Below, in pieces: positions 1 through 64,000 of a stretch of DNA of 64,000 nt. Within the stretch, counting starts at the first letter, position 1. Every line of letters starts with the position of its first letter. The stretch comes from Ectobius pallidus (lineage: Eukaryota > Arthropoda > Insecta > Blattodea > Ectobiidae). The notes beneath the pieces are model-generated. The model saw only the letters and a program-made list of their open reading frames with translations. It was not told where the DNA came from and did no database searches. The stretch lies in contig CAXKWD010000009.1 of assembly GCA_964059195.1 (NCBI GenBank), forward strand, positions 46,285,160 through 46,349,159, read 5' to 3'. The position numbers and the translations under genes were made by a program.

Positions 1-240
1 GTTGAGATAACTTACAATGCCGCATTTAAATTTTTTTTTTTTTTTTTTATCATTGAGGGCTTTGATGCAATGCAGTCAGATGTTTGTTTACTTCGTTGTT
101 CTAGTTCAAATTGAGTACTACATGAATACTGTTATATACAGAAGGTACATTACTGTGAAATAATTAGCGGAGTTATTTTCCACTGAATTTCAAGTTGGAA
201 TACATTTTAGGTTTGACAAATAACACTATTCTTTCACATA

Positions 241-420
241 TGCTTATTAAGCCAGACCGTCAAACTGACTGAGTTGGCCAAATGGTGACGTCTTGGACTC
301 GTATTCTGGAGGTCCCTGAATCAAATCCCGGACCCGGCCGATTTGACATGGATTTTTTATTTTTATTTTTTATTGTTATGGGAGTGCGCGGTTGTCAAGA
401 TATCACAAATCTGTAGTTCT
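241..420 (+). mobile_element. tRNA-derived SINE-like fragment
   Basis: A tRNA-like head is visible: GTTGGCCAAATGG resembles a polymerase III A box and GAATCAAATCC (about 323-333) a B box. A T-rich stretch follows at 352-378. It has the architecture of the tRNA-derived SINEs elsewhere in the window but a different body. No clear target-site duplication was found. Bases 1-240 hold a T tract (31-48) and otherwise nothing recognisable. Confidence 0.45.
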
Positions 421-494
421 GCTGACGCTGGTCGATTTTAATCTGATAGAAAAGCTTATTTTCTGTTATCATAATTGCAATTATAATTGATTCA

Positions 495-547
495 ACAAAA
501 ACATTCTGGCACTTTGTTATATCAGTTTACCTGATTTTATTTAGCGT
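495..547 (-). repeat. dispersed repeat, copy 1 (inverted)
   Basis: The reverse complement of this segment matches 34074-34113 almost base for base and 33330-33368 closely (core CAGGTAAACTRATGTAAC, then AGTGCCAGAATG). Three copies in 34 kb indicate a dispersed repeat family of unknown class. Confidence 0.5.
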
Positions 548-725
548 GTAACGAACAAAGCTGAATATTTAAATAGCATTAAGAGTTTAGTAGCTAGCTA
601 GGAACACGGTGAAATACAATAGAGAGCAGGAAACCTAGAAAATTATCATTTTAAATCAAACATTTATCTGTAAACATTTTGTTCCATGTTAGTCGCTTTT
701 TTTCTTTCCTTTCTTCAGTCATAAA

Positions 726-1469
726 CAGGGCCCGGATTCTGATGATCTAAAATTGTTTGAAAAATGACCTATAAAAAGACAATAAATTTTAAAGAAAATG
801 ACTTAATAGTTACACAAAATGACCTAAAAACTAATATTTTACTTATAAAAAAATATTATTGTGCACACAAAGTTATAGACTAGTTTGTACATAATTGTAA
901 AAAATGTAAATAACTGTAATGTTGTGAATGTTCTTTTCTCTGAGACACAGGTGAGTCAAAATTCGGCACATCCTTTTGTGGTCTGCCGGATTATATTCTT
1001 GTTTATTGAGGGCAAACAGTAGTTTGCACTCTCAATTCCAAGCAATTGGCAGACTCTGGTGCCAAGTCAATCTAATAACAATAGTAATATAATACAAAAT
1101 TTTGGTGTTTCTTTGATTCTCACTTCCGACTGAGACATGTCAACACTTTAACTCCGAATTTTTCCTTCTTCCATTAAACAAACAACACTTCAAAGACAGG
1201 ATCGCTAGCGACGAGAAAAAAGTTAATACACTCAATGTAAATACATGAAAATGGCTAAATAAGGAAGCAAATGGCACGAAAATGACAAAATAATGACCTA
1301 AAATTGAAATAAATGCCCTAAAAATATAAAATTGCATAAAATGACAAAAAATGACCTAATAAAAATGCATGTCTATAATCAAGAGGCCATGATTAGGATT
1401 TATCCACAAGTTGGCAATGACTATGCAGCATCAATAAAAAGATGACATGTCATTAGAAACCGGGCCCTG
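726..1469. mobile_element. non-autonomous hAT-like DNA transposon
   Basis: The ends are inverted repeats: CAGGGCCCGGATTCT on the left and its complement with one mismatch on the right. Flanking 8-bp duplications are GTCATAAA (718-725) and GTCGTAAA (1470-1477), matching at 7 of 8. CAGGG ends and an 8-bp duplication are hAT hallmarks. The 744-bp interior is AT-rich with repeated AAAATGACCTA motifs near both ends and no transposase reading frame. Its ends are nearly identical to those of the hAT element at 27585-28604. Confidence 0.75.
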
Positions 1470-1477
1470 GTCGTAAA

Positions 1478-2140
1478 GCTAACGAAAGTAACCAGGATGT
1501 GGACAATTCAGTTACGATCATGACGCAAACTGCTTAGCTATTATAAATAAAAAATAAAATAAATTAAATGTTTACTAGTTATTTTTCATACTTTAATTTT
1601 AGCAAAATTTTCTACACTGCCGTACCATTTTCTACAATCGAAAATTGTTATTTTAGTTATGATTTTTAAGGCTCATAAATCTCTATAAAGTGTCATTGCG
1701 CTTTATACTCGTATGTAAAAGGCAGCTTCTTCTTTTTGTAACGTTTTATGAGTTGAGATTACCTGTGTTTTAAAGAAGGCTGAGAAGTTCAATATAGCCT
1801 ACTTTTAATAACAGTAGAAGTTTGCTAAAAGTGATAAAAATGTTTGTAATTTTCCCTAATGATTTTAGATAGAGTCCTATCTGAAAGACAAGGAAGAATA
1901 ATTAATATTTGTGGGATTCAACTTCTTAACAAACATAAGGGTTTCTACGAATTCTAGAGTTCATGTTAAGTGTTACTATGCTAATCGCTTCCATTATCAA
2001 GATATTATCACAAGAGCTGTGATTAAATTAGGTTTCCAAGTCCAGTTAACTCTACAAGGCTCTCGGGTGCCACTACAAACGACAATATCCACTATTGCTC
2101 TCTCAACAGTCCATTTCCTAGCACAATACTACCCCAATGC
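1478..2140. other. AT-rich intergenic DNA, nothing recognised
   Basis: No supported gene, RNA or repeat. The start of a 219-residue open frame at 1911 lies here, but that frame runs on into a dispersed repeat and a SINE and is not supported as a gene. Confidence 0.5.
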
Positions 2141-2149
2141 TTCCAAGTT

Positions 2150-2400
2150 AACATGCAGTTTAGAATATGAGGCTAATCCTTTCCGTAGAAAGTGTAACAT
2201 TTACCTTCAATATATCATTTTCTATGCTATCATGTCAACTCTCTTTTCAAATGTAGGCCTAATAAACGGCTTTCTGTACAATGTGTACCTTTCCCTCCTG
2301 AAAATTCACCCTATTTCACGATTTACCCAAAAATTTCGTACAATCGCACTTCTAAACCTCTTCTATCTTTACCTGCGTAACTTATCCTGGGCATATTTCA
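2150..2400 (+). repeat. dispersed repeat, copy A (pairs with 4585-4810)
   Basis: This segment and 4585-4810 share long diverged matches in the same order and orientation, for example GCTAATCCTTTCCGTAGAAA followed by TGTAACATTTA, then CAACTCTCTTTT, and later TTTCTGTACAATGTGTACC against TTCTGTATAATTTCTATCC. They are two diverged copies of one repeat of unknown class. Confidence 0.6.
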
Positions 2401-2431
2401 GTTATATCTTAATTGACGCTCAAGTTAATTA

Positions 2432-2716
2432 TCTGGATACGCGGTTGTGTAATCAATTGAGTCTCTGCGCCACAAATCGGAAGGGCATGGGTTCGATTCC
2501 AGATGTGGTAATTGGGATTTTTCAACTGGCCGAATTCTTCTTCTTGGACTTGACTCAGCTTCGAACATAATTTAGTACCAGGAGCAATCCTGAGGATAAA
2601 GGAGACCTGTGCTTAGGGCTCACAACAAAATTCCCTCCGTATGCTCACTGACTATAATCCGGGACCCTCAAAAGAACTCTTAGAGCCTTCACGGCCCGTA
2701 AAAGGGATTAATTCAC
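2432..2716 (+). mobile_element. tRNA-derived SINE, family I
   Basis: It carries the tRNA-like head with a B box (GGTTCGATTCC, about 2492-2502). The body is shared with the SINE at 15314-15623: CTGGCCGAATTCTTCTTCTTGG, then GACTCAGCTTCGAAC, AGTACCAGGAGCAATCCTGAGG and a terminal CGGCCCGTAAAAGGGATTAATTC. It is more diverged than the 15.3-kb copy and I see no convincing target duplication. Confidence 0.7.
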
Positions 2717-2946
2717 CCACTTATAGTTTAGCTATTACATACATTATATATCGAAGGTATATTATACCATGATGTTCTTATTAATTGCAACAGAGACCAG
2801 GTCGTTTTCAGTGACTCGTTTCGTCCCTGCCATCTCAACCAAGAAATCACTGGTTCAGACCAGAATGAAGGTGACAGCGTGTACGCAAGATACCATCCTG
2901 GAAAATTTTTCGTTATTAGTAGTTAATCGCGAATATGATATTTGAA

Positions 2947-3690
2947 GCTCATTAACAATCGTACAACAATCATTTCAACAATAAGTTCAACAATGCTCCA
3001 ATAGTCCATCAATCACTTCAACAATAGTCCAACATTCATCAACAACCTTTTGATCAATCTTCCAATATTCGTTTCAACAATTCTGCAACAAACGTTTAAA
3101 CAATGGTTTCTATAATCTTTCAACGTCCGTTCAACATCGTTTGAACAACTGTCCAACATTCGTTTCAACAATCTTCCAACATTCGTTTCAACAATCGTCC
3201 AACATTCATTTCAACAATCGTCCAACATGCGTTTCAACAATTACCAACAATAGTTTTAACGATCGTTTCAACAATCATTCTACAACTGTTTTAAAAATCG
3301 TTTCAACAATCGTCCAATATTCGTTTAAACAATTATCTAACAATCGTTTAAACAATGGTTACAACGATCTTCCATTGTCCGTCCAACAATTGTCCAACAT
3401 TTGATTCAACAGACGTTCAACAATCGTTTTAATAATTGACCAACAATCGTTATAATATTTTCAAACAATGTTCCAGCAATAGTTTAAATAATTATCCAAC
3501 AATAATTTTAACAAACAATACAACAATGTTCCGATAATCGGACAAAAATCGTTTTACAATCGATTCAACAATCGTCCACATTTGTCAAACAATCGTATCG
3601 ATAATGATCCAATAACCGTTCAACAATCATTTAAAGAATCGTCCAACAATCGTTTCAAGAATCATCCAATAAACGCTTTAAATAACTTCA
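2947..3690 (+). repeat. 12-bp minisatellite (CAACAATCGTTT type)
   Basis: About 740 bp of imperfect tandem repeats with variants such as CAACAATCGTTT and CAACAATCGTCC. Open frames here read as Asn/Phe/Thr/Val-rich low-complexity peptide and are by-products of the repeat. A short piece of the same repeat, in opposite orientation, interrupts the satellite at 50692-50733. Confidence 0.85.
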
Positions 3691-3699
3691 CTCCTTTGT

Positions 3700-4580
3700 T
3701 AGAACCACCGAGGAAAAATTGTCTTGGTTCTCGCCCCAGTAATTCCACAGTGAATCTTCGTAGAATTATTCTACAATCTAGAACGATAAAGTCTAGGTTA
3801 TCGGGTTACCATAATCAGGAGAGGAAAACGAGGACAAGGTTCGCCAAATCGATAGTATATATCAATACCAAATTCTCAATTTACCGGCACTTTATACCTG
3901 ATATTGTTATTGGCACATGTATTGAATTTAACAGTTTCGTTTAAATAGCCTACCATTCATAAAATAAAAATACTGTACTATAGCAGGAAATTTTTAAAAA
4001 TATTTAAGCTTCATTAAAAGCACTTGTGCTGAGACGAGTGGCGACTATTGCACCATCTGCAAATATACGGGCTATAGAGTAAAATTTTATTCATAGCAAG
4101 AGTGTTTTATATCATGGCAATTTAAGTTTGCCGGAATTTTCAGAATTTGCACTATATAAACACAATCGCGGATATTTAGTATTTTCGGCGTTCACATATT
4201 TTTACGTAACAAAGTCGCCGAATGTCCATTAAACCCGTTGCATAAGAAAACTCTATTAGATTACCTTCTCTCCAATAAAATATATAAGCATGCCCAGTCG
4301 AACAGTTCATAGAAAAACGAAAATAAGCGTGCCAAAATTATAAGGCAACACAGCACCGAAAAAGTTTGACAGTAGGCTACTAGACATCGCTTCCGGTGAA
4401 GCTATTTCCAATGTCTTCGTGGACAGTGTTTCTAACAACTGTACGTGAAGCCTATTATTAGGTTTGTTTTAACAACATATAAGTCACGTTATTTTTGTCA
4501 TTAGTAAGGCGAATATTACAAAGAACAATCCCCTCTCAACAGCATATTCTGGTCAAAGTAGAAGGTCTATCTTAAGAGAA
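3700..4580. other. AT-rich intergenic DNA, nothing recognised
   Basis: I see no gene, RNA or mobile-element signature in this stretch. Confidence 0.5.
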
Positions 4581-4584
4581 ACAC

Positions 4585-4810
4585 GCAGTTTAGAATGTAG
4601 AATAGCTAATCCTTTCCGTAGAAATTGTAACATTTAGCCTTAATTCCTCAATGCTAATAATAATTCTATGCAACCTTGCCAACTCTCTTTTATACAACAG
4701 ACGGCGTTCTGTATAATTTCTATCCTTTCCCCCTGTAACTCACCCCTTCCACAATTTAGCCAAAAACCTCGTCACAATCCCTCTTCTAACCCCTGCTTCT
4801 GTCCCTTTGC
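4585..4810 (+). repeat. dispersed repeat, copy B (pairs with 2150-2400)
   Basis: Second diverged copy of the repeat described at 2150-2400, in the same orientation. Confidence 0.6.
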
Positions 4811-7013
4811 TGTATAATTTGTATTCTGGACGAAATACATGCAGAATTCTGGCCTTCATGAATTTAAATTAATAACTTCGCAGCTATAAGGGACAGCAGA
4901 AAGAGCATATTGTGGACTACAGTACAACAGTTCCTTCGTTCTCGCTCTGGAAATTGCAATGTAACAATACGATAGAGGTCTCCGCTTATTCAAATTCCAC
5001 CTCCCACACAGCTACCACATAAATAAAGGTAGGCTACAGCAATATAAATAGAAAGGCTATTCCCTTAACGACGAGACTTGCAAATACTAAGCACTTTAAT
5101 GGCATTCCCGTGAATGAATGAAAAAAAAAGCCAACGTATGAGACTAACCTATTTTAATTATCTACCCTAAACGTTAGAACGACTATTTCATTCAGTGCTG
5201 TCAATGGTAGCGAATGAGGCATATATTTACAGTAGAATACAGCATAAAGTGAAACAAATAGAAATATACAATTGCAACGTTAACTTTTACATTGATAATT
5301 ATGATTCTAATTCAAGCACAACAATATCTCAGAATAAAAGCCTACCACACAATATGGGAATTCTGAAAACCCACAAACTCTTTTAAGAAAACGCAAAGCT
5401 TAACCCTCAAGTTCATGATGCTTTTCAGGTTAGTTGGAAATCTAAAGGAAAGCTTCTTTGTAAATTTCACTAGTCTTTTTGGTAATTTTATACATAGGGG
5501 CCGTATTTTTTGTTAACAGCGGAAAGTGCAAAATTTTTACAAATCACCTTTCCTTAGATATATTTAGCTTTACATATTTGCTGGAAACATTACAGTTAAG
5601 CAAACTGACTTATATCCACAAAATATAGGCTACCGAAATTTGGTGGATTGCACAAAATGTGTAAATAACCGCGAAATACGATCCTTCCAAGATATATTTT
5701 GAAAAATTTGCATACAAATATGATTAAAAATCCTTCCTATTTTTGTTTGATGTATGTATAGGTATCCATGTTTGAAGTGCCCCTACCACAAACATGTGCT
5801 CATTCGGGTGAAGTCTTAATGAAAAAATTTGGACAAAAATGTAAACAAATATTTCATAAGCCCATGTAATATTTTTTCAAGAAACAAACTTACTTTCAAC
5901 TCTCAAAGAAATAGATCTTTCAAAAGTATAATTTGATAAATTGTTAGCATTTGAATTTGTTCTCTTTCTCTTAGTAGCCTATTCTCTTTTAGTGTCTCTA
6001 TGGCTGCCGAAAAATTATAGATATCATTATAGCAAAGAATGAACAATGTATTATGTCATTTAACATAATCACATTTTATGGAATGCGTTTGGCAATTCTG
6101 TTTGCAAATGACTATTATTTATTTACGAATTTACAAAACTTAACTGCTGCCACATGAATGAAGATATACAAACAATAGAACTTGAAGGAAACTATAGTGA
6201 GATAAAAATCACACGTAATTAATTATAATGATCTAAAAATAAACTCCATAAGGTACAAAGTAATAAACAGAGCAACCCAAAAGAATAATATGCATGAGAC
6301 GCATTACAGAGCATTTAGAAGTGTGGTTGCTACCCAAAACATGATTTTGGGGGTCTAAGGGTCTGGTTAAAATAAGTTTTAAAAACGCAGTAAGGCATAC
6401 TTTTAAAAAATGAAGCTTAAAAGCAAAATATGTTGCTTAACCCACATTAACTGCCTGTAAAATTATCTGCCTGTTTAAAACCTAGTAATGGACACCTTGT
6501 ACGTAAAGCTTAATGGTTTTATGTCATACCAAAAATTGCTACGAATGCAATTCAAAGGGTTCATGAGCAGAGGGATTGTGGGGATTATAACCCCCCCCCC
6601 ATTATCTTAGGAAAATTAATAAAAATAATTAATATCATGTTAAGATAATTAAATTTAGCACTTAGGTGGACAGACTACACCTAATCCCCCACCCTCCCCC
6701 CACGTATGAATCCTAGTTACACCAATGCGTGAGGTGCCCCACAGATTATCTTGTGGCTGAAAAGGGGAAACATTTATGTGCCTTATGTACTGAGTGCATT
6801 AATTTTTAAAAGAAGTTCACTGTGCAGAAGCATGTGGAAAGTTTTAAACATAAATATCGAAAACAGAGCGATGGGCATGGTTCAACTCCAGGCGGTCTTA
6901 GCAGCATTACGTACCAGAATTATACCTTAAGCATAGCAGTGTATGGTGGGTTCAAAATATAATATAAAAGAAATAGTCAAAGCATTCAACTAAAATTTGC
7001 AGAATGGTACAAA
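4811..7013. other. AT-rich intergenic DNA with a poly-C tract
   Basis: No gene recognised. A run of about 11 C lies at 6589-6600 and a second C-rich patch at 6684-6702. Near 6890 there is a B-box-like GGTTCAACTCC that could be a SINE remnant, but nothing around it confirms this. Confidence 0.45.
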
Positions 7014-7584
7014 CTACACCTTTTCAACCTCAATTTCGTAAAAAGTAATTTCAATTTCGGAAAAAGTAATTTCAATTTCGGAAAAAGTAACTTCAATTTT
7101 GGAAATACGAGGGCTGTTTTTTTAAACCTCCGATGGGACATAAAATGAAAACCACAGTGAAAATCAAAACTGTTTTGTTTGGAACATTTAGGTACACCTT
7201 CTAGCTACTTCTCTACCTAGTCGCGCTCCGATTGAGACATTTGTCGAAGCGTGGTGCAACTTTCAAGTACCCTCTTCAATAGACTGGCAGCAAGCTTCTA
7301 TGAAAAGGGTACTTGAAAGTTGCACCACGCTTCGACAAATGTCTCAATCGGAGCGAGATTATGTAGAGAAGTAGCTAGAAGGTGTACCTAAATGTTCCAA
7401 ATAAAACAGTTTTGATTTTCACTGTGGTTTTCATTTTATGTCCTATCGAAGGTTTAAAAAAATAGCCTTCGTATTTCCGAAATAGAACTTACTTTTCCGA
7501 AATTGAAATTACTTTTCCGAAATTGAATTTACTTTTTCCGAAATTGAAATTACTTTTTCCGAAATTGAGGTTGAAAAGGTGTAG
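7014..7584. mobile_element. foldback element with 22-bp repeat arms around a duplicated mariner end
   Basis: The outer arms are inverted: CTACACCTTTTCAACCTC at 7014 and its complement ending at 7584. Each outer arm holds three to four tandem copies of a roughly 22-bp unit (core GTAATTTCAATTTCGG). Inside is an almost perfect palindrome at 7106-7473 that begins TACGAGGG and ends in CCTTCGTA, typical of mariner ends. Both halves of the palindrome are the same mariner 3' region arranged head to head around a 35-bp centre (about 7268-7302). The whole could fold into one long hairpin. Confidence 0.75.
7296..7374 (+). pseudogene. mariner transposase C-terminal remnant
   Basis: Reading across two frame changes gives FYEKG, then VAPRFDKCLNRS, then DYVEK and a stop at 7372-7374. 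This matches the well-known C-terminal end of mariner transposases (F-Y-x-x-G-I ... L-V-P-R-x-D-K-C-L ... G-D-Y-V-E-K). Only about 25 residues survive, and the reversed copy in the left arm (about 7200-7267) encodes the same piece on the minus strand. The family assignment is well supported; nothing functional remains. Confidence 0.7.
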
Positions 7585-8515
7585 TACAGAGACAGAATGA
7601 TGTGGTTGACTAGATTTTCATTCTTTAGAATGTTCTTTACTGTAGGCTAGTGTGTTCTTGTCTATTTTTGTAAGACAAACTTACTCTATTGCCACAAAAA
7701 TATTCATTTAAGATGCAGAAGTTTATTTGTATGAAAGAGATGTTATAAAAAATCAAGCATAATAAGCATAATCATGAAAAAGATAAAGCATAATTATAAA
7801 AAAAAAAAATAGTAAAGCTTAATGTGAGTTTCTCTGGTAATTAACTAAGTCTAATCTTTCTTCGTTGAATATAAATATATTTGTTTTGACAAATAATGTT
7901 TCATAAGAACTTCAGTTGTATGTTTTTCTTTTATATTTGAGTACAATTAAAATAAGTATTAAACTTCATCAATGTAAAATTTAATATAAAATAACTTATT
8001 TCGCGAAATATCTACCTAAACAGACACTGAAATCAACACTGATATAGTATAGGTAGTTCCATTTCATAAAAAATGCAGGTTCCTATTTATAATTAAAGCT
8101 GGAGTATCATGTAATACTGTTGACCGTGCGTATCGATATACAAGTTTATATCAAGTTTATAAGTTACAAAAGTTTTTGTCTACGGTTCGACGTTTCACAA
8201 TTTTTCTATCCAGTTTGTAAAAAAATTATGAACAAGGGAGCTATTGTTACCCATAGCAACAGTAGAGTGGCGTTGAAGATTGCCTTCGTTATTTTGGAGA
8301 GCATATACTTGATCGATATGAGGGGACTCAAAGTTGCAGCCCCGAAGTGAGGGATTTTTGTAATCATGTCTGAGGCAGAAAAAACAGTTTATTAGGCCTC
8401 TGACTGAAATATTGTTGCTACTATATTTGTAAAATAGGTTACTGCAAGTTTTTCAGTTTATACAAGTTCTTAGAGTCTCCTGTATAGGCATAATAAATTT
8501 ACATCATCAGTTAAA
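7585..8515. other. AT-rich intergenic DNA, nothing recognised
   Basis: Contains A tracts (7797-7809). A 76-residue open frame at 8120-8350 has no recognisable motif and I do not call it a gene. Confidence 0.45.
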
Positions 8516-9445
8516 TCTCCTATTTGTATAAAAGGCTTTGTCCTGACTAACTGACTTAATGACAGAGAATCAACGTAGAGCCTAAACTACAATAGGTAGA
8601 TACTTGGAATTTTGACAGTACCTTCGTTTCATAATGTAGGTGCTCACTAAGAAAGGATTTTGAATTTTTTTAATTTTAAATGCCAAAAATCAAATGTTTT
8701 TGAGAATACTTAATCCCTTTTTACACAGAATGATCAAATCCAAACCACAGTTCACATGACAACAGTGTATAGTTGGCAATCTTTACACAAGGCTTTGGAA
8801 ATAAATGAAACAAAGACTTTGACAATTAGAGAAGGTATTAAAATTTATATTTGAGTAAATTATGTATCTCAAAATTTTGTAGATTATGTAAGATAATCAG
8901 TAAATTCAACCTTTTAATCGAAATGTTCGAATTAATCAATATGTTCTTTACAACTTACAAGTTTCGCGGGCAAAGCCTTAATGGGAAAACATGGAATGAT
9001 TTGGACGAAAAACACTATGCGGGAGTTTTTTGGTCTAGGGAACACTAATCTGAGGTCTTTTATTCCCCGGCTGGTGCACTTTGATCGTGAAATGCACCTC
9101 GAAACCAGGTTTTTAGTTTTTTTTAAAATTATCAATCGTTATAATAAAATTGTTTATGCATGATTGGGTAAGGTTCATGAATCTATGGTTCATTTTAATC
9201 GTTTCATTTGGAATTTGTATGCCCATATGGATAAAAAAAAAAAGATTCGTTTTGTTCGTTTATTTATATTTTTAACGTTAAACAATATAATTAAGAGTAA
9301 AATTACGTAATTCCTCCAATTTATGTAAAAACGATGTCAGTGTTAATAAATATGTTTTAATTATTTTTCTGTGAAATAAATTATTTAAGCACAATATCTA
9401 GCAGTTGAGTAAGTAATCGCGGGCGAAGCCGCGGGCACCTGCTAG
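8516..9445 (+). mobile_element. Helitron-like non-autonomous element
   Basis: The element starts with TCTCC directly after an A (8515) and ends with CTAG (9442-9445) directly before a T, matching insertion between A and T. Eight bases before the CTAG is a GC-rich hairpin (CGCGG at 9418-9422, CCGCG at 9429-9433), the usual Helitron 3' signal. The 5' part (TATAAAAGGC, CCTGACTAACTGAC) resembles arthropod Helitron-like repeats. No Rep/helicase frame is present. The region around 9010-9110 is shared with 29310-29410. Confidence 0.6.
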
Positions 9446-10320
9446 TGATAGTATAAGGCTGGGAATATCTAGTTCTCGATGGACGATCGTGGGGTCAATA
9501 TTGCGGCCAATGAGAACCAGGATAATCCGTCACGATTATATGATGAAGTGCCTTAAGGGCTGTTACTAAACAATCCCAACCTACCTGCAATCTAATTTGC
9601 TATGGACAATAAACACGGGGCAAAGTATTTTCTTTACAACACAGGACTGAGAATTACAAGCAATTACACTTTAAGTGGTTGTTTGTTGATTATTTTGACT
9701 ATTTATCTAATGAATCGGTGAATAATACAACACAAGAATATGTGGAATTTCAAGCAATCGCATTGTGTCTGTCGTTATACTTTTACAGTTATATTTTTAG
9801 GTCTATCACCATCATTTTATCGCATCTACGTACACTTATTTTTTACGTGAATTCACAAGGACAGAACACTGAAACATCTTCAGAGCTGTAGCTTTTTTGG
9901 TAAAAACAATCACTGATCGCAGCGACTGGTTATAAATGAAAGCGGCAACAGACAAGAAAATAATGTATATTTACGTATGTGGTGAAGAAGCATTTTAAAT
10001 GTCATATTATAATAACAAATAGAATATCAATAACACTAGATATTGTTACTAGTACCAAAGAGTTTACTCTAAAAAACAAAACAACTGATCTTAACGAAAA
10101 TTTTTGCAAGCAACGCCATCATCGGGATATATCGACTGCTACGTCATCGGCCATCTCAACGCCTCCTATCTCGCTTACATTGACAGAAATAATCATGTGT
10201 TTTATTCATGGTTCGTGGTTTTAATTATTCAATATATGCTTCATTCTGTAAATATTCGCTAAACAGTCACAATAAATATAACTGGAAGTCCGGATCTCTC
10301 GCTCATTATGTTACCTCTGA
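9446..10320. other. intergenic DNA, nothing recognised
   Basis: Short open frames at 9679 and 9979 have no recognisable motif. No repeat assignment. Confidence 0.4.
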
Positions 10321-10324
10321 TAAC

Positions 10325-10640
10325 TCGTCACCGGATATAGTAAGGGTAATTAAATCAAGGATGAAATGGGCTGCACACGTAGTGCGCATGCGGTGGTCGA
10401 GACGGCAGTGGGGAGACCCGAAGGGAAAAGAGTACTTGGAAGACCTAGACGTAGGTGGGAGGACAATATTAGAATAGATTTAAGGGAAGTAGGATTTGCG
10501 AGGGATGGTTGGATGGAGTTAGAACAGAATAGGATCTCCATCCTCAGGAAAGCGTGGCAATAAACCTTCGGATTCCATAAAATATATAATATTCCTTTAG
10601 CTTGCTGAGAAATTGTCTATTGCCATTAAGTAAAATCAGT
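10325..10640 (+). pseudogene. RTE-like LINE, C-terminal coding tail and 3' end (copy 1)
   Basis: Two overlapping frames together encode the tail of a non-LTR retrotransposon polyprotein: SSPDIVRVIKSRMKWA, then VGRPEGKRVLGRPRRRWEDN and FARDGWMEL. The frame changes near 10385-10410. The basic RPRRRWED motif is common at the C-terminus of arthropod endonuclease-reverse transcriptases of RTE-like type. The 3' UTR (TTCGGATTCCATAAAAT, then TTGTCTATTGCCATTAAGTA) matches copies at 27240-27576 (minus) and 39505-39830 (plus). It is 5'-truncated, as is usual for LINE copies. Confidence 0.75.
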
Positions 10641-11500
10641 TATTTTAGCTCATTACAATATTACGCCAACTGAAGTGTTACACCTTCCTTCTATTTTAAT
10701 TCTCGTACATTCTATTAAACTTATTTTGGTAGGGTGAGACAACTACTTCCTAATAAAGAGTCGTCTCCAATATTAAATTAAATACTCTTATGCTTTAGAT
10801 TTGGAATGTTCCATTCCCTTCTGTCTCAACATTTCTCAAAATCTAACCTACATTTCTAACCCATGCTGTAATACACAGCACATAGTACTTGCACTACTTC
10901 CCTCTTAGCAAGCAATTGAACAGTTCGTTTTCTAAATACCTTTAAACAAGTAGCCGCATGATGAAAGAACTCTTTTCCCGAAACAACTTGACTGGTCAGC
11001 ATCTTACCTGCAAACCAAAAATCCATTTAAGTAATAAAAAAACCAAAAAATCATTAAAAGTATGGAAGAACACAGTCAAGAACAGAACGGGATATTCATA
11101 ATAATGTTTCATAACATTTCATACTACTTCACATAAGTATATAATACATTATAATAAAGGCCTACTTCATATATACAATCAAAATATTATATACAATACA
11201 TATTATTTATTGTATATTCACAGAGTGAATATCCATGTCCACTAACGTTGCGGATTGCTCGAATACCCTGGCTGGTCAATCTAAGTGTAGGTTCTTCCCA
11301 CTTGAAAAAGCGAATGCCGGAGTGGATTTAACACCTACGCCAACCTCAAACGTTGTCTGTTCTTTGTCAGTACTTGTTTGCGATGTCTCGTCGTGCTGTG
11401 ACACTCCAGGATTGTGATCTTAAAACGCAACTCTTCAGTTTCTTAATGCAGTGTAATGCAGGAGGCTGCTCTGGAACCCTTTATTTTTAAAATTTTGCCA
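10641..11500. other. AT-rich intergenic DNA, nothing recognised
   Basis: No supported feature; the 60-residue frame at 11235-11417 has no recognisable motif. Confidence 0.4.
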
Positions 11501-11519
11501 TTATTTTTCGTAAGTTACA

Positions 11520-11965
11520 TCACACTTTTCTCTTTTTTTCCAATCTGTTCTTTGTCTCTCCTCTTTTCTTCCTCTGCACCCAAAGCTCGAACAGACTTGC
11601 TCATTCGGGTGTATTTCTCAATATTACGTTTAAGCCTAATATCTTGTACCAGAAATTGTTTAGTTTTTTGTGCTTTGTTGTCTTTTTTGTAATAGAACTT
11701 TTTGTGATAAAATATTAATAAAAAAATTCCGAGTTAACTCTGTTTGTTCACAAAGTCAAATTATTGTAACAGATTTAACCCTATATTTTAAAAAATGTGC
11801 TGGAGTTTACACCGCATTATTTGATGGGTACCGTACATTTGACTCGACATGTGCATTTATATATTCACAAACGGCGTGGACGTATGAAGCTATTTAGCGA
11901 CAATAATAAATTATAACTGTAACTGTAAGCTATTTTCAATAAAATGTAATGTAATTATTTCACAA
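11520..11965 (+). mobile_element. jockey-like LINE 3' UTR fragment
   Basis: The segment TTTGTCTCTCCTCTTTCTTC-like followed by GCACCC, AGCTCGA and CTTGCTCATTCGGGTGTAT closely matches the 3' UTR of the LINE at 59470-60770 (for example 60535-60568). It ends in AATAAAATGTAATGTA near 11965. Only the 3' UTR is present. Small open frames here are not genes. Confidence 0.65.
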
Positions 11966-12790
11966 TCTTCAACAAAAATGGGTGTTTAGTCTGCATTTAT
12001 AATGCTTTCAGTTTTAACGTTTTGAACGTTTTTGGAAGTTATAATATTCTTAATTTTGTTGTCCATTACTCCAAAGATTTCCATTCGATTAACTCGATTT
12101 GCTCTGGTCGTTCACAAAACTATTATAAACTGATTCGAGTTTCTGATAACTCTGCATATACCATAGCCTACTCTACTCGGTATAATATTTTATGAACGCA
12201 GCCCAGGAACTCCCTGTATGTCCTGACTGATTATATGTGTGATCCAAACCCCCCACTCCTTATGGGCACTGGAGTGTAAGGCCCTTGAAATTGGAGGTAT
12301 TTCATTAACAAACGAAGAAAAATATTACATCTTCATACATTTATGTAAAATATATACTGTATATACTGAATATGCATGTGTTTTGTACGTGTGCGCGCGT
12401 GTGCATGTGTGTATGTGTCGGAACATATTTCGTGGCTGAGAAAATCAGTACGAGGTACCATATAACTTATTTGAATGATTTTTCAGATGCCCGTGGAATT
12501 CTTCGTCCTCTTACGTAGACTATAGGCTATTTTCTCGGGCAAAATGGAAATCTATGACTATTTTAGAGGATTTTGATTACTAAAATAATTGGTCTTCAGT
12601 TCTTTAACGAAGTAGGCGGCCTAATTCTTTAAGAACATTTTCAGTTTTTTTATATCACTTAGAAAAACACGTTCACGACATTTTGAAATAACGCATAGCT
12701 CGTCATGCTTATGCAGATATATTTTTAGTTCAGCACTTCCAGCAAAATATTCTGAACTTGCTAATTAAATGTACCTACGGAATATTTCTA
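11966..12790. other. intergenic DNA with a short GT-rich patch
   Basis: A GTGTGCGCGCGTGTGCATGT patch lies at about 12388-12415. Nothing else recognised. Confidence 0.4.
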
Positions 12791-12792
12791 AA

Positions 12793-13105
12793 GTCGGCGG
12801 CGGTAGTCTAGAGTTAGCGTGCCCGCCTCTAGATCCGAAGATCGCGGAATCAAACCAGGCCGCGGTTGATGGATTTTTCAGGACATAAAAATCCTTGCCA
12901 CGGAGTCCTCCGGGAGGGACTTTAAGCTGAGGGGCCCGTGTCGTAGATTTACGGCACATAAAGAACTCCCAAGCCTAAATTAGAGCCTCTGGACAAAATT
13001 ACTCAGCCCTTTCCCGTCCAAGTAACACCTTAGTTTCCGGGAGGGGGGTTGAGAGCGATGTGCTTACCACCTGTTCCTCTGCCCTCTCTCGGAAAACAAG
13101 CGTAA
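12793..13105 (+). mobile_element. tRNA-derived SINE, family II
   Basis: The head GCGGTAGTCTAGAGTTAGCG (A-box region) and GGAATCAAACC (B-box-like) are tRNA-derived. The body (CATAAAAATCCTTGCCACGG, GGGAGGGACTTTAAGCTGAG, TTACGGCACATAAAGAACTC) differs from family I. It extends to roughly 13100. No target duplication was identified. Confidence 0.65.
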
Positions 13106-14085
13106 CAAAATTCACCTAGGTAATAGAATCCTCCAACTGGAAGGCGTACACCTCAACACTTGGGGAAATAGGAAAACAGTGATATTTCTAGTACTCATTA
13201 CGTATGGAATAAATGAGTTCAAAGATTCATCTTAATATACGTCTACGGCATGTTCCTAACTAAATATTACTTACTTGTTAGTGGAAACACTCAATCCAAC
13301 TTAATTATGCATTTGTAAGATTGAGATATTTTAAATAAATATACATTTTAAGCAATAGTAATCTCATCTGATCACATACTTTTCTGAGTATGATAAAAAT
13401 TTATAATTTTCTTCTTTGGAATTTTTACACAGCTATAAAATATCCAGCACCAACAGGGTATTTGCCAGGCAACTATAACAAAGAATGACAGGAGGATTTA
13501 AAGGGCATAAATTATTCCGGTTGTCATAACAACCTGCGTTAACAAATGAGTGTAAGTGAAGACATGGGGCGTTTAACAAGTCCAATCAGAAGGCTATGAT
13601 GTTCGGAAGTCTCTAGAGGCCAATGCATCATCCCCACCTTTCACTATCGGTGACAGCTAGGCCAAAACGTACACACGAATACATCCCACTGAAATTCTGA
13701 TGAAATTAATACATTTTACGCTCCTTTATTTCCTTGTTACCGAACACATTTCTCACTTAACATTTACAGAATACATGAACCCTCATTTAGCTACAACATA
13801 AAGTATAAACTACTGTATTTATCATATTCTAAATTTACACTTCTCATTCATTGGTACCAAAATATATGGCAAAGTACGTTTAACTTATTCGAAACATCGA
13901 ATTCAGTAATATGCCGTGTGATAAAACATGTGGTGATTTGAATGATGCTATAATTTCCAACTATAAAATACAATAAACAATGTGCTCAAGATTTGAAATT
14001 AACTTCATAATAAAAATTAATGCGCGTTCATAATACATAACTAAACACACACACAAACAACAACAAAACTAGCTAGTCAATCAAT
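13106..14085. other. AT-rich intergenic DNA, nothing recognised
   Basis: No gene or repeat recognised; a short CA-rich patch occurs near 14044-14056. Confidence 0.4.
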
Positions 14086-14087
14086 TG

Positions 14088-14222
14088 CAGTAATCCCGGC
14101 TTTCAATATTAAGGTTTATATATTTCCACCAGCTTGTGGTCATCTTCAGCTGGTCGAAATATATATGATAATTAAAAAACCTTAATACTGAAAGGCGGAA
14201 TTACTGTATTTAATTGATTAGT
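14088..14222. repeat. short palindromic element, MITE-like
   Basis: Two nested inverted repeats: outer arms AATCAATTGCAGTAATCCCG and TTTCAATATTAAGGTTT pair with AAACCTTAATACTGAAAGG and GGAATTACTGTATTTAATTG. Inner arms are ATATATTTCCACCAGC and GCTGGTCGAAATATAT. Read on the minus strand the centre is CTGAAGATGACCACAAGC, then TGGTGGAAA, which fits the CTGANGA...stem...GAAA pattern of hammerhead-like motifs. Confidence 0.65.
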
Positions 14223-14271
14223 AATTCAATATGGCTCTTTTTTATGAATATTAAAATGAGCTAGAACAGCA

Positions 14272-14275
<4 letters not shown>

Positions 14276-14321
<46 letters not shown>
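14276..14321. repeat. (TA)n microsatellite
   Basis: About 22 perfect TA units. Confidence 0.95.
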
Positions 14322-14324
<3 letters not shown>

Positions 14325-14614
14325 AATATCTCGAACATTATTTTGAGAGTTTTCACATGGTTAAATTACATATAAATCAAAAGTATAAGAAAAGGTAGAT
14401 GAATATAACAGTTCTCGCGTTGTGTCCACTTCCTTCGCATTGTTCCCACATATATGTTTAAATCTGTTAAACGGGAAACGTTGTGGGACCCTTTAGACAT
14501 ATACGCATATTCAAGGCCACTGATCATAGGGACTACACGAAATCATTGGAAAGAAATTCATAAGAAGCATACAGAGCAAATATATTACAGTATACTTTGA
14601 GGGTTAGCCCGTTT

Positions 14615-14870
14615 ATGTCTCCCTTGTTGGCTCATCTGATTAAGTGCAGGCCTATGGACACAGGGGTTGGAGTTCAAACTCGTCCAAGGACGATATATTA
14701 ATTTGGGACAGAAAGCTATTCAACATTAGTCCACTTGTCAGTTGTTAAAGTCATCTCAGTGACCTCAGGCGCTGAAGCACCTCAATGCCTACAATAGAGC
14801 ATCTGAACAAAATTTCACGCCTAAATTAACAAACAGGTGGTTCAATTGACGAAAAAATTACCCTTTGTTA
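14615..14870 (+). mobile_element. tRNA-derived SINE-like repeat, family III
   Basis: TTGGCTCATCTGATTAAGTG is A-box-like and GGAGTTCAAACTC B-box-like. The body includes TGACCTCAGGCGCTGAAGC and CAATAGAGCATCTGAACAAA. The last part resembles family II (GAGCCTCTGGACAAAATT near 12985). Confidence 0.5.
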
Positions 14871-15301
14871 CACCGCGTAGAAACTGGCAATATATTACGA
14901 TTTGCAATTAAGAAATATCTAACAGTATAAACTTCGACCAGATATAACACAACAGTTAGACTTCAGTGATATGCATAGGCCTATGTACGTATGCGGATTA
15001 GGCTACAATTTAGAAAGTACAATGACTTAAAAACAATTGTGTGAATTAATCAAATACAAATATGTAGTATGTAGACTATATCAGTAACCATACACAAAGA
15101 AGTTGCAAATGAAAACATTGTACATAGTACATTACATGGACGATGTTGCCTAGAAAAATATAAATATTGTCTACTTAATTCGTAGAAAGCAGTATAAAAG
15201 TAAGGATTCTCTTACACAGAATAGTAGGCTACCGTAGTCAAATTTTATTTTGAAAGACACAAAACCTAACTTAATACAACATTTATATTAAATAAGTTAA
15301 A
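14871..15301. other. AT-rich intergenic DNA, nothing recognised
   Basis: No supported feature. Confidence 0.4.
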
Positions 15302-15313
15302 TATAAATCACGT

Positions 15314-15623
15314 GGGGTAGGCAGTAGCGTAGTGGTTGAGGCGCTGTGCTACAAACCGGAAAGTCGCGGGGGTTCGATCCCCGATGAGGTCGTTGGAGTT
15401 TTACAATTGGCCTAATCCTTCTGGTGGTACTATGGCCCTGGGGTCGACTCAGCCTCTAACAGAAATGAGTACCAGGAGCAGTCCTGGGGGTCAAGGCGGC
15501 CGGTGCGTAAGGCTGACAACCTTACCACCTTCATGTGCCGATGTCTAATAATCTGGGAGCCTCAACCTCCTGAAACCCTCTGGGCCTGCATGGCCTGTAA
15601 TAGGGAATACTTTACTTTTTTTT
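15314..15623 (+). mobile_element. tRNA-derived SINE, family I, with intact target duplication
   Basis: The A box (TAGCGTAGTGG) and B box (GGTTCGATCCC) are near consensus. The body runs through CTGGGGTCGACTCAGCCTC and AGTACCAGGAGCAGTCCTGG to a T8 tail. A perfect 12-bp duplication, TATAAATCACGT, flanks it at 15302-15313 and 15624-15635, as expected from LINE-driven target-primed insertion. It is the best-preserved SINE in the window and defines the family. The 70-residue open frame inside it is not a gene. Confidence 0.9.
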
Positions 15624-15635
15624 TATAAATCACGT

Positions 15636-18305
15636 AATGTTACTTAGCGAAATGGGGCATGGTATTCATAGAAATAAAAAAGCCTATTGTTTGAAGAAAT
15701 GTAGACTACTGGCCTAGCTAGGACGAAATACATTTGACTGAGTAGAACATTAGTTATTAGGCATTCATCCTAACTGGGGTATAGCTTAGGCCAAACAATT
15801 CTCTAAAGTTACTCATAATATAGGCCTAATTATTTATTTTAGTAAAAAAACTAGTTAATTTAGAAATATACGCACAACGTGAATTACGAGCCGTAAATGA
15901 ACATTGTGTTGTAATCTTTGATCAAGGCAAATGACCAGCTTCATAATTTTGGAGATTTAGGACATAAATAGAATGTAATGTACATGGGTAACACCCTATA
16001 GCTTATTCAGGAAGGTTGGTAGGAAGTTGCCCTTTACATTTGCATGTCATTCCATCACTTTGTCCCAGGGTGCCAACAGACGGATGCACATACACCAGAA
16101 ATGAAGACAAAGAGTTCACTCCTGGGGTCACCTCACATCACACAACTCTCACAACAAAATGTACTGAATAATGAGCCATAACTCTGCTGGGCTACAATTT
16201 TAACTCCCTATTGCCCAAACAAATTAGTATTAATTTTCATCCTACACCAAACATGAGAGGATCCTAAGAGCTGCTGTTTTCGACTGTAATTAAATTCTAT
16301 GCTTTAGGTAGCAACAAGAACTAAAACCAAAATACGTCGTCTTGTATCTTGATAATGCGCGGAATATAGATTTTGTGTGAAAATATCCACTTTTTTCTTT
16401 AGGAAGGTGTAAAGACCTCAAATTTTCTCCAATTAGAGAAGATAGTATTAAAGTACTTTTAAGATATTTACGTCCAAAAGTGAGTTTTAACTCTGAAAGG
16501 ATATGGTTAGCTAAGATAACCACTTTTTTAAAAATAACCTACGCATCTGCTCCTTAGAGAGTCAAGGTATAAAGGGTTTAAATCATCATCATCAAGCCTT
16601 TGCAAATAGTATAGTCTTGAGTTCACTGTACTGTGCGCATAAATTTGTGAGGAAATATCAGTAACCACAAATGTACTGACTGTAAGAAAAATAGCAGGAA
16701 ATATCAATAATCACATTTACTGAGTGTACAAAAGCAGCGAAGACAGCCTCTATCCTGGAAATTTACCACGCACAGCATAAGCTGTATGCAGTATTCATTT
16801 CGTCTAATTTTTTGGCCATAGTTTTTTAAATTATTCAACATACTTAGGATATTTTCTATTCCAAGATAAGTTTGAAGGATATCAGTACACTTAGATCGCG
16901 ATCCTTGGTCTGAAAAACTCCACCATTAACAACTATGTATACTTAAAAATTGCGCAACCATTAAAGAAAACATACAGATCTTACGGCCAAGGCGTTGTTC
17001 GCATCTGGATGATCTCTAATATTATTATATACATGTTCAATATTTTTTCGCCGTGCTTATTTGTACTCTACACATGCTTTTTTTTTTTTTACATCGAAGA
17101 ATATTGAGTATTGGTCTACATATAACTGCAAAAATAAATAAATACAAGGACTGTTTTTCTTTCCCTCGTCAGAATTAGATATCGTAAACATAATAGGCAG
17201 CTTGTGTAAAAAAAAGTCGTGAGTAGCCTACACATTTAAAGAATAAAATTAGGTTAGTAATAATATGCTTAGATTTGTTCTAGAAGATTATAAAAATTGA
17301 AGGAATAATGATTTTAAATTAATTTCATATATAACATCCCAGTAATTTTATACAAATACAATTTTACAAACTTCTTCAAAAATTGAATTTGAGGTGTATT
17401 ACCAAGCAACATCACAAACACACCCATTAAAGAACGAATATCTGCAGGAATACTCTCCTGCTGTTGTTCAGTAAACATCATTGTATTACAGAGCGCCTTG
17501 TGTGTAGATTTACCCGCGGACAGGAGTGTCTAATGGGTTTCACATTGCACGGCTATTTTATCGACTAGTACCAAACACGCAAACCAGGTGCATGAAATAG
17601 AAATGCCAACGGAAAAACTTTATCGCACAGTTTGAAACATTACATCTTAATATGTGCATAGGTGATTATTGTAATTTCGAACCTTATTTCTCTTATCACT
17701 AAGCTGACAAAGATAATATTTATTCCCTGAAATTAAAAAAAAAGTCAGAAGACAGGCTTATTACTATAGAGGAAATAACACACGAACAATCAAAGAACAT
17801 AGATATCAATACAGTTGTTTGTTATACAAATTAAATCAGTTCGTTAAACACATTTTTTATTGGAAGGCTATATACGAGTACAACAACTCACGGTCGAGAC
17901 AGAGATTGCCAGGGTCGCGAGGCTTCTAATTTCTTAGAGAGATTTAAAGAACACGAGACTCAATTATAATATTATGTCAAAATACTTCTCAGACTACTGA
18001 GCATTTTACTGTTTGATTGCCGAATATTTTAACATAAAAGAGTATTTTAATAGGGAGTTTAAATAATTGTGGATATCTTCAGCGCCATATTTTCCGGGAA
18101 TAACTGTTCTTTTCAATAACTAAAAGGAATTTATATTATATATGTATACACTTTTATAATAAGTAAATATTTTAGAATTTTTCATTACTTGTAGTAATTA
18201 ACAATGCATTAGTTTATTTTAATTTAATTTATAATTTAGTCTTTCTTTTTCTTTTGTCTTTTAGTTAATTGTATTAGCAATTGTAATTAAGTTGTATTAT
18301 TCTTG
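15636..18305. other. AT-rich intergenic DNA, nothing recognised
   Basis: 2.7 kb without a supported gene, RNA or element. It contains a T tract (17080-17090). Confidence 0.4.
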
Positions 18306-18307
18306 CA

Positions 18308-18390
18308 TTTCATGTTTTTTCCTGACTGAGTGGAAAAGAAGGTCTTATGCCCTAAACTCCACTAGGTTAAATAAATAAAAGTAATAAATG
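18308..18390 (+). mobile_element. LINE 3' end fragment (GAGTGGAAAAGAAGG type)
   Basis: CTGACTGAGTGGAAAAGAAG followed by GTCTTATGCCCTAAACTCC, ACTAGGTTAAATAAATAAA is a typical non-LTR 3' end with an A-rich tail. The same 3' end, inverted and diverged, lies at 51036-51100. Confidence 0.6.
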
Positions 18391-19970
18391 AGATAAAATG
18401 AAAAGACAATGTTCTGTATCATTCTTAAACAAGCTTCTAATCTGTTTTCCTGGAGAAAGTTTAAGTAGTTGTTATGATTTTATCAATGTTATAATTTATT
18501 TGTTGTTCGATCTTACTATAATATGCTTATTACGTGTGATGTAACGGTATCATAATGACACCCATTTCGAAATTTTTTCATTTCGAAACTTTTTTCATTT
18601 CGACATCGGTGTGGTATCGAACACGAAACGAACTTGAGACCTTGAGAATAGCAGCTGAAAACAACATAATAAATAACCTATACTTAAAGTAAAATAAATT
18701 CTGTTCACGTTAATTTTAATATACTAAAATTAATTCAATTCGTGTTGGAAAACTCCGTTGGTTTCAAGAAATCAACCACAAGGTAGCTTCGATTTGACCG
18801 ACGCCATGACCTGCCACCTCTCGTAGAATATAAGAACTACAACAATCAGCTGACGCGAAGGAAATGGTGGACTCTCCGTTTGTTTGAGTGAATCTAAAAT
18901 CTAAAAATTTAAACATTTAGACTAATAATGGTCGAACAGAAGAAACAGTCGTATGCAACTTGCCTATAATGGTAATTAAGATACTCGTATAAAAATCATG
19001 AGACTTGCGTTTCTCGTTTCATAAAAATACTCGTATTTAAATAAATTACATTATAAGCTTGTTGCATAATGGACTAATGTTCACTATATATAGTTTGCTT
19101 TTTTTATTTACTGCGTTTCATTCAATATTTTTTATTTCTTATGTCGCCAAGAGAGTAACTTGGTAAGAAACTAACAGAAGCACGGCAAATTTTTCTCTGA
19201 TGCTCTGATTTGGCTTGAGGTTCTTTAGCGATCGCGAATAAAGACTAAGGACTCACGGTCTAAAGAATCTCCCACAGGACCTCTACTGATAGGTTTTCAA
19301 CCACATAAATTCTACAGCTCTCAGCCGTGTTTGAACCTGAACACTTATATTCCGCCTGCAAGCAACTCAACTCTCAAAGGTGGCACTTACTATTACAACT
19401 AATTATTTTGTATTAGGCTGTACTAGAACAAACTAAACTAAACTAAAGAATCTAAACTAAAAGATAACCTCTTCGGTTTTCTACTTCTGCAGTAAGCTGT
19501 ACTGCCAGAATAGAGATCTGGTTCTCGAAAAGTAGTTGAAACGAAATCCCTTGTTATTTGCCGGAGAAATAGACTAGTATTTGGATGGAATTGCTTGAAG
19601 GAGGTGATAGTAGGCTGAATTTCTCATACTCTTGTTCTCTGTTCCTTCCCATACCCACTATAGCGATAAACAAGATTGTGTTTCACGTGTAGAAAGTGAA
19701 AATGTAACGTCTGATATTCCTCTGTAGGGAAGGCAATCTATCAAGCAGTAGGATTTTATTTTCTCCTCTATAAATAAAACATCACAATTTTGAAATGCTC
19801 TTTATGTCTCAAAAGTTGCATTGTAAACTTTTATTTATACCGGTATTTCGTTTGATCAAAGAAACGGTTTCTTCAGTATGATGTATGTACCAGTAATAAA
19901 GTTGTTTTAAGCAGATCTTGTATTGAAATGCATGGTATAGTATCGTTAAGCCCGATCAACAAAATAAAAT
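18391..19970. other. AT-rich intergenic DNA, nothing recognised
   Basis: No supported feature in about 1.6 kb. Confidence 0.4.
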
Positions 19971-19974
19971 GTGA

Positions 19975-20258
19975 ATTAAAACCATCAGCTCAACAACACA
20001 ACTCCGCAGACACACAACGGGGAAGATGCAAGAAGATGCAGGAAGTTGGTAGACGTGTCAATGCTAGTATTTAATAAACGTTTTAAAATTTTAATTATTC
20101 TATCAGAATGACAAGGATAGAAAACTTTGTTATTTTAATTTTTCATAATGAATAGATCCACGCCAGCCTAACAAGATGCCCTTGAAGATGACATAAGTAT
20201 GTCAAAAGTTCTAGGCAACATAAAATAAAAGTTGTTGAGCTGACGGTTTTAATCATAC
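19975..20258. mobile_element. Penelope-like terminal repeat fragments, inverted
   Basis: TTAAAACCATCAGCTCAACA (19977-19996) is repeated in inverted form at 20236-20255, about 240 bp away. The right-hand side reads CTTGAAGATGACATAAGTAT, then GTCAAAAGTTCTAGG, AACATAAAATAAAAGTTG. A GAnGATG-hairpin-GAAA-like motif before the end is typical of Penelope-like pseudo-LTRs, and inverted pseudo-LTR pieces are common in that class. No coding remnant is seen. Confidence 0.4.
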
Positions 20259-20261
20259 AGA

Positions 20262-20944
20262 TGTATTGTAAGAACTGAACTGCATGCAACAATATGGGAA
20301 ATTTACACCTGAAACTCTTCTCGTAGAAGTGTATAAAAATCTGTTTGGCTATCTGTGTGTCCGTTACTTTTCCACGTCACTAATCAACTGATAATAAGCC
20401 TACTAAGATTTTTCATGAACATAACGTTTGTGCCTTTAAAGAGCGTAGGACCATAACTTATTCGTTTCGAAATTGTGGCAGTTTTATTAACTAGGAGTAA
20501 AGCTGGATCATGTTCCCTGGAATATTCATCTTAACTATGGTCAAATCATTGTTGAAATAGAATTTAGAGAGCAGGGCTTGAAGTATTAAAATACAATTTT
20601 CTACAGAAAAGAAAGATATTTTGGTATTTTTCTATACCTCTTATGGTTCCTTAAAGATAAGTACAGTCACTACGATATACGAACTGGGATCGTATATAAG
20701 CAGTCAATTTTTAAAATAAATTAGCCGAGAAATATAAATTTACACTGTAAGGAGTCTTTTCTGACTCTATGCCATAAATTATGTTTTTTGCTGCATACAT
20801 ATCACTTAGTAAAATGGGTTTATTTATTCAGGAGACATAAAAATGTTTTAAAGGTTCGGAAATAGAAGTTCGCGAATTTATTAACAATATTACATTATTA
20901 CCTTTACAAACTACCTGCAAAAAATTGCAATTAACTTGAAATTA
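20262..20944. other. AT-rich intergenic DNA, nothing recognised
   Basis: No supported feature. Confidence 0.4.
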
Positions 20945-21235
20945 AAAGGTAAAGTGATCGCTGTACAGAAAATGGAAGCCCTTAGGGTTATGGGAGGGTG
21001 AGGCTACCACATTTTGAAACATTCGGCATTTGAATTTTAAGAATGTCACCCTTACGCACCGGCCACCTTTACCCCTAAGATTGCTATTGTACTCATTTAT
21101 GTTAGAGGCTGAGTACAGCACAGGGGCAAAGTGCCACCAAAAGGATTAGGCAAAAGGAAATACCCCAACGTCCTCATCGGGGATTAAACCCACGACCTTC
21201 CGGTTTGTAGCGTCGTGCCTCAACCAACTCAATTG
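20945..21235 (-). mobile_element. tRNA-derived SINE, family I, minus strand
   Basis: The reverse complement shows GAGTTGGTTGAGGCACGACG, CTACAAACCGG, a GGTTTAATCCC B-box variant, then CCTTTTGGTGGCACTTTGCC, CTCAGCCTCTAAC and the GTAAGGGTGACATTC region, in the same order as the 15.3-kb copy. It abuts the Penelope-like fragment that starts at about 21238. Confidence 0.75.
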
Positions 21236-21237
21236 AA

Positions 21238-21378
21238 ATTAGACTGGAAGACACAAACTTCAACAGGGATGAAGGTTTCACTATCAACCAGGCCTGGAAC
21301 AAATGCATTCAGGACCTGAAAGGTAAAAGGAACATTTTGGCCCGGAAAAGGACCGAAAATAGAACAGCTGCTCCCTGA
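21238..21378 (+). pseudogene. Penelope-like element, C-terminal coding fragment
   Basis: An open frame encodes DTNFNRDEGFTINQAWN and a basic tail (GKRNILARKRTENR), ending at TGA 21376-21378. The N-F-N-R-(D/E)-(D/E)-G-(F/W)-x-(L/I)-x-x-x-W pattern is the region just after the GIY-YIG endonuclease in Penelope-like retroelements. The reverse transcriptase and the GIY-YIG core are missing; the SINE at 20945-21235 marks the truncation point. Family recognition is from memory of the motif. Confidence 0.6.
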
Positions 21379-21545
21379 TTGGTCGACTCCGCCCAACTCG
21401 GGTTGGTATATATATCCCCTACATGTCAAAACTCGACACTTTAGATTCCCTGAGGATGGAGGCAGCGTCAGCCTCGGAAACGTTGGACCACAACAAACTT
21501 CTCACCTGGCTGCAAACCCGAGAAGATTTTCTACATTGATTATAA
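21379..21545 (+). mobile_element. Penelope-like 3' UTR with hammerhead-like motif
   Basis: Downstream of the stop, CCTGAGGATGGAGGCAGCG then TCAGCCTCGGAAACG (about 21448-21482) has CTGANGA, a GAGGC/GCCTC stem, and GAAAC. This order matches the conserved core of hammerhead ribozymes reported in Penelope-like elements, but the stem starts two bases late, so it is degenerate at best. Confidence 0.4.
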
Positions 21546-23030
21546 GTAAAACTGACATTCCCAAACTGTTCTTGATACTCTCCTAAAAATCAGTACATTC
21601 ATGACATTTTCAACCCGGTACTACATTATTCAAGCCCACAATTACAATCGATATGACTTATTTTATCTATTTTTTTCCTTTGTGCCAAATTTTTATTACT
21701 ATTACTAACATTACACTGTTAGCCTAATTTATGGATACACAAAAAATCAGTAGTTGTCTGAAGAAAAAAAAATATATTTCATACCTACATCCTTAAAATA
21801 TTGTATGTATTCGTAAGTTTGGAACTGCGATAAATGTATATATCAGAGGCGAAGGGAAAACTTAAAGGTGCCTAAGAAAATAACGGGACGCCACTGTGTG
21901 CCGATGTTTAAGGGCGTAGTCGATGTCGAACACGTAAGTCGAGAGCATTAATCTTGGAGGAGCGACCCTTCAGCTGGCAGGCAGTGCGCGAGCCCTTCGC
22001 TTGCTGAATTTTTAATTCTCGTGATTCATCGGTTTTAATATACTCTAGCGATGGAATCCAGGTTATATTGTCAGTGTCAGTGAAACATGGCGCGCGCGAG
22101 TGGGCTGACAGTTCCCTTATATCGAGATATATCGTAATATTGGACAGGCAATGATTAGAAACTTGTCTCCCTCGGGTGACGCAGATGTTCTGTAGAAATA
22201 CTGCATTCTTCTGGAAGGGAAAGCTATGTCTTTTATTGAAATCAAATAGTACAATATAGTATTATACGATCGTAAGATACCAACTTCAATCTAATGCAGC
22301 ATTGCAGCGATTTCTTTTATGCATGAAGCCAGTTAAGATCAGCAGACAGTTATTTACAGTTTATCAAGGACAACATTAATCTTAATAAGTATTCATAAAA
22401 TTACTAATTGTGAAGAACGGTGCATTGCGAGAAATGATATAGGAAAATTAAAACGTAGGACAAGATGCATTAATAATGGCGTCTAATTCACGAATAAAAT
22501 TAAAGCTTCCAAAGAGAGAATACAATATGTTATAGAAAAAATTAAGCTCCCTGGTGATGCATCCCTGAAGAGACTCGGCCAACCATCAGACCGCTACGCC
22601 CGCGCCATCTACCAAAGGCCAAGAAGCGGCGAGAATTTAAACGCGCTGACTTAAGCTTGTCAATAATTCCATAATAAAAGTCGGCTACAATGACGTCATC
22701 CAACATAAAGAGGCTAATTATAATGAGAAGTTTTGCACTGCTCCACCACATAAAGATCCCAGTGGGCTTTGTATCCTGTGAAACGAGTGACAGTATTATA
22801 GTTGAATTCGATTTTTGGAGGGAGGGTTGCGTGGCAACGGGCTATCTCGATTCTGCTTTGGTGTACTTTAGCTGTATTGAACTGTTTGCTTTCTCGTCAG
22901 GTGCCGAAGTAATACGAGCGCAATAATCAGACTAAACATAAAAGTGGATAACGGATAAAAATACGCACTGATTTCTATCCTAAAGTGATTCTTCCCACCC
23001 TCGCAACTGAGCCAAATCAACCCCATAAAT
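21546..23030. other. intergenic DNA with a GC-richer patch
   Basis: 21890-22110 is richer in GC and CpG than its surroundings (for example GGCGCGCGCGAGTGGGC at 22089-22105, preceded by two TCAGTG initiator-like motifs at 22072-22083). A TGACGTCA (CRE) lies at 22690-22697. These could belong to a host promoter, but I cannot define a transcript. Open frames of 69-78 residues at 22542-22926 have no recognised domain. Confidence 0.35.
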
Positions 23031-23044
23031 TGCGGCGCAATGCC

Positions 23045-23205
23045 TGATGGACACTTGAAGTACCTAGGGGTTGGTTTCAACCCCTCGTTCAAAGTCGGTC
23101 GTAAACAGATTCTCATACTACCTCTTAGCCCTTTTTTATTGGACGGGCTCACCGATGAAATGATCGCCCCCATCAGCGTGCTTGTCCGTTCCAGGGAGTT
23201 ATGAG
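23045..23205 (+). pseudogene. possible reverse-transcriptase fragment
   Basis: An open frame reads DGHLKYLGVGFNPSFKVG and continues about 35 residues to TGA 23202-23204. K-Y-L-G is the usual sequence just after the palm of non-LTR reverse transcriptases. No catalytic residues are present and the clade cannot be told. It could be a chance match. Confidence 0.3.
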
Positions 23206-23214
23206 CTCTCATAA

Positions 23215-23741
23215 AGTCGCTTCATGCCTACACCCCCTTAGGGTAGTAATATTTGCCAGGGGTAAGGACGGTACAAGGACGGTTTTCTGGACGCATAACA
23301 AGAATTCTTTATATTGAATGTGATTTAGAGAAGAATCACATTTTTACTCCCCCATTCTTATTCCTTACGCACATGTCGGCATATTTAAGGGATATTTAAA
23401 AATACCACTAGCATTCCATGAACAATAAAGTTACAAAATATGGTCCATGTAGCTAAGATTTAAAACAGCATTTCTACAGCAGGACGTATAAAGTTATAAA
23501 TGCATAACTTCTATCCAAGGTCTTTGACATGCTTGCTTACATATTTACGGTACCTACCCTTTCGAAGGTCTTAAATGCCTATAGGGAAGGGGACCACTAA
23601 GCTCTTGATGAACATAAGACCGGACAAGGAGGGACTGCCTAGTAAGGACCAACTCGACGCAAAGCCTTCACCCAAGACAACGATTGGGAATATTAGAGTC
23701 AAAGTGAAAGTAAATTGAAATTTCGCATTCACCTTTACAAG
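23215..23741. other. intergenic DNA, nothing recognised
   Basis: No supported feature. Confidence 0.4.
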
Positions 23742-23907
23742 TTAAGCCGCGTTCACACCTGTGCGCCTTGCGCCTAGTTGCCGTGCCTCTCCAGTGCATC
23801 TGCGCATGCAACGGTGCAAGCTCACGCATGCACCTAGTCTCTTGCGGCTCCATTATTGTAGGCGCATACCTCTTTCTGTTCACACCTGCTAGAAGTGCGC
23901 AGATGAA

Positions 23908-24231
23908 ATGTCCGCTTTGGATTTAGGTGCCGTAGCTGCTGCTGCTGCAGCTGTTGTTATTTTGCGACAAAGACGAAACCGTAAGAAGAAAATTCAATTG
24001 TATTGTAATCACAAAGTTGGCAATGTAGTTGACCTTTCACAAAAATATGAAAGTCAAACAGCAGTAAAATTGGTCATGGCAATCAATCTTTCATTTCCAG
24101 AATATCGTTCGAAAATGTACGCAGTAGGAACAACTCTGATCACCAGTAGGTACTATTTCGAACAGTGGCATTTTCAACGAACGAACTGCTTTCTTCCAAA
24201 TATAATTTTATTTATTATTAATTACCAATAA
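23908..24231 (+). pseudogene. Harbinger transposase N-terminal fragment
   Basis: The 107-residue frame starts MSALDLGAVAAAAAAVVIL followed by a basic RQRRNRKKK stretch. A hydrophobic Ala-rich start followed by an Arg-rich stretch is typical of the first residues of PIF/Harbinger nucleases. After about residue 45 the family similarity fades and the frame ends in AT-rich sequence, so the catalytic core is deleted. It lies 163 bp inside the left terminal repeat, where the nuclease gene normally begins. Strong in context, weak on its own. Confidence 0.5.
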
Positions 24232-24254
24232 TATGAGCGTAATATTTGTCACAT

Positions 24255-24500
24255 TTTGAATAGGTAGCTGGCAGGATTAGGGCATGTGGTCAGCATGCCG
24301 AATCCTACTGCAGTTGTTGATAGCTTACTGAACCGAAGCCGCTACTTCTTTATGAATTAGCTCCTCGGTTGGTGTCACGAGACTGAATGCACCCCGTTCC
24401 AGTTGGCCCTACCTCAGAAAAATTTGAGGAGGTACCGGGGTTCGAACCCAGACTTGCGGGTCCGTAGTCAGCAACCACTAGACTAGGGGCTAAAGAGGAC
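24255..24500 (-). mobile_element. tRNA-derived SINE, family IV, inside the Harbinger element
   Basis: On the minus strand CCCCTAGTCTAGTGGTTGC is a near-consensus A-box region and GGTTCGAACCCC a perfect B box. The body carries GGCATGCTGACCACATGCCC, also found at about 39149-39168 on the minus strand. Its position inside the Harbinger element shows it inserted after that element. Confidence 0.75.
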
Positions 24501-24659
24501 TTTTGCAGAAAAACACTATTTTTAAATAGATTTTCCAATTAATACAAAAGAAAATAAATAAATGTGAATTAGTGCATTTTAAGAAAAGATGTAATGCAAA
24601 TAAATTTATACAACGCACTGAAATTAATAATGTTTGCTATATATCGCTTTGTTGTTTGT

Positions 24660-24880
24660 CTTTGTATAGTGCAGCTATTCATTGCATGGGCAGGCGGCAT
24701 CAAAGGAATAAACCATTAAGTCAGTGTTTATGTTAACTGATGTAACCAAGTCGGCCTTGGCTTCTGCTTTCCAAAACAAAAGCAACGTTGTTATCATTGA
24801 CCTCAGTTCTTCCCTCGGTTGAATCAATTCACACGTGTTATTGTTTATTGTAACTATCGCAGGAAATGAAACTTGAGCAG
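24660..24880. repeat. repeat shared with 62343-62575
   Basis: Long matches in the same order link this segment with 62343-62575: GGCGGCATCAAAGGAATAAA, TTTCCAAAACAAAAGCAACG, TCAGTTCTTCCCTCGGTT, GAATCAATTCACACGT. On the minus strand it encodes VYSFDAACPCNE here and a similar peptide in the other copy, so it may be a coding part of the Harbinger family rather than simple spacer. Confidence 0.6.
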
Positions 24881-25178
24881 TCTGAAATACTTTGAAATGT
24901 ATATATAGAAACAATTTCAGTCAACTTATTTTAGTAGATAGGAAGTTAATTGAGTGAGCATTGAATAATTGTATCATTAAAAAGGGTAAATATCTCAATT
25001 GTTTATGCTATTTTTCGAGTGCCAATATAAGGAATAGTTACTTGCTTATTTGGGGGGGGGGAGAACTAGAATAACTCTGTCAAAATTATAAACAATTTTC
25101 GGTGTCATATTAGTGTCCAATATTATGTTTTATGAAGACGGCTAAACTCGTTTGTTTAAAAAGCCTAAAAAGGTCTAT

Positions 25179-25418
25179 TCATTGAAATAATACCACTGCT
25201 CTACTCTGCTGGACTCTACGAAAGTATGATCGGAGGCTTTTTATTTTATTTAGCACCGCTTTCGTTGTTCCCAAAGCGTATTTGTCCCTTAGAAACTGTA
25301 AGGAATCGCTCCTTTTTGTCCTGTCCTTGTAGTCCGGGAAGCTAGCCATCCACAAACACGGATACGAGCGATAATCCTCCACGAACTCAATATTCTTTTC
25401 ATTAGACCACTCCGCCAT
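25179..25418 (-). CDS. MADF-domain DNA-binding protein of a Harbinger element
   Basis: The 79-residue product starts MAEWSNEKNIEFVEDYRSYP, then LWMASFPDYKDRTKR and LRDKYALGTTKAVLNKIKSL, RSYFRRVQQS. The spacing of hydrophobic residues, LW and Y-K-D-R, and the final L-R-x-x-[YF] are those of a MADF (Myb/SANT-like, Adf-1 type) domain, covering nearly the whole frame. In PIF/Harbinger elements the second gene encodes a Myb-like or MADF protein that binds the element ends and helps import the transposase. The frame stops right after the domain (RAVVLFQ), so it is probably truncated; full-length proteins are usually 200-300 residues. The start is 226 bp inside the right terminal repeat. Confidence 0.7.
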   Translation of the reverse strand: MAEWSNEKNIEFVEDYRSYPCLWMASFPDYKDRTKRSDSLQFLRDKYALGTTKAVLNKIKSLRSYFRRVQQSRAVVLFQ

Positions 25419-25647
25419 TATGAAAAATCAGAGCAGAGCCTTGGAAGACGCACGACTGTTGCACGTAGCTCCCCGTTTCAAATGGGGAGCTACTTGCGCC
25501 TACGTCCACCGGCGCAAGGAGGTCCGTGCGCACAGATTCCACGCATGCCTCACCCTGCACCTTTGCATGCCCCGGCTTGCATCTCCACCTGCCAGGCGCA
25601 AGCCTCTTGTGCGCATGCAACGTTGCACAGGTGTGAACGCGGCTTTA

Positions 25648-26086
25648 GGAAAACCCAAAAAACCCACATTTGGAATGATAGGCAATATGCCAATTCTCGA
25701 TAATTCGAAAATAAAATAGCTCCACAAGTTTCCGGGTACCGGTAACCGTGATATATATTCTATCATTGACACTAACACACCGAACTAAATCTCTTACAGA
25801 TGCCAATACGCTATTGCAACTGTTGCTATTGTTGAGTCGGAAACTGGAATAAGTAATTACATTACACCTTCATTTAAAGTTATCGAAAATAAATTAAAGC
25901 GAGTGATTGTGTCTTTAAAGAAACGGTAAACATTTTCAACATCTTTAAATGAGTGAGTTTTGTTGATTTTATTTCTGACTTCCTAAATGACTGTAGCAGA
26001 ATATTATAACCATAAGCCAACTGAATCCTGTTTCTCAGCTGATTTTTCGTCTGCAAAAATGCTGTGGAGCGACTTCTCAATGGCAC

Positions 26087-26119
<33 letters not shown>

Positions 26120-27239
26120 CTGTGTCTGTGTGCGTGGGCGCGCGCACATGGGCGAGTGTGTATTCAAAAGATGGTCGCATGTCAACCCTAACCATTCGCT
26201 AAAGAAGCAGAGTTGCTGTGCCATGCTATACAACACAACTATTGCACATTTCTGAGAAAGGACTGTCAGGTGTGAATATGTTCAGTTAGAGAAGAAATAA
26301 CTGCAGCAATCGTTGATGTGCGATTATTCCTGACGTGATGATAAGCACTGCGTTTGCAGTGTACTATTGCTGACAGTACATACACAATCAAATAGTAATC
26401 ACATCTATCATCAATAATTTTGATCAGACTGTGACTGTGTCCCGTGATAATTTAATGCCTAGCGGCATTCACAGGATAGCAGGGAATGTATTGAAATTTG
26501 TTCTATTGTCGACTGTTGACTTATTTCACGTAATTTGCATTGCTTGTGAAAACAAACGTTTCCGTTACATCTCTTACATGTATTTACGTATCAGAAGACT
26601 CTGAAATCAGCTACAAGTGTCAGTCCGCTTATTTTCCCCTACCTGTAAACTTAAAAAATAAAAAACAAATAAAAAGGTAAATTAAAAAAAAAAAAAAAAA
26701 AAAAGTCTATCGAATGAAGTCTTTCTCCACACAAAATAGTTACAAAATGTTTTAGTTCAATCCAATCTAATATTTTTAGTCTTTTTTGTCTACGTACTTC
26801 ATAGTCCATGTTTAATAATTGTTAAATTGATATAAACATCATAGGGTATATTTTTAAGTAAATTACATTATTATTCCCGCAGTCAAACTGCTTTTCATTT
26901 ATGCTGGCATCACATTCTACTCTTGTACTAAAGACATCAATTCAGTGGAAGTTTACCTACGTTTCGAGGTCTGTCGTTAGTACCTCCAGAATGTTTCCCC
27001 TTATTAAGGCAGCGCGAGGTTCATTTGTTTGTTTGTTTGTTTGTTTTCTTTTTAAGTTCCTACCACAACATTGTATGCAACAATAAATTCCAAATTTATT
27101 CTCAAGACGTATGTGTGCTCATTTCCCTTAAAAGCTTACAGTGACGTGTATAGGCCTAATGATATTTGTGGTTCAAGTTATATCGTGTTTTTCGCTCGAC
27201 CAATATGATCTATTCCCATATTTGCTGTAGAAATATAAT
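25648..27239. other. intergenic DNA, microsatellites only
   Basis: Apart from the GT microsatellite and a poly-A tract (26684-26704), I see no supported feature. The open frames around 26000-26250 are produced by the GT repeat. Confidence 0.45.
26090..26137 (+). repeat. (GT)n microsatellite
   Basis: About 14 GT units, then GTCTGTGTCTGTGTGCGTGG and a GCGCGCGC patch. It creates open frames on both strands that are not genes. Confidence 0.95.
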
Positions 27240-27584
27240 TAATACAATTTATTACTTACTTAATTACTTATTTACTTACTCAATGGCAGTAGACAGTTCT
27301 TAAGCAAGCTAAAGGAGTATTATCTATTTTATGGAACCCGAAGGTTCATTGCCGCACTTACCTGAGCTCGCCATTCAACCCTATTCTGTACTAACGCCAT
27401 CCAACCATCCCTCGCAAATCCTACTTCTTAAATCTATCCTAATATTGTCCTCCCACCTACGTCTAAGTCTCCCAGTCCATTTTTGAGATATATCTTTCCT
27501 CCCCCATGCGCGCAACATGCCCGGCCCATTTCATCCGTGATTTAATTACCCTTACTATATCCGATGACGAGTACTGGTTATGAA

Positions 27585-28604
27585 TAGGGCCCGGATTTGT
27601 ATGTAAAAATGTTTTTTCTTTCCTCATGCGTACATTCCTAAAACAAAGTTTAATATACAAATCGAGGTCCGACAAACGCAATTTCCAAATTTTATTTCAC
27701 ATAAAAACACATATTTCACAAAAAAAGTTATGTGAATAAATATTTTCGATATTTTTTCCATAAATACATATTTTAGTACTTTTTCGGATTTATTATGTAA
27801 TTTTTTCCTGATGCTCACATCAAGGTCCGACAACCGCAAATTGCAAATTTTATTTTACATAAAAACACATGTTTTACAAAAAAGTTATGTGAATAAATAT
27901 TTTCGATATATTCTCCATAAATAAATATTTTAGTACTTTTCCTCATTCTCTTTTAACATTCTACAACAAAAATTTGTATCTCGAAAGAATTCAACAAAAA
28001 TGCTTCACTTGCAAATGAGGTGAGAGTGATTATGAGGGAAGAACAGAACAGAACCCAATCTCAACATTGCGTAATTCACTTAGGGCATAAAGAAATACAA
28101 TACGTTGAAAGGCAACTTAACACTATCTCAGGTTCGAAAATAGAAGTTCTAAGAACAAAATTTAAAGGTATGATTGAGAAAAATGGTGGCAAAGTTTTGG
28201 AAGGCCAAAACATAATTGAATTGATTGTGTGTGTGTGTGTGAGTGTGTTAGTGATCTACCCCTATTCAAATATGCAAGGTTAACATCGTGTGATGTAGAA
28301 CATTCCTTTTCTCAATATAAGGCATTATTCTCGGATATTAGACAAGGATTTGTGATCCATAATCTGGAGATGACATTTGTTGTGCACTGCAACTCCTGTC
28401 AGCATTTTACATCTGATGTTGGCGAGTTTCAATATAATTTGTTCTAGTAAGTTACGAACAATCTGGTGTTTTTGTTTCTTTTTCCATTTTTTTTTTTTAG
28501 TTTTAGCACATATTTTTAAAATTTTAGCACATATTTTTAACATTTTTAGCACATAAAAAATAAGTGTTTTTAAGTTTTTTTAGCACATAAAAATCCAGGC
28601 CCTA
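27585..28604 (+). mobile_element. hAT DNA transposon nested in the LINE
   Basis: The ends are TAGGGCCCGGATTTGTATG and the complement of TAGGGCCTGGATTTTTATG. A perfect 8-bp duplication, GTTATGAA, flanks it (27577-27584, 28605-28612). The 1,020-bp element keeps a transposase C-terminal relic. Its interior contains two diverged tandem copies of about 190 bp (27610-27800 and 27810-27990, sharing ATATTTTCGATATWTT and AAAAACACATRTTT). It belongs with the element at 726-1469 by its ends. Confidence 0.85.
28020..28447 (+). pseudogene. hAT transposase C-terminal relic
   Basis: A first frame (28020-28283) holds an N-terminal part, QHCVIHLGHKEIQYVERQL. A second frame encodes LFKYARLTSCDVEHSFSQYK, then SDIRQGFVIHNLEM and FVVHCNS, ending at 28447. 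The (L)TS-x-D-V-E-R-S-F-S-x-Y-K-x-x-x-S-D-x-R pattern is the C-terminal dimerisation region of hAT transposases, with R changed to H here. The frames shift at the GTGTGTGTGTGTG tract near 28227-28240. The catalytic core and BED finger are gone. Confidence 0.65.
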
Positions 28605-28879
28605 GTTATGAAGCACGTCGATATGCAGTTCTCCCCAGTCCCCATTTTCATCTCTCTTAGGCCCAAATATTTTCGTAAGTACCCAGTTTTCGAACACTCT
28701 CAGATTTCGTTCTTCCCGAAGAGTAAGCGACCATGTCTTAGGCTACATCCATATAATATAACCGGCAGAATAATTGTCTTATAAATTTTTATTTTTAGAT
28801 TTCTGGACAGAAGACGAGAAGATAATATTTTCTCAACTGCATAATATACAATATATTATAATAATACAATAATTATTAT

Positions 28880-29733
28880 TCTATATATATATATATATGA
28901 ATGTATGTGTGTCTGTCCTTTATGCATTACTAAACCATTCATCCGATCGCCATGAAACTTGGTGAAATTATTGAGTACATTCCCGCGCAGGTTTCTGGCA
29001 TAGTACATTATTAGTTTTAGCTTTCGTTCGCGATTTATGAGCGAAATACGGGAAGACGTTCATTTTTTGCGCTCTTAAAGCATAGGGTCTCAGTAATACA
29101 TTTCAGTTGTCATATCAGTTGCAGTTGGCTTTGTCTATTTTTGTCATACCTTGGAAATAAAAGCGTCGCGATCGCTTGAATTTTGTAAACCCACGCTGGT
29201 CGATTAATTTGTTTATAATGTCAAGGAACGCAGATATCTGAAATTTTCAACCTAGACGGCAGGGGGATAATGAATATAGGTCTCAATGCGTAAACATTGT
29301 TCGATTTAAACGACACTCACCATGCAGGGGTTTTTCTGGGCCAGGGAACTCGAATCTGAGGTTATTTTTCCCATGCTGCGCTTTCTAATCGTGGAATTCA
29401 CTTCAAAGCCGGATTTATAGTTGTTTCATTAATTAGGCCTGTCAGTCGTTTAGTTTAGACCTATGAATGTTTCGTGTGCAAAGTGTTAGTAAATATAATG
29501 TTTTTATTATTTTGCTCTTAATTGTTAATCATCCGATTAATTATCGTGGGCGAAGCCGCAGGTATTTTCTATAAGCCATAAAAAGCTATATTTATCGTTT
29601 CCTGAGGAAATAGATTCAGTGTGATAAGTCGTTCTTCCTCATTTCAAATTCTACATACCTATATAATGACCTATAAGTTATTTTCGAATTTACAAAATAC
29701 AAAACCCGAGCGACGCCGGGCCTTTTAAGCTAG
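28880..29733 (+). mobile_element. Helitron-like repeat, second copy
   Basis: It begins near TCTATATATATATATATGA followed by TGTGTGTCTGTCCTTTATG and ATGAAACTTGGTG, sequences common at the 5' ends of arthropod Helitron-like repeats. It ends with a GC hairpin (CCCGAGCGACGCCGGG, 29705-29720), nine bases, and CTAG (29730-29733) followed by T. A second hairpin without CTAG lies at 29545-29560. Around 29310-29410 it matches the Helitron-like element at 8516-9445. The base before TC is T, not A, so the left boundary is uncertain. Confidence 0.5.
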
Positions 29734-29734
29734 T

Positions 29735-32700
29735 TATTTATAATATACTGTATATTAATACAATATATTATAAACGATCATTTGTTATACTTGCCTTTAT
29801 ATATTAATTACGTCATCAAAATCCAGCTGTACAATATTTATTTTTTCGGTATATAGACTGAATTAGATGGCACTACCTTGCAAACCATGAATAATAAAAA
29901 AAATTGTTGGCAATTATCTCAGAGTATTTATTTACTTTTTATTTTGGAAGGCAGATAATTATTTAGAAATTCAAAGCAATTTCCTCGCTGAATCGAGCAG
30001 TTCTGAACAGCAAGTACCTGCAGTGTCTCTGCTTTATGCAAAGGTGAATTAATCGTCGTGCCAGGCCGTAAATATAAAGGCGGCTCCATAAACCTCCCCT
30101 GCTCTCTGCGACAATCTCTGGAAGTTGTCCAGAAGTTAAGAAATTTAGAGGATTCCTCAATTAAACGATATAGGTTTATATGACCATTATCCACTTTAAA
30201 AATTGCAACCTACAATCAAATTTCTTACCTATGCACCTTGCGAGGTGCTTCAATTGATGGAATGTTTGCAATTAGGTTTTTATTTCAGTGTTATAGGACA
30301 CTTTTCTGGCTTTTCCGGGTAGTACTATGAAAGAAAAAACCTTTCCACAGTGAACCCTGATGCTCTCTCGGATATGTAAACATTAATATTAAAAAAAGCC
30401 ATAGGTTGTATTGCAAAATTATGATTTGCGTGTGCGCATGTCTATGTAGGTATGAGTAAACCAAACTTGACATCGCAGTATCAGTACTTATATATCATTA
30501 TTTACTTCTTTGTAAATATGAGTGATCCTAAATGTGGTACTCTGCAATTAAAAATGACTGTTTCATAATCTGAAAGATGTTACGAAAATAAACTTGAGTC
30601 AAAATATTGTATTTTTCATTGTATGCTTCCTTATTCATGCATTGTACAACTGTTAATAATAAATTATATAGAGAAAAATATGTCCTTGGCGGGAACCGAA
30701 CCGAGCATGCCAAGCTGAAAACTCTTTCCGCCCAGTAATTTTTTGTATAAAATATACTGCAGATCATGACGTCTGGGAGATAAAATTGAGATAAAACTGA
30801 AAACCAGTTAATCACTAGGTCTACGGTATACCTTTAACTCTTAAATGCATGATTTTGTTGGGAAAAGAAATTAACTTCTCTGAACGGCTTACAAGCCAGG
30901 AAAAGTAATAAAAAACCGTAAAATAATTAATAAAATGGGGTTTTTCTATGTTATAGATGAGTAACATCGTATGTTAAATGAATATTTCCTAGCACAATGT
31001 TAGTTATGGGAACAAATTTCATAAATAAGAAAATCTAAGTACCTCTTACTTTACAGTTAGTAGGAATAATTAACCAGACTGACCGGCCTTATGGTTCAGA
31101 ATCTATTATTCAAACGAATTATTCTTATCTTAGAGAAATTGTCGGTGGATTGCATTGTAAAATATGGTAGTATTCCTATTTTATTTCCAAAACAATGCGT
31201 AATATAATGAAATATTCATGATAATGATAATAATAATAATAATAATAATAATAACCCGAAATCTAATCCCGCCAAACAAACAATATGACGCAGATCTCTT
31301 CAGTGAGATAAGAAAGAAATCATGTTCATAATAGAACATTCTCTTAAATAACTGTACATTTCAATTCTTGATGCACGATTTTCTTCAATAGAGAAAAATT
31401 AGAAATAAAAGTTTTTATGTAAAAATTTCAAGACTAAGTTATAGAAAGGATATTTATTAGATCCTGAATGGCTATGCGGACGAAATGACTGGAATGAATT
31501 ATATAAAGTATATTGAAAATCATTCTGACAACAATATCCTTTAATTATTACAGAGTGATTAGATTTCGTGCCAACGGCATAATGACCCTCTTAAGTTGAA
31601 TTCACATGTCTGAAGAAACGTCATAATACCCATGTCGAATATGTAGGCTACCGGTGTTATAAAGTCAGTACCATGTTCTTATCTACTGTTAACATACGTT
31701 GGATATTAATAGCATATGGCTCCACTGCATGTGGTTATTGGCGATCTTTTTCTTAATAACCTTTTGTCTCCACTACTGAAAATTGAAATGTCTTACTTGT
31801 TGAAATAATTTCCTGGCAGTTCGAGTCCCCCAGGAGACAATGACCATCCTAAGGTTGAGGTTGCGGAAGTTGATGCTGTGACAGTAACAAATCATGAACT
31901 CTTGCCATATCCTCAATTCTGAAATATATTTTGGTCTTGTTAGGCAATGTTTTTAACTTAGATTTTGAAAATATTGAAATCCACATTTTTGAACTTTTGT
32001 GTGTTGCCCAGTAAATCTCAACACTGATAGGACTGTTCTACATAGTTTCCATGGATAGGCTACATCTTCAGTGGATCCATTTGTACGAATGGGTATGAGT
32101 ATAGTCATTAGCATACACACTGCTGGCCCCATATCCTTCGAGTACCAAAATAATGTAGAGGCATTCGTTACAATGCACATCTATCAAACCGATACACACA
32201 CCTTCATTTTGCATTACCAATGGATTTTCACATTGGTAAGTCAGTTTTGCATGTAGGAGAAAATATCACACATCTATGTAATCTCAAAGCACGATCGGAG
32301 AGAAAAACAGCAGCAATCTGGTAACACTGTTGGGACAAACCAATCCATAGTCATAACTTATTTACGTCATGCTCTCGGAGAACAAAACAATGTCGACACA
32401 TTATAACAAATCACAAACGCAGCTGTGGTTTTGTCGCGATGCAATTCTGAAAATGGCAAAGATTTCCCTCACGTGACGCAACCCCCTCCTCCATCACGGG
32501 GACAGTACCCAAGGGTGTTCAGTCTCCCCTATCCACCTCTCAAGATCCAAAACAAGGCACAAACGGATGAAAGATTACTTTTCGAATAGAGACGTTAAAA
32601 ATGAAAGATTGCTTGACACTGACAAATTAAAGTGAATTCAGAGCATGTTGCATATGAAGACTTGAGGGAGTTTATAGACTTTGATATGTTGTGTGCAATC

Positions 32701-32815
32701 TGTTATCAAGTTATTATAAATAATGTATTTTATGTAAGTTACTGTAATTTCAAGATAACACATCTCAGCTAAAAGTTATGTACTTAAAATTTGCAGACAT
32801 AGGCAATGTGGTAAG
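29735..32815. other. AT-rich intergenic DNA
   Basis: No gene recognised. On the minus strand near 30665-30730, GCATGCTCGGTTCGGTTCCC looks like a tRNA-like B-box region, a possible SINE remnant. A B-box-like CAGTTCGAGTCCCCC lies at 31818-31832. The 29928-30194 minus-strand frame (88 residues) shows no domain I know. An (AAT)n run sits at 31225-31252. Confidence 0.4.
31225..31252. repeat. (AAT)n microsatellite
   Basis: About nine ATA/AAT units. Confidence 0.9.
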
Positions 32816-32819
32816 CACA

Positions 32820-32930
32820 TTTGGGGGGTTTAAATTTAAAAATTTCACCCGAAATTATACTTTTAAACAAACCGATATTTGGGGTTTAAATTTAAAAATG
32901 CTCCCCAAAATTATACTTTTAAACCCTGTG
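32820..32930 (+). repeat. two-copy tandem repeat, about 55 bp
   Basis: GGGGTTTAAATTTAAAAAT followed by a short C-rich stretch and AAATTATACTTTTAAAC occurs twice in a row with small differences. Confidence 0.8.
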
Positions 32931-33319
32931 ACCATTGTACATTGACCCTGCGTACACTGGGTAAAAATGTTATGCTCCTCAGAAGAGATCAGTTAAAAAA
33001 GTGTGATAATCTAGCGATAAAAGTGATGGTACGTGTCAAATAGAGCCCTGTAAGTGGCTACATTTGAGCAAATTCTTACGCGTTATTGACCCAGAAAAAA
33101 ATAATTAAATAAAAATCTGCACAACTTTATATGTAACATACGAATATCTCATTATGGATTAAAGAGTTTCTCAATCTAAAATATACTGCGCAAAAATAGA
33201 TAACTTATCTAGTAAATTACTTTTAAAAAATCGTGGATTACATAGGATTTGCACCGCACAAGGCAAGCCTGCCATACTTTTTTTAAACATTCCATAAACT
33301 GGGTATTGATTGTTATTTC

Positions 33320-33556
33320 AGAAAGAAATAAAAATCCGGTAAACTGATGTAACCTAGTGTCAGAATGTTTTTTTTTAATCAGTGATAATTGCAATTCTGA
33401 TATGCCGAAAATAGGCTTCTCAACCGATTTTCGGGTTAAGCTCCAGATCGATTCATTAAGCAGGGCTTACGGAAGAAAAAGGTCTAGTTTAATCAGAATA
33501 TGTGAAGGAATATGTGCGTAGTGTCATTTGTCAAAGCTAACTGCATTGCAACTTGA
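33320..33556 (+). repeat. dispersed repeat, copy 2
   Basis: Matches 34065-34258 in order: CGGTAAACTGATGTAACC, GTGTCAGAATG, AAGCAGGGCTTACGGAAG, GGTCTAGTTT, ATTTGTCAAAGCTAACTG, ATTGCAACT. The left part also matches 495-547 in inverted orientation. Class unknown. Confidence 0.65.
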
Positions 33557-33956
33557 TCGTCCACGAGTACAGGCGTGTGCTTGTGTGCTCCGCTCATAAC
33601 TTCAATATTTCAATTAAAATTATCTCAAAAACAAACAATCGAAATATTAAAACGAAATTTCAATGTTAATTAAGTGTGCAAAATATTTAGATTCTAGGAC
33701 AAGTGGTTTAGCATATTTGTGGAACAGTTGAGTGTATGCTCATGCCGCTAATTTCTGTTCTTCAATTTTGAAAAAACTACAAATTTCTAAATTTAGGATA
33801 ATATTTTAACATAATATATGATTCAATATTTTAAAATAACCTATACAATCAACTGCAATGAATAAACTAAATTAAGCTTTTTTTAAAAAAAATGACTAGC
33901 TGGGTTCGGCACACGGATTGAATCTGATTCTGTCATTAGAATAAAGAATAAGCGTC

Positions 33957-34005
33957 TAAAAAAAGAGAGGGAGGGGAGAGAGAGAGGGGGGGAAGGAGAG
34001 ATTTC
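33957..34005 (+). repeat. GA-rich low-complexity tract
   Basis: Purine-only tract of A and G, including a G7 run. Confidence 0.9.
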
Positions 34006-34064
34006 GGTAAGCGTAATAAAATACCACTACAATCTTGTGTTAAATAATTGACGCTAACTGGTTT

Positions 34065-34258
34065 TACTGTAAATAAAATCAGGTAAACTAATGTAACAAA
34101 GTGCCAGAATGCAGAAAATAAGTTAAGTTATTTTTGTTATCGATTTCAGAGTTAAGTTCCAGATCGTTTCATTTAAGCAGGGCTTACGGAAGGACAGAGG
34201 TCTAGTTTGATAAGCATATGTGAAGAGTTATTTGTCAAAGCTAACTGTATTGCAACTC
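34065..34258 (+). repeat. dispersed repeat, copy 3
   Basis: Direct partner of 33320-33556, with small deletions. Confidence 0.65.
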
Positions 34259-34790
34259 CCAAAGCCGTACATGAAGACTCTAAAACAATAAGTTGTCATG
34301 AGAGCTGATTTGCATTTGATAATTTTTTCTAATATACTACCATAAAATAGGCGCTAGATTGAGCATTACTTCGGAACCGGTCAACCAATTGGTCCAATAT
34401 AAATAGGCTTCTTCCCATGGACTTTTAAATGCGTATTCCAAGTTTCATGTAAATACGATAAATAAAGCGTATTTGAGTTATCGCGCGTACAGACGGAGAG
34501 ACAGTTGGACAGACATTTTTCCGTCCATCACACAATCTCATAAAGTACCATTCTGGCAATTAAAAAGTAAAGTTAAAAGCTATTCTTGATAATAAATATC
34601 TGAGAGAAATAATTGCAAGATTGTTAAGCTTGGACAAAGTAATTTTATAATTTATTTTTTAAATTAAGAAATTATAGTCCTATTAATTCAATGACTTGCT
34701 TGTAATGAGTTAATATTATTATATTTTCTGATTGAAGAATAAAGCTTAAGCGAAATAATAATAGTGTTTTATTATGTATAATGTCTGAAA

Positions 34791-34792
<2 letters not shown>

Positions 34793-34830
<38 letters not shown>
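34793..34830. repeat. (ATT)n microsatellite
   Basis: About 12 perfect ATT units. Confidence 0.95.
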
Positions 34831-36775
34831 GGCATAACTTTGAAAATAAACAGCAACACAACGATATTTTTCAATATAAGGTAAAGGTAAAGTAAGGATA
34901 AGGTAAATAAGAATAGTTCATCAAATTAAATCGTAAAAATATAATTCAGAGGAAATAAAACAATATTAAACATCTATATTTTCATCTACCAACATTTCCA
35001 CTCAGAAATTTTCAACTTCAGTTTAGTTCACGATGTGAGAGATTGGGAATTCATTTTTAATAAATACTATTTATAAGTACTGAGAACAGAAGTTTTCAGA
35101 ATGCTTTAAATGAAATTTAATGATCACATTTATTGAACCTACACTGTTAAAATTTATTCATATACCAATTTACTATTATTAGTGGAATAAAGCTTCTACG
35201 AAACTTTTGTTTCTAGAAGTAGGACTACAGGGGTAACGATTTTTTGTTCTGATAGCATGTGACAGTAGTAGGCCTACATGAAGCTGAATGTCAAAGTTTA
35301 ATGAAAGTTATAAACGGATTACCCTATTATAATTCTCGACAGTAAATTACAGCTAATTTTACATTAATCGCTTAGCGTCAATTCAAATTCCAGCACTCAA
35401 CAACAGAATCATTAGGGCTACATTTCATCAAAACATGATAATGACATCATTATAGGTAAGGATGAAAAATATTACCACAGTCCTGTCAAAAAAATGTAAC
35501 AAAAGTTGTCAAAGCAAAATTATCTAATTCAGCCTTTCAACTTTGTACATCTAGTGTTTCAAGTCACAATGGCCTGGTCCACGGTAAATGGAGATACTTT
35601 GTTTAGAACTTTGTATATTGAACATCGCATTGATGCAATTTCGTTGTAATAATGCATCATATATGAAACAATGGTAAGTTACATTACGCTGTAATTTTTG
35701 AATTGTTCTCTCCATGATTTGCCTGGATTACAAAGAAATGTTTTCGAAATCAGTGACAGCTGCGTTAACCCGCTGACAACGTAATCTCAGCTTTCTTGTC
35801 AGAATCATGCGACAGCAAGTGGATTCTGTGAGTTCAATTGGTCCATTATCTCTCAGGAGGCAATCAGACTCTGTCCGGGGGTCGAAGCTTTGTTTCGCCG
35901 ACTAGATTGTTTCTCGATAAAGCAAAATCTCCTCATGAAAGTGAAATCCCGAGGTCATGTATTTCATAATTCGCCTCAAAAGAAAAGGGAAAAAGAGAAA
36001 AGACGAGAAATAGATATGGAGGAATAGAAACATTAATGACTATGATTGGAAGCTATAATTTTAATGTACATTATCTTTTATCATACTATTTAAGTGTGAT
36101 TTATGAAGGACATGCTAAAGACATTTTATTCTGCACTATTTCAAAATAATAAGAACCTGCTTTGTCATTTCTGTAAACTAAACAGCTTAGGCATACTCGA
36201 AGTATTTTTAAAACAAGGTACCACTATTTTTCGGACCTATTTTAAGTATCGAAATTTTAAAAATATTTTATATGTTACATGTTATTTAAAATGTAGCTAA
36301 AATGAAAATTAATAGTATATTTTGCTACATTACTACATTGCATTTCTTACTGAAATAAATTTACATTTTCTTTCCTTCGCTCATTGCTCCTACTTATAAT
36401 ATATTAATTTCTTTATTAAAGAATATATCCCACATATTTTAGCTGAAGCAGAACTTAGCTAAGAATAGAAATTTAAAGTCGTAGATAAGTTCGGACATGT
36501 AAACAAATTACTAATTTTAAATTAAATAGACTTATATACGAATCATATCACAGAAAAATTTACGTGAAAATATCAGTTGACCATGCCTTCGTCTGGGAGG
36601 GAGGTTTTGCATCTTACTGAACACCTATCTAGGAGTCCCTCCATACCCGTCCTAACGTATGCGACATAATGATTTGACCCCTCCCCAACGGCCTTTGGTT
36701 TGTATATCTAACGATATAGTAGGTTAAAGAGCAAAAAGATAAAATAATGATAAATAAAAAATAAAACCTGGTAGG
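34831..36775. other. AT-rich intergenic DNA, nothing recognised
   Basis: No supported feature apart from short AGGTAA-type repeats at 34879-34910. Confidence 0.4.
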
Positions 36776-36945
36776 CCTACGATTTTTCTTGGTATTCATT
36801 TCTCTTAAGAGGCTGAGTCGACTCCAGGGCCACAGTACCAAAAGAAGGGCCAGTTGAACTGAAAAATTCCCATGACCTCATTGGGAAAGAACCCCCTAAG
36901 CATTCCGGTTAGTGGCACAGTAGGCCTGCTTAAACTAACTGCATT
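36776..36945 (-). mobile_element. SINE family I, minus strand, partial
   Basis: The reverse complement contains ACTGTGCCACTAACCGGAAT, a degraded B-box region, CCCAATGAGGTCATGGGAAT, TTCAACTGGCCCTTCTTTTG, GGCCCTGGAGTCGACTCAGC. The order is that of the 15.3-kb SINE. The 3' half is lost or replaced by AT-rich DNA beyond about 36776. Confidence 0.65.
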
Positions 36946-38160
36946 ACGTCGTATCCCCAACAGCGCCCTGCAATCTAAATATCAAACAAAATAAGCATCT
37001 GAACCATACCCACCATCGTGCATTGCATCCAGCCCATTTAAAAGGATTTATGGAGGATTTCAAGTCTCTAAAAGCATAATTAGTTCAGAGCTAACAAGCC
37101 TGGCCGAAGTTATCCACACAAAAAAGTGTTATAGAGCCTATGTAATAACTATGTTTCTAGATACAGATGAATATAGTAAACATTAAATAACAGAAAACTA
37201 TGAATATGGGCAGAAAACAAGTCTTTCATAGAAATTAAAATGACAAGGAAATTAACTGAAACAGCAAGATTAGCATTTCACTGATCAGTGAATTAATCGA
37301 ATAAGTTACAAATGAAAACATGAGCATGTTCGGTCAAAGCAGATATCGGCGACAAATCCGGAAGCAGAAATTTACATTCATCTACAGACATATATGCTGC
37401 TATGTACTCTAATCGCATTCCCGCTTGGCTATGAACTCAGTTCCTGTTGTATGCTTAGGAATAAGCTAGAAGTAATCTCCCAAGTCTATATGACTGAACG
37501 TCTACAGTGCAATTTACGTTATAATGACAGTAATGAGCACAAAACATCCAGTGCATTGTCCAGTTAATAAGATAATTGTGTGGCGCGGGACTTGAGAATT
37601 AACTAGTCATTACTGAACACAAGATGACACTTAAATTACATCCGCTGATTAGGTAATGACATGCCGATCTGTCATATAACAGAGTAAAATAGGGATGATG
37701 ACTTTCTTGTACAAGGCGTTGAAGCATTTACCAATTAAATTATGCATTTCATGCCTACCCATAGGCTATAGAAATAATATCGGCAAGTAACGTCATAGAA
37801 TCATCTTTTAGCAAAATGTATGTCATGAACACTGTTTGTATTTGCGATGGAAGAGTTCTAGATTATTCCTTTCCCCTAATATATCCCAATGGCGCGGACC
37901 CATTCACGCGATATTCACATTTCCACGGACTGTGTGATTTTTTTGTTTATGAGTGAGGCAGTGTGACCAATTGTTCTTCTTGTAGGCCTATGTAGTGACA
38001 GCAGACGATTGTATGCGCGCACCAGCCAAGCTCCGCTGTTTTGTTAAGGAGCAATATACTGAATGGCACAAGGTTTCTATCACAACCACCATTTCTTACG
38101 AGCAGCTAGTGGCTTGTACCTTTTTAGGTTCGTCAGACTGTTCACCGACAATCATATCTC
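36946..38160. other. intergenic DNA, nothing recognised
   Basis: No supported gene. It lies upstream of the candidate promoter at 38165. Confidence 0.4.
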
Positions 38161-38164
38161 GTTT

Positions 38165-38362
38165 AGCGATATGACGTCACACCTCCAACGTCCAATCACG
38201 AGGACGAGGACAGAAAAATTGCGGAGAATAAGGAAGTATTCGCTAGATCGTGATATAAAAGACCGTGTATCATTTAGGGCGGACCAAATCATTCGCCAAG
38301 ACAACATCTCCTCTCCACACATCTATCTATAACAAAATTCGTGAGATATACGATTCGTAAGT
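38165..38362 (+). promoter_or_regulatory. candidate RNA polymerase II promoter and first exon
   Basis: A perfect CRE (TGACGTCA, 38172-38179), a CCAAT box (38192-38196) and a TATA box (TATAAAA, 38254-38260) occur in the order and rough spacing of a metazoan promoter. Transcription would start near 38285-38291, where TCATTC resembles an arthropod initiator. A consensus splice donor (GTAAGT, 38357-38362) would end a non-coding first exon of about 70 bases. No coding exon was found downstream within the window, so the gene is unknown. Each motif is common; the combination is the evidence. Confidence 0.4.
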
Positions 38363-39125
38363 GTTTTATGAAGAGAATCTCGAGTTCTAAAAAACGGGTC
38401 CGCGCCTATGGGATTTTACCTCTAAGAATGTTAAGCCTAATCAAAAATATATTTTTTAAAGAAATTTAGAGGGAAAATATAAGCTAACACGTAATTCATT
38501 ATTTATATTATATTGACGTCAGAAGTCATTTGGGTCTATCTTCACCTCACATATATTTTATAATGCCAAGGGAAATTAAATTCCAATCTGGTATTCTTCT
38601 CGACGAGCGAGAAAAACTCAAAAAATCTCAACACAATGGCCCGCAACGGGATTTGGACCTGTGAGTCCATGGCATTTCGTTGGGGCAGCTCATTTATTAG
38701 AGTCCGTTTGGTCTAAGCTGGCACAGTTCAGAAAATTGAGACAGAAGATGTTTGGCAGAAGTCAGGTATTGAACAGAAAGAGATAGAAACATACTATTGT
38801 GGAAGGTTACTCACTCCATATTTTGAAGCTGTCACTTTGACGAGGGTGGCAGAGGAGATATACCCATCATTGTAACTGCAAGAAGCAGTGGTGCTCAGTG
38901 AGGTTTATGCCACTTTAATCAGGATCTGAATCGCCTAAATTCTTAATAAATTTGCCCAACACCAAAACTATACTGTATTTAACCCAACGAAATCCTTTAA
39001 TTTTTTAACCATGAACACAAGCATTTTTCCAATGCACAGAATTAACTTTTTTACTTCATTGCTATTTCCGACAGTGATATCGTATTTTACCAGTGCCCTT
39101 ATTAGTTCAATTCGGTCATGAAAAC
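38363..39125. other. intergenic DNA, nothing recognised
   Basis: A tRNA-like B-box region on the minus strand (GGTCCAAATCCCG, about 38646-38658) may mark another SINE remnant. Nothing else recognised. Confidence 0.35.
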
Positions 39126-39245
39126 CACCATTAACGGCCGTGGGTGTCGGCATGCTGACCACATGCCCAATCCTGCCATCTGCCTGTGGTGGATGACGCA
39201 GCGGTCGGGTGGTAGGCAAAGTCCTCCAGGGATGTAGCGCCACGG
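39126..39245 (-). mobile_element. SINE family IV tail fragment
   Basis: On the minus strand GGCAGGATTGGGCATGTGGT and CAGCATGCC match the body of the SINE at 24255-24500, which runs in the same family orientation there. The 91-residue minus-strand frame that covers it is not supported as a gene. Confidence 0.5.
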
Positions 39246-39504
39246 AGTTTAGTTTATTTCATATTAATTCAATAGGGTTTAAGTCACAATGGTATGGCAG
39301 TAAACGTAGGCTATAACTGTGTGGTCATGTTGTTTCGTACTGTGCCTATCTCGTAATGGCTGTGATTGTCTTGACTGATTTAATTCAGCCATATAGCACT
39401 GATTTTCTGGGGATAGCACGGGATCAGAATTAATATAGCCTCCACTTAAACAAGTTTGCGTGTCTGATTTTCACACGGAGTAGGTATTACGACGAGCTTC
39501 AAAA

Positions 39505-39830
39505 TCTGTAAGGGTAACTAAATCATAGATGAAATGGGATGGACATGTTGCACGCATGGGGAGGAAAGACATATCTCAAAAGTATTGAATGGGAGACCCG
39601 AAGAGAAAAGACCTCTTGGAAGATCTAGACGTAGGTGGGAGGACAATATAAGGATAGATTTAAGGGAAGTAGAATTTGCGAGGAATGGTTGGATGGAGTT
39701 AGCGCAGAATAGGGTTGAATGGCGGGCTTAGGTAAACGTGGCAATGAACCTTCGGGTTCCATAAAATGGATAATATTTCTTTAGCTTCCTGAGGAATTGT
39801 CTATTGCCATTGAGTAAGTAAGTGTAGGTA
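39505..39830 (+). pseudogene. RTE-like LINE, C-terminal coding tail and 3' end (copy 3)
   Basis: The frame 39534-39731 encodes NGRPEEKRPLGRSRRRWED, then IRIDLREVEFARNGWMEL and AQNRVEWRA, with a stop where a longer tail would be expected. The 3' UTR runs ATTGCCATTGAGTAAGTAAG, giving the AAGT tail. It is the least decayed of the three copies in its coding tail. Upstream of about 39505 the similarity to a LINE is lost, so it is 5'-truncated. Confidence 0.75.
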
Positions 39831-39831
39831 G

Positions 39832-41001
39832 GCACGAGGTTTATTTTGAATTGTAGCTAGCGTTATCCATTAGTGTTATTGAATTTGGAGGAATATTTGG
39901 AATAGAATTTTGATCAAATCATTTTTGAAGTGTTTGCATATAACTGTTCCTCGATATAAATTTGCAATATAACATGGAATTAGGGATAAAGCCAGATTCG
40001 GAGTACCAACTATTTATTTACTCCTAATATAAGTTATTACCCCACGTTTCGCTCAAATAAATATTATGGCGGTTAGAATTATGCAAGTCTTTGAGTTTCC
40101 GTAAGTATGTAAATCGTCTTACTCCCACATAAGGTCTTTCTATAAAAATGTATCTCTCCTGGTTATTTTTTTTGTACCGGAATTTTCATTGCTTTAATAC
40201 CTTACACATGTGTTTCAATTTTCGTATTGTCGTTTAGAAAAGCGTGATTTATTATTACGGTATCATTATAAATGTCACTGGAATAAAATAATGCAGTAAA
40301 TCCCAAAGTCAAATAAATGTGAATATTACAATTTACTTTCAAAAATATAAAATAAATATTTTACACCAACACCATTCACAGTAACAAGCCGCCACGTCTG
40401 CTTTTCTACACGACAATATGAGAGCTGAAGCACGTCTGTCAATTACTTAACGGCGAATTTCTTGTTTTTCTACATTTTTTCTATACGACCCTACCCTATC
40501 CTGAGGTCAGTGGAATAGTGGAGTGAGTAAATTTTGGCTACCTGCTGAATTTTGTGTCAGGATAAAGCAGACGTACTATAACTGTTATTTAAAATATGCT
40601 ACTCTATTCTAAATTCTTCAAAACTGACATTCTGTCTGATAGTACCCACTTTATGCATGTTAAAGTCTATGACATGAGTTCTTGGACCTATGTATCCGAA
40701 GTCTTTCTACCACTATCAAACTCCCAAAGGCGGAAGAAGCATAAATGTTCGTTGGAAGAGTCCTGTTTAAGAGCCGTACTGATAGGATTTTCATTGTTTA
40801 ATTCCATTAATAAAGAGTTCAAACAGTTCCTATCCTACATATTAGGCCTACTGCAACCCTCGTTAGGATTTATGGCTGCCAATCAAATATTGCAAACTAT
40901 GTTCTTATAGGTCTAGCGATGTGGAAGGTTCCTAGAGAGTGAGGCGCCTGGATTGTTAGAGATTCAGTCCAGAAGATGGAGAGGTTGTAGGCCTTTACAC
41001 A
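39832..41001. other. AT-rich intergenic DNA
   Basis: A 104-residue plus-strand frame at 40596-40910 is open without repeats, but I recognise no domain and see no supporting context, so I leave it uncalled. Confidence 0.4.
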
Positions 41002-41850
41002 TAGTCCAGTAGAATTAAAATCCAAATCGGAAATAATTGCTATACAAAAGGTTTTATTGTTTTAATGACTTCATTTGTTGCCCAATATGACTATCCTAGG
41101 TTTTCCCCCGCGGCGGAGTTGTGCATAAGTGGTGGGGGGTAGAAATGTGGCCCCCAAAGGGGTAGTTTTGTGGTTTTACGGTTATATCTCGTAAAGGACT
41201 CACGATATCGAAAACATGGTGGTATTAAAAGTTGTAGGGCATTACATTCTGCATTGAATGAGACTAAACGAATATTTTTTGGACGACCCGTTCCCATAAT
41301 ACTACTCATCAAAGTTGGACAAATTTTACATATTTATGAAAAATTTTCGTTTTAAGTTCTGCTTTTTGGTAATATCATGTAACTTAACCCATCTATCAAT
41401 AAAGTGGCCCATACAAAAGTAATAAAGGAATAAATTCTGCGTTCGATGAGATTAAAAGTGAATTTGTTGGACCACCCGTTTCCCTAAAGTTCTACATTTA
41501 GTCCAGTAGTGTAAAACCAAAAAAATAGACGAATCGGAAATCATGGCTACAAAAGGTTTTATTGTTTTAATGGCTTCATTTGTTGCCCAATATGACTATC
41601 CTAGGTTTTCCCCCTCGGCGGAGTTGTGCATAAGTGGTGGGGGTAAAAATGTGACCCCAAAAGGGGTAGTTTTGTGGTTTTACGGTTATATCGCGTAAAT
41701 GACTCACAATATCGAAAACATGGTCCTATTAAAAGTTGTAGGGCATTAAATTCTGCATTGAATGATACTAAACACATATTTTTGGACAACCCATTCCCAT
41801 AATACTGCTCATCAAATTTGGACAAATTTTACATATTTCTGAAAAACTTG
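41002..41850 (+). repeat. left compound arm of the 3.5-kb element
   Basis: Units at 41002-41498 and 41499-41850 are direct repeats of each other. The second stops after TTTTACATATTTCTGAAAAA, which is internal to the first. Open frames in the arm run across the repeat and are not genes. Confidence 0.85.
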
Positions 41851-42585
41851 TGTACCCGTGCTGCTCTGCAACACTTCTGAAAGAAGAAGAAGAAAATGTC
41901 TAGCCCCCATCACTTTTTTTTGTTAACTAAAAATATCTCTAAAAAAATTAAGAAAAGAAGAAGAAATTCTTGCACCCCAACACAATTTTTGTTTGTTTGT
42001 TATTATTAAAAATCTCTCTTTTTTTTTCCTTTTCAGTTTTATAAAAATTGATTGTCCGCGCATAACTTTCCTCTCACTCAACTGATTTGAGTGATCAATT
42101 CGGCATGTTAAAGAGCTGTTTCTGGTGAGTGGTCTTAGCCTATCACCGGCTGCCTGAGATATCGCCTCTCAAAGTTACAGAATTTCTGTATCTCGAAGAT
42201 GGTGGTAGTTGGGTGATTTCCAATGCCCGATAACATCTGTGCTTGAATACCATTCGTTAAAAAAAAATGAAGCAAATTGGTCAAGAATTTTCTAATTATT
42301 TTAATACGGTAATAGAGATGTGTAAACATAGTACTATAGTACTCCGTTGTACTAGTCTTGTGCTTAGTAAATATATAAAATATGAAAATTGTAGAAAAGA
42401 AACACTATTCTTCAAATCAATTAGTGATGATTTTATTTCATAACAAAAATTGTAGTTAAAAGTATGAAGATGAAAAGGGGAAAATGGTAGATACACAAAT
42501 TTTACAGACGTCGACGTTTCATTGTCGTTGGGCCACTCGGCTCCTCAAAATGTCTGTAATTTCCGATAAGGAGTCCGTCACCACA
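41851..42585. other. interior spacer of the 3.5-kb element
   Basis: AT-rich sequence with AAGAAGAAGAAG and T-rich tracts lies between the left arm and the end of the PIN-like ORF. It may contain the 3' UTR of the minus-strand gene (42300-42585). Confidence 0.4.
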
Positions 42586-43560
42586 TCACTCGACTCGTAA
42601 AAGTCTGTAATTGTCGTCGCCCCATATATGCAGTCCAGGTCTCGTCAACATCTGGTTCGTCAGTTGCATCTGGTTGGAGGGAGTTAGTGCAGGAGTTCCC
42701 CTTGGAGTTGGCACAAATCGATGAGCAATTGATTCCAGCCTCCGACACCCACAATCACGTGCACACCCCTTGTTGCACTTGCAGAAAATTGTGGAGAGAA
42801 AAGATTGTGGAGCTGGCTCCTTGGAGGTAGGAACGGGGTCAAGTCCAAACTTTGAAGCCTGCCATCCCCAGAGGAGCGGATCCATCTGGTGTCCTAACCA
42901 CATTTGTACTTGTAGGTAAGTTCTCAAGCAATGTTGGCGGGCTGCTTCGGATGTTGGTGGTAGGGATACCAGGTTAAATTTGGATTTCACGAGGGCTTTA
43001 GAAAATAGGTCAAATCGCAATTTATCTAAAGTATCTCCTGCCCTACCTTCGTAGAGGGTTGTTAAAAATTGTAGGCCAGCTTCGGCATTAGCTTCAGCTT
43101 GAGTGTCATGTTCGAAGAAAGGTTTGATTTCTTCGAGAAGACATATATTTTCGACCAACAGCTTGACCACCTTCTTCTTTGCCTTCCTGAAGAGTGCCGA
43201 AGTTGTGTCACATCCACTTATGGCGTGGAGAAGTATGAGTGGCCTTCTGATGTTGTCTGCCAGTTCGAAGCTGTTGGGACCAAATACTTTTGTTGGGATC
43301 GTTCCTCTTCCAGGTTTTGAGAAATATATGTTTGCTGATGGTGTGGCTAGGGCATTTAGCATGATGAGGAGGTGTGTATCTTCACAAACTACCACAACCT
43401 TCTCATGCTCCTGTGATACCTCAAGAGCCGTGGCAACAATCAGGTGGTCTGCGTCTTCATCAGCTTGCTTGACTGAGAAGCATTCACCTTCAAGTCTTTC
43501 AGTAAACAAGCTAATAAGACGTGCTTTATTTCTGTCGGAAAGTAATTGCTCCTGAGTCAT
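42586..43560 (-). CDS. C-terminal half of a PIN/FEN1-like protein with a Cys-rich tail
   Basis: From the first ATG (43560) the product has 324 residues. Counting from the in-frame TTG at 43572, residues 37-46 (ADEDADHLIV) and 62-72 (VCEDTHLLIML) match the D-A-D-T-L-I-V and D-T-D-x-L-x-L-L motifs, residues 118-125 (ISGCDTTS) the signature I-S-G-C-D-T-T-S, and residues 264-276 (CKCNKGCARDCGC) the Cys cluster of a multicopy invertebrate family with a PIN/FEN1-like fold that I know only as uncharacterised proteins. Family members are much longer at the N-terminus; here the frame stays open upstream (HTTHEVIFTELLVV) to the right arm at about 43640, so the N-terminal part is missing and this is probably a captured gene fragment. 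In the second acidic motif DTD has become DTH. The last residues may be shifted: another frame from about 42620 gives an acidic tail ending near 42509. Function unknown. Confidence 0.5.
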   Translation of the reverse strand: MTQEQLLSDRNKARLISLFTERLEGECFSVKQADEDADHLIVATALEVSQEHEKVVVVCEDTHLLIMLNALATPSANIYFSKPGRGTIPTKVFGPNSFELADNIRRPLILLHAISGCDTTSALFRKAKKKVVKLLVENICLLEEIKPFFEHDTQAEANAEAGLQFLTTLYEGRAGDTLDKLRFDLFSKALVKSKFNLVSLPPTSEAARQHCLRTYLQVQMWLGHQMDPLLWGWQASKFGLDPVPTSKEPAPQSFLSTIFCKCNKGCARDCGCRRLESIAHRFVPTPRGTPALTPSNQMQLTNQMLTRPGLHIWGDDNYRLLRVE

Positions 43561-43647
43561 GGTCACCACCAATAACTCGGTAAAGATGACCTCATGAGTA
43601 GTATGTCTTTTGCTTCGGCGGAGGGGCTCAGCAGATTTAATGATCTA

Positions 43648-44481
43648 ATTTGTCCAACTTTGATGAGCAGTGGTATGGGAATGGGTTGTCCAAAAAATAT
43701 GTGTTTAGTATCATTCAATGCAGAATTTAATGCCCTACAACTTTTAATAGGGCCATGTTTTCGATATCGCGAGTCTTTTACAAGATATAATCGTAAAACC
43801 GCAAAACTACATCTTTTGGGGTCACATTTTTACCCCCACCACTTAAGCACAACTCCGCGGGGGGGGGGACCTAGGATAGTCATATTGGGCAACAAATAAA
43901 ACCATTAAAACAATAAAACCTTTTGTAGCAATTATTTCCGATTCGTCTAATTTTTTGGTTTTACACTACTGGACTAAATGTAGAACTTTACGGAAACGGG
44001 TGGTCCAACAAATTCACTTCTAATCTCATCGAACGCAGAATTTATTCCTTTATTACTTTTGTATTGACCACTTTATTGATAGATGGGTTAAGTTAGATGA
44101 TATTACCAAAAAGCAGAACTTAAAACGAAAATTTTTCATAAATATGTAAAATTTGTCCAACTTTGATGAGCAGTATTATGGGAACGGGTTGTCCAAAAAA
44201 TATGTGTCTAGTCTCATTCAATGCAGAATTTAATGCCCTACAACTTTTAATACCACTATGTTTTCGATATCGTGAGTCATTTACGAGATAAAACCGTAAA
44301 ACCGCAAAACTACCCCTTTGGGGGGTCACATTTTTACCCCCACCACTTATGCACAACTCCGCCGAGAGGGAAAACCTAGGATAGTCATATTGGGCAACAA
44401 ATGAAGCCATTAAAACAATAAAACCTTTTGTAGCAATTATTTCCGATTCGTCTAATTTTTTGGTTTTACGCTACTGGACTA
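43648..44481 (-). repeat. right compound arm of the 3.5-kb element
   Basis: Inverted counterpart of 41002-41850: inner partial unit 43648-43976, outer full unit 43977-44481. A G10 run at 43858-43869 replaces the CCCC(G/T)CGG stretch of the other units. Confidence 0.85.
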
Positions 44482-44499
44482 ACATCTAACAGTATAAAA

Positions 44500-44790
44500 T
44501 TATGTCAATGGACTCAAAAATCAACGTTTCGAATTTAAACAATATCTGCGTGACAATGCAGTAGATATTGGTTGTGTTAATGAAATTCATCTTTACAAAG
44601 CGACACAGTTAAAGTGCCCAACTATGTAGTGCATAGATATGATAGAAAAGTTTCACCAGGAGAGGGTATTGCAATTATTATTGACCATTCCACACAAAAT
44701 ACATTACCTAAGCAATTTCCTACATCTAGAATGTACTTGTGGGTATATATCATGCTAATGAGATTGAAACTTCTATATGATCCATCCTAG
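44500..44790 (+). pseudogene. jockey-like LINE endonuclease fragment
   Basis: Two frames encode FEFKQYLRDNAVDIGCVNEI followed by HLYK, then VPNYVVHRYDR and PGEGIAIIID. This is the N-terminal AP-endonuclease region of non-LTR retrotransposons (the N-E-T-H-L motif appears as N-E-I-H-L, and the I-x-G-Y-x-x-x-R-x-D-R ... G-G-x-A-I motif is recognisable). The frame changes near 44600. It begins immediately to the right of the 3.5-kb element, so the element may have inserted into this LINE copy. Confidence 0.6.
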
Positions 44791-45174
44791 TCATCAGCAA
44801 ACAAGACCTCATAATAGCCGCTTAAAGGGATTTCAGTGATCAGTGTTAAGAACTATCACAGGCACTGATTACGGAACAACAAATAATTATCTACATGCAA
44901 TTCTACACATGGACTCAGTGGAAGATGCCATAACAAATTTACAAAGTTGTTATAGTCTATCACTGGAAATACAAATGCTTTAATGAGAACTCTTTATTAA
45001 TGAATATATTTCCAGTGTACAAAATCCAGCCAAATCTTATCCATGAAGGCATTTTATAATTCAATGAAACATCTTTCAAAGAAACTGAAAAATCACTGTT
45101 ACCATACACGTACATACAGGAGTCAAAAGCGCAAGCTTGATCTCCGCATGTATAAAACAACCAAAGAATAAAGA

Positions 45175-46692
45175 TGCCGGTGTAACGGGAAAACTTGACT
45201 TCGGGAGAATAAGACCCCCGACGTCAAAAAATCCCGGGAAAATATTACCGGGGGTCTATTTTTCCCGGGATATTAGGAAGCAGGGTAAAATCTTCCCGGG
45301 AAAAATTGACGCACAACAAACAAAACGAACTTCAAAGAACTAATCGCCGCAGGTGGGTACAATCTTCCCAGGAGGAATTGACTTCACACAGGGGGGTATT
45401 ATTATCCCGGGAAAATATTACCGGGGGTCTATTTTTCCCGGGATATTAGGAAGCAGGGTAAAATCTTCCCGGGAAAAATTGACGCACAACAAACAAAACG
45501 AACTTCAAAGAACTAATCGCCGCAGGTGGGTACAATCTTCCCAGGAGGAATTGACTTCACACAGGGGGGTATTATTATCCCGGGAAAATATTACCGGGGG
45601 TCTATTTTTCCCGGGATATTAGGAAGCAGGGTCAAATCTTCCCGGGAAAAATTGACGCACAACAAACAACACGAACTTCAAAGAACTAATCGCCGCAGGT
45701 GGGTACAATCTTCCCAGGAGGAATTGACTTCACACAGGGGGGTATTATTACCCCGGGAAAATAAGACACCGAAGGAATCCTTGAATATATCAAAGAACAA
45801 GTTGCCGCTGGGGGGTATAAATACCCCGGGAAAATAAGACTCTCCACACAAACATCAAAGAACTAGTAGCCGAAGGTGGGTACTATTTTCCCGGGAGGAA
45901 TTGACTTCACACAGGGGGCATAATTATCCCGGGAAAATAAGACCCCCCAAGGAATCCTTGAAGATATCAAAGAACAAGGTGCCGCTGGGGGGTGCTTTTA
46001 ACCCAAGAAGAATTGACTTCACACGGGGGGGGGGGGGTTAAAAATTCCCGGGAAAATAAGACTCCCCACACAAAAATCAAAGAACTAGTCGCCGCAGGTG
46101 GGTACTATTTTCCCAGGAGGAATTGACTTCACACAGGGGGGGGTATAATTAACCCGGGAAAATAAGACCCCCTAAGGAATCCTTGAAAATATCAATGAAC
46201 AAGCTGCCGCTGGGGGTGCTTTTAACTTAAGGAAGAATTGACTTCAAACAGGGGGGTAACAAATTCCCGGGAAAATAAGACTCCCCACGCAAAAATCAAA
46301 GAACTAGCCGCCGCAGGTGGGTACTATTTTCCCAGGAGGAATTGACTTCACACAGGGGGGTATAATTACCCCGTGAAAATTGTAACGGGAAAACTTGACT
46401 TCGGGAGAATAAGACCCCCGACGTCAAAAATTCCCGGGAAAATATTACCGGGGATCTATTTTTCCCGGGATATTAGGAAGCAGGGTAAAATCTCCCCGGG
46501 AAAAATTGACGCACAACAAACAACACGAACTTCAAAGAATTAATCGCCGCAGGTGGGTACAATCTTCCCAGGAGGAATTGACTTCACACAGGGGGGTATT
46601 ATTACCCCGGGAAAAAAAATATCCCCAAAGGAATCCTTGAAAATATCATATAGAACAAGGTGCCGCTGGGGGGGGGTGTTATTAACCCAAGA
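45175..46692 (+). repeat. satellite A, CCCGGG-rich (left block)
   Basis: Tandem repeats built from two related half-units of about 100-112 bp. One half contains ATCAAAGAACTAGTCGCCGC, AGGTGGGTACTATTTTCCC and AATTGACTTCACAC; the other AAGGAATCCTTGAAAATATC, AAGGTGCCGCTGGGGGGTG and the same AATTGACTTCACAC. Most units end in CCCGGGAAAATAAGAC. A variant of exactly 173 bp is tandem three times (starts 45244, 45417, 45590). A 1.2-kb higher-order period is visible: GTAACGGGAAAACTTGACTT at 45181 recurs at about 46382. The open frames of 60-100 residues here differ in frame from copy to copy and are not genes. Confidence 0.9.
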
Positions 46693-46872
46693 GTAGTAAT
46701 AGCGTAGATTTGTTAAATAAAAAATATGAAACCCTAAAACGATGAATAGGTCGGTAAAGCAGAGACCTGCAATACCAACCTTATATCAAACCAAATTAAG
46801 ATAATTAAGATAATTTTTAAAAATTAAGATAATTTTTTTTTAAATCTAGTTTTATAATAATTTATAGGTAAT
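46693..46872. other. AT-rich junction between satellites A and B
   Basis: Contains three near-copies of AATTAAGATAATT (46794-46840). The left half matches neither satellite. Confidence 0.5.
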
Positions 46873-49758
46873 CTTATGACCATCCATGACCAAAGGGTGG
46901 TTTTCACTCCACTTCCAATCTAACACAATTAAACATTATTTTTTGACATATAAACATCATGTGGAGTGATATAAGATATTTGGCATGATTTACACCCCCA
47001 AGGGGGTTAATTTTATGAAGGGGTGGTTTTTCAAGGTCATCCACATTTTTGCAGAAATGAACAAATTAAGTCTATATAAATCATCTAGAGGGTAGTTTTC
47101 ACCCCCACAACCAATCTAACCCATTAAAAAATTATTTTACAACAATAAAAAATCGTACTGAGTGATTTTAACTATTTAACATGATTTACACCCCAAATGA
47201 TTTAGTTTTACATAGGGGTGGTTTTTCAAGGTCACCCAGGTTTTTACAGAAATGGACAACTTGAGCCACTGTAAATCGTCTAGAGGGTAGTTTTCACCCC
47301 CCACAACCAATCTAACCCATTAAAAATTTATTTTACAACAATAAAAAATCGTACTGAGTGATTTTAACTATTTGACATGATTTACACCCCCAAATGATTT
47401 AATTTTACATAGGGGTGGTTTTTCAAGGTCACCCAGGTTTTTACAGAAATGGACAACTTGAGCCACTGTAAATCGTCTAGAGGGTAGTTTTCACCCCCAC
47501 TTGCAATATATCCCATTTAAAAATATTTTTTCGACATATAAACATCTTACAGTGTAATATTAACTATCTGAATTGATTTCACCCCCAAATGATTTAATTT
47601 TACATAGGGGTGGTTTTTCAAGGTCACCCAGGTTTTTACAGATATCGACTTGAGCCCCTGTAAATTGTCTAGAGGGTAGTTTTCACCCCCACTTGCAATA
47701 TATGCCATTTAAAATTATTTTTTCGACATATAAACATCTTACAGAGTAATATTAACTATCAGAATTGATTTTCATCCCCAAATGATTTAATTTTACATAG
47801 GGGTGGTTTTTCAAGGTCACCCAGGTTTTTACAGAAATGGACAACTTGAGCCACTGTAAATCGTCTAGAGGGTAGTTTTCACCCCCACAACCAATCTAAC
47901 CCATTAAAAATTTATTTTACAACAATAAAAAATCGTACTGAGTGATTTTAACTATTTGACATGATTTACACCCCCAAATGATTTAATTTTACATAGGGGT
48001 GGTTTTTCAAGGTCACCCAGGTTTTTACAGAAATGGACAACTTGAGCAACTGTAAATCGTCTAGAGGGTAGTTTTCACCCCCGCAACCAATCTAACCCAT
48101 TAAAAATTTATTTTACAACAATAAAAAATCGTACTGAGTGATTTTAACTATTTGACATGATTTACACCCCCAAATGATTTAATTTTACATAGGGGTGGTT
48201 TTTCAAGGTCACCCAGGTTTTTACAGAAATGGACAACTTGAGCCACTGTAAATCGTCTAGAGGGTAGTTTTCACCCCCACTAGCAATATATCCCATTTAA
48301 AAATATTTTTTCGACATATAAACATCTTACAGTGTAATATTAACTATCTGAATTGATTTCACCCCCAAATGATTTAATTTTACATAGGGGTGGTTTTTCA
48401 AGGTCACCCAGGTTTTTACAGATATCGACAACTTGAGCCCCTGTAAATCGTCTAGAGGGTAGTTTTCACCCCCACTTGCAGTATATGCCATTTAAAATTA
48501 TTTTTTCGACATAAACATCTTACAGAGTAATATTAACTATCAGAATTGATTTTCACCCCCAAATGATTTAATTTTACATAGGGGTGGTTTTTCAAGGTCA
48601 CCCAGGTTTTTGCAAATATGGACAACTTGATCCACTGTATATCGTCCAGAGGGTAGTGTTCACCCCCACTTGCAATCTTAGCCATTAAAAATTGTTTTTT
48701 CGACATATAAACATCTTACTGAGTAATATTAACTATCTGAATTGATTTACACCCCCAAATGATATAATTTTACATAGGGGTGGCTTTTCAAGGTCACCCA
48801 GGTTTTTACAGATATCGACAACTTGAGCCACTGTAAATCGTCTAGAGGGTAGTTTTCACCCCCACTTGCGATATATGCCATTAAAAATTGTTTTTTCGAC
48901 ATATAACCATCTTATAGAGTAATATTAACTATCAGAATTGATTTTCACCCCCAAATGATTTAATTTTACATAGGGGTGGTTTTTCAAGGTCACCCAGGTT
49001 TTTGCAAATATGGACAACTTGATCCACTGTATATCGTCCAGAGGGTAGTGTTCACCCCCACTTGCAATCTTAGCCATTAAAAATTGTTTTTTCGACATAT
49101 AAACATCTTACTGAGTAATATTAACTATCTGAATTGATTTACACCCCCAAATGATATAATTTTACATAGGGGTGGCTTTTCAAGGTCACCCAGGTTTTTA
49201 CAGATATCGACAACTTGAGCCACTGTAAATCGTCTAGAGGGTAGTTTTCACCCCCACTTGCGATATATGCCATTAAAAATTGTTTTTTCGACATATAACC
49301 ATCTTATAGAGTAATATTAACTATCTGAAGTGATTTTCATTCCCTAATGATTTCATTTTACATAGTTTTTCAAGATCACCCACATTTCACAGATATGGAC
49401 AACTTGAGCCACTGTAAATCGTCTAGAGGGTAGTTTCACCCCACTTGCAATATATCCCGTTTAAAATTATTTGTTCGACATATAAACATCTTACAGAGTA
49501 ATATTAACTATCAGAATTGATTTTCATCCCCAAATGATTTAATTTTACATAGGGGTGGTTTTTGAAGGTCACCCAGGTTTTGCAGATATGGACAACTTTA
49601 GCCACAGTAAATCGTCTAGAGGGTAGTTTTCACCCCACTTGCAATTTTAGCCATTAAAGATTGTTTTTTCGACAGATAAACATCTCACTGAGTAATATTA
49701 AGTATCTAAATTGATTTGCACCTCCAAATGATTTAATTTTACATAGGGGTGGTTTTTC
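46873..49758 (+). repeat. satellite B, about 196-bp monomers with higher-order structure
   Basis: About 14 tandem monomers; the anchor GGTCACCCAGG recurs at about 47229, 47427, 47622, 47815, 48010, 48207, 48402, 48596, 48792, 48988 and 49184. Each monomer has GATTTAATTTTACATAGGGG, TGGTTTTTCAAGGTCACCC and CTAGAGGGTAGTTTTCACCC. Two monomer types alternate: A (CAACCAATCTAACCC) and B (CTTGCAATATATCCC and variants). The order A-A-B1-B2 occurs twice (about 47101-47885 and 47886-48666), followed by the dimer B3-B4 twice (about 48667-49442). The first and last monomers are the most diverged. Confidence 0.9.
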
Positions 49759-50805
49759 AAGGTACTATTTTCCCAGGAGTAATTGACTTCATACAGAGGA
49801 GTATAATTACCCCGGGAAAATAAGACACCCCTAGGATTCCTTAAAAATATCAAAGAACAAGGTGCCGCTGGGTGGTGCTTTTAACCCAAGAAGAATTGAC
49901 TTCACACAGGTGGGTAAAAAATTCCCGGGGAAATAAGACTCCCCACACAAACATCAAAGAACTAGTCGCCGCAGGTGGGTATTATTTTCCCTGGAGGAAT
50001 TGACTTCACACGGGGGGGGGGTATAATAACCCAGGGAAAATAAGACCCCCAAGGAATCCTTGAAAATATCAAAGAACTAGGTGCCGCAGGGGGGTGCTTT
50101 TAACCCAAGAATTGACCTCACACGGGGGGGTAGGCTATCCACATAAAAATTAAAGAACTAGTCGCCGCAGGTGGGTTATTTTCCCAGGAGGAATTGACTT
50201 CACACAGGGGGGTATAATTATACCGGGGAAATAAGCCCCCCCCAAGTAATCCTTGAGAATATCAAAGAACAAGTTGCCGCTGGGGGTGCTTTTAACCCAA
50301 AGAAGAATTGACTTCACAGAGGGGGTAAAAAATTCCCGCGAAAATAAGACACTCCACACAAAAATTAAAGAACTAGTCGCCGCTGGTGGGTACTATTTTC
50401 CCAAGGAGGAATTGACTTTCACACAGGGGGGGTATAATTACCCCGGAAAATAAGAACCCCAAGGAATCCTTGAAAATATCAGAGAACAAGTGCCGCTAGG
50501 TGGTGCTTTTAACCCAAGGTTGAATTGACTTCCCACACGGGGGGGGGTAAAAATTCCCGGGAAAATAAGAGTTCCCACACAAAAATCAAAGAACTAATTG
50601 CCGCAGGTGGGTACTATTTTCCCAGGAGGAATTGACTTCACACAGGGGGCATAATTACCCCGGGAAAATAAGACTCCCCAAGGAATGCTGACAATTGTTG
50701 AAACATTATTGAAAAATTGTTGGACGTTTCGCTGGGGATGCTTTTAACCCAAGAAGAATTGACGGGGGTATAAACATCCCGTGAAAATAAGACTCCCCAC
50801 ACAAA
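49759..50805 (+). repeat. satellite A, CCCGGG-rich (right block)
   Basis: The same repeat as 45175-46692, in the same orientation, resuming in mid-unit at GGTACTATTTTCCCAGG. At 50692-50733 a unit is interrupted by ACAATTGTTGAAACATTATT and further TTGTTG repeats that resemble the 12-bp minisatellite of 2947-3690 in reverse. Confidence 0.9.
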
Positions 50806-51015
50806 CATCAAAGAAATGTCAGGGGTGGAACCGTCAGAAAAAGATTGATCATGAAATATGTGATGTAAGATGGATAGAAAAGACAAGAGAGTTGTGTTGT
50901 TCATTAGATGCGTTTGGCATTTCCTAGTGAATTAATCTTATCGAATGAAATTTTGTCCCCATAGATTGCTGTCGCTCAAAGTTTGTTCTTCACTGACGCG
51001 TACAAAAACAAAACA
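50806..51015. other. spacer between satellite A and the LINE 3' end
   Basis: No recognisable feature; it lies between the satellite and the Ginger-like gene and could hold that element's downstream end. Confidence 0.4.
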
Positions 51016-51105
51016 TATATATATATATATATATTTATTTATTTAACCTGGCCGAGTTAAGGCCATAAGGACTTCTCTACAACTCAGCCAGGGCAAATAC
51101 ATGAT
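51016..51105 (-). mobile_element. LINE 3' end fragment, minus strand
   Basis: TTTATTTATTTAACCTGGCC, GAGTTAAGGCCATAAGGACT and TCTCTACAACTCAGCCAGG is the inverted form of the 3' end seen at 18308-18390. A (TA)n tract precedes it (51016-51032). Confidence 0.6.
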
Positions 51106-51107
51106 AT

Positions 51108-51109
51108 AC

Positions 51110-51158
<49 letters not shown>
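51108..51158. repeat. (AAT)n microsatellite
   Basis: About 16 AAT units. Confidence 0.95.
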
Positions 51159-51160
<2 letters not shown>

Positions 51161-51372
51161 GAAAACAAGAAATTATATGCCTGAATGCACGAAACCTTCA
51201 TTAAATACAAAGAAAAGAAATTCCATCATTAAGTACTCGAATAATATATAATACAAGTTACTAAAGAAAGAAATGAAAAAAAAGATGAAAGATATAGATT
51301 CTGGACAAGTTGTAAAGTATATAAAATATTTAAATATGTAAATGCAAATGTAAAGTACATGCATTAGGTCAT

Positions 51373-52683
51373 CTAAGTATTAGAGCAAACCATTGTTACA
51401 ATCATGAAATGATTATTTTTATTTTGCAAGTATAGTCCCCGTTGTCCTGCCCTAACTTTCTTTGGAATTTTTCCATTATGGCTAAACAACTGCCAATCAC
51501 CACTGAAAAATACGTAAATGTCAGAATTTAACACCAATGCTGTGCTGTAGATTTCCACATCTGTTGCCCATGTATTTTCTACCATCATTAAACTCTTTTC
51601 AAGATATGATTTTGCGCCTCTAACATATTTATTTACTCTTTCATCCTTTTCCATGAATTCCACTATCTTCTTCCGTAAAGTATTGTGAAACTGTTGATCC
51701 CCCGTTATATATAGAGAAATGCAGCGGAAGAAGCAATTTCCATCGCCCAGAACATTCTCGAACTGGGACGGATGCTTCAAGGGCACTTGCTGAGCAATGC
51801 ATCCTCTGCGGCAAATCAAATTCAATTGCAGAGCACGGCACTGTTTCTCCTGCCAAACGAAGTCCACCGGCAAGAAATATCGCTTCTCGTTCTTCGATAT
51901 ATAAGTGGGCGTTTCGTACTTTGATTCGTCTGACTCAAAATCTGTTATTTCACCTTCATGTTTACTAATGTGTGTCTCCTCACGTTTGCAATCGCCTTCG
52001 TTAATCCTAGATGTAGAGTTCATTTTCTGATCTTCAATATTTTCAATGTCCTGTTCTTTCAATGTAGGTAATCTCTCTTGGAAGAACTTCAAGTTTTTGA
52101 TATTATGTTTTCTCTTCAGCTCTTTTCCAGTTTTTGTTGACTTTAAAGAAACCAGATTGTTGGAATGTATTCTTGATATAAAGTATGGTCCAGTCCATGG
52201 GAGTGAGGACCATCCACCTTTACGGTCACAGCGTCTTAAGTTCTTGACTAATACTTTTTGTCCAGCAAGAAATTTACCAGAAGGAGAGTGCCTACGGTTA
52301 TAATCATTTTTCTGCTTGTCCTGGGCTTTCGAAATGTTTTCTTTTATATCTTTTTGTATGGCTTCTCTCATATTTACTAGAGACTGAAGAATATTATCAA
52401 AATTCTTTTTGTCGAGAGGAAGGTCCTTGGGATGTAAGTTACTCTCAGCTTCTGTATCCAGTGGCATTTCTTGATGTTCATGGAGGTTTTCATAATTTTC
52501 TTGCATCGCATCTGCTTCCGCTTCGATGCCTGCTTCAATTGCTGTACTAACATCTATTGGAAGAACAGGTTCTCTCTGGTACAGAATGTAAAAGGGAGAA
52601 TATTTCGTTGATGAGTGCACCGACGTACGATGAGCAAACAAAACACCGTGCAAAATATCTGGCCACCTTTGGACGTCCTCCAA
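51373..52683 (-). CDS. integrase C-terminus, GPY/F module and OTU domain
   Basis: The 436-residue frame begins with the rest of the integrase (EDVQRWPDILHGVLFAHRTS, then STKYSPFYILYQREPVLPI). The chromodomain-like GPY/F module is at residues 141-205 (GQKVLVKN ... WTGPYFISRI). A hydrophilic linker rich in Glu and Lys follows (210-265). Residues 308-432 form an OTU domain: D314 and C317 in LGDGNCFFRCIS, the W-A-T-D-V-E-I motif at 372-378, and H425 in NNHFMIV. OTU domains are deubiquitinating-type cysteine proteases; in transposons their role is unproven. The catalytic Asp, Cys and His are all present, which suggests recent activity. Confidence 0.75.
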   Translation of the reverse strand: MEDVQRWPDILHGVLFAHRTSVHSSTKYSPFYILYQREPVLPIDVSTAIEAGIEAEADAMQENYENLHEHQEMPLDTEAESNLHPKDLPLDKKNFDNILQSLVNMREAIQKDIKENISKAQDKQKNDYNRRHSPSGKFLAGQKVLVKNLRRCDRKGGWSSLPWTGPYFISRIHSNNLVSLKSTKTGKELKRKHNIKNLKFFQERLPTLKEQDIENIEDQKMNSTSRINEGDCKREETHISKHEGEITDFESDESKYETPTYISKNEKRYFLPVDFVWQEKQCRALQLNLICRRGCIAQQVPLKHPSQFENVLGDGNCFFRCISLYITGDQQFHNTLRKKIVEFMEKDERVNKYVRGAKSYLEKSLMMVENTWATDVEIYSTALVLNSDIYVFFSGDWQLFSHNGKIPKKVRAGQRGLYLQNKNNHFMIVTMVCSNT

Positions 52684-53851
52684 TAAAACTTTTTTTTAAA
52701 TGTCTTTATTGTTCGATTTTGTCGTTCAACCAATCCATTTGATTGAGGATGGTAAGCTGACGTAATTCTTTGCTTTACCCCCGTTAATTTGTGTAGCACA
52801 CTGCATACTGAATTTACGAATTCTTTCCCCTGGTCATTGATTTGAATGTCTGGACAACCATGACGACATATTATATCTTCATACAAGAATCGAGTCAATG
52901 TTTCGGCTCGTTTATCCTTTAAAGCTCTAGCTTCAGACCATTTACTGAAATAATCTACAGCAATGACAGCATATTTTAAGCCATTTACTTCTGGTAATTG
53001 AATCAGGTCTACGCCAATTTGTTTCATGACCTGTGCAGGTACCGTGATTGGCTGAAGTTGAGGAGTGACATGCAATGTGGCAGGATTAATTTTCTGACAT
53101 TTTTCACATGTTTTTAGGTAGCTTCGCAGATCAAGGGATATTGAAGGCCAGTAGAACCTCTTTCTCAGAATAGCTTCACATGAGTTTCGACCTCGATGGC
53201 TCGACAGGGCAGCTGCTTCATAATTTGTGTCTGCACCCTCATGTATCATCTTCAAAATCTGTTCCCGTTTTCGCAATTCGAAGACAACTTCTCGTTCATA
53301 AGTTGATGTACTGGTAGTCTTCTTATAATACATCTTACCGCCACGAAGAAAGAATCGCTTACACTGCCTTCTAAAGTTGGATTTTTCATTTCTGGTTGAC
53401 AGATGAATCGGGTAACCTTTTCCATTCAAATACTTGTAGACCCATTGAAGATTAATGGAACTTCTTGAGTTACCTTCGACACGAACACCTACGAAAAGAG
53501 AAAATATTGTCGTGAATATAGGAGGAATAAAAGCATTTCTGTTTTAACAAACATATAAGAGTCATATAATAAGTAAATGATAGGTTATGATCGATTTTAA
53601 GGCGAAAAACACATCGGCTCATATCCATTTTCCCTTCCCCAGACAAGTAAACAGATTTCCAAGAAGACCTAATTTCCATAAATATTTAACCAGTTAACCC
53701 AACAAATGAAAAAATAAAGAAGTGACATACTTCACTAAATAAGAGTGTGTACTTACTTACCTTCTCTCTCGTCTTGTACACCATCTTTCCAGTGAAGGAA
53801 AGCATCTTCAGCATGTGATTGCTTCTTATCGTCGTCTTCCCCATGCGCATC
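51373..53851 (-). CDS. Ginger-type integrase-OTU protein gene, spliced, with a frameshift
   Basis: Minus-strand gene with exons 53851-53761 and 53488-51373, joined by a 272-bp intron (53760-53489) with a GTAAGT donor and a CTTTTCGTAG acceptor; the codon phases fit. The second exon encodes an H2C2 zinc finger, a DDE integrase core, a GPY/F module and an OTU-type cysteine protease domain. Gypsy-like integrases that stand alone, contain introns and carry an OTU domain are the mark of Ginger1 DNA transposons. No reverse transcriptase, RNase H or protease region flanks it, which argues against a gypsy retrotransposon. The reading frame shifts at an A8 tract (52690-52697). First coding exon possibly at 61643-61711. 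Terminal inverted repeats not identified. Confidence 0.75.
52690..53488 (-). CDS. integrase part: H2C2 zinc finger and DDE core
   Basis: Numbering from the in-frame Met at 53429: the zinc-finger ligands are H63, H78, C108 and C111 (HEG ... SSHRG ... CEKCQ). The catalytic triad is D141 (GVDL), D199 (INDQG) and E235 (LVERQN), a D,D-35-E arrangement, with SAYHPQSNGLVER typical of gypsy/Ginger integrases. Upstream, LQWVYKYLNGKGYPIHLS and FFLRGGKMYYKK match the start region of Ginger1-type proteins. All catalytic residues are present. The frame runs into the A8 tract at 52690-52697; beyond it this frame is nonsense, and the integrase continues in another frame. Confidence 0.75.
53761..53851 (-). 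CDS. upstream exon of the integrase-OTU gene
   Basis: 91 bp between a TTTCTGAATAG acceptor and a GTAAGTAAGT donor. It encodes DAHGEDDDKKQSHAEDAFLH and WKDGVQDERE, an acidic, hydrophilic stretch. It enters in phase 0 and leaves in phase 1, and the next exon continues in the matching phase. Too short for the open-frame search; supported by splice sites and phase only. Confidence 0.55.
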
Positions 53852-54270
53852 CTATTCAGAAAGGAAGAACGTTTTTCCTATTATTACATTAATAGTCGTG
53901 AAAAAGGTTATTTCCTGTAATGATAACATAAATTTTATATTCTGTGGCACTACTAGTTATTTAGATTCTATCTGTTATACGAGTATTATAGACTCAGGAC
54001 TATGTACATACTATATATCTTACATTGGTACACGCTTTCTTGAATGAAACGTTTATTTTTAAATTTACAACGGTTTATAATATAATTTTACACCTTTCCT
54101 ATCACAGCAATTGACTATAAAATCCGTGCTAAGTGCCAAAAATGAAGAAGTTCGGTTTAATGTGAAATGTGGACTATGTGCCTATTACTACTCAGTTAAA
54201 ACTTGGCTAGTGGAAGTTGTTCAAATAATGCGATTGGGTCTATGTTCCACCAGTTCTAAAGTAAAATCCT
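53852..54270. other. AT-rich DNA, putative intron
   Basis: No recognisable feature. It is intronic if the first exon at 61.7 kb is real. Confidence 0.35.
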
Positions 54271-54277
54271 GGCTACA

Positions 54278-54675
54278 ATGCCAGAGGTCCAGAGCTGCAT
54301 TGTGCCAGACCTTTATGTAATGCTTGTCACAAAAGACTTTTCCTGACAACAATGATGGAAAAGAGAGATTTCTTTGACTTCGCAAAGGCAGCAAAAGACT
54401 ACCTTAACACTACTAATCTGGAAATTTCAAGGGTTGCTTGGGTGAAAATCTCAAAGGCCAAACCTGGATCTAAAAAAAACTTTTAGTGAAATAGAATCAT
54501 GGGGGCAGAAAAATGTGTTAAAGAAAGGAATTAAAACGGTAACAATAAAAGGATTGGAACTACCACTGTTGGAATTAGAAGTGAGATTAAAAACTGAGAA
54601 AATGGAATAATTCATGAAGTTATTCCTTACCTGAAAGAAGAAAACAAACCTTTTTATGAAGAGTTAGTTCAGTAA
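54278..54675 (+). pseudogene. unidentified gene relic with Cys/His motif
   Basis: A coding-like stretch reads CARPLCNACHKRLFL, then EKRDFFDFAKAAKDYLNTTN, LEISRVAWVKISKAKPG, later EIESWGQKNVLKKGIKTV, and in another frame IIHEVIPYLKEENKPFYEEL with a stop at 54673-54675. Frames change near 54475 and 54605. The continuity of hydrophilic, codon-like sequence suggests a decayed transposon-borne gene of at least 130 residues. I do not recognise the family with confidence. Confidence 0.45.
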
Positions 54676-54679
54676 CAGA

Positions 54680-56263
54680 GTTTTATTTTAAAGACAGCTT
54701 TGGTACATTGCTTTTTTAAGAACCTTCTGAAATACATTAACTTTGATTTTGTATTTGTAATAAATTAAGTAAAAAATACTTCTAGTTTTTTTAAACAAAA
54801 CCTCAACCTGTTTTTTTCTGACTGCACTTTAAATGATCAACATAAAAAAAGTCTTCCAGGTTATATTATAACAATATAAATGTACTTATCCCTCTGTTTG
54901 CAGGGAAAATATTATTTTCATAAAGGTAAAAATTAAAAGGTCTATTAAACTTCGATAAGTCTTTACAGAATAATGTTAGACAACAATTAAGATGAAAAAA
55001 TAGGAAATAGGCTAAATTCAAACTGTTGGTTTTAGGAGGGTATATACTTTTTACTCAAAACTTTCATTTTGGCACTCAGCACGGATTTTTTAGTCAGTCT
55101 ATAATTCATATTATCATATTACATTTTTGCTACCGGTACTCCTTCATTTACCATTTTTAGTTCATGTTTCGAATTTTTATAGTTAAAAAATGAAGTGTTA
55201 TATCTTGAATTTTTAATTATTATTTATGTTTTTAATGCTTGTCTAACATAACTGAATAAGCAAATACCATCTAGCCTATAGAAAATAAAGCACACTTCAG
55301 AGTTACTCGAAGGAATATGAATTTTGAACTCTATATATTACGTTTCCAAGAAAATAAAGTGTAAGCAATACCTGCTTCCCCTATTTTTAAGGTATGTGCA
55401 TTCCGAACTGGTCTACATTAAAAGAAAGTAAATAACCTTTAACACGCAGCTATTGACAAGTGTGTCCTTTCTGCATTAAAGAAACAACATTTTTAAAACT
55501 TTAACCCCACTGCTAAACCCCAGCTAACAAAATAAGTGTGTATACATTGTAAATTTAAACACAACGAATTGTCATCCATTAAACTGCTCTTTAAAATCAA
55601 TTCATTAGACTAAAGAAAATTAATTATAACTAATATTGGTAAATTGAGTGGTCATTTTTCGAAAATTTTGTCTAATATTTTCACTTTTTCTAGATCATAA
55701 TTATAATTTTTATTTTGAATTCTTTGACTATATTATGGTCATTAAATGCCTTGCCATATTAATTAGATAATGCAGACATCGACACTGACAGTTCATTTTC
55801 TAACATACCCATCGACAGAAGTTTTAAATTTATTTACACAGGTTGAAAATATTGTTTCAGGAAGACTTTCCTGTAAGCAGAATCTGGGGGAGTTATATTT
55901 GACGAGTGTTTAGATAACTTGGATCACATTGTTATTGGATCCTCCAAAATAACCTGTTGTGAAGTGCCGATTCTTTTTTGTGACCAATAAAATTTAAAAA
56001 GTAACAAAACTCTTCTAAAATTGCGAAGTGTACCCGGAATCTGACTACTGACCTTCTATTATTGTTATTGTTATATATGTATATATATATATGTAATATT
56101 CATAAATAAATAAATTATTATTAAATGTATCTGAATCTGAAGAATTACACCGTTAAAAAGTTGAAGAGATGCTCCGGCCGTTCGTTGATTCAGATTAACA
56201 TTGTGATCTATCATATCAACCGAACGAGTCTACTGATTCTGGTGAGTATTATTCCAGTTCAGC

Positions 56264-56270
<7 letters not shown>
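54680..56270. other. AT-rich DNA, nothing recognised
   Basis: About 1.6 kb with no supported feature. Confidence 0.4.

Positions 56271-56318
<48 letters not shown>
56270..56318. repeat. (TA)n microsatellite
   Basis: About 24 TA units directly at the left end of the terminal-inverted-repeat element. Confidence 0.95.
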
Positions 56319-56324
<6 letters not shown>

Positions 56325-57242
56325 GGTGGTCCAGTTAAGGCCACGTTAATTTTCAAAATCAAAAACAAAGTATTTATAATTTCCAAATTTATAATTTTCA
56401 CACTCAGCTATCAATAGATGACTATAATAAGTTGTTTCGGGCAAGAAACAATGATATTACTTAATTACATTGATAGCAAAAAATATAAAATGAAATCAAG
56501 TGACAGTGGCCTTATGAGGGGCATGTAGTCATGATAAGGCCACTTGGGTACACTGTAATCTTCTGACCAGCTCTGTACTCTTTGCCTCACTTTTTTATGC
56601 ATCTGAAATAAATTGAACGTATAGGCACATCAATATGTGTTAAGTAGTGTAAAAATAATAAAAAACGCAATTAATTAATTGATTAATTAATTAATTACAA
56701 ACAATTAAGCAAATTATGTATGTGTTCGCGGTCAAACCCAGGTCAGTATGGAAAGTGTGAACATTATTGCTTAAATGTTATAAATTAAGTAGAAATTCAC
56801 AAACAGAACTTGAACATTATGACCGAGAAATAGCGTTCCTCATCGCATCGCATCGTATGTGGCCTTAACAGGTGCACTATATATTTTTATTTGCAATCTC
56901 GGTTATTAAACTTGGTATGTTAATGCAGATACAACAAAGAGATGCTTTAAAAGATCACAATGTAAGCTATATATCTACGTATAATTTTATGCTGATATGA
57001 ATCTACTTAAATAGTTACATGTATTTTATTTCTTATCTTGTTTTTATTTCTGAAGCGCGTATTTCACAAAAGTTTCTGCCTTTCCTCGAGGAATGGAGAA
57101 GGAACCATGAAATTCTGGTCAGTTGACCTTCGAAGGACGAGCTTTAAGTAGGTGTTGAAATCTGGGGCCAAAGTATGATACTTTTACGTTAAAGTATTAG
57201 TGGCCTTATCAGGAGCATGGCCTTAACTAGCTCACCTACCTT
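56319..57242. mobile_element. terminal-inverted-repeat element, unclassified
   Basis: Left end AAGGTAGGTGGTCCAGTTAA followed by GGCCACG; right end is the complement of AAGGTAGGTGAGCTAGTTAA followed by GGCCATG. That is about 26 bp with three mismatches. AT-only flanks make the target duplication unreadable, though TA is compatible. The motif GTGGCCTTA(T/A)CAGG, part of the terminal repeat, recurs internally at 56509, 56868 and 57200. No clear transposase frame in the 924 bp. Confidence 0.65.
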
Positions 57243-57291
57243 ATATACATATTTTTCCATTCTCTGAATATTTGCTTTATTATGCTTACAG

Positions 57292-57862
57292 AGACCAGTG
57301 ATGAAAATGGATTCTGTCTTGTAAAGGATGTAACACATGAGGATGTTGACAGTACGCAAATAAATCATCAGAATCAGGACAGAGGAATTGTAGACGATAA
57401 TGTTAACTTTGAAAAAATAATAAACCAAGAAAACGCAAAACGCGAGTAGTTAAATTGGAGTGAAAAAGAAAGAATTAACCAGCAGCAAGATAGAGCATAT
57501 ATTTCAACTAATAATTCTAAAGTTCCTGCAAAACATGGGAAGCTTAGATTGCTCTAAATGCCTCCGACAGTGCAACAGTAAGTTTACTGAGCAAGATAGA
57601 CAAAATAGCCAGAGAACCTACTATGACCTTGTATCAGTTGAACGAGCCTACCTTACTAAGCTAGTAGAAGAAGAAGAAAAGGAAAGTGTGAGAACAAAAT
57701 CAGATACGTTACGAAGGAAGGTGATTAAGAAGTACCATCTAATAAAGGGGGATAATATCCAAGTATTTAACCTATGGAATTTTTTATCAAGACATTTGAA
57801 ATTTCAGATTTCTTTGTAAAAAATACTATTAAAAAAAGAGATGAGCATAATATGTAATTCAG
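57292..57862 (+). pseudogene. relic of a multicopy insect gene family, unknown function
   Basis: After an acceptor-like TTTATTATGCTTACAG (to 57291) frames encode NKPRKRKTRVV, NWSEKERINQQQDRAYIS, KVPAKHGKLR, then (57460-57819) DCSKCLRQCNSKFTEQDRQN, RTYYDLVSVERAYLTKLVEE, TLRRKVIKKYHL, and in another frame ISDFFVKNTIKKRDEHNM. The order (K-P-R-K-R-K, N-W, G-K-x-x-x, P-A-K, C-x(n)-C, D-R-x-x, K-K-R-D) is one I recall from uncharacterised proteins amplified in insect genomes. At least three frame changes or stops. Probably carried by a transposable element. Confidence 0.45.
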
Positions 57863-59015
57863 AAAGAGAGAAGAGGATGCCAAGAGCCTAGCACAAAAAG
57901 ACCAGACGAGAGAAAGGAGACTATAAGGAACCACATAAAGTGATTTCCTGCTCTTCCTTCTCATTAAATGAGAAAAAAGTGTACTACGGATTATTTACTT
58001 ACCAATATGAATGTTAAGTAGTTAATGTACGAGTTGTATCAGGAGCAAAGCCATGCTGAGGGAAAGATAGCAGAGAAATTTGGTTGTATCGGCAGATATT
58101 GACAACATAATTTAATCTCAAATTTCATGGGATATAATTATGTGAGAAGTGTTTAAAGTTTTCACATACTTCCCCAATAGAAAAGGAAGACGAAGATTTA
58201 AAAAAAGGGACAGAAAGAGCCTATTAAGAGGAAAGGAATGGCAAGGAATTTTAAGAACTTTGAGAAGGAAAGTGCACGAGAAAACGAATTTGTGCTGGCT
58301 AATTTGACTTGCAAGCCCTACTGCCCTAAAGTGAATGCAGAGTCAGTATTTTATAAAAGATTTCTGTTTATAATCTCACAGTTCTTAATGTAAGAGAAAA
58401 CAAAACAGATTGTTACATGTGGGACGAGGCACAAGCGCCCAATGATCTTATGCTTGTTTTCCTTACTGGATTGTTTATTTACCAGTAAGTGTGCTGATGA
58501 AACCTTATAAATACAGCTGCAGTAATTTCTGTTGGTGTGTAAGACTGCAATACAGTCATACGTTACATAGAAATAGCTACCAAGTTAAGGATCAGACAAA
58601 GGTAACTACATGCAAAATTTCATAAAGTATGTTTTTTCACCTCTTAAGTGATTAGAATATGTGACGTCTAATAGAAAACAACAATAAATGAAACATACTT
58701 CTTATTTACAACAAAATATTTCGCTATAAAATATTACAAAGTATCCAGTTATTAGGCCAAAACCTTTGAATAGATTTATCTCAAAACACCGTTTTTGTAG
58801 TTACGTCTCTCTGATCCAAAACGTGCAAAACTAGGTGCAGGTATTCAAGTTAAACACAAAAACTGCGTGAGCGAAAATTAAATCTCGGTGTGATGCATAG
58901 TTACCAACATAAAACGAAAAGATAGCATTTTGTACGAAATTACCTGATAAGTCAGAAATTACCCCATATGACGGTATGCAAAAAAATGGAACAAACTACC
59001 GTATGTGTTTCAGTG
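57863..59015. other. AT-rich DNA, nothing recognised
   Basis: No supported feature. Confidence 0.4.
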
Positions 59016-59105
59016 GCGTAGCCAGAAAATAATTTCCGGGAGAGGGTGTTTGGGGGGTATAGAATACCTCCAAGGAAGGGGGGTGTCCACTCCCGGAAAA
59101 TGTTT
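59016..59105 (+). repeat. possible transposon terminal fragment
   Basis: CAGTGGCGTAGCCAG (59012-59026) followed by a GGGAG/GGGGGG-rich stretch and GGTGTCCACTCCCGG is reminiscent of terminal sequences of insect DNA transposons. No matching right end was found, so this is weak. Confidence 0.25.
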
Positions 59106-59479
59106 AAATATTGAACTAATGAAGAACACATTTTACGCATGCTATCACTGGAAAACTAGTTAGCAAATGTGTTTATTATGGTCTAAGACATGCTAACTTA
59201 AACAAGAAATCGTTACATAAGTTTTATAATAGAAGTTAAATAACACACGGAAATGTGGAAATAATAGGCCTATATTTACAAGTTTATTTTTAAACAATAT
59301 AATGAAATATTTGACAAAATGGAGCTTACACAACTTGAGGACTCACAGCTTTGGATCATTTCGATGCTCAAAAATAGGTGACATTATTTATTTCTCAGCA
59401 ATGAACTACTTGTACTCTGGTATGCTCAATATTGACTACTTCTGGAAGTGCATACTATTTTTATAATTAATTTAACTTA

Positions 59480-60386
59480 ATCTTATACCAATCTTATACT
59501 TAACGTATGTAAATGATTTGCTAAATTTAAACCTAGATCATATAAATGGCTCCATATTTTCATACGCAGATGGCACTCTTGTGATTTTCAGTGGTCATTC
59601 ATGGGAAGTAGCATATAAATACGCTAATACAGGCATGGGAATTGTAAAAAAATGGTTCGATTTTAACCTTCTGTCACTAAACGTGGATAAATCAACATTG
59701 GTTCCTTTCTCGTTAACATCTACTGGTCAGATAGCGCGGAAAAAATGTACAAATTTAAATTTAATAATACATAATTGTAATTTTGATGTGAATTGTAAAT
59801 GCTTACCACTGAAAGAAACAGCCGTTGTGAAATATTTGGGTATTTTTATTGATTAACTCCTTAAATGGTCTCACCATGTTAACTACATATGTAAAGACTA
59901 CGCAGAACAATTCATAAATTTGTCATTTTACGCCACTGTATGCCCATTACTGTTCTACGTTCCGTTTTCCAATCCATTATCCAATATGGCATTCTCGCCT
60001 GGGGAGGATTAGCGAAAACTACCCTTAAGCCCCTCTGCCTTTTACAAAAAAGAATAATAAAAATCTGTCTAAGAAAACACATTGATTACCCAATTAGCCT
60101 AATATTTTCGGAATTTAATGTTTTTAGTTTGGACCAAATTTACAAATTTTCTATATTAAAATACTTTCACAAACATCGTATAAAATACTCTTCCAGTGAT
60201 CATATCTACAAAACTAGACGAAATACTAATTTACTCCTATTAGAACCCAAATGTCTCACATCGGCAGGATTAAAGCATAGCATTAAATTTGGATCGCGCT
60301 TCTGTAACTCAATTATCAGAAAATATCCTGATCTCTCAGCATACTCCACTGTTAAATTTAATAGATATGTAAAGAATTTTTTGTAA
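59480..60386 (+). pseudogene. jockey-like LINE reverse transcriptase, 5'-truncated
   Basis: The frame starts in the palm: ILYLTYVNDLLNLNL, then IFSYADGTLVIF, where the catalytic Y-A-D-D is Y-A-D-G, then LSLNVDKSTLVPFS and VVKYLGIFID. A stop (TAA 59854-59856) interrupts, after which the same frame continues KWSHHVNYICKDYAEQF. A frameshift near 59940 leads to PITVLRSVFQSIIQYGILAW and the connector region up to 60386. The endonuclease and fingers are absent. Three lesions (YADG, stop, frameshift) make it inactive. The 3' UTR continues to about 60770. Confidence 0.8.
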
Positions 60387-60775
60387 TTTTTTAGCTTTTA
60401 AGTAATTTTTGTTTCACTCCTTTTATGTATTTATGTTCAATATTTTTTTACTTTCTTTTTTAGTTAAGCACATTATACACTCTATTTCTTTGTCTCTCCT
60501 CTTTCTTCACTTTGATATTTTTGAAACGGCACCCGAGCACGAGCAGTCTTGCTCATTCGGGTGTATTACTAAATTTAATACTTATTGTGAAGATGTAGCC
60601 TATATTTCTTTTCCTCTTTTTAAATAGTAGTTGTAGTTAATTTTGAAATTTGAAAATTGTTTTATTTTACTTGTATAAATATGTATTTGTATTTGTATTT
60701 GCAATTCTATGTAATAATGTAATAATGATAATAATAAATAAATGAATAATAAATAATAAATAAATAAAAATAAGT
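60387..60775 (+). mobile_element. 3' UTR and tail of the jockey-like LINE
   Basis: CACTCTATTTCTTTGTCTCT to CTTGCTCATTCGGGTGTATT is shared with 11520-11965. It ends in an ATAATAATAAATAAATGAAT-type tail and A-rich sequence near 60790. Confidence 0.7.
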
Positions 60776-60850
60776 AAATAAAAAAAAATATTTTAGGTAC
60801 GGGTAGTTATCATTACAAAATGGCAGCCAAATTTTGTGCACTAAAATGCC

Positions 60851-61141
60851 GTTTCCCTGATAATTTCCATAAATATAAATATTTCCTAGTGATTCTTTTT
60901 TCTATCTATTCATAACTATCATATGAACAACATAATCTAGAATCTTTGATTATCTGCAGTATAAGTAATTATTTAAAAAGAATTAATGAATTGTACATTT
61001 AAAAAATATGTATTTTATTAAATAATAAACTATTAAAGTTACATCAGTGAGTGTAGATAGTGTTGTTCATATGATATTTACGAATAGATAGAAAAAAGAA
61101 TCACTCAAAAATATGATATTTGTGGAAATTATCAGGGAAAC
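60851..61141. repeat. inverted-repeat element, MITE-like
   Basis: Left arm 60851-60932 (GTTTCCCTGATAATTTCC ... GTGATTCTTTTTTCTATCTA ... ATATGAACAAC) is inverted at 61062-61141. The arms are about 80 bp with roughly 85 percent identity by eye; the loop is 130 bp of AT-rich sequence. No target duplication identified. Confidence 0.75.
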
Positions 61142-61640
61142 TGCACTTCGGCATGAATTAAATTCAATCTGAAAACAGTATAGGCCTATTATATCGACAT
61201 CAGCTACGTTTAATTATTCAATTAAATGTGTTTAAATGTTTTATTTATATGCACCGATTTGTTATGAAGAAATGAATCAATCAAGGCAGGCTATTAATAA
61301 TAAAGCGATCGAAAATTTAATACGTTTTGTTTATTTAGGTTAGAGTGGGCCATGCAATACTGTGAACTGTTTCCAGTGATCACACTTTTCCTTCTACTCG
61401 TTATGGAGAAACTACTGCAAAGATTTTCGCTGTTAGAAGTATTTGAAATGCCTGAAATGCTTAAGGTAGAAAAGAATTTTTGCGGAAGGGGGTTGAATTT
61501 AATTTCTGCCGCTGGATTTCAATAACTAATTATCCTACATAATTCCCAACATAACACAATAGAATAGGGCTAAGGATACTACTGTAATATTTCAGAAATA
61601 ACAAATATAAACCTGCTATTACTAATATAAAGCTATACTT
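61142..61640. other. AT-rich DNA, nothing recognised
   Basis: No supported feature. Confidence 0.4.
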
Positions 61641-61642
61641 AC

Positions 61643-61711
61643 ATATTTATCTTGCGATTGTGCAATATGAGCAGCTGACAGCAGGTTACCGTCTTCCCAG
61701 GGCCGCCACAT
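61643..61711 (-). CDS. candidate first exon of the integrase-OTU gene
   Basis: ATG at 61711 opens a 23-codon frame (MWRPWEDGNLLSAAHIAQSQ ...) ending exactly at a GTAAGT donor (61642-61637). It leaves in phase 0, which fits the phase-0 acceptor of the exon at 53851. The implied intron is 7.8 kb and contains younger insertions (LINE, TIR element). A one-in-three phase match and a good donor are weak evidence; it could belong to another transcript. Confidence 0.3.
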
Positions 61712-62096
61712 AACGTTGTTTGGAGGAGAGGTTTGATACACCGTCGAAACGATAAGACAGGACGCCGTTGTAATTGTTGCGTGTAATTTTATTGTTGATC
61801 CACAGTAGTAGTCTTTGGGTAATTACACAGTTAATAGTCGGTATGATGGCGTCACTCCAGTATGTCCACAATTCGGTCGAGAATGAATTTTAGTTCAGTT
61901 CTTTTATTACTAATTAACTCCCGAGCTCCACAGCTCTGTTATATATATATGGTTCAACATAGATTCTAGAACTTGCGATATTATGACAGTGAATTATCGA
62001 AACTTCGAGATATAAGAACAACGAGAATTATTCCGGAAAATTCATTAAAGAACACCCACATTAGTAGTAGGTACGCCTATTTGGGAATTACAACAG
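61712..62096 (-). promoter_or_regulatory. promoter- or LTR-like region upstream of the candidate exon
   Basis: On the minus strand it reads TGTTGTAATTCCC (62096-62084), later a TATATATATA box (61951-61940) followed by ACAGAGCTGTGGAGCTCGGG, an AATAAA (about 61790), and then the ATG. The TGTTG start would fit either an LTR (TG...) or the TGTNR ends of Ginger1 elements. No second copy was found in the window, so I cannot choose between them. Confidence 0.3.
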
Positions 62097-62342
62097 TCTC
62101 ATTGGTAGGTGTCCCCTCCCACATAAAATAAAGAAGGGTTCTTATTGGTTAAAGAGTTTCATTTGTAGTATTTGCGAGTGTCACCATCATTCTAGAAAAA
62201 TAAACATCTGGCAATTTCTACATTCTCAATACAACCAGATCTTTCCTTAGACTGACATTTGACACTTTTTGTGATGACAGTTTTTACAAATACAATTAGT
62301 GTACTGAACATAATAAGAATAACTTTTAAGGTGCCGCCGCCA

Positions 62343-62575
62343 ATTGTATATAGTCCAGTTTTTCATTGCAGGGCCAGGCGGCTTCAAAGGAATAAACCAT
62401 GAAGTCGGTGTTTCTTTATGTTAATTGATCTGACTAAATTGGTCTTTGCTTTCGCTTTCCAAAACAAAAGCAACGCTGCAATATTCTCTCATTGTTAGCG
62501 GTGAACTCAGTTCTTCCTTCGGTTTAATCAATTCACACGTAGGCTATTATTGATTACTGTAACTAGATCTTGCAA
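62343..62575. repeat. repeat shared with 24660-24880 (Harbinger interior)
   Basis: Direct diverged copy of the segment inside the Harbinger element; see that entry. No Harbinger terminal repeats were seen nearby, so it is probably a fragment. Confidence 0.6.
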
Positions 62576-62579
62576 CTTC

Positions 62580-63560
62580 GCTTTTCACTCCACGAGGTTG
62601 ACGAGTAGCTGTCACATCGATGGGTGAAAGGCAAAACATCTTAATGAAGCATATTGTATTATTTTATACTGATAAACACTTCCTAAATAACAGGGTAGTA
62701 CGGACTCCTTCAGCGTAGTCAACATTAATAAGAAATGCTCATAGTTCACCAAGGAACTATGAAGTTTTAAAAGACTCATCGCGACTTCCTTGATTGGAAA
62801 GGTTTTTCCTTAAATTCCTTTCTTCAAATGCAAGAACAGTGAAGAGAACCCTATAGAAATGATGTACATTAAAATAGATGTTCCTAAGACAGAGAGACAC
62901 AACACTGAAATAAACTATTAGTATCAAACTGCTGATGGGGATAAGGAGGAGGGCGAGTGTGATAGAACTGAATTTCAATCCGGCTTATAAATAGCCCCTT
63001 CCTTAATAATTTGATATATCTATGCTCCAAAGGTCTAAATAAAATGTCATGAAGAACTCAATTAAAGAATGTTTGTAGAAACTGATAAAATAAGTAAATA
63101 AAAATAGAATTGTGAATAACTTTTCTTTCAACTGTAAACTATATGCAGTTTCCAAGTGAACCAAACCATTGTTATGTCACGTTGCTATTGTTATAATTAA
63201 AAATAACCCTATAATTAAAAATAACCCTAATTTACAACATACATATTATTACTGATCCTTAATATGATTGAATATAACTTAAAAATGGGATTTTAAGCAC
63301 ATTCCTAGTATCAATTATAAAAATAATACATCATCTCAAGTACCTGTGTACAGAATTGGTTCCAGAAGAATTATCTTAAGAGCCAAAAATTTTATCATAA
63401 GCCCCACTTTGGAATAGCACTTACGATAAAAAAAAATACGGGAACAGCTCGTTCTTTAAGCTGTTTTGTCAGGCATTAAAAAAATTATTTGGTTCTTAAG
63501 ATAAAATACACCAGCCTTTTACTTAAAATATACCTACAATTTATTAATATTAATAAGCCT
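62580..63560. other. AT-rich DNA, nothing recognised
   Basis: Contains a two-copy CTATAATTAAAAATAACCCT tandem (63190-63230). No gene recognised. Confidence 0.4.
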
Positions 63561-63589
63561 ACAATTTACACCAAAAAGAACTGTCAGAT

Positions 63590-63785
63590 GTTGGACACTT
63601 GATATTGGCTTTTTGACTTTTTAAATTTGGGATATTGAATTTTCTAATTTTTTATCTTATAATTTTTATAATTTTGTAATTTTAATTTTTAATTTTGGAC
63701 TTTTTAAATTTTAGATCTTTGAATTTCTTGTTTTCTAGCTTTTTTGATTTTTTATTTTTTTTATTATTTTATTTATAAATTATTG
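63590..63785. repeat. T-rich low-complexity tract
   Basis: Degenerate repeats of the type GACTTTTTAAATTTTRGATMT and TTGAATTTT directly before satellite A. Confidence 0.7.
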
Positions 63786-63790
63786 AGGCT

Positions 63791-64000
63791 TAAACGCACC
63801 CCCCAAAAGGCACCTAGTTCTTTGATATTTTCAAGGATTCCTTGGGGGCCTTATTTTCCCGGGGTAATTATACCCCCGAGTGTGAAGTCAATTCATCCTG
63901 GGAAAATAATACCCACCTGCGGCGACTAGTTCTTTGATGTTTGTGTGGGGAGTCTTATTTCCCCGGGAATTTTTTACCCACCTGTGTGAAGTCAATTCTT
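63791..64000 (-). repeat. satellite A, inverted, running off the window
   Basis: The reverse complement matches the two half-units of 45175-50805: AAGGAATCCTTGAAAATATC, AAAGAACTAGTCGCCGC, AGGTGGGTA, AATTGACTTCACAC and CCCCGGGAAAATAAG. It is inverted relative to the blocks 13-18 kb to the left and continues past the end of the window. Confidence 0.9.

Follow-up and report, generated by a model that had tools for sequence, protein, structure and literature searches.

A probable non-autonomous derivative of an AcademX-like DNA transposon with mirrored double arms in the genome of Ectobius pallidus

Organization of the element and its arms

The window, that is, the whole stretch of 64,000 nucleotides analysed here, comes from Ectobius pallidus (assembly GCA_964059195.1, contig CAXKWD010000009.1, positions 46,285,160 to 46,349,159). 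It contains a discrete element of 3480 bp (41002-44481), whose tips are TAGTCCAGTAG on the left and CTACTGGACTA on the right. The ACA copies that flank it on both sides confirm the ends proposed by the sequence-only reading. The following features were recognized:

40999-41001, no strand: left copy of the target site duplication, ACA (3 bp)
41002-41498, plus strand: outer unit of the left arm, A-type tip TAGTCCAGTAGAATTAAAATCC
41499-41849, plus strand: inner unit of the left arm, a truncated direct copy that opens with its own tip TAGTCCAGTAG
41944-42480, minus strand: 537-bp non-coding segment from the gene fragment to the left arm, present in locus L030 and absent from L031 and L029
42481-43646, minus strand: remnant of the element's putative own nuclease gene (FEN1/XPG-like part, CXC tail and 3' side of the gene), including the open reading frame 42586-43572
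43643-43650, minus strand: putative deletion junction where the arm adjoins the gene fragment; about 4 bp here resemble neither side
43647-43976, minus strand: inner unit of the right arm, a truncated copy with its own tip
43977-44481, minus strand: outer unit of the right arm, B-type tip TAGTCCAGTAGCGTAAAACC
44482-44484, no strand: right copy of the target site duplication, ACA

In each arm, the outer unit (about 500 bp) is followed inward by a shorter copy of about 330-350 bp that starts with a complete tip of its own and is truncated on the inner side. The longest inverted match between the arms covers 575 nt at 94% identity (41043-41617 and 43858-44432), and the mirror identity across long matches is 88-95%. 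Within each arm, the direct copies are spaced by about 503-505 bp and are 90-98% identical. The arms are thus compound and mirrored, as had been noticed earlier, and this is the unusual feature of the element. Judging from the sequence, chance is no serious explanation for arm matches of such length. The A-type (left) and B-type (right) outer tips diverge after their first 11 bases, and this difference was used as a marker of the two ends.

The sole long open reading frame (42586-43572, minus strand, 328 residues) encodes the C-terminal half of a nuclease that resembles FEN1/XPG and ends in a CXC (Cys) tail. The motifs D-A-D-x-L-I-V and I-S-G-C-D-T-T-S and the Cys cluster were all found, and the lack of a transposase motif in the frame was confirmed. 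The frame does stay open upstream as far as the arm: it has 352 codons and reaches 43644, 3 bases from the inner end of the right arm (43647). The Pfam search with this frame returned only PIN_4 and NYN_YacP, both below the cut-offs. The protein similarity begins at residue 256 of the 635-codon frame of a fuller copy (L029), and the first 255 of the 635 residues are missing from the window element. No complete transposase gene was found in any of the six frames of the element, and the only recognisable coding part is the C-terminal part of the nuclease. The window copy is non-autonomous, and the earlier description of its frame as a C-terminal FEN1/PIN-fold fragment in such an element was correct. 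For the 537-bp segment, the comparison of L030, L031, and L029 favours neither an insertion here nor a deletion elsewhere.

Other repeats were observed in the same window. A satellite array (46894-49763; 14.7 copies of a 196-bp unit) is flanked on both sides by related tandem units rich in CCCGGGAAAA (45231-46380 and 50064-50686). At 51373-53429 on the minus strand, an LTR-type integrase (Integrase_H2C2, rve) is followed by an overlapping 436-codon frame that terminates in an OTU-like cysteine protease domain.

Copies in the host genome

The search of the genome (2.12 Gb, 410 contigs) yielded 251 occurrences of the A-type left outer tip at up to 2 mismatches and none of the reversed control pattern. 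The unit does not occur as scattered single copies with differing breakpoints, the observation that had been named as evidence against a real element: a second, shorter copy adjoins all 40 scored unit matches (40 scored of 554 first-look candidates). Among 20 loci, chosen as the best unit matches and not as a random sample, 16 are collinear with the window element along 3.4-3.5 kb. The layout is modified at the other four by internal deletions (L016, L017), a long insertion (L019), or the loss of part of the right outer unit (L025).

A 3-bp target duplication was present in 24 of the 27 complete copies examined and missing in L009, L023, and L025; the expected copies with identical outer ends and a duplication of constant length were therefore found. 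Automated pairing of tips gave a 3-bp duplication in 22 of 26 complete pairs, and the outer-tip duplications of L011 (TGT/TGT) and L030 (TAC/TAC) bring the count to 24 of 27. L029, L033, and L034, which are incomplete in the stretches examined, were left out.

The nuclease frame gave at least 124 matches in the genome (from 122 scored of 8159 first-look candidates). Of 100 listed A tips (of the 251), 66 have a gene match within 15 kb among the matches listed, and 34 have none. A sample of six of these 34 comprised four complete elements, one running past the end of the stretch, and one consisting of the arm only. As five of the six carry the nuclease fragment, the unmatched tips may largely reflect the extent of the matches listed. 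Beyond the arm, L033 consists of other DNA, in which the long frame of L031 has a single weak match (tblastn 8.9e-7, 23% identity).

The copies differ from their majority sequence by about 1%, compared with about 6% between the arms; therefore, the double-arm layout predates the amplification. The low divergence of the copies suggests that the window-type element spread recently.

Longer relatives and the source of the nuclease gene

One complete relative, L031, is 6500 bp long, shares the tips of the window element, and is flanked by a 3-bp target duplication. Its long frames encode a transposase-like protein that runs in one open frame into a FEN1/XPG-like nuclease with the CXC tail. At E ≤ 0.001, 352 proteins match this transposase-nuclease frame, many of the 120 homologues listed matching over the whole length, and sequence matches place fused transposase-nuclease proteins in several insects. 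Among the 120, the TFDQ-type motif occurs in 89, VFDGY in 96, and the CXC pattern in 16; all seven strict motifs chosen are present together in three. No Pfam family was assigned to the 577-residue transposase part of L031 at E ≤ 1. An RNase H-like DDE/D transposase is expected of AcademX; among the solved structures compared, the model of the L031 transposase is closest to the transposases of P and hAT (Hermes).

Two side observations concern this material. One homologue of the fusion, P0075, has the rust fungus Austropuccinia psidii as its recorded source, which could reflect contamination or horizontal transfer; the other named matches are mainly arthropod-like. On the reverse complement of L029 (about 1582-3384), upstream of the truncated element, lies an open frame of 601 codons with a CCHC-like cluster and a coiled-coil-like part, which by eye resembles a retroelement gag.

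Alternative explanations

A first alternative, which takes up the gene capture proposed by the sequence-only reading, is that a non-autonomous element acquired part of a FEN1-like host gene, enclosed by its palindromic arms, in Pack-MULE style. The 5' truncation of the fragment exactly at the arm and the lack of a transposase motif in the window element would be expected of such a capture. However, between the same tips L031 carries the nuclease in one open frame with a transposase-like end, and for this reason the nuclease appears to be the element's own gene rather than a host acquisition. The protein matches to the L031 frame, many of them whole-length, the fusions in several insects, and the large number of nuclease copies in the genome (at least 124 matches) also count against capture, which we consider very improbable. 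Of the description as a gene-capturing non-autonomous element, only the second half has survived. Still less credible is the accidental meeting of independent 500-bp insertions that happen to face each other. The unit is indeed itself repeated, and its inner copies have complete tips; yet the whole layout is common to 16 of the 20 loci, the 3-bp duplication lies at the outer tips in 24 of the 27 complete copies, and the arms diverged before the copies multiplied.

A third explanation keeps the same anatomy and places it in a DDE-plus-nuclease lineage of DNA transposons outside Academ. The structural proximity of the transposase model to P and hAT favours it, but P and hAT transposons make 8-bp target duplications, and those found here are of 3 bp. 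AcademX elements are stated to have 3- or 4-bp and AcademH elements 9- or 10-bp duplications, a difference connected there with the encoded nuclease and helicase, respectively (PMC10045372). We give this placement a small chance. The reading that we prefer, with good though not complete confidence, is that the window element derives by internal deletion from an AcademX-like family of DNA transposons and is non-autonomous. The evidence suggests a new family of an already known kind and speaks against a new kind of element holding a captured host gene.

State of the open reading frame

The 17 full copies (the window element plus those at 16 loci) share 98.3-99.5% identity with their majority sequence, in which the longest frame has 206 codons. 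A frame of more than 300 codons is retained in three of them (window, L014, L028), and in 10 of the 17 the frame is broken near residues 407-413 of the fuller protein. For 19 window-type copies compared in all pairs, mean dN divided by mean dS is 0.84, which is near neutral; the comparison with L029 gave 0.46-1.01, and both tests are weak owing to few changes per pair. We read the window-type frame as decaying. Maintenance by selection was considered and rejected on the near-neutral ratio from this weak test; as a counterpoint, at least 18 of the 124 genome matches listed cover the 328-residue frame without a stop (from residue 1 or 2 to 328), and therefore part of the family keeps the frame.

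Origin of the mirrored double arms

A phylogenetic tree was constructed for 48 unit sequences from 13 chosen elements (the window, seven of the 16 full loci, L029, L030, L031, L035, and L036). It separated 23 outer units from 25 others, namely 23 inner units and the two outer units of L035, with support of 99/94. The position of the L035 outer units among the inner ones does not fit a simple outer/inner rule. The upstream inner units clustered with the downstream inner units of L029, L030, L031, and L035 (93/86, under the starred level of the tool), and the downstream inner units of the window type formed a separate set (97/95). Because of the former grouping, which has moderate support, the extra upstream unit is probably an inverted copy of the downstream inner unit rather than a duplicated upstream outer unit. 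With the same moderate support, the tree suggests that the double mirrored arm was built secondarily and was then amplified.

At the junction of arm and gene, some 4 bp correspond to neither side, and no clear homology is seen. The pattern recurs with other breakpoints in a second type of derivative (L034, L035), whose downstream end, together with non-coding DNA past the arm, is present in inverted form at both ends. Both observations would fit gap repair in which the template is switched from one inverted arm to the other and the ends are then joined. Internal deletion probably removed the transposase and the first part of the nuclease gene and left the tips in place. During repair after excision, the inner unit of the downstream arm may have been copied in inverted orientation by template switching between the homologous inverted arms. 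End joining of the copied arm to the nuclease gene would then have produced both the mirrored double arm and the 5'-truncated gene. The resulting element could be mobilised in trans by the transposase of longer copies that recognises the TAGTCCAGTAG tips.

Of the 66 listed tips with a gene match, 65 have the gene directed towards the A tip; at the remaining one, L031, it faces the opposite way. Thus both orientations of the interior relative to the A tip are present, and recombination of one arm with the other, by inverting the interior, would be expected to yield two such isomers. A bolder proposal, which we hold as a speculation and consider less probable than not, is that the doubled arms are functional and not debris. 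Inverted copying would have created a symmetric substrate with four tips that transposes better than single-arm forms, and recombination between the arms would flip the interior between the two isomers. Better transposition would explain the high number of this derivative, and functional doubled arms would be, to our knowledge, the first case outside plant MULEs.

Comparison with known transposons

What appeared to be a gene-capturing element can now be followed as a series of deletions, for which a candidate parent type is available. Insect proteins filed as “Tesmin/TSO1-like CXC domain-containing” are linked to the transposase-nuclease fusion, which should help to stop the annotation of such proteins as host genes. 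The family also makes it possible to ask, in an animal, whether transposition is raised by tandem terminal repeats.

The nuclease of AcademX is of the XPG type. In the present family, a nuclease lies beside the transposase within one element, and the 3-bp target duplication is among the lengths described for AcademX; this likeness by description points to the name AcademX-like. The earlier suggestion of a poorly described superfamily is mostly answered by this fit, and the unusual arms remain. The complete copy is 6.5 kb long, compared with a mean of 5565 bp given for curated Academ elements in a mollusc study (PMC10294476). The window copy departs from AcademX in having lost the transposase by deletion and in carrying a tandem second unit in each arm. 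Within a limited literature search, the accessible portions of the sources reported no tandem terminal repeats in Academ and no transposon with an XPG or flap endonuclease like this one.

MULE target duplications are 9-11 bp long, and the 3 bp found here differ from the duplication of about 9 bp expected for that group. The arms nevertheless recall plant MULEs, among which elements with tandem (multiple) terminal inverted repeats at both ends have been amplified, one family containing a gene fragment (PMC3310237). Those doubled at both ends out-amplified those with one extra repeat, and elevated transposition competency was suggested (PMC3310237). Duplicated terminal repeats at both ends, amplification, and an internal gene fragment are thus shared; in plant MULEs, however, the transposase is different and the fragment was acquired, whereas here it appears to be the element's own gene. 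Internal-deletion derivatives of the P element and of Ac/Ds keep their ends, lose the transposase by incomplete gap repair, and are mobilised in trans. The window element resembles them in its kept ends and deleted transposase, and differs in that its repair seems to have included inverted copying of the opposite arm.
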